This document shows, in pieces, positions 1 through 31,010 of a stretch of 31,010 nucleotides of DNA. This DNA comes from a virus. The notes under the pieces are model-generated. The model did no database searches. It had not been told where the DNA came from and worked only from the letters and a program-made list of their open reading frames with translations. Within the stretch, counting starts at the first letter, position 1; each line of letters starts with the position of its first letter. The position numbers and the translations under genes were made by a program. Location of the stretch: IMG/VR virus record IMGVR_UViG_3300042566_000650, positions 1 to 31,010 of that record; one strand, written 5' to 3'.

Positions 1-309
1 GATTGCTCGTTCTAGTTCTTGTCTTTTTGTAAAATGTTCAAACTCAGTTAAGAAAAACTCAGTATGCCCTGCTGTGTCTAGTTCAGGGATTAGTTCAATT
101 TCTATACCAGTAGTAGCTTTGATTTGTGTAGGATCAGGCAACACATTGTATTTTTGTGAATGTTCTACTATAAACTCTGCTGCCGCCCTAACTGATCTGT
201 CAAAGTTTAGTGGGTTCATGATGTTCATTACCCTAGTATATAACTCAGGGTTAGTGATCATCATACGCAAAAATAGCGTTTGTACTTCGGGGTTAAATTC
301 TTTTAACAA
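1..309 (-). CDS. DnaB-family replicative helicase (gp41-like), N-terminal part
   Basis: The reading frame is open to the window edge and gives 103 residues. It begins at TTG (307-309), because an in-frame stop lies five codons upstream (322-324), and GAGG is placed about ten bases before the TTG. The peptide has the look of a DnaB N-terminal helical domain: 'NPELYTRVMNIMNP', then 'FDRSVRAAAEFIVEH', then 'KYNVLPDP'. The Walker motifs would lie outside the window. It overlaps the end of the primase gene by 17 bases, as expected for a helicase-primase pair (T4 gp41-gp61), which unwinds DNA and primes the lagging strand at the fork. An ATG eleven or more codons downstream is an alternative start. 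The family call rests on the N-terminal pattern plus the primase neighbour. Confidence 0.7.
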   Translation of the reverse strand, partial: MLKEFNPEVQTLFLRMMITNPELYTRVMNIMNPLNFDRSVRAAAEFIVEHSQKYNVLPDPTQIKATTGIEIELIPELDTAGHTEFFLTEFEHFTKRQELERAI

Positions 310-1282
310 GTTTTCGTTTCCTCATTTCTATTTTAATTTTGCTCATAGTTGCTGATTGTATAATACTTAGCAACACAGGTAATTTACCATATTTTACTAC
401 AGCTTCGTTTACATCTTTAATTGGTTTACCTTCATTGTTCAGTCCCCATTCAGGTAAGCTTATTTGATATCCTAGCTCCATAGCTAGATCACATAACTCT
501 AATCCTGTTTTGTCTTGATCAGGAACTACTATAATAGTTCTGTTTAACCTTCTTAACAATTCTTGTTGTTCTAAACTGATTGTACTGGTACCCAAAGCAC
601 AACCATCTATACTTAGTGCATCAAATATACCTTCAACAACGATGCAAATAGACCATTCAGGTTTTTGAAAGTCATAACCAAACAAATATCCTGTTGGTTG
701 ATCATTAAGATACTTTGGTTTTCTATCGTCTAAAAATCTACTTGTATTACCAACAATCGTTCCTTTGTATGTAAAAGGAACAATGATTCTGTTTGAGTTT
801 CGTCCGATATCTTCCGTAGTAACTAAAAAAGGATATTCATCGTGTTTTATTTTTCTATTATTTAAGTAGTCTATAAATCTAGTGTGTTTTGAATTGTTAA
901 TATCTAACACTTCACTATTATCGGGAAGTTCTTTTTCTTTAAAGTTGATAGCTACATTTCTTACTGCGGGTGTAATATAGTCTAATATATCTTTATTTTG
1001 TAAACTTTCTAAACCGATCTTTGTGATCAAGCTTTCATCAGCGCCGCACCATTTTAGAAATAATTTAGTGTTTGTAGATAACGGTTTACCCAACTCAAAT
1101 CTACATTTGAAATGGCAGTTAAAGCAACTGTATGTAAAGTTGTAGTTGTCTTTGATTAAACCGCCACGCATTCTTTTATCGGGCTTATGTCCACGATAAT
1201 GACAACAGGGTGAATTAAATGAAACCCAGCCCTTTGCTGTTGTTTTTCTTTTGCCGGGAATAATTGTTAATATATCAAACAT
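293..1282 (-). CDS. DNA primase, zinc ribbon plus TOPRIM (T4 gp61-like)
   Basis: This 329-residue protein would synthesise RNA primers for lagging-strand replication. An N-terminal zinc ribbon is visible: C26, C27 and H28, then C53-x2-C56 after a basic loop. A TOPRIM domain follows, with the conserved Glu in 'VVEGIFDAL' (215-223) and the DxD pair in 'VVPDQDKTG' (D255, D257). Length agrees with phage gp61-type primases (about 340). It is translationally coupled to the helicase fragment downstream. A sigma-70-like promoter lies immediately upstream with its -10 only six bases from the ATG, so its mRNA may be nearly leaderless. I see no helicase domain fused to it, unlike T7 gp4. Confidence 0.85.
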   Translation of the reverse strand: MFDILTIIPGKRKTTAKGWVSFNSPCCHYRGHKPDKRMRGGLIKDNYNFTYSCFNCHFKCRFELGKPLSTNTKLFLKWCGADESLITKIGLESLQNKDILDYITPAVRNVAINFKEKELPDNSEVLDINNSKHTRFIDYLNNRKIKHDEYPFLVTTEDIGRNSNRIIVPFTYKGTIVGNTSRFLDDRKPKYLNDQPTGYLFGYDFQKPEWSICIVVEGIFDALSIDGCALGTSTISLEQQELLRRLNRTIIVVPDQDKTGLELCDLAMELGYQISLPEWGLNNEGKPIKDVNEAVVKYGKLPVLLSIIQSATMSKIKIEMRKRKLVKRI

Positions 1283-1288
1283 TCATTG

Positions 1289-1316
1289 ATTATAGCAGAT
1301 TTCTATAATAAATCAA
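1289..1316 (-). promoter_or_regulatory. Early sigma-70 promoter of the primase gene
   Basis: Reading leftward, TTGATT (1311-1316) is followed after 16 bp by TATAAT (1289-1294), preceded by TGC (extended -10). The block CAGATTT next to the -10 also occurs in promoters near 10870, 16830 and 20870. The ATG is at 1282, so the predicted start site falls on or next to the start codon. Confidence 0.65.
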
Positions 1317-1320
1317 GACA

Positions 1321-2088
1321 TTACCTTGCCAAGATGTTGTCTACTTCGCCCTGATCACTGTTAAATTGTAATCTTACAAATGGATGAAATCCAATGATTG
1401 TATATCCTTTTGTATCAGTGATATTGGAATAATTATCACTTTCAATGATAGTATACCATTCACCATCTGGTATTGTAGAACCCTGGATGACTACATTACC
1501 TTCGTATTCATTATATTGTGCTTGAACAGTAAGGATAGGATTATCTTGGGTGTTAACTACACTAGTATAATATGTGTAGTTAGACGTAGTATTTGGATAT
1601 GTGTTCGGGAAGTCTTGACCACTTGGAATAGTAACTATTTCTGAAGGAACAAAGGAAGGTAATATAGAATTTACAATATTTAGATCACCCCTTGCTCCTG
1701 CATTTTGATCTATAAAAACAGGAAAATCAAATTGACCAGTGGGAATTTCTAAGCTATAATAAGCTTTTTGTGCTGAAATGTTTTCAATTTCTGCCGCATT
1801 TAAGTCTAATGTTGCTATTCCGGTCACGGGTAATTGTAGTGTTAATGCTTTACTAACAAGCACTTTTGTACCGTCACCGTTTATAATACGACAAGTAATA
1901 GACTTGCCCGTGATATTAACAGGTTTTTGTTCTTGATTTAAGAACTGAAAACGTAATTGATTATCAACCCCTTTGTGTAAACTTAATGGCTTTGAATATT
2001 GTGGCATATATATCCTACTTGAGTATCCGGTATCAATGATAACAATCTGTGACTGTATGTATGTAAAAACTTGTGTTGCATAGGACAT
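1321..2088 (-). CDS. Probable virion structural protein, BppU-like N-terminal fold
   Basis: A 255-residue protein rich in beta-strand-forming residues, with no signal peptide, membrane segment or catalytic motif. Residues about 30-115 ('LHKGVDNQLRFQFLNQEQ', 'ITGKSITCRIIN', 'ATLDLNAAEIENI') resemble the N-terminal Ig-like domain of baseplate upper proteins (BppU/DUF2479), seen in many phage baseplate and fibre proteins. The rest is Thr/Asn/Tyr rich and looks like further virion beta domains. It is the only structural-type gene in the leftward block. Its upstream motif is late-like (CTAAATA, 2115-2121) rather than the early promoter used around it, consistent with late expression. Calling it structural is inference from fold-like pattern and promoter type. 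Confidence 0.5.
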   Translation of the reverse strand: MSYATQVFTYIQSQIVIIDTGYSSRIYMPQYSKPLSLHKGVDNQLRFQFLNQEQKPVNITGKSITCRIINGDGTKVLVSKALTLQLPVTGIATLDLNAAEIENISAQKAYYSLEIPTGQFDFPVFIDQNAGARGDLNIVNSILPSFVPSEIVTIPSGQDFPNTYPNTTSNYTYYTSVVNTQDNPILTVQAQYNEYEGNVVIQGSTIPDGEWYTIIESDNYSNITDTKGYTIIGFHPFVRLQFNSDQGEVDNILAR

Positions 2089-2114
2089 GTTATCATTAAT
2101 ACCTTTGTTTTATA

Positions 2115-2121
2115 TATTTAG
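2115..2121 (-). promoter_or_regulatory. Candidate T4-type late promoter (CTAAATA)
   Basis: The minus strand reads GACTAAATATATAAAA here, about 27 bases before the ATG of the structural gene. T4 late promoters have only a -10 element (TATAAATA), and related marine phages use similar CTAAATA/ATAAATA motifs. No TTGACA-like -35 is present. A second CTAAATA lies before the plus-strand cassette at 23496. Confidence 0.4.
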
Positions 2122-2171
2122 TCTTAATAAATTATTTGATTTGATTTCAAACGGGAATAAATATTAACAAT

Positions 2172-2552
2172 ATGAGTGCAGAAGATTTTTTCAAAAAATT
2201 AAGTGATAATCACCCGTTTATAACTGTGTGTCATTATGCCAGCCAAGATTATGTAGGTATAGTACAAAATCGGGACGATATAGTTACCTCTATTTACGAT
2301 TATGGATCAATAGTAGAGATAGGACTAAAAGAAAAGTTTTTAGAACTAGGTGACATTTGGTGGTGGGAATCAAATAGACTTATACCAATCAATATATTTT
2401 TGAAAGAAGATTGGGCCGTGTTCAAGCCATACTTACGAACATTTAATAACAAAAGTTTAGCAATATTACACGGACCTACTGTCAGCATGACTGATTTAGG
2501 TAAGCGTAGATCAAAAAGAAGATCAATTACTTTAGTTAAACGCCTTTTCTAG
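2172..2552 (+). CDS. Conserved phage protein of unknown function
   Basis: A 126-residue protein and the only clear plus-strand gene in the left 17 kb. It begins 'MSAEDFFKKLSDNHPFITVCHY', carries a tryptophan run in 'LELGDIWWWESNRLIPINIF', and ends in a strongly basic tail (KRRSKRRSITLVKRLF), which could bind nucleic acid. No signal peptide or membrane segment is seen. I recall similar proteins in marine T4-like phages, always without a function; this is memory, not a search. It converges on the peptide deformylase gene, with three bases between the stops. No good Shine-Dalgarno precedes the ATG. An AATAAATA string lies too close to the ATG to be a convincing promoter. Confidence 0.7.
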   Translation: MSAEDFFKKLSDNHPFITVCHYASQDYVGIVQNRDDIVTSIYDYGSIVEIGLKEKFLELGDIWWWESNRLIPINIFLKEDWAVFKPYLRTFNNKSLAILHGPTVSMTDLGKRRSKRRSITLVKRLF

Positions 2553-2580
2553 CTCTTATCTTTTTTCTCTTATCTTTTTT
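2553..2580. repeat. 14-bp tandem duplication, two perfect copies
   Basis: CTCTTATCTTTTTT occurs twice back to back (2553-2566 and 2567-2580). It forms the 3' end of the peptide deformylase gene on the minus strand. Because 14 is not a multiple of three, the copies are read in different frames, and the second supplies the TAA stop. A recent slippage event that reset the protein's C-terminus is likely. Confidence 0.8.
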
Positions 2581-3047
2581 CTCTTTTCTTTTGCTCGTTC
2601 TAGTACAAGCTTGCCTACTCTATCATCAAAGCATATAGAATTTAAATGATCCAGCTCATGCTGATAGACCCTAGCCATTAAACCATTAAATTCTTGTTGT
2701 ACTTTCTCACCAGCAACATTGTAATACTCTACTGAGATATCTTTGTATCGTTCTACATACATCCAAAGATCAGGAAAGCTCAAGCATCCTTCTTGCTCTC
2801 TCACTCTTTCGCTACCTGAGATAATTTCTGGATTGATACATGCTACTAAATGATCAGAATTACCCATAACAAATATGCGTTTAGCAATACCGCACTGAGG
2901 CGCAGCTAAACCTATGCCGTTATGTAAAACCATTAGCTTGGACATAGCCTTAACTAATTCACTGGGATCACCGTCTTTTTCCCAGTCCCACGATTCAGCT
3001 ACTTCTCTTAGTACTTCGCTATCTTCAGGTATAAGTTTAAGATCCAT
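2556..3047 (-). CDS. def: Peptide deformylase
   Basis: A 163-residue metalloenzyme that removes the formyl group from N-terminal formyl-methionine of new proteins. All three signature motifs are intact: motif I 'GIGLAAPQ' (44-51), motif II 'EGCLS' (86-90, Cys88 as metal ligand) and motif III 'HELDH' (130-134, two His ligands and the catalytic Glu). The length is normal for short phage forms, and the tail after about residue 150 is very basic. AGAGGAA stands before the ATG. The gene overlaps the end of the DnaE-like gene by 11 bases, so the two are co-translated. Peptide deformylase is a recurrent auxiliary gene in marine phages, presumably to keep up with the burst of viral translation. Confidence 0.93.
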   Translation of the reverse strand: MDLKLIPEDSEVLREVAESWDWEKDGDPSELVKAMSKLMVLHNGIGLAAPQCGIAKRIFVMGNSDHLVACINPEIISGSERVREQEGCLSFPDLWMYVERYKDISVEYYNVAGEKVQQEFNGLMARVYQHELDHLNSICFDDRVGKLVLERAKEKRKKIREKR

Positions 3048-3618
3048 GTTGTTCCTCTTTTATTAAATTCATATGTACGGCAACCAACCATGCATAACCC
3101 AAACTATGTGACTTTTTAAAGCTATAGCCATCACTGCCTTTGTCCCACACTGTTTTGTTTACTTCTTGCCAAGTTTTTCCTATCAAATGACGTTTCGCTG
3201 GTCTTATTACTGCTAAGAACATAGCTAACCGTGGTATACTATCTATTGGTTCAGGCATCTTTCTAATCGTATCATACTGACCATTCAAGTGTATAAGTTG
3301 TTCTACTATATCTCGCTTAGTTAGCATAGTCCAATCAGGTTCACGCATCAAACTAATCAAGTGTTCTTCACTTTTTACTTTTTCGTAAACGTGAACATTT
3401 AAGATATCTAACTTAAAGTATCCCCTTTCTTCTGCCTCTTCATAAGAAATAGCTGCAATTTCATTTATAGGATCATATGGTATGTTGCATGGATATATAC
3501 CAGAAGCGTGTTTTCTAATAGGTGTAATATTACGCATAGAAGCAGGTATATGTTTGATCTTTTCCAAGATCAAATCTCTATTACCTACGTCAATGTCTAC
3601 GTCAAAGTTTAATTTCAC
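3037..3618 (-). CDS. Truncated DnaE-like protein (DNA polymerase III alpha fragment)
   Basis: A 193-residue protein whose segments line up in order with the middle of bacterial DnaE. 'IRKHASGIY' (35-42) matches the THAGGVVI region. 'FKLDIL' (68-73) matches FDFLG, including the third catalytic Asp (D71). 'RLAMFLAVIRP' (130-140) matches ALVALFRPG. 'GYSFKKSHSLGYA' (164-176) matches GFNKSHSAAYA. The PHP domain, the palm with the first two catalytic Asp residues, and the clamp-binding C-terminus are absent, so it should not polymerise DNA alone. It starts at GTG, overlapping the exonuclease stop by four bases, and overlaps the deformylase gene downstream. I recall similar short proteins in marine T4-like phages. 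The role is unknown; DNA binding is a reasonable guess. Confidence 0.65.
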   Translation of the reverse strand: MKLNFDVDIDVGNRDLILEKIKHIPASMRNITPIRKHASGIYPCNIPYDPINEIAAISYEEAEERGYFKLDILNVHVYEKVKSEEHLISLMREPDWTMLTKRDIVEQLIHLNGQYDTIRKMPEPIDSIPRLAMFLAVIRPAKRHLIGKTWQEVNKTVWDKGSDGYSFKKSHSLGYAWLVAVHMNLIKEEQHGS

Positions 3619-4181
3619 GGTTTCATTAATCCAGCGGCTATTAACTTTTGATAAGCATCTTGTACTACAATCGCTTGATGTTCGGCGTCTTCTACTGCAT
3701 TGTGCGTAGTTTTAGTACCATACTTTTTATCTTTTAGTTTCACACCGGCTATTTCAAATAGTGTTCTAGTGTCTCTTACTGTATAGAAAGGCCATGGTAT
3801 TGGATTTGGTTTATCAGTTAAAGTTTGTCTAAACGCTGTTTCCATAACTACTACGTCAAAAGGGGCACCGTTTGACCACACAGCATCTTGATTCCAACAA
3901 TAATGATATAACACTTCCATGCATTCTTTTAATGACATTCTACCCTGTTCATTAAACGCTGCGTTTAGTGCTTCAGGAGATTGTTGCGACCACCATCTGA
4001 GAGTATCTTCATTAATGATTCTGTTATATACTTCAGTTTGATCTTCAATAGTAGGTTTTAGTTCTAATCTATCAAGCACACCAGTTCCTTTTGGGTTAAA
4101 CTTTACTACACCAATAGTAAGAATAACACAATTGGGTGATGTGTCTAAAGATTCTATATCTATCATCAAATGAGAGGGCAT
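3615..4181 (-). CDS. DEDDh 3'-5' exonuclease (DexA / Rv2179c-like)
   Basis: A 188-residue DnaQ-fold nuclease that would remove nucleotides from 3' ends. Catalytic residues are visible: D8 and E10 in 'MIDIES', D109 in 'GAPFDVVVME', and H160 to D165 in 'HNAVED'. 'LRWWSQQSPEA' closely resembles the equivalent segment of T4 DexA and of the Rv2179c family, which act on DNA or RNA. The ATG lies one base after the stop of the preceding small gene. The next gene is the DnaE-like fragment, overlapping by four bases, so a proofreading partner relationship is conceivable, but unproven. Exoribonuclease activity is an alternative. Confidence 0.85.
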   Translation of the reverse strand: MPSHLMIDIESLDTSPNCVILTIGVVKFNPKGTGVLDRLELKPTIEDQTEVYNRIINEDTLRWWSQQSPEALNAAFNEQGRMSLKECMEVLYHYCWNQDAVWSNGAPFDVVVMETAFRQTLTDKPNPIPWPFYTVRDTRTLFEIAGVKLKDKKYGTKTTHNAVEDAEHQAIVVQDAYQKLIAAGLMKP

Positions 4182-4182
4182 A

Positions 4183-4473
4183 TCATTCCCATCTTAGTTT
4201 AGCTAACATATATTCTTTATCGGTCTTTAAGTAAATAGCGCGTTTGCTGTCCTTGCTATCGTTAGCCCAAGCCCATATTGGCCAGTCTTCGTCATGTGCC
4301 CAAGCATCGTGTAACTCATAACTACGTCCCCAAATTACTTCACACCATTGTCTAATTTCATTAAACGTCTTGATTTGGTCCCGAGAATTCATACCATGAG
4401 TCTCTATCATATATTGATAAATATTACCGCCGTTGTATCTTCTGTCTATCTTTTTAAATGTTATTATTCGCAT
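4183..4473 (-). CDS. Small protein with C-terminal LRWE motif (1 of 4)
   Basis: A 96-residue protein starting at ATG 4473; an in-frame TTG at 4482 is possible but lacks support. GGAA lies six bases before the ATG. It is rich in Trp and acidic residues ('HDEDWPIWAWAND') and ends 'LAKLRWE'. It overlaps the upstream gene by 10 bases and is followed after one base by the exonuclease gene. The end of the gene (AGATGGGAATGA) doubles as the ribosome binding region of the next gene. No known domain or function is recognised; it is one of four adjacent genes with the same type of ending. Confidence 0.65.
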   Translation of the reverse strand: MRIITFKKIDRRYNGGNIYQYMIETHGMNSRDQIKTFNEIRQWCEVIWGRSYELHDAWAHDEDWPIWAWANDSKDSKRAIYLKTDKEYMLAKLRWE

Positions 4474-4715
4474 AGTTTCCAATGGACATATATTTTATCG
4501 TTTATTGTAACACGTTTACTAGTCAACCACCAATCTTTTAGGTAACCTTTGTTAGGATATTTTTCCCATAACCAATCTTCTAAAGCTCTAGTCCAGTCAC
4601 ACTGAATAAAGATTTGTTCTTGCCATTCATTATTAATGAAAATCTTTTTCCTGATTTTTCGGTTGGTAGGAACATAATCAATTATGTCTACATGATCGTA
4701 ATAATTGAAACCCAT
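4464..4715 (-). CDS. Small protein with diverged C-terminal WKLCE motif (2 of 4)
   Basis: An 83-residue protein starting 'MGFNYYDHVDIIDY', with a basic stretch (NRKIRKKIFIN) and many Trp residues ('EDWLWEKYP', 'LKDWWL'). It ends 'VHWKLCE', a diverged version of the LRWE ending of its three neighbours. Its ATG follows the TAA of the upstream gene directly, with GAGGTGG just before it, so translation is coupled. Function is unknown. The divergence of the ending fits the fact that the downstream gene's start here lies inside the coding sequence rather than after the stop. Confidence 0.65.
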   Translation of the reverse strand: MGFNYYDHVDIIDYVPTNRKIRKKIFINNEWQEQIFIQCDWTRALEDWLWEKYPNKGYLKDWWLTSKRVTINDKIYVHWKLCE

Positions 4716-4973
4716 TTATTCCCACCTCAATAAAAACCATTCATAATCTTTAGACTGTTCAAACGCTATACGATTATCAAACCAACGATGTTCACCTATA
4801 GTGTTTTGTTTTACCCATTCTATCACTTCATCAAGTTGCTGATAAGAAATTATTGCACCATGCCACCCACTTGTGATACACAAATTGTATAATAACTCTT
4901 GATCTAAACGATTACGAATATTATTCGCCATCTCAGTTAGAATCTCATCATGCTCGTTTTGTGACAAGCTCAT
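4716..4973 (-). CDS. Small protein with C-terminal LRWE motif (3 of 4)
   Basis: An 85-residue acidic protein starting 'MSLSQNEHDEILTEM' at ATG 4973; the in-frame GTG six bases upstream is less likely because GAGGTG serves as the ribosome binding site. It ends 'YEWFLLRWE'. Its ATG overlaps the TGA of the upstream gene (ATGA). Predicted mostly helical and soluble, with no membrane segment. The function is unknown. Confidence 0.65.
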   Translation of the reverse strand: MSLSQNEHDEILTEMANNIRNRLDQELLYNLCITSGWHGAIISYQQLDEVIEWVKQNTIGEHRWFDNRIAFEQSKDYEWFLLRWE

Positions 4974-5194
4974 TCCCACCTCAGTTTAAACCAAATTCTA
5001 TGTTCTTCTATTGGTACATACCAAATATCAGATATACTAAACAATTCGGAACCTTGGTATTCTATCTTTATATCACAATCTTCAGCCCACTTCCAAACTT
5101 GTTTTCGCATGGTCCAATGTGAACATACTAAACAACTTTTGGGTATGTTTAGTTGCTTTGATACATCATCTAATGAATATATCTGTTCGCTCAA
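4970..5194 (-). CDS. Small protein with C-terminal LRWE motif (4 of 4)
   Basis: A 74-residue protein read from TTG 5194, the first usable start after the upstream gene's stop. It begins 'SEQIYSLDDVSKQLNIPKS', which resembles the first helices of a DNA-binding domain (a MerR- or excisionase-like 'sldeVakqLgip' pattern), and contains 'CLVCSHWTMRKQVWKWAED'. It ends 'IWFKLRWE'. The TGA overlaps the next ATG. The Shine-Dalgarno is weak, so expression may depend on reinitiation after the zinc-finger gene. DNA binding is inferred only from the short N-terminal pattern. Confidence 0.55.
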   Translation of the reverse strand: MSEQIYSLDDVSKQLNIPKSCLVCSHWTMRKQVWKWAEDCDIKIEYQGSELFSISDIWYVPIEEHRIWFKLRWE

Positions 5195-5196
5195 CT

Positions 5197-5907
5197 TTAA
5201 TACCCAGCTTCTTTCAATAGTTCTTTAACTTGCTTTACTTGTTCTTTGTTTCGCAAAAACTTTAATGCCCATTGTTCAGGATTGATATAATCAAAGATCA
5301 ATCGTTGTAAACCTTCATCTAAACTTTCAATAAATTCAATACCCGATTGACTTTGATATAACATCCATGCACTGATCTTGCCGTTAGTAATCTTATAACA
5401 AATTTTATTCTTACTACCATATCGTAAATAGTCACCAGCTTTAATATTATCTGGTTCTGCTAATTTAATAGTAGTTTCAATGCTTCTAGCAATAGCATCA
5501 AGTGGATCTTCTTCGCGCAAGTAATAAATCAAGTAACGATTGTATACTTGATCACTAGTCCAACTATCAATAGAAATTTTATTGTCTAGCAACCAATCTA
5601 AGTATCTAGTAATATTGATAGCATTAATATCAACACAATAGTTACCAAATTTAACAAAGGCTATGTAATATGCGCTTTTTACAAAGTCCAAATAAGTTTT
5701 TGGTTTTCTTGAGTTTGTATTCTTTTTGTAAAAAGCAAGCCAGCACTGAAACGCTATTCTGTTTCCAGCGTTATCTTTTTCATGCACTCTACGCTTAGTT
5801 TCGCACATGTGTTTAAACATTGACTGTTCGCGTTGGAATTGCTTATTACAAAAGTCGCAAACAAATTCAGTTACCTGAGTCTCTTTCATACTGATTAAGT
5901 TCATCAT
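5197..5907 (-). CDS. Zinc-finger protein of unknown function
   Basis: A 236-residue protein with one N-terminal zinc-finger-like motif: C17-x2-C20, then H33-x-C35 with a spare H42 ('CDFCNKQFQ...FKHMCETK'). The rest is mixed helical with aromatic clusters ('YLDFVKSAYYIAFVKFGNYC', 'DQVYNRYLIYYL') and no enzyme motif I can name. It overlaps the upstream gene by 41 bases. The start is uncertain: ATG 5907 is the longest, and an internal ATG (5889) is also possible because no clear Shine-Dalgarno marks either. It lies among replication and recombination genes, so a DNA- or RNA-binding role is plausible. I recall comparable proteins in marine T4-like phages without function. Confidence 0.65.
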   Translation of the reverse strand: MMNLISMKETQVTEFVCDFCNKQFQREQSMFKHMCETKRRVHEKDNAGNRIAFQCWLAFYKKNTNSRKPKTYLDFVKSAYYIAFVKFGNYCVDINAINITRYLDWLLDNKISIDSWTSDQVYNRYLIYYLREEDPLDAIARSIETTIKLAEPDNIKAGDYLRYGSKNKICYKITNGKISAWMLYQSQSGIEFIESLDEGLQRLIFDYINPEQWALKFLRNKEQVKQVKELLKEAGY

Positions 5908-6466
5908 CGGTTACAATAGTGCTCAACAATTCTATTTCGTCTAATTTTAGTGTTGGGAATTTTTTAGCTAGTACTACTTTCTTTTTGTGTTCAGTAACAA
6001 ATACTTCTGCTACTTCTGCTATGTCTCGTTCACTGGCTGTTGGGTATATCTTTTTATAGTAGTCTTGAATCTCTTTAGTTTTAGCTGCTTCTTTAAGTAA
6101 GCTTACTTTTTCACCTATCTTGGGTATCCATTGATGAAACTGTTTCCCCTTGCCTGGGCTAGCAGCACACAACATTAACCATTGTAGTTTTGGATGAGAA
6201 TGTTCTTTACTAGCAATCATATGATCTAGCAAATATTTGTTAGCATAATATTCTGTGCTTTGCAAATAATATCGTTGTAAATCTTTATTGCCTTTAATAG
6301 CACTCATCCATTGTACTAACAAAAATGGTACAAACTTTTTCTGCTGTTCGGGAGTTAACCTGTCAAAAAAGTCATAGTCTTTTTTGTCCAACGCTTCTAA
6401 AGTTTTGAACAGATCCAAATCTTGATTTTCAAAAGTTTCGTCTTTTGGTACAGATTTTTTAGCCAT
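5867..6466 (-). CDS. Candidate clamp-loader small subunit (gp62-like)
   Basis: A 199-residue, mainly helical protein. The segment 'HPKLQWLMLCAASPGKGKQFHQWI' at about residues 92-115 resembles '[20 protein letters not shown]' of T4 gp62 in position, spacing and the basic R/K-G-K core. The total length matches gp62 (187 residues). In T4, one gp62 plus four gp44 ATPase subunits load the sliding clamp. The ATG overlaps the upstream stop (TAATG). No gp44 or gp45 gene is in the window, and in T4 gp62 lies next to gp44, so context does not support the call. Treat it as a remote similarity. Confidence 0.4.
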   Translation of the reverse strand: MAKKSVPKDETFENQDLDLFKTLEALDKKDYDFFDRLTPEQQKKFVPFLLVQWMSAIKGNKDLQRYYLQSTEYYANKYLLDHMIASKEHSHPKLQWLMLCAASPGKGKQFHQWIPKIGEKVSLLKEAAKTKEIQDYYKKIYPTASERDIAEVAEVFVTEHKKKVVLAKKFPTLKLDEIELLSTIVTDDELNQYERDSGN

Positions 6467-6969
6467 TAAAAGACTTTCCCGTAATCAACTACTTCACAGT
6501 TTCTGCTAATCTCTTTAACAAAATATAAGCATCGGGGCTTTTCGCTATCATCAATGGGTACACATAAAAACTGACCATTTCTAAGTCTAGGCGAAAACCA
6601 AGTTACATCTTGATAAATGTCTACAATCTCTATAGGAAGAAAATCGGGCGCATAAGAAGTAAGAGGATTAAATTGAAACGCATTAAATCCTCTGTCGTTT
6701 ACACTAGACAAGGGAAGAGTTTCTAAATCACCGTGTTCAGATTCTCCAATTAAGATTTGCCAATCTACTGGCATTTTAATTTTTCTATTACCCACTTGTA
6801 AAACTACAGCAGGCGAGTTAAAAGACTCTAAAAATATCAGAGGTATAAAATAAAAGTCTGGATTATTTGGATTAGAGTTATCTAATATTGCAAACTGAAG
6901 ATCGTCTATTTCTTCAGGTAATGATTCTAAATTGTAACAACTGTTTACATCTAAGTTTAATATTCTCAT
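6466..6969 (-). CDS. Conserved phage protein of unknown function
   Basis: A 167-residue, beta-rich, acidic protein without signal peptide or membrane segment. Distinct runs are 'DFYFIPLIFLESFNSPAVVLQVG', here residues about 38-60, then 'GDLETLPLSSVNDRGFNAFQFNPL' and a C-terminal 'CLYFVKEISRNCEVVDYG'. I recall this combination from hypothetical proteins of marine T4-like phages near DNA-metabolism genes; I know of no assigned function. It lies between UvsW (15-base gap) and the gp62-like gene (overlapping), so a role in DNA metabolism is a guess from position. Confidence 0.7.
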   Translation of the reverse strand: MRILNLDVNSCYNLESLPEEIDDLQFAILDNSNPNNPDFYFIPLIFLESFNSPAVVLQVGNRKIKMPVDWQILIGESEHGDLETLPLSSVNDRGFNAFQFNPLTSYAPDFLPIEIVDIYQDVTWFSPRLRNGQFLCVPIDDSEKPRCLYFVKEISRNCEVVDYGKVF

Positions 6970-6984
6970 ATTGATATTATATCT

Positions 6985-8439
6985 CTAATAGTCTAATTTT
7001 TCAATACTAAACGGATAAGAAGCTTCTTTGTAAAAAGCTTTTCTTTGGGTAAGGTGCCTTTTAGAAAACTTACAATCGCTAGTTATATCCCAGACGGCAA
7101 CATGATCTTTATCCTCTGCCATGCGCAGACCCCTGCCTATGCTTTGTATTACTCTTACAAACGACTTACCAGGTTCAAGCATAACAATGTTAAACAGTCT
7201 AGGTACATTAATACCCACGGCTGCAACACCGTATGTGCAAACCAATATTCGGCCCTCACTCGTTCTAATTTCATCATACTCTTCTTTCCTCTCTGTTAAT
7301 TTCATTTCTCCAGATACAAATACTGAGTTAGGTAACCTTTCTACTAACTCTTTACCTGCACTGATTCTGTCAACTAGCACTAATGTATTGCCGGTATCTT
7401 TGATTTTATCAATCAGTTTAGCAATAGTATCTAGTCTAAGTTGATCGGTGGTTAAAAATTTCAATTCACTTTGATAGTCTTTGTATTCTTTGCCGTCTTT
7501 TAGCTGAACAATGTTTACATGACACTGTGCAAGAACGCCTTGTTCTTGTAATTCACTGGCTGAAAGCTTACCAACAACCGGACCTAGTGACACTAACAAT
7601 GATAGTTTGTCAAAGTCAGCTTTTGGAATAGTACCAGTTAAGCCCCAACGAATTGGCACTCGTGATAGCACACCAGTAAGTAAGTCTTTTAAAACTTCTG
7701 CTTTTGCTTGGTGCACTTCGTCAACGATCACGCATACTACGCCTTCAATAAAATCGTTGATAGTAAAATCAGCGTCACCTGATTGTGTTGCTTTTAACAG
7801 ATTGTTCAATGATTGCCAAGTACAAATAGTATGAGTTTTGTTTAGTTCTTTTCTATCTCCAAAATAAACACCAACATCAAGACCTAAGTTAACATAGTCT
7901 TCTTCTGTTTGTACTACTAATGATTTGTTTGGAACGATAACGATTGATCTACCATATTGTTCTACTGACAAAGATAGTGCAGCCGTTACTAAAGTTTTAC
8001 CTGCGCCTGTTGCTGCTTCTTGCAATGATTGCGGATTAGCTAAAAAGGTATTTACAATCTCTACTTGATAATCTCTAAACATAATAGACTCACCTTCTTT
8101 AACATGACCTTTAGGCCAAGTTTTATTAGCAAAGGTATCTTCTTTTATTTGTTCAAATTGAAATGTAGTTTTGTAAGTGCGTAAGTCTTCTAGTTCAATA
8201 TCGTAATTAAAGTTATCAATGATAGGGATAATTTGATCTAGTAAATTAATATGAGTGGCGCCACCTAATGAAAAGTAGCTGATCTTACCATTCCATCTAC
8301 CCAGACGAACACTAGGCAAGTACCTAGCACCGGGTTTTTCCACTTCAAATTTTTTCATCAACGCTTTACGAGCATCAAGTTCTAATCCTTGAATTTTAAC
8401 ATTTACTTCATCGGTTATAATTATTTTAGCTGTTTTCAT
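6985..8439 (-). CDS. uvsW: UvsW-like superfamily 2 helicase
   Basis: A 484-residue helicase; T4 UvsW unwinds branched DNA and R-loops and switches replication from origin- to recombination-dependent mode. An N-terminal domain (1-110) precedes the motor. 'FRDYQVEIV' is the Q-motif region, 'ATGAGKT' (143-149) is Walker A, 'DEVH' (240-243) is Walker B, 'LTGT' (267-270) is motif III, and 'QSIGRGLRM' near 431 is motif VI. Length is close to T4 UvsW (503). It overlaps the upstream gene by four bases. All core motifs are intact, so it should be active. Confidence 0.92.
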   Translation of the reverse strand: MKTAKIIITDEVNVKIQGLELDARKALMKKFEVEKPGARYLPSVRLGRWNGKISYFSLGGATHINLLDQIIPIIDNFNYDIELEDLRTYKTTFQFEQIKEDTFANKTWPKGHVKEGESIMFRDYQVEIVNTFLANPQSLQEAATGAGKTLVTAALSLSVEQYGRSIVIVPNKSLVVQTEEDYVNLGLDVGVYFGDRKELNKTHTICTWQSLNNLLKATQSGDADFTINDFIEGVVCVIVDEVHQAKAEVLKDLLTGVLSRVPIRWGLTGTIPKADFDKLSLLVSLGPVVGKLSASELQEQGVLAQCHVNIVQLKDGKEYKDYQSELKFLTTDQLRLDTIAKLIDKIKDTGNTLVLVDRISAGKELVERLPNSVFVSGEMKLTERKEEYDEIRTSEGRILVCTYGVAAVGINVPRLFNIVMLEPGKSFVRVIQSIGRGLRMAEDKDHVAVWDITSDCKFSKRHLTQRKAFYKEASYPFSIEKLDY

Positions 8440-9455
8440 TTTACCTCAATTGGATTTGAATTCTTTATAAACACACATTTAGCAACAGCACCAGCTCCGC
8501 AGAATTTTCTACTTTCATCGCCGTGATATTGTAATAATACAGGTGTTTTGATAGTGCTGTCTACTGCAAAATCAGATTTAACGGGTATAACTTCAATATT
8601 GTTCTTTTCTAAGTTTTTAATTAAGGGCACGAACAGTTGTTTAGTTTTAAGAAAAGCGGTATGAACACCTTTACCTAATAATACTTGTTTAACATCTAGC
8701 TCTGTTAACCACGTTACTATTTCAGTTTCATCAATTTCTGTTTCAGTTACAAACTCACTAGCAAACTTTTTGATCTTGCTATCAATTAAATCTTTGTGAG
8801 TTTTTATACCCAACTTAGATAATTTAAAAAGAGTTTTGGGATCAGTGTTAAGTTCTATGTTGCTTATACGATTGCCTATTGGTTCGTTTACAGCAATGAT
8901 ATAGTAGTTATTATTTATGTTGACTAAAGTTGGTTCCCAGATTATATTGGGATCAGTTAAAGTGGACACTTCCGATAATATTCTTTTAATGTGATTACAA
9001 TAATAAACTTCTGGAAAGTATTTGGGAAGAATAGTATATGCAATTTTTAAAGCATAGGTACTCATAGAAGATATGTACGCTTTTTTAGTCTTATCCCAAT
9101 TAAACGTATTGTCTTTTATATCATCAAACCTTTTAATAAACTTGTTGTTCATTGGAACTCGGATAACAAGTTTGTCATTGAGCAATGATACTCTAGCCGC
9201 CGTATATTCTTTAGATGTTTCTATTACCTGCGCTTTCCATGGTAACTCTAGTAACTGATCTTTAGTAAGGTTAGTTTGTTTTAACTGAAGGAGATATTTT
9301 TCTACTAGTTTTGAGAATAGCTTATCCTGACCCGTAGTGATCGTGTTAGTATCTTTGATAATTATGGTTAGATTATTAAAGAATTTTCTATCACTATAAT
9401 GAAGTCTAATAGATTTGGATAGAAAGAAATAAAGTAAATGTTCTTTTGTCTGCAT
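8436..9455 (-). CDS. Conserved phage protein beside uvsW, unknown function
   Basis: A 339-residue basic protein coupled to uvsW by an ATGA overlap. No catalytic motif is recognised. Residues about 100-145 ('VIRVPMNNKFIKRF', 'NTFNWDKTKKAYISS', 'TYALKIAYTI') resemble the small domain that precedes the motor in some SNF2-type helicases, with its 'W-D-x-x-x-K-x-W/Y' turn. That raises the possibility of a DNA-binding accessory of UvsW, but this is inference from a short pattern. The C-terminal third has a helix-turn-rich part and a final 'LLQYHGDESRKFCGAG' segment. I recall uvsW-linked proteins of this size in marine T4-like phages. Confidence 0.65.
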   Translation of the reverse strand: MQTKEHLLYFFLSKSIRLHYSDRKFFNNLTIIIKDTNTITTGQDKLFSKLVEKYLLQLKQTNLTKDQLLELPWKAQVIETSKEYTAARVSLLNDKLVIRVPMNNKFIKRFDDIKDNTFNWDKTKKAYISSMSTYALKIAYTILPKYFPEVYYCNHIKRILSEVSTLTDPNIIWEPTLVNINNNYYIIAVNEPIGNRISNIELNTDPKTLFKLSKLGIKTHKDLIDSKIKKFASEFVTETEIDETEIVTWLTELDVKQVLLGKGVHTAFLKTKQLFVPLIKNLEKNNIEVIPVKSDFAVDSTIKTPVLLQYHGDESRKFCGAGAVAKCVFIKNSNPIEVK

Positions 9456-9463
9456 AGTAGTAT

Positions 9464-9492
9464 ATATTACTATAGAGTCAAAATAGAGTCAA
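9464..9492 (-). promoter_or_regulatory. Possible sigma-70 promoter upstream of the uvsW operon
   Basis: Leftward: TTGACT (9487-9492), 17 bp, TAATAT (9464-9469), with the ATG at 9455. A second copy of GAGTCAAA (9475-9482) would pair instead with TACTAT overlapping the start codon. Either arrangement leaves almost no leader, so this is weaker than the other promoters. Confidence 0.4.
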
Positions 9493-9502
9493 ACTTAAAG
9501 GC

Positions 9503-9525
9503 AAAAAAAGGGACATCAATGTCCC
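9503..9525 (-). terminator. Rho-independent terminator
   Basis: Reading leftward, a stem GGGACAT/ATGTCCC (9510-9525) is followed by seven T residues (complement of 9503-9509). It ends the transcript of the AAA+ ATPase and the 76-residue gene before the uvsW operon. A second small hairpin, ACACCA-tca-TGGTGT (9535-9549), lies directly before it. Confidence 0.85.
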
Positions 9526-9557
9526 TAAAACAAAACACCATCATGGTGTCGGAAAAC

Positions 9558-9788
9558 TTAAATATCAAAATATTTTTTGACAAGATTTTTTATCTCTACA
9601 AAATCAGTAACACCGTTATCAATTGCATTTCTTGTTACCAATAAGGTTCTGTTGATTAGCTGTTTGGTTAACACTTCAACAAAAGGATCAGGTATATACA
9701 TCTTGTTTATTTCTTCGTTGTCTTCAGGAAACAGATCAAATACTTCAGTAATCGCTTGTCTAAAAATATCTCGTGTTTTATCGTTCAT
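9558..9788 (-). CDS. Small acidic phage protein, unknown function
   Basis: A 76-residue protein, 'MNDKTRDIFRQAITEVFDLFPED...', probably all-helical, without cysteines, signal or membrane segment. GGGAG lies seven bases before the ATG. It follows the AAA+ ATPase gene by 16 bases and precedes a strong terminator, so it is the last gene of that transcript. Its function is not recognised. The clean Shine-Dalgarno and position support a real gene. Confidence 0.7.
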   Translation of the reverse strand: MNDKTRDIFRQAITEVFDLFPEDNEEINKMYIPDPFVEVLTKQLINRTLLVTRNAIDNGVTDFVEIKNLVKKYFDI

Positions 9789-9804
9789 GATATTACTCCC
9801 TTAC

Positions 9805-10830
9805 TTAACCACGCTTTACACAAGTTGCTTCAGCCAGCATTTTCCAGTTCTTTGACACTTTAACAAGATCAGCAATCTTTACAGCCATACGCAGTGAAAT
9901 TTCACGCAGATTAGTCAGATTGGTTTCCATGAAGTCTAAGATTTCAGTAGACTGAGCATCATTAAAACCATAATCCTCAAACAAACCGTTGTTGGTGTCA
10001 CGGTGAACTTGACGCACACGCAACATTTTGTCACGCTCGGTGTCAATAGTCAGATCCAAGTAATGTGCTCGTGATTGCAGCGCATCAATGTGTGCCTTGA
10101 CAGTAGAACGCTTGTTGTTGTTAGCAACATCAACGTTAGTGATAAAAATGATTGAACCGTGAAAGTCAAACGAGTTAGGTACACCTTCGTCTCTGAGCAA
10201 ACGTGAATCTTTGTTCCAAGAAATTCTACGCTTCTTGCCTGAATCCAAAGCACCTTTCAATACGTTTAACGCATCAGGGTCTGACCAAACATCACAATCG
10301 TCAAACACTAGTACATTGCGTGGGTCAGAAAACTTGTACAGTGTAGCAAACAAACCTATACCAGAGATCGCACCTTTGACAATTTCAAAACGTGGATTAC
10401 GTTGAGCAATTTTGTCAAACAAGCTTGCTTTTTCCATTTCTTGAATAACAGTGTGTGACTTGCCTACACCGGGAGGACCAGTTACGATCAAAGCACGAAT
10501 GTCACCTGCGATACACGCTTTTGTCATTTCATCCATAATTTGAAAGCGGGTGCTAATACGATTCATTGCTTCTTCGTCTGTTTCTTGCGGGAGGGATACT
10601 TGCGATTCAACTACTGCTTCAGTCATGGGTTCACCTGTTAGGTATTCAATAGAACTGATATTATCTACTTTGATCTTGATGTTGTCAATATCAATAGGGA
10701 AGTGACCTTCGTTCTTTACAGTAACGTAGCCGCCTTTAACACCTACTTGATAGCCCCGTACCAACTTGAAAGTAGTGTTGATAATGGGAGCATTACGATA
10801 AGTACCGCGCTTGATTCTGATTACTGACAT
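9805..10830 (-). CDS. AAA+ ATPase of unknown role
   Basis: A 341-residue protein with an N-terminal beta-rich extension (1-90) and one AAA+ core. Walker A is 'GPPGVGKS' (118-125) and Walker B is 'VLVFDDCD' (173-180). A sensor-1-like Asn lies in 'SIIFITNVD'; an Arg-rich segment (SRAHYLDLTID) and helical C-terminal lid follow. It differs from the T4 clamp loader gp44 in order and in lacking the SRC-type motif, so I do not call it gp44. Similar single ATPases occur in T4-like phages. It has its own early promoter 37 bases upstream and a following small gene. It may remodel DNA or host protein complexes early in infection; the substrate is unknown. Confidence 0.8.
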   Translation of the reverse strand: MSVIRIKRGTYRNAPIINTTFKLVRGYQVGVKGGYVTVKNEGHFPIDIDNIKIKVDNISSIEYLTGEPMTEAVVESQVSLPQETDEEAMNRISTRFQIMDEMTKACIAGDIRALIVTGPPGVGKSHTVIQEMEKASLFDKIAQRNPRFEIVKGAISGIGLFATLYKFSDPRNVLVFDDCDVWSDPDALNVLKGALDSGKKRRISWNKDSRLLRDEGVPNSFDFHGSIIFITNVDVANNNKRSTVKAHIDALQSRAHYLDLTIDTERDKMLRVRQVHRDTNNGLFEDYGFNDAQSTEILDFMETNLTNLREISLRMAVKIADLVKVSKNWKMLAEATCVKRG

Positions 10831-10866
10831 AGTATTTTCTCTCTTGTTTGTTTACTGTATGATGTT

Positions 10867-10894
10867 ATTATAGCAGATTTGGGTAAGAAGTCAA
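10867..10894 (-). promoter_or_regulatory. Early sigma-70 promoter of the AAA+ ATPase gene
   Basis: TTGACT (10889-10894), 16 bp, TATAAT (10867-10872) with TGC before the -10. The core between the boxes is the same as in the promoter at 20869. Confidence 0.88.
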
Positions 10895-10908
10895 GCCTTA
10901 TTTGAAAT

Positions 10909-11055
10909 TTATTCTGTTGCAGGTACGATCAACTCAACACGGCGAACTCGGCGGTCGCGACTAATGCGGTTGAAGAAACCCTTAGCAGCAATATATGTGT
11001 CAAAAGACTTGCTCAGGCTATCATAGTTGTAGTATTTGTAGGTTACAGTATACAT
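10909..11055 (-). CDS. Small basic protein (48 residues)
   Basis: A short open frame from ATG 11055 to TAA 10909. It begins 'MYTVTYKYYNYDSLSKSF' and continues 'RISRDRRVRRVELIV', so it is strongly basic in its second half. A purine-rich GCGAGAAAG precedes the ATG. The gene lies exactly between an early promoter (11089) and the -35 of the next one, the one-promoter-one-gene pattern of its neighbours. Nucleic-acid binding is suggested by charge only; no family is recognised. Confidence 0.6.
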   Translation of the reverse strand: MYTVTYKYYNYDSLSKSFDTYIAAKGFFNRISRDRRVRRVELIVPATE

Positions 11056-11088
11056 TATACTTTCTCGCTCTTTGTTGACTATAGAACT

Positions 11089-11116
11089 ATTATAGCAGAA
11101 ATGGGTAAGAAGTCAA
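11089..11116 (-). promoter_or_regulatory. Early sigma-70 promoter of the 48-residue gene
   Basis: TTGACT (11111-11116), 16 bp, TATAAT (11089-11094) with TGC before the -10. The stop of the preceding gene lies eight bases upstream of the -35. Confidence 0.88.
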
Positions 11117-11123
11117 GCCTTTT

Positions 11124-11381
11124 TTAACTAAATTCGTAAATTTTAACAGAAGGATCCAGCTTAACTAGCTCTTTAGCAGCAGCAGTCAATGCACGATACC
11201 GGGCTTGAACCTGACTACGGGGCAGTTCACCGTCACAGGTAAGATTCTCAGGGCTAAGATCGGAATCAATCATACTGGCTACACGTTGTCTACCTTTAGC
11301 AGTTTTAATCTCAAATTGCTCACCGTTGAAAATCGCGTTCCACTGATTCTTTTGATTGATAAGTGCTTGAAGTGCTGACAT
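11124..11381 (-). CDS. Small early phage protein, unknown function
   Basis: An 85-residue protein from ATG 11381, chosen because AGGAG lies six bases upstream; a GTG at 11402 would extend it by seven residues into the ribosome binding site. It begins 'MSALQALINQKNQWNAIFNGEQFE' and contains 'VQARYRALTAAAKELVKLD', a likely amphipathic helix. No known domain. It is a single-gene transcription unit between two early promoters. Confidence 0.7.
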   Translation of the reverse strand: MSALQALINQKNQWNAIFNGEQFEIKTAKGRQRVASMIDSDLSPENLTCDGELPRSQVQARYRALTAAAKELVKLDPSVKIYEFS

Positions 11382-11413
11382 TTTGTGCTCCTGTTTATTC
11401 ACTGTATAATACT

Positions 11414-11441
11414 ATTATAGCAGGTTTTACCCGAAAGTCAA
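11414..11441 (-). promoter_or_regulatory. Early sigma-70 promoter
   Basis: TTGACT (11436-11441), 16 bp, TATAAT (11414-11419), with TGC before the -10. The spacer has diverged (CGGGT in place of ACCCA), but the boxes are intact. Confidence 0.85.
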
Positions 11442-11470
11442 GCCTTTGGCTAAAAATAAATCTCTTTAGA

Positions 11471-11483
11471 AATCAATAACTTA
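11471..11483 (-). repeat. Dispersed TAAGTTATTGATT element carrying a stop codon
   Basis: The minus strand reads TAAGTTATTGATT, and its first three bases are the stop codon of the gene at 11481. Related copies lie at 13630-13802, 17830, 20926, 22556-22595 and 23433. It is followed by AT-rich sequence (ATTTATTTTT) and then the next promoter, so it may be a worn terminator arm. Confidence 0.6.
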
Positions 11484-11708
11484 GCTTCCAACTGAAGTAA
11501 AATCCAATTCTTTGTTGGTTTTTATGTCGGTTAAACTGATTATTGTATAGTTGGTACGAGTACTGTTACTTACTGCCCAAGCCCAAGCTTTAGCATCGTT
11601 ATAAGTCATAAAACCCATACGATCTGTATGGGTTATGCCTTCAAGTGTACCTGAAGTAAACTTGCGTACAATCTCAACTTGAACAGGGTAGTTTTCGTAT
11701 ATATTCAT
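11481..11708 (-). CDS. Small early phage protein, unknown function
   Basis: A 75-residue protein beginning 'MNIYENYPVQVEIVRKF' with 'MTYNDAKAWAWAVSNSTR' in the middle and 'TIISLTDIKTNKELDF' near the end; this looks like a small alpha/beta fold. Its stop lies inside a TAAGTTATTGATT element. A weaker early promoter is upstream. No known family. Confidence 0.65.
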   Translation of the reverse strand: MNIYENYPVQVEIVRKFTSGTLEGITHTDRMGFMTYNDAKAWAWAVSNSTRTNYTIISLTDIKTNKELDFTSVGS

Positions 11709-11716
11709 ATTATATT

Positions 11717-11744
11717 AGTGTATCAGAATTAGAAAGAATGTCAA
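11717..11744 (-). promoter_or_regulatory. Weaker early promoter
   Basis: TTGACA (11739-11744) is consensus, but after 16 bp the -10 is only TACACT (11717-11722). Its -35 half lies in one arm of an inverted repeat (11740-11772). Confidence 0.5.
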
Positions 11745-11772
11745 GCCTTCTATCAAAAATAAAAGGCTTGAC
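11740..11772. repeat. 10-bp inverted repeat around a promoter -35
   Basis: GTCAAGCCTT (11740-11749) and its exact complement AAGGCTTGAC (11763-11772) flank 13 AT-rich bases. The repeat follows the stop of the gene at 11784, so it could act as a terminator hairpin. It also carries a -35-like TTGACC facing right and the true -35 facing left. Confidence 0.65.
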
Positions 11773-11783
11773 CTATCAGTTAC

Positions 11784-12257
11784 TTACACCGATTCTAGGT
11801 ACTTATTTTGATCAGAACAAATGTCAATGATACTAAACATAGGTTTAGACGTAAAGGGTCCGTAGGGCATGTGCTCTTTTTTCACGCGATATACGGGAAG
11901 ACCGAATTTTCTGATTCTATTCTCGAACCAATTCTGTAGATCGTTATACGTCTGACCGCTGTTAGGATCTATCCACTCCCATACCCATTGGTCAAGTTTG
12001 ATACTAACATGCGCTTGTAGCAATCTACGAGACTCTTCTAAATCTGTTACTACATCTGTGGGCCCATAGTACAGATCATTAAATTGTTGAGCACATCCAG
12101 TATGACCTATATAAGCTTTGATTCGTTTCTCTTCATGGGTTGTTCTACCCCAACCGTCGGTGTGAACAAATATATCTGATCCGACAGTTAGCGGTATTTT
12201 ATGACCTGTTTTTATGAGATAAAGACCGGTCGTAGAATCATCCTTTAGTGCAATCAT
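11784..12257 (-). CDS. Phage protein of unknown function
   Basis: A 157-residue protein overlapping the ParB-like gene by four bases (ATGA), so the two are co-translated. It begins 'MIALKDDSTTGLYLIKTG' and has 'FVHTDGWGRTTHEEKRIKAYIGHTG' near residue 30-55, Trp-rich 'LDQWVWEWIDPNSG' near 108-120 and a Cys-containing end. No signal peptide or membrane helix. I recognise no family; the Trp/Gly/His pattern could be a small beta-barrel domain. Confidence 0.7.
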   Translation of the reverse strand: MIALKDDSTTGLYLIKTGHKIPLTVGSDIFVHTDGWGRTTHEEKRIKAYIGHTGCAQQFNDLYYGPTDVVTDLEESRRLLQAHVSIKLDQWVWEWIDPNSGQTYNDLQNWFENRIRKFGLPVYRVKKEHMPYGPFTSKPMFSIIDICSDQNKYLESV

Positions 12258-13531
12258 TTTACAAACCTCTCAGTAACACAAGTGTCTAAAAAGTCGTAAA
12301 TATCAGTTTGAGAAAATATACCAGTGTCTGCGATTTCCAATACACGATGACTTCCACCGTTTCTGACATAAGCTCTGCACACGACACCGGAAGCAGCATT
12401 GAACGGGGCAGTGGGCACATCAACCAGCGCACCGTGCTTGTGTTTATAATGCTCTTCCCATGCTCTTTTAGTTTGGGTAGCCAAGTTATTTTGCGTATAA
12501 AACCCTTTACGTAATGTACCCATGATCTCATCCATAAAACTACGGAAGTTTTTATCGTTTCGGGTTTTGTAAATCTTTGTTTCAATAAACTCTTTGTAGA
12601 AGCTTTCAAAGAAACCGAATTCGGAGTTATGAAGTGGTTCTCCCGGGTAATACAAATCATGTTCAGCCGTGATATGATCTAGTACCTTACTAGACCTGGA
12701 AACTACTGCTTGAATGTGTGTAATAGAGCCAGCTAATCCACTATTATCTTTATCTTCTTTCTTGATAAGTGTGCAGTTGTTTTTCTCAATACTTTCTACT
12801 TTAACATGATTTTCCCATGCGTCTGCATCATCTTCTTTGGTTTTACCATCAATACGAATTTTATACACATCATTACGTATCATAGTATATTCGTCAACGT
12901 TTCTTCTACCTTTTCCGTTAACGAATGTGAAAAGATCACGCGCAAAGCTACGATCAGAAGTTTCTACATACCACACAGGAACCATAAACTCTTTGTTACC
13001 AGTAATGTCTGACCATATCTTAGCAACAAAAAGAATCATTTGAGCAGTAGTATTATGTTGACCATCACATGCATGGTACCTTTCTACTCCCGGATCTTTT
13101 ACTGCAAAAACCGGACTGATTCGCCATGGATGAAAGTTTTCCAAGATTTCAAACAAGTGATTTATAATGATATCCCGCTGAATATCTAAGTCAATCACAA
13201 TTTTACTGATAGGTACTAGTTTGAAGTCAGGACGATCAGACATTTTCAATTTACCTTCAAACTTCTTTTTAATTCTGCGAATAAGAGAATCGAACCTAGG
13301 ATCCTTTTCTATTTCTTTCACCCGATCTGCAAAAGATATTTCATTGTGTGAACCAACAGACCGTTTCATTTCATTTTCAGGATAAAGAATATCAGGATCC
13401 TTAGGTTGGTGATTCCATTTAAACTTATAAGGGTCTACCTTTGCTTGTTTTGCTACTTTCTTAGCGAGAACCCGCTCTTGGTTACGGGTGATGTTGTTAG
13501 AATCTTTTTCAAGCATTTTGTTAGCTTTCAT
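12254..13531 (-). CDS. ParB/Srx-like protein with DGQHNT motif
   Basis: A 425-residue protein. A very basic N-terminus (1-40) is followed by a domain with the ParB/sulfiredoxin signature: 'LVPISKIVIDLDIQRD' (105-120) and then 'HACDGQHNTTAQMI' (153-166), matching the DGQHR/ExGxRR phosphate-binding motif of this superfamily. Members bind or hydrolyse NTP and act as DNA-binding, nuclease or protein-modifying factors. 'SFARDLFTFVNGKGRRNV' lies further on. AAGGA precedes the ATG. It heads a two-gene unit with its own promoter. Function in the phage is not known; genome partition is unlikely without a ParA partner, which is absent here. Confidence 0.7.
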   Translation of the reverse strand: MKANKMLEKDSNNITRNQERVLAKKVAKQAKVDPYKFKWNHQPKDPDILYPENEMKRSVGSHNEISFADRVKEIEKDPRFDSLIRRIKKKFEGKLKMSDRPDFKLVPISKIVIDLDIQRDIIINHLFEILENFHPWRISPVFAVKDPGVERYHACDGQHNTTAQMILFVAKIWSDITGNKEFMVPVWYVETSDRSFARDLFTFVNGKGRRNVDEYTMIRNDVYKIRIDGKTKEDDADAWENHVKVESIEKNNCTLIKKEDKDNSGLAGSITHIQAVVSRSSKVLDHITAEHDLYYPGEPLHNSEFGFFESFYKEFIETKIYKTRNDKNFRSFMDEIMGTLRKGFYTQNNLATQTKRAWEEHYKHKHGALVDVPTAPFNAASGVVCRAYVRNGGSHRVLEIADTGIFSQTDIYDFLDTCVTERFVK

Positions 13532-13566
13532 GACATTCCTTATTGAAGTAAAGTTATAGTTTCTAT

Positions 13567-13595
13567 ATAGTATTAGATAAATTGAGTATTGTCAA
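13567..13595 (-). promoter_or_regulatory. Early promoter of the ParB-like operon
   Basis: TTGACA (13590-13595), 17 bp, TACTAT (13567-13572). It is less similar to the family core than most but has the same AAGCTTGAC upstream edge. Confidence 0.65.
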
Positions 13596-13629
13596 GCTTT
13601 TTTAAAAATATTTTATAAAACCACTGAGC

Positions 13630-13677
13630 TAAGTTACTGATTTACAAACATAATTTTAACAAAGAATCAATAACTTA
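13630..13677. repeat. Inverted repeat built from TAAGTTATTGATT elements
   Basis: TAAGTTACTGATT (13630-13642) and AATCAATAACTTA (13665-13677) form a 13-bp stem with one mismatch and a 22-base AT-rich loop. It lies in the 286-base gene-free stretch 13532-13817. That stretch otherwise holds the promoter at 13567, about 65 bases (13680-13743) in which I see nothing coding, and the terminator at 13734-13812. Confidence 0.65.
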
Positions 13678-13733
13678 CGTTACCTGCGTGAAATCTTAAC
13701 CAGAGATCATAGTCAACATGCTCAAGCAATAAC

Positions 13734-13812
13734 AGCCAAAAAGAAACCCCATTGAAATCAACAACTTACTAAAAACATCTGATTCTGTAAGTTGCTGATT
13801 TCTTTGGGGTTT
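13734..13812 (-). terminator. Long-stem terminator of the rII operon
   Basis: Reading leftward: AAACCCC, then GAAATCAGCAACTTAC (13787-13802), a 17-base loop, GTAAGTTGTTGATTTC (13754-13769), then GGGGTTT (13744-13750), then CTTTTT. The two paired blocks make a stem of about 23 bp with one mismatch and a short internal loop, 6 bases after the rIIB stop. The inner arms belong to the dispersed TAAGTTATTGATT family. Confidence 0.85.
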
Positions 13813-13817
13813 GTTAA

Positions 13818-14660
13818 TTACTCAGTAGTAGCTAGAGCCTGTGCTTTACGCTGATTCAACACTTCCTGAATCAAGCGGGCTACTTCTACTCGCTCGGCAT
13901 CAGTCAGTACACTTGCTTCACGTACAGCAGCTTCCTGAACCGACTTAGCAAAAGCTTCGTCAGCCTTGTCCTTGTCAATCTCGTCCACTACTTCGTAACA
14001 ACATGCACGACCTTTTGAATCGTTGTAGTCGTTAGGAATTGACACAACATCACGGGGGTTGATCTTAACGATCACGATACGCGCACCACCAAAGTGGTTC
14101 AAGTAATCGCGTGAGCAAAAGTGCAAGCCAGTAGAACAAGTTTGGTTCTGATCGTCATCCACTCGGTTGCGTTCCATTTCTACTACCTGACCCACTGAGT
14201 TATTCATTTTGCCAGTGTGACAGTCAGTATAGTCCTGACGAATTTTCTTGTAAGCCAAGAATGAGCCGTCGGGAGTAATCGGCAAACTGTTCTTTTCCAA
14301 GAAGCCATAAAGTTCAGTCACAGCCCGCTTGCTAGGGTTCTGCATCAAGTTCTCCATGAACGCTACCATGGGCTTGACATCAAAACCGTCTTGCAGCATA
14401 CGGATCATGCGAGTAGCTAATGAGTTATGGAACTCTTCGCCTTTCCAGTACATAGTATCACCTTGAACAGCAATGTTGCCATTACCGTATTCCAAGATTA
14501 CCTGTTTGGGATCAATAATGCTGTCTACAGTTTCCCAATCGTTTGCTTTGATAGCATCAACCACACGCTGATACATGGGGTGCGCCCTGCTTACCACGTG
14601 CGGCTTAGAGCCAATTACTACTGTTACTTGCGACCCTTGTACGATATAGGGGTATGCCAT
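13818..14660 (-). CDS. rIIB: rIIB-like protein
   Basis: A 280-residue protein (T4 RIIB is 312). ATG 14660 is chosen because AGGTG lies seven bases before it, inside the end of rIIA; a GTG at 14669 is the alternative. Family-like segments are 'ANDWETVDSIIDPKQ' (about 37-51), 'PDGSFLAYKKIRQDY' (about 131-145), 'CSTGLHFCSRDYLNHFGG' (about 177-194) and 'VVSIPNDYNDSKGRACCYEVV'. In T4, rIIA and rIIB act together at the inner membrane, affect lysis inhibition and are needed to escape exclusion by the lambda Rex system; the mechanism is unresolved. One base separates it from the rIIA stop. A strong terminator follows. A helical Ala/Glu-rich tail ends the protein. Confidence 0.85.
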   Translation of the reverse strand: MAYPYIVQGSQVTVVIGSKPHVVSRAHPMYQRVVDAIKANDWETVDSIIDPKQVILEYGNGNIAVQGDTMYWKGEEFHNSLATRMIRMLQDGFDVKPMVAFMENLMQNPSKRAVTELYGFLEKNSLPITPDGSFLAYKKIRQDYTDCHTGKMNNSVGQVVEMERNRVDDDQNQTCSTGLHFCSRDYLNHFGGARIVIVKINPRDVVSIPNDYNDSKGRACCYEVVDEIDKDKADEAFAKSVQEAAVREASVLTDAERVEVARLIQEVLNQRKAQALATTE

Positions 14661-14661
14661 T

Positions 14662-16794
14662 TTATTCACCTTTCTGGTTGTTAATAATATTGTCGATCAT
14701 GTTAATGTAATTCGCTACTTCCTGATCAGGGGCATAACGAATGTATTGCGCAAGAGGATAACGATTGTTAAGCTCGGTCACTTCTTGTTTGTACTTAGCA
14801 ACGGTTGCTGTAACGTCAATATTTGTGTTTGTTTGAACCTTGTATTGATTACATAACCATTGGACTGCATATTGAACTTTACTATCTACTTTCTTAACAT
14901 CTTTGAATTCTGTGTGCAGCTTGAGATACGGGCTGTCAGCATTCACTTTACTAAACACATTGTACTTGTAAACTTCACCAAAGTCAATAGCTGATTTGAT
15001 CAAACCCATTATCTGTTCATTACCGAATTTCTTCAGTTCCTGTTCAACATACGTGTCCAGATGAACCCAGTTTGTCATGGATTCTACTTCTGCTAAGTCT
15101 GCTTTACGCACACCAAAAACCTCAACCCTGATGTTTGCATCGTTCATATATTGACGCAATGCTTTTACGTTATCAACTTTACCCAAAGATCCAAAGCCTT
15201 TGATGGGCAAGTAGTAGTGAGTTTCAGTTTTGCTAAAATCGTTTAGCTTGCCATTGGCGCGCCAAACCATGTCCTCACTGTTACTTCTGCCGCCCCTACG
15301 CTCCAAGTGCATAATGCTAACGTTCTTAGCCATACCTGCTTTGCGCGGCTTTTCATCAAGTGTACTTGCAAGACAAATTTGTGCTTGGGGTGGATTCCTG
15401 ATTGCTGTAAAAAACGCAGCAGTATCCATTGCTTTAGTCTTGTCAGTAGGAGAAAGTACATACACTCTTTGATGAGTAATATTCTTGTTTTTCCAATGAT
15501 ACTTTGCACGTTCATAAGCACCTGTTTTGGTATCCTGAATTACAAAGTTGAGTTTTTCGTAAGGAGTAAAACTCCAAACAGCTTCGTATTCCCGCGTTTC
15601 TGTATTGTAAACACTATCTGAATTCTCAGTAGAACACCTGCTTCTATAGTCAGAATCAAACGCTTTAACAGTAATGTTGTACCGTGATGCCAAATCACTT
15701 ACTTTGATCTTAAAGGCTTGCGGATACAAGGAATACCCACCATTATTTTGAAACATGTCAAAATTTGTGTTCTGAATATACTGATATACTGCATCACGCC
15801 ACATATTAGACTGAGACTTGTTGACCAAGAAATAAGTACGTTCCCACAAGTTTTTAATCTTGTCAGCTTCAGTAGCTATATGTACTGTAAGTTGGTCACG
15901 CAACTGTTCAAGCTTTCGCTTGATTGCTTCTACTGTCATAGGAATGTAGCTCAAACCTTCACGCGATGCCTGAAAGTCCAGTTCGCCGATTGCAAATTCC
16001 ATTACCAATCCGCAGTTGAGCAGACTACGCAAATCACCTAGTGTTTGGTTACTGTCAGGGATGCGAATCGGATAACCAATGTTACCCATGATAGCAACAC
16101 TGTTGTTCAAGCCTTTTACTAGATGCACACCTGGAACAACATCACGAGTTTCATACTCAAAGTTATCAAACTTGAACCTGCTGTTACCAGAAACAACAGG
16201 CTTGTGCTTGAAGGTGCGATACACAAAAATAGCTTCTTGGCAGAAGTCATTAAAGTCATACTGATTTTCTACAGCAAACCTAATTTCTACACCAGCGGGG
16301 TCAGTAGTTTCTTCTTGTGCCATGAGTGCAATACTGGGTACACCATGCTCGTTAATAAACGCGGTGTAAACGCCTTTGATGCCATCTTTGATTGCGGTTA
16401 CCGTAAAGTTATCGGTATAGCTGAAGGGAGACTTTGAACCCAGACCCAGTGCACCAACAAAGTCATTGCTGCCAGTCTTGGTACTTTCAAAGAAAGTAGT
16501 AAAGATGTTGGTTACTTCATTATCACTCAAACCCACGCCATAGTCGCGGATTGAAAAGTAAGATTCAAGTGAGTTGGGCAGATGTACGTCAAACGGAGTT
16601 TCGGTTTTACCTGCAGCAACGTGACTGTCGTATGCGTTACAAGAAAGCTCACGCACGATTGCGCGAATCTTGTTGGCGTACAAGCCGTCAGCTAGAATGC
16701 GGAAAGATTTTGCAGTAGCTTTGATCTTGAAGTCGGTAGTAGCACCAACATTGCTCAAAATCGCTTCGTTTTCAACTTGCTTAGTGAGGATCAT
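14662..16794 (-). CDS. rIIA: rIIA-like protein with GHKL ATPase domain
   Basis: A 710-residue protein (T4 RIIA is 725). The N-terminal GHKL ATP-binding fold is clear: N-box 'VRELSCNAYDSHVA' with N53, 'DYGVGLS' (84-90) as the DxGxG motif, and 'GALGLGSKSPFSY' (114-126) as the glycine-rich lid. Hsp90, MutL and gyrase B share this fold. The large C-terminal part has no motif I can name and no membrane helix, so membrane association as in T4 would be peripheral. It is followed directly by rIIB, making a two-gene operon with its own early promoter. The likely role is early membrane-linked protection against host or prophage exclusion. Confidence 0.9.
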   Translation of the reverse strand: MILTKQVENEAILSNVGATTDFKIKATAKSFRILADGLYANKIRAIVRELSCNAYDSHVAAGKTETPFDVHLPNSLESYFSIRDYGVGLSDNEVTNIFTTFFESTKTGSNDFVGALGLGSKSPFSYTDNFTVTAIKDGIKGVYTAFINEHGVPSIALMAQEETTDPAGVEIRFAVENQYDFNDFCQEAIFVYRTFKHKPVVSGNSRFKFDNFEYETRDVVPGVHLVKGLNNSVAIMGNIGYPIRIPDSNQTLGDLRSLLNCGLVMEFAIGELDFQASREGLSYIPMTVEAIKRKLEQLRDQLTVHIATEADKIKNLWERTYFLVNKSQSNMWRDAVYQYIQNTNFDMFQNNGGYSLYPQAFKIKVSDLASRYNITVKAFDSDYRSRCSTENSDSVYNTETREYEAVWSFTPYEKLNFVIQDTKTGAYERAKYHWKNKNITHQRVYVLSPTDKTKAMDTAAFFTAIRNPPQAQICLASTLDEKPRKAGMAKNVSIMHLERRGGRSNSEDMVWRANGKLNDFSKTETHYYLPIKGFGSLGKVDNVKALRQYMNDANIRVEVFGVRKADLAEVESMTNWVHLDTYVEQELKKFGNEQIMGLIKSAIDFGEVYKYNVFSKVNADSPYLKLHTEFKDVKKVDSKVQYAVQWLCNQYKVQTNTNIDVTATVAKYKQEVTELNNRYPLAQYIRYAPDQEVANYINMIDNIINNQKGE

Positions 16795-16826
16795 TTAAGA
16801 TTCCTTTGTTCAGTGAATATGTGATT

Positions 16827-16854
16827 ATTATAACAGATTTGGAACTAAAGTCAA
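16827..16854 (-). promoter_or_regulatory. Early sigma-70 promoter of the rII operon
   Basis: TTGACT (16849-16854), 16 bp, TATAAT (16827-16832). The lipoprotein gene's stop codon lies only three bases upstream of the -35. Confidence 0.88.
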
Positions 16855-16857
16855 GCC

Positions 16858-17076
16858 TTATTCACAAGTTTCTACGGTTGAGTCAGGCTTGAATTTTGGT
16901 GCGAAGCCCCAACCATGGTAGTCTACCCCGTGTCCATGATAGTAGTAAACTACTCCATTTAAACAAACTTCCGGGAGAGATGTCTCTATTCTACCAGCAC
17001 TGTCTCTGACCCGATCATCAGCAGGTGAACAAGCAACCATTAAGCTCAGTGATAATAGGATAAATGCGGTTTTCAT
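16858..17076 (-). CDS. Small lipoprotein
   Basis: A 72-residue protein with a lipoprotein signal: 'MKTAFILLSLSLMVAC', K2 then a hydrophobic run and Cys16 as the lipidated residue. The lipobox LMVAC is slightly off consensus. After cleavage, about 57 residues would face the periplasm, with two more cysteines able to form a disulfide ('EVCLNGVVYYYHGHG' and 'TVETC'). AAGGAG stands before the ATG. It is a single-gene unit with an early promoter. Early phage lipoproteins such as T5 Llp block receptors to stop superinfection; that role is an inference from type and timing. Its C-terminal pattern is one I recall from other phage proteins. Confidence 0.8.
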   Translation of the reverse strand: MKTAFILLSLSLMVACSPADDRVRDSAGRIETSLPEVCLNGVVYYYHGHGVDYHGWGFAPKFKPDSTVETCE

Positions 17077-17108
17077 GTTATTGCTCCTTATTCGTTGACT
17101 ATAAAGCT

Positions 17109-17136
17109 ATTATACACTATTTGGGCGAGAAGTCAA
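17109..17136 (-). promoter_or_regulatory. Early sigma-70 promoter of the lipoprotein gene
   Basis: TTGACT (17131-17136), 16 bp, TATAAT (17109-17114). The leader (TAGCTTTATAGTCAACGAA) matches the leader of the kinase gene promoter at 21617. Confidence 0.87.
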
Positions 17137-17142
17137 GTCTTT

Positions 17143-17283
17143 TTAGAAGTCGGGATAACCGTCACCTGCCATAGCAATCTTAGAGTAGGCTTCTTGTTCA
17201 GTAAGCGGTACACAGTTGTGTTGTGCTAAGATTTCAGGACCTACTACATGTATACAGCTAAATACTGTATGCAATGGACACAC
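17143..17283 (-). CDS. Possible small protein (about 46 residues)
   Basis: An open frame from GTG 17283 (or TTG 17274) to TAA 17143, ending 'TEQEAYSKIAMAGDGYPDF'. Its stop lies seven bases upstream of the lipoprotein promoter, the same spacing pattern as real neighbours, and the C-terminal half reads like a genuine protein. Against it, no ATG is available and an in-frame stop lies nine codons before GTG. It may be the remnant of a longer gene whose 5' part was replaced by the plus-strand frame that overlaps it. Low confidence. Confidence 0.35.
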   Translation of the reverse strand: MCPLHTVFSCIHVVGPEILAQHNCVPLTEQEAYSKIAMAGDGYPDF

Positions 17284-17520
17284 ATCAATGATCAGCTACA
17301 GTATGCTCAACAAGCACTGGGTCTGTCTGATCACGGAATGGTATCAAACTTGTATATACAAGGTCCACATGGTACAGTACGGGCATATGACATAGGTTGG
17401 ATTGATGCAGGATACTATGAGCAATATCCGGATAGATTATGGGATCTCTATCTAGATATACTAGCAGTACTAGACGGACACTATCACTGCTGTTTATCAG
17501 GGCGTGTTTGGAATCTTTGA
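17248..17520 (+). CDS. Possible plus-strand protein of unknown function
   Basis: A 90-residue frame starting 'MYTAKYCMQWTHINDQ' and containing 'GLSDHGMVSNLYIQGPHGTV' and 'DIGWIDAGYYEQYPDRLWD'. Composition is plausible for a soluble acidic protein, and the minus strand opposite it (17284-17483) is full of stops, so a gap would otherwise remain in dense coding. AGGAC lies ten bases before the ATG; a second ATG at 17269 is possible. It overlaps the membrane-protein gene end to end by 37 bases. No promoter is seen on the plus strand. It runs against the direction of every neighbour, so I keep it as tentative. Confidence 0.45.
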   Translation: MYTAKYCMQWTHINDQLQYAQQALGLSDHGMVSNLYIQGPHGTVRAYDIGWIDAGYYEQYPDRLWDLYLDILAVLDGHYHCCLSGRVWNL

Positions 17521-17708
17521 AAGCGTCTCTGTTGCCACCACATGAGCCAAGGACTTACATGTGCGATAGCCATAACCAACCACATCGTGGGCATCTCTAG
17601 TGTAAATCCGCCACACATACTGTGATGTGTGAGTGCATAGCTGAGTATTGCCCCCAATAAGAACATGGGTGCTGGTGCTAGACTAAAAAAGGTATTGACT
17701 GTTCTCAT
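17484..17708 (-). CDS. Small membrane protein, two transmembrane segments
   Basis: A 74-residue protein with hydrophobic helices at about 8-28 ('SLAPAPMFLLGAILSYAL') and 40-60 ('MWLVMAIAHVSPWLMWW') and a basic tail (QQRRFQRFQTRPDKQQ). It probably sits in the inner membrane as a hairpin. Its 5' untranslated region holds three copies of a 13-bp palindromic repeat that separate the only good Shine-Dalgarno (GGGAG) from the ATG by about 38 bases. Translation may therefore be weak or structure-dependent. The function is unknown. Confidence 0.65.
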   Translation of the reverse strand: MRTVNTFFSLAPAPMFLLGAILSYALTHHSMCGGFTLEMPTMWLVMAIAHVSPWLMWWQQRRFQRFQTRPDKQQ

Positions 17709-17710
17709 AC

Positions 17711-17749
17711 AGATATTTATCTGAGATATTTATCTGAGATATTTATCTC
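17711..17749. repeat. Three tandem 13-bp palindromic repeats in a 5' leader
   Basis: AGATATTTATCTG is repeated at 17711-17723 and 17724-17736, and once more with a final C at 17737-17749. Each unit is itself an inverted repeat (AGATA-TT-TATCT). The array lies between GGGAG and the start codon of the membrane-protein gene. The paralogous leader at 20835-20850 has no array. Confidence 0.92.
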
Positions 17750-17772
17750 CCGTTTCATCAATTTATATAACT

Positions 17773-17800
17773 ATTATAGCAGAAATGGGTAGAAAGTCAA
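17773..17800 (-). promoter_or_regulatory. Early sigma-70 promoter
   Basis: TTGACT (17795-17800), 16 bp, TATAAT (17773-17778) with TGC before the -10. Promoter and leader down to GGGAGATAAA are nearly identical to those of the Cys-rich gene at 20834. Confidence 0.88.
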
Positions 17801-17829
17801 GCCTTTTTATATAAAAAGATTTCTTTAAT

Positions 17830-17844
17830 AAAATCAATAACTTA
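17830..17844 (-). repeat. Dispersed TAAGTTATTGATTTT element carrying a stop codon
   Basis: The TAA of the element is the stop codon of the gene at 17842. It is followed leftward by a weak GATTT/AAATC stem and TTTTT, so it probably ends the transcript just before the promoter at 17773. Confidence 0.6.
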
Positions 17845-18192
17845 CCAATATACCGTGATACTAAACTTATTATCAGGGTCTTCTTCATCAAGAAGGCTGT
17901 ATATTGTTTTAAAATATTGTATATCAGAATTATGTTTTACCATTCTGAGAACATATCCATTTTCAGACAACTTATTACAAATAATTTTATGAGCACCCTC
18001 AAGATTGCTTACAGGTTTACTAGAAGGGAATATTGATATGTACCCATAGTTGCCAAGTGCTTCATCTAAGTAAATATGATGCTGACCCGACATAGCAGCA
18101 CTATCTATCTGTTGAGATATAAATTCCAAAACTCTTTCAATTTTAGCTGCTGAGTTATCTGTTTTTTCTCTTGCTTGTGTTGCTGTAATCAT
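17842..18192 (-). CDS. Small early phage protein, unknown function
   Basis: A 116-residue protein beginning 'MITATQAREKTDNSAAKIERVL', with helices, 'QIDSAAMSGQHHIYLDEAL' and 'KLSENGYVLRMV'. The order helix, 'A..G', strand, 'L...GY.V' is one I recall from a widespread family of small phage proteins with no assigned function. It overlaps the upstream gene by four bases and is the last gene of a seven-gene unit (19353 to 17842). The stop codon is inside a dispersed repeat. Confidence 0.7.
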   Translation of the reverse strand: MITATQAREKTDNSAAKIERVLEFISQQIDSAAMSGQHHIYLDEALGNYGYISIFPSSKPVSNLEGAHKIICNKLSENGYVLRMVKHNSDIQYFKTIYSLLDEEDPDNKFSITVYW

Positions 18193-18380
18193 GCTTGCTC
18201 CTTGTCCAGAATCTCGTCCAGAATAGATTTAATTTCCACCAATCGTCTTTCCCAACGTTCCATCATGCGTCTAAAGTCTTCAATTGCTTCTTCATCGTGA
18301 AACGTGTCACCACTAAATAAAGCAGCGTCTATTTCGTCAATAGCACCATCAACCAACTCTTTATAATCAATATTCATCAT
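18189..18380 (-). CDS. Small helical acidic protein
   Basis: A 63-residue protein, 'MMNIDYKELVDGAIDEIDAAL...', with a long, highly charged helix ('EDFRRMMERWERRLVEIK') likely to form a coiled coil. It overlaps its upstream mini-ORF and downstream gene by three or four bases each. No family is recognised. Possibly a protein-protein interaction partner. Confidence 0.6.
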   Translation of the reverse strand: MMNIDYKELVDGAIDEIDAALFSGDTFHDEEAIEDFRRMMERWERRLVEIKSILDEILDKEQA

Positions 18381-18427
18381 ACACCTACCATATCAGTTAA
18401 AATTTCCCATTCTTCACAATCATTCAT
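18377..18427 (-). CDS. Possible 16-residue coupled mini-gene
   Basis: ATG 18427 opens 'MNDCEEWEILTDMVGV' and the TGA overlaps the next ATG. It begins inside the stop of the upstream gene, so it fits exactly the otherwise empty space between two genes in a chain of four-base overlaps. It could serve only for translational coupling. Its end supplies GGTAGGTG before the next start. Confidence 0.3.
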   Translation of the reverse strand: MNDCEEWEILTDMVGV

Positions 18428-18732
18428 GGTATTGAAGTCCTCCCCATTTCAGGTATAAAAACTTCACCTATGAACCTGAGATTATTATCTTTAGTATGCT
18501 TCATATGTCCCGCGATTGCTTCTTCCCAAGTGTCGTAACGCTCTAACACATCGCTACCATCTTTACAAAAGATGCAAGTTTCAAACTTGTAGCCAAGATG
18601 CAATCCATACTTTTCCATCGTGTTAATTTTAGGCATTTCTGTGGTATATAAAGTCACATCGGCAGGAAACATCCACTCCCAGTGTTTAACTGAGTTGTTG
18701 CTTTCACATTGTCGTCTTGCTGATATTTCCAT
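18424..18732 (-). CDS. Small early phage protein, unknown function
   Basis: A 102-residue protein, 'MEISARRQCESNNSVKHWEW...', containing 'GYKFETCIFCKDGSDVLERYDTWEEAIAGH'. The tail 'ERYDTWEEAIAGHMKHTKD' is a pattern common in small phage proteins with a strand followed by a helix. A C-x2-C pair (CIFC) plus C9 could bind metal, but too few ligands are clear. It belongs to the 19353-17842 unit. Confidence 0.65.
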   Translation of the reverse strand: MEISARRQCESNNSVKHWEWMFPADVTLYTTEMPKINTMEKYGLHLGYKFETCIFCKDGSDVLERYDTWEEAIAGHMKHTKDNNLRFIGEVFIPEMGRTSIP

Positions 18733-18734
18733 TA

Positions 18735-18929
18735 TTAATCTTTTTCTGAAAATTTGTTAAGAGGGTCGCCTAAATATTTATGTATCATTTTTTCTATCCA
18801 AGCGGTACAATTCCAAACTAATTCTAAAAGTTGGCGAATGACAAACAACACACAAACACTTATCGCAATAAGTAACATGGGAATAAACACCAAATACCAT
18901 CGCCATGATCTTTTAATTTTCATCATCAT
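18735..18929 (-). CDS. Small single-span membrane protein
   Basis: A 64-residue protein with a basic start ('MMMKIKRSWRWY') and one strong hydrophobic segment at about 12-34 ('LVFIPMLLIAISVCVLFVI'), then an amphipathic C-terminal part ('AWIEKMIHKYLGDPLNKF'). The topology is probably N-in with the tail in the periplasm. It overlaps the upstream 47-residue gene by four bases. Holin or membrane-anchor roles are possible; nothing decides. Confidence 0.65.
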   Translation of the reverse strand: MMMKIKRSWRWYLVFIPMLLIAISVCVLFVIRQLLELVWNCTAWIEKMIHKYLGDPLNKFSEKD

Positions 18930-19069
18930 CGGCAGTGTGTATGTGTAGTTTTAGTTAATAACGATATATGGTCTATTAACTGTTGAGCCACTATCTCAAG
19001 TTTTTCAATACGGAGATTGCTTTCTTCTGTAAGACGAATAGCTTCCGCAATTTGTTCTTCAATTGTCAT
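18926..19069 (-). CDS. Small coiled-coil protein (47 residues)
   Basis: ATG 19069 overlaps the upstream TGA (ATGA) and the stop at 18926 overlaps the next ATG. The peptide 'MTIEEQIAEAIRLTEESN' continues as 'LRIEKLEIVAQQLIDHISLL', a heptad-like helix suited to a coiled coil, then a short His/Thr tail. Its fit between overlapping neighbours and good composition make it a likely gene despite its size. Confidence 0.6.
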   Translation of the reverse strand: MTIEEQIAEAIRLTEESNLRIEKLEIVAQQLIDHISLLTKTTHTHCR

Positions 19070-19353
19070 ACTGGGTCCTTTACATAAGTTGACAGAATCC
19101 ACTTAGCACGATTTAGTGCTTGGCGAACATCTTCCACAGTCATAAGATCGTATGTGCCGCCGTTATCACTGTTCAGCATTGCCTGACAGTCTGACATAAT
19201 GCTCATAGCAATCATAGCAGCATCTCGGTGAAAAGATGAGATGCCACTGAATATTTCACGTTCTACAGTTTCGCGCATATCGGATACTGAGCAGCCATAC
19301 ATACGAACTTCGTTACGCTCTTGATCATTCATTTCAGCGAAAAGCTTAGTCAT
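19066..19353 (-). CDS. Small helical early protein
   Basis: A 95-residue protein, first of its unit, starting 'MTKLFAEMNDQERNEVRMYG'. It is predicted to be mostly helical, with 'FHRDAAMIAMSIMSDCQAML' and 'VEDVRQALNRAKWIL'. GGAGAG precedes the ATG. No family is recognised. Confidence 0.65.
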   Translation of the reverse strand: MTKLFAEMNDQERNEVRMYGCSVSDMRETVEREIFSGISSFHRDAAMIAMSIMSDCQAMLNSDNGGTYDLMTVEDVRQALNRAKWILSTYVKDPV

Positions 19354-19387
19354 GTCTTATCTCTCCGTTAATCAACTTTATAATACT

Positions 19388-19415
19388 ATTATAGCAGAAA
19401 TGGGCAAGAAGTCAA
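19388..19415 (-). promoter_or_regulatory. Early sigma-70 promoter of the 19353-17842 unit
   Basis: TTGACT (19410-19415), 16 bp, TATAAT (19388-19393) with TGC before the -10. The core differs from the promoter at 11089 by one spacer base. Confidence 0.88.
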
Positions 19416-19420
19416 GCCTT

Positions 19421-19451
19421 TTATATAAATAAAACGCTTGAAAAATCAAGC
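19421..19451 (-). terminator. Terminator overlapping a stop codon
   Basis: Leftward: GCTTGA-TTTT-TCAAGC (19436-19451) followed by GTTTTATTTATAT. The TGA stop of the gene at 19446 is inside the first arm, and the next promoter begins five bases further on. Confidence 0.75.
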
Positions 19452-19760
19452 ACCTGTATCAAATGTTCCGCCCACGCCAACTATTGCCGCCGCGAACCAT
19501 TCATAAAAAGCAGTTGCTTCAGCTTGCGGTGTACTGTACATTGGCCATTCTCGTCTGTCACCGCCCAAACTTTCAACCAAATGATTAATCAGATAGTCAC
19601 GAGCAGCAGTGTCCCTAATGCTACCATCAGCCAACTCACCAATCAGTATGCCTGACTTTTTGATTATAGAAACCAGATACTCTTCTGGTAGTGTAGTGCC
19701 GAAGTATTCACTTAACACATCAGCCGCTGGTTCGCAGTCTATTTCAATTGTAAATTTCAT
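19446..19760 (-). CDS. Small acidic phage protein, unknown function
   Basis: A 104-residue protein, 'MKFTIEIDCEPAADVLSEYFG...', with 'LINHLVESLGGDRREWPMY' and an Ala-rich end ('ATAFYEWFAAAIVGVGG'). Its ATG overlaps the last base of the RNA ligase stop codon, so the two are co-translated. No family is recognised. The TGA stop lies in a terminator stem. Confidence 0.65.
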   Translation of the reverse strand: MKFTIEIDCEPAADVLSEYFGTTLPEEYLVSIIKKSGILIGELADGSIRDTAARDYLINHLVESLGGDRREWPMYSTPQAEATAFYEWFAAAIVGVGGTFDTGA

Positions 19761-20677
19761 TACATATTCTCCAAAAAGTTACGGCACCATGCCAATCGCG
19801 CTTGTTCATCCAGTGTAGTGAATTCGTCAATTTTAGCACGAATCTCGTTAAGCAAAGGATAGTATTCCTCGTCTAAAATCTCATATGCTGCCTGTGTCAA
19901 CAGCTTATCAGTGCGAGGGTTACGAGCTACAAACTTTTGTGCCAAATAGTACTTTGTCTTGATCTTTGCAGCACGACCGTCCATATGATAAAACACCACA
20001 CCTTCTCTACGTGAAGTCAACATAGACTTTTCCAATTCAGCTACAGTAGTTACCATATAGCTGGGTACAGGATTAACCTTCATCCATCGTGCCTTTCTGA
20101 TCAGATCACATGCAATTGTTTCGTATGCCATATGACGCATATCAGAGTACCAGTCGTTGATACGATATCCCAGGTAATACAATCCTGCTTGTTCAGGAAT
20201 GATATGTGGATCTGACGGATGCACTACTTCAAACAGCAATGTCACTTTGCCGTTCTGACAAAAATGCTTTATCACAAACACATCAGCCGTATCTAAAATC
20301 ATCCGTTCTGCCATTACAGCAAAGTCAGAGTCCAGTGAACCAGTAGTAGATACTAGCAACTCGTCCTTATAAGTAGTCACTGATGCCATGAAGCCGTTGA
20401 CTTTATCATAAGCCAAAACTACATCGTTGGGCTGGAACACAGGAGCACGATCTTCAATACCGTGGTTATAGATTTTTGTGAATGGCCGCACGATCACGTT
20501 GAAGTCACGATCAATTACGGTGCCTCGGCACTCTTCCAGATACTCGTTCCAAAGTGCGTCAAAGAATACCCGCCGCTTGTACTTTAATACAAACAAGCCA
20601 GGATAGCGCGTGGACTCGCGCATAGTTACTAAGTCTGGATTCTGTTCTACAAAAGCTTTCAGTTCTAACCGACCCAT
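19760..20677 (-). CDS. RNA ligase, T4 Rnl1-like
   Basis: A 305-residue ATP-dependent RNA ligase. ATG 20677 is chosen because AGGA lies nine bases upstream and follows the preceding stop; the longer frame from 20737 overlaps the Cys-rich gene. Nucleotidyltransferase motifs are present: motif I 'KVNG' (92-95, Lys92 adenylated), motif IIIa 'LLFEVVHP' (147-154), motif IV 'EGVVFY' (225-230) and motif V 'KIKTKYY' (238-244). Rnl1 seals tRNA breaks made by host anticodon nucleases after Pnk has healed the ends. A Pnk-like kinase gene is in the next transcription unit. The family size is about 370, so the C-terminal domain here is somewhat short. Confidence 0.88.
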   Translation of the reverse strand: MGRLELKAFVEQNPDLVTMRESTRYPGLFVLKYKRRVFFDALWNEYLEECRGTVIDRDFNVIVRPFTKIYNHGIEDRAPVFQPNDVVLAYDKVNGFMASVTTYKDELLVSTTGSLDSDFAVMAERMILDTADVFVIKHFCQNGKVTLLFEVVHPSDPHIIPEQAGLYYLGYRINDWYSDMRHMAYETIACDLIRKARWMKVNPVPSYMVTTVAELEKSMLTSRREGVVFYHMDGRAAKIKTKYYLAQKFVARNPRTDKLLTQAAYEILDEEYYPLLNEIRAKIDEFTTLDEQARLAWCRNFLENM

Positions 20678-20678
20678 T

Positions 20679-20834
20679 TTATATATCCTGACAGCATTGA
20701 GTTTCACATTCCTGGCAACAAGTACACAGAGTTTCACGGTCGTCGGCTATTTCTTCTGCGTAAGGGCAAGTGTGCGGAGACTGGGCTTCTCCTTGTTGGC
20801 ATCGTGAACATAATACTACTTGATCGTCTGACAT
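20679..20834 (-). CDS. Cysteine-rich zinc-binding protein (51 residues)
   Basis: ATG 20834 with GGGAG ten bases upstream. The peptide has 'VLCSRCQQ' (C9-x2-C12), 'HTCPYAEEI' (H21, C23) and 'LCTCCQECETQCC' with seven further positions clustering six Cys at residues 37-48. This should bind one or two zinc ions. The pattern CxxC-HTCPYAEEI-LCxCC-C is one I recall from small phage proteins of unknown role. It is the first gene of the RNA ligase unit and ends two bases before the ligase ATG. It may be a nucleic-acid or protein adaptor. Confidence 0.75.
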   Translation of the reverse strand: MSDDQVVLCSRCQQGEAQSPHTCPYAEEIADDRETLCTCCQECETQCCQDI

Positions 20835-20868
20835 CTTTTTATCTCCCGTTTCATCAATTTATATAACT

Positions 20869-20896
20869 ATTATAGCAGATTTGGGTAAGAAGTCAA
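20869..20896 (-). promoter_or_regulatory. Early sigma-70 promoter of the RNA ligase unit
   Basis: TTGACT (20891-20896), 16 bp, TATAAT (20869-20874) with TGC before the -10. The leader is almost the same as at 17743-17772. Confidence 0.9.
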
Positions 20897-20925
20897 GCCT
20901 TTTGATAAAAATAGATTTCTTTAAG

Positions 20926-20938
20926 AATCAATAACTTA
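20926..20938 (-). repeat. Dispersed TAAGTTATTGATT element carrying a stop codon
   Basis: TAA of the element is the stop of the gene at 20936. An imperfect palindrome GATTCTTAAAGAAATC follows, then TATTTTT, consistent with a weak terminator. Confidence 0.6.
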
Positions 20939-21169
20939 GCTACTGAACCCAGTAAAGTTACCTATGCCATCATGATTCAACTTGGTATTTTCGCCGTCAC
21001 TGTCAAAGTATACAATCTGTTTTGTCCCGGTTGCTTGGCCTGACTTAAACAAATACTTGACTACGGCTTCAGCATCATTAGTAATCGTTTTGTAAGTATC
21101 CCAGGGACCTAGATCCCTAAGAACGATTACTTCAGATGAGTTGGACAGGATAGTAAAATTAGCATTCAT
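20936..21169 (-). CDS. Small conserved phage protein, unknown function
   Basis: A 77-residue protein from ATG 21169, chosen because GAGG lies seven bases upstream inside the end of the kinase gene; the longer frame is an overlap shadow. The pattern 'LRDLGPWDTYKTITNDAEAV' followed by 'IVYFDSDGE' and a C-terminal 'GNFTGF' is one I recall from many phage proteins, without an assigned role. It is the last gene of the kinase unit. Confidence 0.75.
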   Translation of the reverse strand: MNANFTILSNSSEVIVLRDLGPWDTYKTITNDAEAVVKYLFKSGQATGTKQIVYFDSDGENTKLNHDGIGNFTGFSS

Positions 21170-21590
21170 TGTTTGCCTCGAAAAGTTCCTGAATATCATA
21201 CTGAAAACGGTTGCGCATCTGCTCCAGCTTTTCAGCAGGTACATTATGCACATTAGGAAACTGATTCTGAGCCAAGTATACAACTGGCACAATAAAAAAC
21301 TCTTTTGCAAGGTTGAAGTAAGGCTTCAGTTCGCGCTTAGTAGTAAAAGTATTGCTTACTATTACAGTGCGATTCTCTTCCAAAGCTTCACGAGTTTTAC
21401 GTAAACACCAACCATGTGCTAAGACCAGTCGCTCGGCATCAAAGTTGTAGTTACCCTGAGCATCCTCAAAGTACATATCGGCTTCGTAGTGTCTTGCCAT
21501 TACGTTGTCTAGCAGATTGCACAAGTTTCTAGCAAGGGTAGTCTTACCCGAGCCGGGGATGCCGCGAACCAAAATAAGATTTTTCATCAT
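21159..21590 (-). CDS. P-loop kinase, polynucleotide-kinase-like
   Basis: A 143-residue protein with Walker A 'GIPGSGKTT' (10-18), a following 'ARNLCNLL' helix, 'YEADMYFED' with acidic residues of the substrate pocket, and 'VIVSNTFTTKRELKPYF' (the 'vivdntn.t..e...y' block of Pnk/N4BP2-type kinases). T4 Pnk phosphorylates 5'-OH RNA ends and has an extra 3'-phosphatase domain; that domain is absent here. With the Rnl1-type ligase 500 bases away, RNA repair is the most likely role. It is the first gene of its unit, with AGGAAC before the ATG, and overlaps the next gene by 11 bases. Other small-molecule kinases are possible. Confidence 0.75.
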   Translation of the reverse strand: MMKNLILVRGIPGSGKTTLARNLCNLLDNVMARHYEADMYFEDAQGNYNFDAERLVLAHGWCLRKTREALEENRTVIVSNTFTTKRELKPYFNLAKEFFIVPVVYLAQNQFPNVHNVPAEKLEQMRNRFQYDIQELFEANNEC

Positions 21591-21616
21591 TGTTCCTGTT
21601 TGTTTACTATAAAGCT

Positions 21617-21644
21617 ATTATACAGTATTTGGGTATAAAGTCAA
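21617..21644 (-). promoter_or_regulatory. Early sigma-70 promoter of the kinase gene
   Basis: TTGACT (21639-21644), 16 bp, TATAAT (21617-21622). The leader TAGCTTTATAGTaAACaAA repeats that of the lipoprotein gene. Confidence 0.88.
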
Positions 21645-21681
21645 GCCTTCTTACGAAAAAGAATCTTAGCCTTTTGTCCTC

Positions 21682-21894
21682 TTATTCACTTTTAGGATGC
21701 AAACAGCTAGCGTAGAACATTGTGTATGCCTGTTCGTGTGCGATACGCTCTGCCTGGTAGTCAATAAACTTATCAATGCCCAGTTCAGCCATTTTGTTCC
21801 GAGTCTCAGCATCAAACATAGCATTGTACTGAATCATTATGCCATTTCTTGCCCGCTGGATATGTTCTTGAGTTGGCTTAACTGTATTACCCAT
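21682..21894 (-). CDS. Small helical protein, unknown function
   Basis: A 70-residue protein, 'MGNTVKPTQEHIQRARNGIM...', likely helical throughout ('NKMAELGIDKFIDYQAERIAHEQAY'). Its ATG overlaps the TAA of the HD-hydrolase gene by one base, so it is co-expressed with it. It could be a partner or modulator of that enzyme, but nothing in the sequence shows this. Confidence 0.65.
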   Translation of the reverse strand: MGNTVKPTQEHIQRARNGIMIQYNAMFDAETRNKMAELGIDKFIDYQAERIAHEQAYTMFYASCLHPKSE

Positions 21895-22463
21895 TATACG
21901 TTCTCCATCTTTTCCAGGGCTTGTTGAACACGATGTTCTTGTACGATTCGCTTACCTTCTTTACACAGGGTATGTGCTTGCTTCCACAGTACAGGGTCGC
22001 CGCCATGTTGTAGGACACTCAGCAGTTCCATCTTTTCTTCCAGATAAGTTTCAGCAAAGTTCATATCATATTTGACAATGCTTTGCGTGTTGCTGATCAG
22101 GTCAGCCAGCTTAACAGTTTTAGCAGCAGCAGGTGCTTTAGCAGTGTGCTTGCGATCAATAGTTTTACGCACCTTGCGATTGCCATCTGAGGGCTTGCTA
22201 ACATCTGTCAGGTAGCTAACCAGTTCTGTTATCTCTGTGCCAAACTCTCTTTCAATCTGCTCAATAGTCACCCCAGTATCTTCTACTACATCATGCAGAT
22301 ATGCAGCGGCAATTTGAGCATCAGTGCCGCCAGCATCACGCACGATCCCAGCTACTTCAGTGGGGTGAACTATATAGTCCTCACCTGTGTACTTGCGTTT
22401 CTGACCAACAGCGGCATGAGCAGCAGTAGCGAAAACTCTTGCGCGTTCTACGATATTCATCAT
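21894..22463 (-). CDS. HD-family (p)ppGpp hydrolase candidate, MESH1/SpoT-like
   Basis: A 189-residue single-domain protein. Residues form the RelA/SpoT hydrolase signature: 'RKYTGEDYIVHP' (23-34, His33), 'AAAYLHDVVEDT' (52-63, His57, Asp58 and the Glu61-Asp62 pair) and 'TVKLADLISNTQ' (116-127, Asp121, Asn125). The spacing nearly equals the metal ligands of human MESH1 (H35, H61, D62, D122). Such enzymes remove the 3' diphosphate of ppGpp and related alarmones. No synthetase domain is attached. It would relieve a stringent response or neutralise alarmone-type toxins during infection; this biological role is inference. CGGAG precedes the ATG pair. Confidence 0.87.
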   Translation of the reverse strand: MMNIVERARVFATAAHAAVGQKRKYTGEDYIVHPTEVAGIVRDAGGTDAQIAAAYLHDVVEDTGVTIEQIEREFGTEITELVSYLTDVSKPSDGNRKVRKTIDRKHTAKAPAAAKTVKLADLISNTQSIVKYDMNFAETYLEEKMELLSVLQHGGDPVLWKQAHTLCKEGKRIVQEHRVQQALEKMENV

Positions 22464-22500
22464 TCAACTCCGAAATGTTCTTTAATCAATTTATATAACT

Positions 22501-22528
22501 ATTATAACAGATTGGGCAAGAATGTCAA
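22501..22528 (-). promoter_or_regulatory. Early sigma-70 promoter of the HD-hydrolase unit
   Basis: TTGACA (22523-22528), 16 bp, TATAAT (22501-22506), preceded by TGT. The leader AGTTATATAAATTGAT is shared with the promoters at 17773 and 20869. Confidence 0.88.
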
Positions 22529-22555
22529 ACCTTTTGTTAAAAATAAAATATGAAC

Positions 22556-22595
22556 AAAATCAATAACTTACCGAACCAGCTAAGTTATTGATTTT
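22556..22595 (-). terminator. Perfect 15-bp hairpin of the TAAGTTATTGATTTT family
   Basis: AAAATCAATAACTTA and its exact complement (22556-22570, 22581-22595) enclose a 10-base loop, eight bases after the stop of the phosphoesterase gene. The tract beyond it is T-rich (TATTTTATTTTT) but interrupted. This is the complete form of the element seen as single arms elsewhere. Confidence 0.8.
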
Positions 22596-22602
22596 ATTGA
22601 GG

Positions 22603-23154
22603 TTAATGATGACCTTTAATTTGACCCAGTTTAGCGGCAGTGATAGCGTCTTCCATCAGCGTCACGATCTTGCCAGTAGCATCAAAGCCCATGTCTCGGC
22701 AGCGATACTGTTCCATACCAGACACATTACCGTGTAAGTGACCATGAAAGTGGACCGAGCCACGATGCATCTGATCCCATTCGGCGATAGGATAGTGAAA
22801 CATTACTACCATAGTATCCTGATAGACGATATCATGATACTTGTGAACTTCTTTGAAACATGCTCGGAAAACAGGATCACGCAGGTTTTTCCTATCGTGG
22901 TTGCCCTCAACCAGTATCTTGGTACCGTTTAGTTGACGCATGATCTGTACAGCTTCAGCAGCCGAGCAAAATGCTACGTCACCTAGAATGTATACGATAT
23001 CTTCAGGGTTTACAGTCTGATTCCACATTTGGATCATGTCACGATTCATAGTGTCAGGGTCGTTGCGCGTATCCCAATGCCCGCGAGTTTTCGGACAAAA
23101 AGTTGCTATGGACTTGTGTCCAAAATGTAAATCTGAAGTTATATAAGTTTTCAT
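22603..23154 (-). CDS. Calcineurin-like metallophosphoesterase
   Basis: A 183-residue enzyme with every metal-binding motif of the family: 'DLH' (D8, H10), 'LGDV' (D59), 'GNHD' (84-87), 'FHYP' (H120) and 'HGHLH' (H139, H141). Two metal ions in this site hydrolyse phosphodiesters or phosphomonoesters. The substrate cannot be read from the sequence; phage members act on RNA ends, cyclic nucleotides or small phosphates. The closest look is to small 'DLHFGH' phosphoesterases encoded by phages and bacteria. Its ATG is one base downstream of the small membrane-protein stop. It ends at a perfect hairpin. Confidence 0.9.
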   Translation of the reverse strand: MKTYITSDLHFGHKSIATFCPKTRGHWDTRNDPDTMNRDMIQMWNQTVNPEDIVYILGDVAFCSAAEAVQIMRQLNGTKILVEGNHDRKNLRDPVFRACFKEVHKYHDIVYQDTMVVMFHYPIAEWDQMHRGSVHFHGHLHGNVSGMEQYRCRDMGFDATGKIVTLMEDAITAAKLGQIKGHH

Positions 23155-23155
23155 G

Positions 23156-23353
23156 TTACTCTATTTCTGTTACTACTTGAGCAGTAATTACAATTTCACA
23201 TTCTTGATTTCTTGGCAAATCTGCTTTGCAAGTCTCAAGAGCAGTTTTAATTTCTCCGTGCATTGGCATGTTACTAACATCAAAAATTACAGCAAGAAAC
23301 AAGCCTGTTACTACTGCACTAATCATAACACCATGTACAAAATCGTTACGCAT
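23156..23353 (-). CDS. Small membrane protein
   Basis: A 65-residue protein from ATG 23353, with AGAGGTGA eight bases upstream; the longer frame runs through the promoter and is not used. One transmembrane segment is at about 7-24 ('HGVMISAVVTGLFLAVIF'), then a soluble tail with two cysteines ('ETCKADLPRNQECEIVI'), likely disulfide-bonded in the periplasm. The LPRNQxC pattern is one I recall from small phage membrane proteins. It is the first gene of the rightmost leftward unit. Confidence 0.75.
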   Translation of the reverse strand: MRNDFVHGVMISAVVTGLFLAVIFDVSNMPMHGEIKTALETCKADLPRNQECEIVITAQVVTEIE

Positions 23354-23387
23354 TTTAATCACCTCTTTGTTGTCTATATATAGTGCT

Positions 23388-23415
23388 AGTATATACGATT
23401 TGAATAAAATGTCAA
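23388..23415 (-). promoter_or_regulatory. Early sigma-70 promoter, last of the leftward series
   Basis: TTGACA (23410-23415), 16 bp, TATACT (23388-23393). It marks the right end of the leftward early region. Confidence 0.75.
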
Positions 23416-23432
23416 GCCTTAATTTAACTAAT

Positions 23433-23448
23433 AAAATCAACAACTTAC
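23433..23448 (-). repeat. Orphan TAAGTTGTTGATTTT element
   Basis: GTAAGTTGTTGATTTT on the minus strand, in the place where a gene end would normally be. No minus-strand gene lies to its right: a stop precedes it by 16 codons. It may mark the broken edge of the early-gene array. Confidence 0.55.
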
Positions 23449-23495
23449 ATATAACTCATCGTAATATATACATATTTTGTAATTTCGGGTAAACA

Positions 23496-23502
23496 CTAAA
23501 TA
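23496..23502 (+). promoter_or_regulatory. Candidate late promoter (CTAAATA) of the plus-strand cassette
   Basis: ACTAAATATT lies about 51 bases before the ATG of the Asn/Thr-rich gene, in a 110-base divergent intergenic region (23444-23553). No TTGACA/TATAAT pair is present on the plus strand. The same heptamer precedes the structural gene at 2088. GGAG (23542-23545) is the ribosome binding site. Confidence 0.45.
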
Positions 23503-23553
23503 TTACTACAATAATAACAATAGCTAGTCTTTAAGATATAGCCGGAGAATAAA

Positions 23554-24828
23554 ATGAGCACACTAAAAATAATAACAAGTGCCATAGTATTCTGTGTTTT
23601 TAGTATGCCTGTATTTGGACAGGATACTACGACCATAAATACTACTAACGCAACTACAACCACAACCAATAACACCAATAACAATGTTATTACTAGTGAT
23701 AATACCAATACCAATGTAAACACCAGTACTGCTACAAACAATAATAATAATGTAAGTACTAGTGACAGTACCAATCTGAATACTAATATAAACACTAGTA
23801 CCAGTACTGCAACAAACAATAATAATAATGTTAGCACGAGTGACAGTACCAACTTGAATACTAATATAAACACCAGCACCGCTACCAATAATAATAATAA
23901 CGTTAATACAAGCACCAACGTAAACACAAATACATCTGTAAATACTAATAACAATACAAACAATAGTGTAAGTGCAAACACCAATAACAATATAAACACC
24001 AGTACTAGCACTGCTACCAATAATAATATAAACACAAGCACATCGGTTAACACGAACAATAATAACAACGTTAGCGTCAGTGATAATACAAATTTAAATA
24101 CTAATATTAATACAAGCACATCCGTTAATACCAACAATAACGTTAATACTAGCACTGCTACCAATAATAATAATAACGTTAATACAAGCACCAATGTAAA
24201 CACAAATAATAACAGTAGTGTGGTCACTAGTAACTCTAATAATGTTAACACTAGCAATAGCGTTAATGAAAATTTAAATGTCAATCAAAGTGTAAGCACA
24301 AGCGACAATAATATAAACCAAACAAGTGTAAACACAAATACCAACACAAATCAAAACTTAACTGTATCAGATAACACCAACAACAACTATAATGAAAACG
24401 TAACAAGAAACGAAAGCACTCAGCGTATTGAACAAGAAATTAACTCACCGCCTCCTAGTGCGATAGCACCTAGTATCGGTAGCAGTTACTCACAAGACTT
24501 GTGTACAACAGGCATCAGTGGAGCAGTACAAACACAAATATTTGGTTTATCTACTGGTAAAAGCATTACAGATGAAAATTGTGAACGAATAAAACTAAGC
24601 AAAACTCTTTACGATATGGGTATGCGTGTTGCTGCTGTATCACTAATGTGCCAAGACGAACGAGTATGGACTGCTATGAAAATGGCAGGAACTCCTTGCC
24701 CTTATGAAGGTAAGATTGGATCCGATGCTTCTATATCTTGGGAACTGAACAGAGAAGAAGTGCCTGGATACAATGAAAGACGAGATCGTGATGTAGCCAG
24801 TACTCCCAATATGCCGAGAAGTAGATGA
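23554..24828 (+). CDS. Secreted Asn/Thr-repeat protein with conserved Cys-containing C-terminal domain
   Basis: A 424-residue exported protein. The signal peptide is 'MSTLKIITSAIVFCVFSMPVFG', with cleavage before Q23. Residues about 24-290 consist almost only of Asn, Thr, Ser, Val, Ala, Ile and Asp in imperfect units of 22-25 residues (units such as 'NNNNNVSTSDSTNLNTNINT' followed by 'STAT'). Alternating polar-x-polar strands suggest a beta-solenoid or amyloid-like fibre. The last 130 residues are different: 'SPPPSAIAP', 'CTTGISGAVQTQIFGLSTG', 'NCERIKLSKTLYDMGM', 'MCQDERV', 'GTPCPY'. I recall this C-terminal domain from marine T4-like phages, without a function. It leads a five-gene cassette, overlapping the next gene by four bases. 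Confidence 0.85.
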   Translation: MSTLKIITSAIVFCVFSMPVFGQDTTTINTTNATTTTTNNTNNNVITSDNTNTNVNTSTATNNNNNVSTSDSTNLNTNINTSTSTATNNNNNVSTSDSTNLNTNINTSTATNNNNNVNTSTNVNTNTSVNTNNNTNNSVSANTNNNINTSTSTATNNNINTSTSVNTNNNNNVSVSDNTNLNTNINTSTSVNTNNNVNTSTATNNNNNVNTSTNVNTNNNSSVVTSNSNNVNTSNSVNENLNVNQSVSTSDNNINQTSVNTNTNTNQNLTVSDNTNNNYNENVTRNESTQRIEQEINSPPPSAIAPSIGSSYSQDLCTTGISGAVQTQIFGLSTGKSITDENCERIKLSKTLYDMGMRVAAVSLMCQDERVWTAMKMAGTPCPYEGKIGSDASISWELNREEVPGYNERRDRDVASTPNMPRSR

Positions 24829-26774
24829 AGCAGTTTTTATTACTTGTGTTGTTAGTCGTTTCTTCTATGGCTCACAGTCAAGATTACACACCAAACTTAA
24901 TTGACTATACTGGTTGGGTAAACGCTGGATCAGTAGGAGAACAACTTACGTGCTGGTCTCCTGGTGGTCCTGGATACTGTGGACCATTGCCTGCTGTAGG
25001 TGCGTTTAATAATCCCAGTTTGATTAATTTTTCGTATGGCTTAACTGACATTTATCAACCCGTTGATATAGCACAAGCATTGAGTGCTGCTGGTAGTGGC
25101 ATTATTGTTAACGGGTTTAGCTTTAACTTTATTGCTAAGAATGGTAATGGTTGGGATAACGGGCAACTTGATTACTTAACAGCGTATGCAAAGTTTTATA
25201 ACAATAATAGTTTAGTAGAATCCTACAACTATGATTTAAATTATAGATTCAATTGGACAAACTTCAATTATTCAGAAACTTTTACAAACCCGTATCAAAT
25301 AAATGATTTGGATGAGGTGAAAGTTGGATTTGTAGGTAGAGACACAAATGGTTGGGCAGGATTTTATGGGCCCGAAGTAAGGAACATTAATTTTAGATTG
25401 AATTATGGGATAGATCCTTGTTATGAAGATCCACTGTCATCAACTTCTTGTGCTGGATTTCAAGAAGCATTATTAGAATTACAATGTAATGGTGATCCAT
25501 TATCAAGTATAGATTGCCCTGGATACTTGGAAAATTTTATGTCAGAAATTGATATGAATTTAGATGAAGTTTTTGAAGATGAGATGTATGATGAATATAG
25601 TGAAGAAGAACTATACGAAGACTTAGAAGAGGAATTCTTTGAAGATGAATTCATAGCAGATGAAGAATTTTTAGATGATGAAGAACTGTTAGATGAGGAC
25701 TTAATAGCGGATGAAGAATTTTTAGATGAGGACTTATCAGACGGGGAGTCGGTATTGTCGTTGTTGAAATTAATTGGAATACTTAACAACACAGACGATG
25801 AATCTATTGATTCTTTAAGTCAGTATGATAGTAATACAATTATGGAAAACCAGATTGTTGAAACTATTACCTCAACAAATATTTCAATCATTAAAACAGA
25901 TGATATTGCCGAACCGGTTAAACAAGAAAATATTATAAGAGTTGAAGTTACACAATTAACAGAACAAAGCGTTAGCTCTGATTCATTGATTGCAGAAATT
26001 GCAGATCAAGATGAAAAGCAAGTAGAAGATATAGAAACCACAGTTGATGACACGCTGATTGTTGACGATAATATAGAAGAAGAACTAGAAACAATTATTG
26101 CTGTTTCACCTTCGAGTAACGTCAGTGAAACAAATATTGAAACACTTCTTTCCGATAACACGGTACAAGAAAATAATACAGAAACAGTAGTTGCTGCTAC
26201 CGAACAAGTTAGTGAGGAAGAAGAAACAAGTGTAGGAAATATTGTAGCACAAGAAGAAACAAATAATAATGAAGAAACAACAAATGACAGTTTTGATGAT
26301 ATAACATTGATGAGTGAAGTTAGTTTGGATGTTGTAACCACTGCTACTTCTACATTCAATAATAATTCTATGCAACAAGTATTAGCATTGGGAGGAACAA
26401 TAACAGAAATACTGAATACTCCAGTTCCTGATTTTAGTAGATTTGAAATTAAGCCGCCTACACAAGACGAACAAGTACAAACAGCCAAAGTAGAAAATAC
26501 GATAGAAACTATGAGTACAGAAGAGATAGAAAGTCAAGCAGAGATAAGAATAGGATCTATGGATCCAGAGTCTCAAGCAATAGCATTACAGTTAATAGGA
26601 TATAAACAAGGATTTGATCAGTATGGCGGAATGCTTGTTGATCAGAGTAATTGGTATTTAGATAGAGGCATGTATACAAACAACCGTGTACCAGCAGTAT
26701 CTAGTTCCAATCAAATATTTGGTGCGCAGGATCAAAGACACCAAGAACTAATGTCATTACAATACGGGAGATAA
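24825..26774 (+). CDS. Large secreted acidic protein with CPGY repeats
   Basis: A 649-residue exported protein. Signal peptide 'MKQFLLLVLLVVSSMAHSQ' (1-19). Residues 20-190 form a beta-rich domain with a 'TCWSPGGPGYCGP' disulfide loop and aromatic strands. Two copies of a 'DPLSS-x-C-x-G-[FY]' motif follow ('DPLSSTSCAGFQEAL', 'DPLSSIDCPGYLENF'). Residues about 240-305 are an extremely acidic Asp/Glu/Leu tract. A long Glu/Thr/Ser/Val-rich, probably disordered part (310-570) leads to a compact end ('LIGYKQGFDQYGGM', 'RHQELMSLQYGR'). The CPGY motif and this end are ones I recall from marine T4-like phage proteins. The acidic tract may bind calcium, which would suit the EF-hand neighbour. Function unknown. 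Confidence 0.82.
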   Translation: MKQFLLLVLLVVSSMAHSQDYTPNLIDYTGWVNAGSVGEQLTCWSPGGPGYCGPLPAVGAFNNPSLINFSYGLTDIYQPVDIAQALSAAGSGIIVNGFSFNFIAKNGNGWDNGQLDYLTAYAKFYNNNSLVESYNYDLNYRFNWTNFNYSETFTNPYQINDLDEVKVGFVGRDTNGWAGFYGPEVRNINFRLNYGIDPCYEDPLSSTSCAGFQEALLELQCNGDPLSSIDCPGYLENFMSEIDMNLDEVFEDEMYDEYSEEELYEDLEEEFFEDEFIADEEFLDDEELLDEDLIADEEFLDEDLSDGESVLSLLKLIGILNNTDDESIDSLSQYDSNTIMENQIVETITSTNISIIKTDDIAEPVKQENIIRVEVTQLTEQSVSSDSLIAEIADQDEKQVEDIETTVDDTLIVDDNIEEELETIIAVSPSSNVSETNIETLLSDNTVQENNTETVVAATEQVSEEEETSVGNIVAQEETNNNEETTNDSFDDITLMSEVSLDVVTTATSTFNNNSMQQVLALGGTITEILNTPVPDFSRFEIKPPTQDEQVQTAKVENTIETMSTEEIESQAEIRIGSMDPESQAIALQLIGYKQGFDQYGGMLVDQSNWYLDRGMYTNNRVPAVSSSNQIFGAQDQRHQELMSLQYGR

Positions 26775-26779
26775 TAAAC

Positions 26780-27097
26780 ATGGTAAAAAAATTACAAGAC
26801 AATTCAGAATATAACCAATATGATGCTGACGGCGACGGAATAGTTTCCGATGAAGAAATTGCTAAAGCAGAACGTTTAGCAGAATTAGAAAACAAAGACA
26901 GAAAAGAAGATCAGTTAAGACAAATGGCTTGGGTAGCTATGGGTTCTATGGTGTTTTTTACTATTGCACTATTCTTACCATTTTTAAGCGTAGAAAGACT
27001 TACTGCGTTAGATAACTTGTTAAGCATGTTTTATATCGCACAAGCAGGTGTAGTAGCAACATTCTTTGGTTCTAGTGCTTATATGTCAAGAAGCTAA
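26780..27097 (+). CDS. EF-hand membrane protein
   Basis: A 105-residue protein. One canonical EF-hand loop is at residues 14-25: 'YDADGDGIVSDEE', with D15, D17, D19, I21 and E25/E26 in the right positions, so calcium binding is likely. A charged linker (AERLAELENKDRKEDQLRQ) leads to two transmembrane helices, at about 52-70 ('MAWVAMGSMVFFTIALFLP') and 80-98 ('LLSMFYIAQAGVVATFFG'). GGGAG precedes the ATG. The calcium site with two helices suggests a sensor or a regulated channel/holin, by inference. It follows the acidic protein by five bases. Confidence 0.8.
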   Translation: MVKKLQDNSEYNQYDADGDGIVSDEEIAKAERLAELENKDRKEDQLRQMAWVAMGSMVFFTIALFLPFLSVERLTALDNLLSMFYIAQAGVVATFFGSSAYMSRS

Positions 27098-27117
27098 AAT
27101 AAAATAGGGGTAAAGTT

Positions 27118-27579
27118 ATGTTGGAAATAGGTATAGCACTCAATATGGCTGTTTCTGCTTTCAATGGTATAAAGAAAGCAGTTGAAGCAGGAAGAGAGAT
27201 AGAAGATGTTGCGGGTTATTTTGGCAAATTTTTTGATGCAAAAGAAACCATATCTGAAGCATCACAATATAATGAAAATGCCCCTTTATTCAAAAAAATA
27301 TTCGCAGGCAAAAGTGTAGAAGCTCAAGCCTTAGAAATTACTGCAGCCAAACATAAAGCAGCAAAAATAGAAAAAGAGTTGCGCGAATTTCTTATCTATT
27401 CTGGTCAAGCTCAGTTTTATGAAGATATGCTGAGAGAAAGAAGACATATCAGAGAAGCTAGAATAGAAAAAGCAAGAGCAAATGCTATAAGTAAAAAGTT
27501 TTGGATTGATGCGTTTTTTATAGGATTTCTTTTAACGACTATTTTTATCCTATTAGGTATGATAATAAGAATAATTTAA
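27118..27579 (+). CDS. Helical protein with C-terminal membrane anchor
   Basis: A 153-residue protein: an amphipathic N-terminal part ('IGIALNMAVSAFNGIKKAVE'), a long charged helix region ('KHKAAKIEKELREFLIYSG', 'RERRHIREARIEKARANA'), then one strong transmembrane helix near the end ('WIDAFFIGFLLTTIFILLGM'). This resembles a tail-anchored protein with most of its mass in the cytoplasm. AGGGGT precedes the ATG. It is part of the five-gene cassette; the function is unknown. Confidence 0.78.
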   Translation: MLEIGIALNMAVSAFNGIKKAVEAGREIEDVAGYFGKFFDAKETISEASQYNENAPLFKKIFAGKSVEAQALEITAAKHKAAKIEKELREFLIYSGQAQFYEDMLRERRHIREARIEKARANAISKKFWIDAFFIGFLLTTIFILLGMIIRII

Positions 27580-27598
27580 ATTTTGAGGTAATAACATC

Positions 27599-28123
27599 AT
27601 GAGTGATGAAGAAAACAAAACAGCACAAGTAGAATTTGCCGGAATGAGTTTAAGCGGTAGTAAACTGCTATTGTTGATACCTATTTTAAGTGCATTAGGC
27701 GGAGCACTTTGGGGAGGATTTGAAGTGTATCAGCGTTTGTTGGATGCTGAAGAAGCTGTCACAAGTTATATTGCTCCTGATATGTCAGGCATAGAACAAC
27801 AGTTAGCAGTACAGCAAACACAAATGAACGAGTTTAAAACAGCCATAGATCAACAGTTTGCTACTACTAATCAATTGTTAGCCGAACAACGCACTCAAAT
27901 AAATGATATCAGACAAAGTATGCGTGATCAAGAATCATTGGTTAGAACTATTGACGAAAATACCGCAACTACCCAGCGTGATTTAAGAAACGATGTGTAT
28001 GAAATGGAAAAAGAACTTAATGATAGAGTTAAAGAGTTAGATACTACTTTAAGAACGGTCCGCGAAGATTTAGAAAAGAAAATGCAGGAAATTTTAGCGA
28101 ATCCTTTAAATACGGTTGAGTAA
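27599..28123 (+). CDS. Membrane-anchored coiled-coil protein
   Basis: A 174-residue protein. A short N-terminal part is followed by a transmembrane helix at about 22-42 ('KLLLLIPILSALGGALWGGF'), then about 125 residues of charged and Gln-rich heptad sequence ('LAVQQTQMNEFKTAIDQQFA', 'RDLRNDVYEMEKELNDRVKE') ending 'EILANPLNTVE'. The shape matches a periplasm-spanning coiled coil such as an i-spanin, but the orientation is not certain. GAGGT precedes the ATG. I recall similar proteins with an 'ANPL' end in marine T4-like phages. It is the last gene of the cassette. Confidence 0.8.
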   Translation: MSDEENKTAQVEFAGMSLSGSKLLLLIPILSALGGALWGGFEVYQRLLDAEEAVTSYIAPDMSGIEQQLAVQQTQMNEFKTAIDQQFATTNQLLAEQRTQINDIRQSMRDQESLVRTIDENTATTQRDLRNDVYEMEKELNDRVKELDTTLRTVREDLEKKMQEILANPLNTVE

Positions 28124-28140
28124 ACTTGAACATTTGTTGC

Positions 28141-28176
28141 ACACCCTCTTTATTAAATACATATAAAGAGGAGTGT
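28141..28176 (+). promoter_or_regulatory. Hairpin covering the ribosome binding site of the HXXSHH gene
   Basis: ACACCCTCTTTA (28141-28152) pairs with TAAAGAGG-a-GTGT (28164-28176): 12 bp with one bulged A and an 11-base loop. The right arm contains the Shine-Dalgarno (AAGAGGAG) of the ATG at 28180. When folded, the mRNA would hide its ribosome binding site. Confidence 0.75.
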
Positions 28177-28179
28177 AAA

Positions 28180-29418
28180 ATGTTTTTAAAAAACAAACCG
28201 TTATCTCGTAGAACATTATTAAAAGGTGCAGGTTTCAGCTTAACACTGCCCATGTTAGATGCTATGATACCTACTGTTACCGCAGCTCCTATTGCTGATC
28301 CTAAGTTAGCTTTCATTTACTTTCCTCACGGTGCTGTAATGAAATATTGGACTCCTCAACAAACAGGTAAAGACTTTGAGTTTTCACCCATACTAAAACC
28401 ATTAGAACCTCTTAGAGACTATGTTACTGTAGTAAGCGGATTGAGAAACAAAGGAGGTGAAAGTTCCAATCCTCATAGTATCATTGAAGAAACTTGGTTA
28501 ACTTGTGTAGCACCAGACCAAAGAACAGGTGAACAAGGTTTAAGTGCTGATCAGATTGCAGCTAAGCACTTTACAAATACACCTCTGAGTTCGTTAGAAT
28601 TATGCGGCGAACCCGGCGGATCACTTAGCTATCGTTCTAACAATCAAGCATTACCGCTTGAAGGCAATCCCAGAAAGGTATATTATACCATGTTCGGGGA
28701 AGGTGACAACTATCAAGATCGCATGAACATTCTAACACAGAAAAATAGCTTGTTAGACTATGTAATGGAGAGTACTAAATCACTAAATAAGAAACTGGAT
28801 AACAACGACAAACTTAAAGTGGAAGAGTATTTGAGCAGTGTACGCGATATTGAAAAGCGCATATCAGGGTTAGAAAGCAGTGCTAGTGGTCTTACTGATT
28901 TACCAGAAGCTCCTATTGGTCCGCCCGACGATTTTGAAGCACTATTAGATATTCAGTATGAAATGATGGCATTAGCATTACAAACAGGACAAACTCGTAT
29001 CGTGAGTATGCGCACAGTTAAAGAAGCCAGTATGAGAGTGTTCAGCAACTTGGGCATTGAGGAAGCGTTTCATCCACTTAGCCATCATCAAGAAAATGAA
29101 GCCAAGTACGAACAATTAGTAAGACTACAGCGTTGGCAAACTGAACGCGCTGCTAAATTTGCTCTTAGACTAAAAGATATGGGTTTACTTGACGATACCG
29201 TGATCTTATTTGGTTCTAACATGAGCAATTCAGACAGACATAATAACGATCCACTACCGTCAGTGCTAATTGGTCGTGCAGGTGGCATTAAAGGTAATCA
29301 GCACTTAGCTTATGCTCAAGATACTTCCCATGCTCGTTTGATACACACAATGTTAGAAAAGACTGGTGTACACTTAGATCAGTTTGCTGATAGTACAGGA
29401 TCATTATTAGAAGTATAA
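28180..29418 (+). CDS. Tat-exported HXXSHH (DUF1552) protein
   Basis: A 412-residue protein. ATG 28180 is chosen for its AAGAGGAG site and because it starts the signal peptide: 'SRRTLLKGAGFSLTLP' (9-24) is a twin-arginine (Tat) export signal, with likely cleavage near 'VTAAP' (33-37). Family-defining 'HPLSHH' is at 298-303 (HXXSHH, PF07586). Other conserved-looking parts are 'AFIYFPHGAV' (44-53), 'VSGLRNKGG' (85-93) and 'ILFGSNMSNSDRH'. The fold resembles the alkaline-phosphatase/sulfatase group in outline; the function is unknown. The family is typical of Planctomycetes, myxobacteria and marine Gammaproteobacteria, not phages. It follows the cassette by 56 bases. Confidence 0.9.
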   Translation: MFLKNKPLSRRTLLKGAGFSLTLPMLDAMIPTVTAAPIADPKLAFIYFPHGAVMKYWTPQQTGKDFEFSPILKPLEPLRDYVTVVSGLRNKGGESSNPHSIIEETWLTCVAPDQRTGEQGLSADQIAAKHFTNTPLSSLELCGEPGGSLSYRSNNQALPLEGNPRKVYYTMFGEGDNYQDRMNILTQKNSLLDYVMESTKSLNKKLDNNDKLKVEEYLSSVRDIEKRISGLESSASGLTDLPEAPIGPPDDFEALLDIQYEMMALALQTGQTRIVSMRTVKEASMRVFSNLGIEEAFHPLSHHQENEAKYEQLVRLQRWQTERAAKFALRLKDMGLLDDTVILFGSNMSNSDRHNNDPLPSVLIGRAGGIKGNQHLAYAQDTSHARLIHTMLEKTGVHLDQFADSTGSLLEV

Positions 29419-29443
29419 TTTATGGTAAAAAATTAATCAAATC

Positions 29444-29472
29444 TTGACAGGCCTGTCACATAATTTTAACAT
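29444..29472 (+). promoter_or_regulatory. Sigma-70 promoter of the TonB-receptor gene
   Basis: TTGACA (29444-29449), 17 bp, TAACAT (29467-29472). The -35 is buried in the palindrome TGACAGGCCTGTCA (29445-29458). It differs from the leftward promoter family in spacer sequence and length. Confidence 0.6.
29445..29458. promoter_or_regulatory. Candidate operator: perfect 14-bp palindrome
   Basis: TGACAGGCCTGTCA is a perfect palindrome without a loop, more like a dimer-binding site than a terminator, and overlaps the -35. TGTCACA (29454-29460) is repeated inverted as TGTGACA at 29490-29496, giving three TGACA-type half-sites in 52 bases. A repressor here would block the promoter. Confidence 0.5.
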
Positions 29473-29479
29473 AGTATTT

Positions 29480-29487
29480 AATAAATA
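29480..29487 (+). promoter_or_regulatory. Late-promoter-like AATAAATA
   Basis: AATAAATA differs by one base from the T4 late consensus TATAAATA and lies 37 bases before the receptor ATG. Chance occurrence is likely in AT-rich DNA, so this is only a possible second start. Confidence 0.25.
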
Positions 29488-29523
29488 TGTGTGACAAAAT
29501 TATAACAGTCAAGGATAATATAA

Positions 29524-31010
29524 ATGAATAAACTCAATAAACTTTTCACGGCACTTTTTATAAGTGCCATTTCTTTATCAACCCAGGCACAACCCTCGCT
29601 AGAAGAAATAGTAGTTACAGCTACCAAAAGAGAAACAAACTTAATTGATACACCCATATCAATGTCAGTAGTAAGCTCAAAGAATTTACAAGAAAGACAC
29701 GTACAAAGCTTAATGGACTTGGCTGATGGTTCTGTTCCTGGATTAAACATAGCTCCATTTGAATCTAGACAATCTGCTGTTACTATTGGTATTAGGGGTA
29801 TTGTTCCTCTTGATGCTAATCAACCAGCGCGTGAACAAGGAGTAGGTGTTTACATAGATGGAGTATACTTAGGTAGACAACATGGATTGAACGCAGCATT
29901 GCTAGACTTAGAAAGAATTGAAGTACTAAAAGGACCTCAAGGTACACTCTTTGGTAGAAACACAGAAGGTGGTGCGTTAAGTATGGTAACAAAAAAACCC
30001 ACTGGCGAATTTGACTTTAGAATGAATACGGGAGCAGGTAACTATAATAGTAATAATATAGACTTTCATATTAACTTACCTACATTCTTTAATGTAATGA
30101 CCAAGATAGATGGGATCACTCAGTATCAAGATGCTACTACTAAAAATCCATTAGCCGGTGAAACTGGTTGGAACTTTTTTGAAAGAAAGGGATTTAAAAT
30201 AGCTAACAGATTAGAAACTGATAACTTTACTTTTGATTATTCATATGATGTAAGTATGGATGCGAACAGTCCCTTTTATAGTCAATTGCTTAATTACAAT
30301 CCCATGAATTTGCCAAATGTAACTCCTCTTCCTCCTATGGTAGTTGTAAACGGTTCTAGTATCATGAAAAAAGGTGATATTGGTGTTCCGCAACAACCTA
30401 GCGTAGCTGATGTAGGTGGTCAAAGTTTTAATATTATTTGGGATGTAACAGACAACTTAGAGTTTAGATCAATCACAGCTAAGCGTTGGGTAGATTCTAC
30501 ACAGTGGGATAATGCTGGCGGTGCTCACAGAATTCCAGTAGCTAAAGCAAACAGTGTATTCAGTAGATATAGTGTTTCTGAACTTCATCAAACACAATTT
30601 AGTCAAGAGTTTCAGTTAGTAGGAAGCACTGATACTATTGATTACGTAGCTGGTTTATACTACTTTACTGAAGACGCATATGAAGAAGCAGCCACTCCTT
30701 CAACTAATACTTGGAACTTTACTCTAACTGGTTATACTATAAATGATCTTACCCCAACTCAACCAGGTAAAAGATTTATAGATAGAGGTAGTAGAGCCAC
30801 TGCTGTTAGTAGCGCAGTGTTTTCACAGGCTACTTATACCCCTATTAATTTTGAAAGACTACATATAACATTAGGCGGAAGATATACTAAAGACGATAAA
30901 TCAGGCGAGTTGTATCTTTTAAGAAATAACCCATCACCGTACTCTTTCATAGAAATTTCTAAAAGATTTAATCCTTTAGCAATCGTTGCGTTTGATGTTA
31001 CTGATGGTAT
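29524..31010 (+). CDS. TonB-dependent outer-membrane receptor, N-terminal 495 codons
   Basis: Open from ATG 29524 to the window end. The signal peptide is 'MNKLNKLFTALFISAISLST' (1-20, cleavage near QA-Q23). 'SLEEIVVTATKRE' (25-37) is the TonB-box region of this receptor class. The plug domain follows: 'TIGIRGI' (87-93), 'VYIDGVYLGR' (109-118), 'RIEVLKGPQGTLFGRNTEGG' (131-150). The beta-barrel strands start after about 165, including 'LHITLGGRYTKDD'. Such receptors import siderophores, vitamins, glycans or other large nutrients using TonB energy; the substrate cannot be read here. It resembles receptors of marine Proteobacteria. AAGGA precedes the ATG. No frameshift is seen. Presence beside phage genes is very unusual. 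Confidence 0.92.
   Translation, partial: MNKLNKLFTALFISAISLSTQAQPSLEEIVVTATKRETNLIDTPISMSVVSSKNLQERHVQSLMDLADGSVPGLNIAPFESRQSAVTIGIRGIVPLDANQPAREQGVGVYIDGVYLGRQHGLNAALLDLERIEVLKGPQGTLFGRNTEGGALSMVTKKPTGEFDFRMNTGAGNYNSNNIDFHINLPTFFNVMTKIDGITQYQDATTKNPLAGETGWNFFERKGFKIANRLETDNFTFDYSYDVSMDANSPFYSQLLNYNPMNLPNVTPLPPMVVVNGSSIMKKGDIGVPQQPSVADVGGQSFNIIWDVTDNLEFRSITAKRWVDSTQWDNAGGAHRIPVAKANSVFSRYSVSELHQTQFSQEFQLVGSTDTIDYVAGLYYFTEDAYEEAATPSTNTWNFTLTGYTINDLTPTQPGKRFIDRGSRATAVSSAVFSQATYTPINFERLHITLGGRYTKDDKSGELYLLRNNPSPYSFIEISKRFNPLAIVAFDVTDG

Follow-up and report, generated by a model that had tools for sequence, protein, structure and literature searches.

A TonB-dependent receptor (TBDR) gene and an HXXSHH (DUF1552) protein gene lie inside phage genomes and recur there. 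Both genes were found in a stretch of 31,010 bases from an IMG/VR record, which is referred to in full as the window. We lean slightly towards the reading that the pair is genuine cargo of T4-like jumbo phages, in which the TBDR would be a working importer that is produced late, is powered by host TonB, and benefits phage production.

Layout of the window and phage context of the genes

The HXXSHH protein (PF07586) of 412 aa is encoded on the plus strand at 28180..29418 and was identified from Pfam, its homologues, and its predicted fold. The TBDR is encoded on the same strand at 29524..31010 and was identified from the Pfam Plug domain. The sequence-only reading had described this receptor as intact. 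That holds for the visible part, but the end of the window cuts the gene at residue 495 of 741, and the full protein is present in the virus contig G001. The spacing of the genes was confirmed, where the ATG of HXXSHH at 28180 is 56 bases past the stop of the preceding gene (27599-28123) and the TBDR start is 105 bases past the HXXSHH end. A five-gene phage cassette lies upstream of HXXSHH on the plus strand (23554..28123). It encodes an N/T-repeat secreted protein, an acidic secreted protein, and three small membrane proteins, and its order is equal or nearly equal in G001, G002, and G003. The secreted and small membrane proteins at 23554-26774 and 26780-28123 have no assigned function. For the coiled-coil protein of the cassette, 249 relatives are present in viral contigs and a further one in Pelagibacter phage HTVC115P. 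The window has no tRNA genes. A direct repeat of 103 bases, 90% identical and apparently intergenic, is found at 17742-17844 and 20838-20938.

The window aligns over all 31,010 bases with positions 110315-141324 of G001 (266,967 bases) with 5 mismatches and no gaps (99.98% identity). The TBDR gene of G001 is complete and is followed on its 3' side by a GT2 glycosyltransferase gene and then by a gene for a calcineurin-like, LpxH-like phosphoesterase, to which the UDP-2,3-diacylglucosamine diphosphatase models match below their cut-off. Further on, the other strand encodes a RecA-family UvsX (PF00154), gp32 (PF08804), and a T4-type terminase (PF03237) that is nearest to those of PA5oct-like jumbo phages (49% identity). 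Phage genes hence resume to the right of the receptor, which extension of the contig had been proposed to reveal. With these three genes, the sheath, tube, and baseplate genes, and a genome above 200 kb, G001 is a T4-like jumbo phage. The contig G002 (158,915 bases) has two tandem HXXSHH genes and a TBDR gene with the same cassette, where the genes are 76% and 77% identical to those of G001. The two contigs bear out that T4-like phages carry the pair. G003 (L005) and L004 have the TBDR at the same place without HXXSHH, which points to gain or loss of HXXSHH beside a resident TBDR. In G003, L004, and L007, the glycosyltransferase and phosphoesterase follow the TBDR as in G001.

A chimeric contig, or host DNA that was packaged by error, had been named as the alternative. 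The TBDR is indeed cut by the end of the window, and the two families are of cellular type. However, G001 crosses the junction and has phage genes again beyond it, G002, G003, L004, and many other contigs have the TBDR among phage genes, and the phage copies group in their own clades. The composition is also phage-like. A comparison of composition on the two sides of the junction had been suggested as a check, and no break was found at 28130: GC is 0.35-0.39 on both sides, and it is 0.53-0.70 at the closest bacterial TBDR loci inspected. The alternative is refuted by the 267-kb G001, its 159-kb relative G002, and the many further contigs, and we give it practically no chance.

Distribution among viral contigs

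The scans covered 2.9 million viral contigs. The TBDR subfamily was identified in 22 of them and HXXSHH in 12, and the carriers include contigs of 333 and 358 kb. Most of these phages carry either the TBDR or HXXSHH. When 24 records were searched with both family models, no record had more than one TBDR, and both families occurred together only in G001 and G002, besides the window that matches G001. A search of seven phage records turned up no TonB.

The TBDR subfamily is located mostly amid T4-like jumbo-phage genes, at many differing genomic positions. It is thus a cellular gene between phage genes whose place differs among relatives, as is the case for host-derived cargo. Its neighbours are often homologues of G001-G003 genes and vary between phages. 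All of the 18 tabulated loci have such homologues on one or both sides of the TBDR, and 9 have them on both. The neighbours, named by sequence resemblance, include ClpX/ClpP-like proteins, clamp, clamp loader, gp46/47-like nucleases, helicases, and nucleotide enzymes. Three contigs (L043, L239, and L247) have just one weak homologue of G001-G003 genes and may belong to another phage type. Upstream of the TBDR in the viral contig L041 (2820-7811) are genes for CsgF, CsgG, and curlin-like repeats together with a tryptophan halogenase gene.

The general TBDR motif EVLxGPQGTLFG matches 24 viral contigs, of which 20 belong to the present subfamily, three to a second phage subfamily, and one to a probable prophage edge. 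The same motif has 95 matches in 13 bacterial genomes and the subfamily motif has 14 (about one per genome); related viral contigs in this contrast are not independent, so it is given without a p-value. The contrast is conservative because the 13 bacteria were picked for owning the subfamily. Members of the second, divergent subfamily (EEIVVVAEKRDENLKD...) adjoin ribonucleotide reductase genes in L254 and L268 and tail-like genes in L264. The TBDR of L251 was set aside as a probable host flank at a prophage edge, where a divergent receptor and an integrase-like gene share a contig of high GC. The matches in the isolated-phage collection were also set aside, as they are weak (25-37% identity, mostly partial) and come from records that resemble bacterial DNA.

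Features and origin of the TBDR

The Plug domain (PF07715) spans residues 40-151 of the TBDR and scores 66.3 bits in the window and 65-66 bits overall (cut-off 23.9). A signal peptide was seen by inspection, and the TonB-box region EEIVVTAT lies at 29602-29625. In the alignment, the region EEIVVTATKRE near the N-terminus is conserved in phage and bacterial members. The Pfam barrel model gave no match to the C-terminal part. The barrel was recognised from full-length alignments with TIGR01785 (26-707), FhuA chains (33-718), and bacterial TBDRs. SusC/RagA models are absent among the 23 NCBIfam families listed for the TBDR at E 0.01.

In the maximum-likelihood tree, the TBDRs of phages (15 rows) fall into two supported groups of 10 and 5 amid the receptors of proteobacteria, and well-supported branches force at least three label changes. 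The phage genes derive from at least two transfers. The phage TBDR evidently evolves under purifying selection, with dN/dS of 0.068-0.083 between close phages. Of the 223 phage-invariant positions, 186 are occupied by the identical residue in 90% or more of the bacterial members. The positions common to phages and bacteria include the TonB-box region and the motifs GYRxGGASSR and QxDNxxG.

Beyond closely related pairs, the ten bacterial TBDR loci that were inspected have no neighbour in common, and the neighbourhood gives no clue to the ligand. The solved structures were uninformative in this respect: even the closest ones, siderophore receptors among others, show little similarity.

Features and origin of the HXXSHH protein

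The HXXSHH protein matches PF07586 with 256.5 bits (cut-off 30). Its twin-arginine signal SRRTLLKG (28204-28227) is present and its motif HPLSHH (29071-29088) is intact. A structure model from 3 sequences reached a pLDDT of 39 and was discarded. The model was redone with 13 sequences and reached a pLDDT of 75 and a pTM of 0.80. Foldseek matched it to LtaS and sulfatases with an E-value of 3e-6 and a probability of 1.0, at a TM score of only ~0.42. The HXXSHH profile gave chance-level matches only against solved structures. The predicted model resembles the alkaline phosphatase/sulfatase superfamily and suggests that the protein may be an exported phospho- or sulfo-hydrolase or transferase. The two genes had been described together as uptake genes. 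For HXXSHH this goes too far, as the predicted fold resembles that of an exported hydrolase or transferase and not that of a transporter; for the TBDR, conservation favours uptake.

For HXXSHH, well-supported branches require at least two label changes, and the best tree has four. Two tandem-like HXXSHH genes are also present in L062 (6182-9425), where the small protein between them resembles an iron-sulfur assembly protein. HXXSHH was hence duplicated more than once in phages.

The metagenome-assembled genome (MAG) G042 (Umea_bin-10690) is the sole owner of both families among 369 genomes of its class. Its TBDR is 60% identical and sits inside a phage clade of the maximum-likelihood tree, and its HXXSHH proteins are 53-54% identical. 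It has 10 HXXSHH matches. The five copies inspected lie between DUF1592-type and ankyrin-like proteins, which was confirmed by Pfam for one of them. Our best guess from these sequence relationships is that a lineage of the G042 type was donor or host, and phage-to-bacterium transfer is possible as well. The proteobacterial MAGs G040, G041, and G042 (the genomes of L211, L178, and L143) have 10-19 HXXSHH matches each.

Late-promoter motifs and start-site hairpins

The heptamer ATAAATA is the most enriched upstream of the 241 genes of G001 (42 observed, 2.7 expected). The T4 late promoter TATAAATA has this heptamer as its core. It precedes the sheath, tube, baseplate, and terminase genes of G001 and is absent before nrdA, dnaB, the helicase, and rIIA. 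In the window, this T4-like core lies on the plus strand at 29481..29487, 43 bases before the TBDR start. It is found 43-45 bases before the TBDR in G001, G003, and L004, with the full TATAAATA in G003 and L004. In L060 and L061, the core lies 30-33 bases ahead of HXXSHH. The chance rate of the motif is ~0.02 per 100 bases. In G002 and most other phages, no consensus late promoter was found ahead of the TBDR; their late motif may deviate from ATAAATA. The promoter motifs support a predicted late transcription of the TBDR.

A hairpin on the plus strand at 28145..28171 (z ~-5) precedes HXXSHH and pairs part of its ribosome-binding site. Its loop (28154-28162) contains TAAATA, a late-promoter-like site with one mismatch. 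L060 (HXXSHH, before 6285) and G002 (TBDR) likewise have strong hairpins at the start site. Comparable hairpins are located before 11550 in L003, where the TAAATA match is weaker, and before the ORF 62457-63350 in G001. In the window, L060, L003, and G001, the ribosome-binding site or start codon is paired, with a TAAATA-like site within or beside the hairpin. Such hairpins keep some late genes of T4 untranslated on read-through transcripts. The start-site hairpins are possibly a phage-wide switch of late translation. Because 10 of the 241 gene starts of G001 fold equally strongly, the hairpin is supporting evidence only and is weak alone.

Proposed role and alternative explanations

In the reading that we favour, the TBDR would be transcribed late from a T4-type late promoter, exported, and inserted into the host outer membrane, where host TonB would power it. 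The ligand that it imports would be that of its proteobacterial relatives, and phage production would benefit from the uptake. The HXXSHH protein would be exported via Tat and act in the envelope as a phospho- or sulfo-hydrolase or transferase that possibly frees or processes a substrate. Export and insertion into the membrane are inferred, as are the uptake and the advantage for the phage. The TBDR retains what a working transporter needs, including the TonB box and the positions common with bacterial transporters, which favours real, TonB-powered late uptake. That G001, G002, and G003 have phage genes to the left and right was counted for this reading. Counted against it were the few T4-like homologues in L043, L239, and L247, the lack of a conserved neighbour that hints at a ligand, the TM score of the HXXSHH fold match, and the promoter missing in most phages. 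The two proteins possibly act jointly, but the genes are usually apart, which counts against this. Remodelling of the host outer membrane, as the sequence-only reading had proposed, is plausible as a general idea, and the signal sequences, TonB box, purifying selection, and late promoters fit it.

TBDRs serve as receptors for many phages, and the late TBDR could instead control superinfection and competition. It would displace host receptors, compete for TonB, or act as a decoy for phages or bacteriocins, while HXXSHH, the glycosyltransferase, and the LpxH-like enzyme would alter surface groups. The late promoter fits this role, as do the envelope-type enzymes after the TBDR in G001, G003, L004, and L007, and phages do act on such receptors, as Cor does on FhuA (PMC11436027). 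However, the TonB-box region and the transporter positions are kept, of which a decoy or blocker would have no need, and the TBDR occurs mostly without HXXSHH and the envelope enzymes; we consider this role rather unlikely. The TBDR could also be the adsorption receptor of the phage itself, placed in membranes and shed vesicles to sensitise neighbour cells. The use of TBDRs by phages and the late timing agree with this, but a receptor made in a cell that is already infected would by itself waste progeny, and the strong conservation common with bacteria does not require such a role; we find it very improbable. That T4-like jumbo phages domesticated one TBDR subfamily as a late outer-membrane device for phage ecology and not for feeding, whether for superinfection control or for seeding receptors on neighbour cells, with HXXSHH as a phage-deployed envelope enzyme, is doubtful in our view.

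Relation to known systems

A putative SusC-type TBDR in the marine megaphage Mar_Mega_1 and in LR745206 has been proposed, in one sentence, to raise carbohydrate uptake (PMC9723777). What is alike is the presence of a TBDR in a phage with a very large genome; the differences are the SusC type, the restriction to two genomes, and the absence of HXXSHH. LR745206 has two Plug domains and, in the searched collection, no match to the window TBDR at E 1e-5. The pelagiphage Polarivirus skadi has a gene annotated as TBDR between its tail tube and capsid genes, which its authors took as a hint of an adsorption receptor (PMC10504331). It is similar in that annotation and differs in being a small podophage.

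The proteobacterial subfamily (Caulobacter, Brevundimonas, Sphingomonas, Novosphingobium, and uncultured Gammaproteobacteria) is 50-60% identical over the whole protein and has the same motifs and TonB-box region. It differs in being chromosomal, at GC 0.53-0.70, and in that each genome has several TBDRs, about one of which belongs to the subfamily. The HXXSHH proteins of uncultured proteobacteria, represented by G042, resemble the phage proteins in identity, Tat-type signal, and HXXSHH motif. They differ in their DUF1592-type and ankyrin neighbours, whereas the phage copies stand alone or as a tandem pair.

In the open (non-subscription) literature, we found no report of the present TBDR subfamily in T4-like phages, nor of its breadth, nor of HXXSHH in any phage. 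Auxiliary genes of phages are mostly regarded as serving inner metabolism. If the favoured or the competing roles are true, infected cells would gain from phages a new means of transport at their surface, or rivals would be blocked there. Many jumbo phages share a complete and conserved transporter of the outer membrane, which was apparently acquired at least twice from proteobacteria. The choice of a single TBDR subfamily leads to the testable prediction that one ligand matters to these infections. HXXSHH/DUF1552, an uncharacterised family of exported bacterial proteins, gains a phage context, and a lineage like Umea_bin-10690 is indicated as a candidate donor or host.
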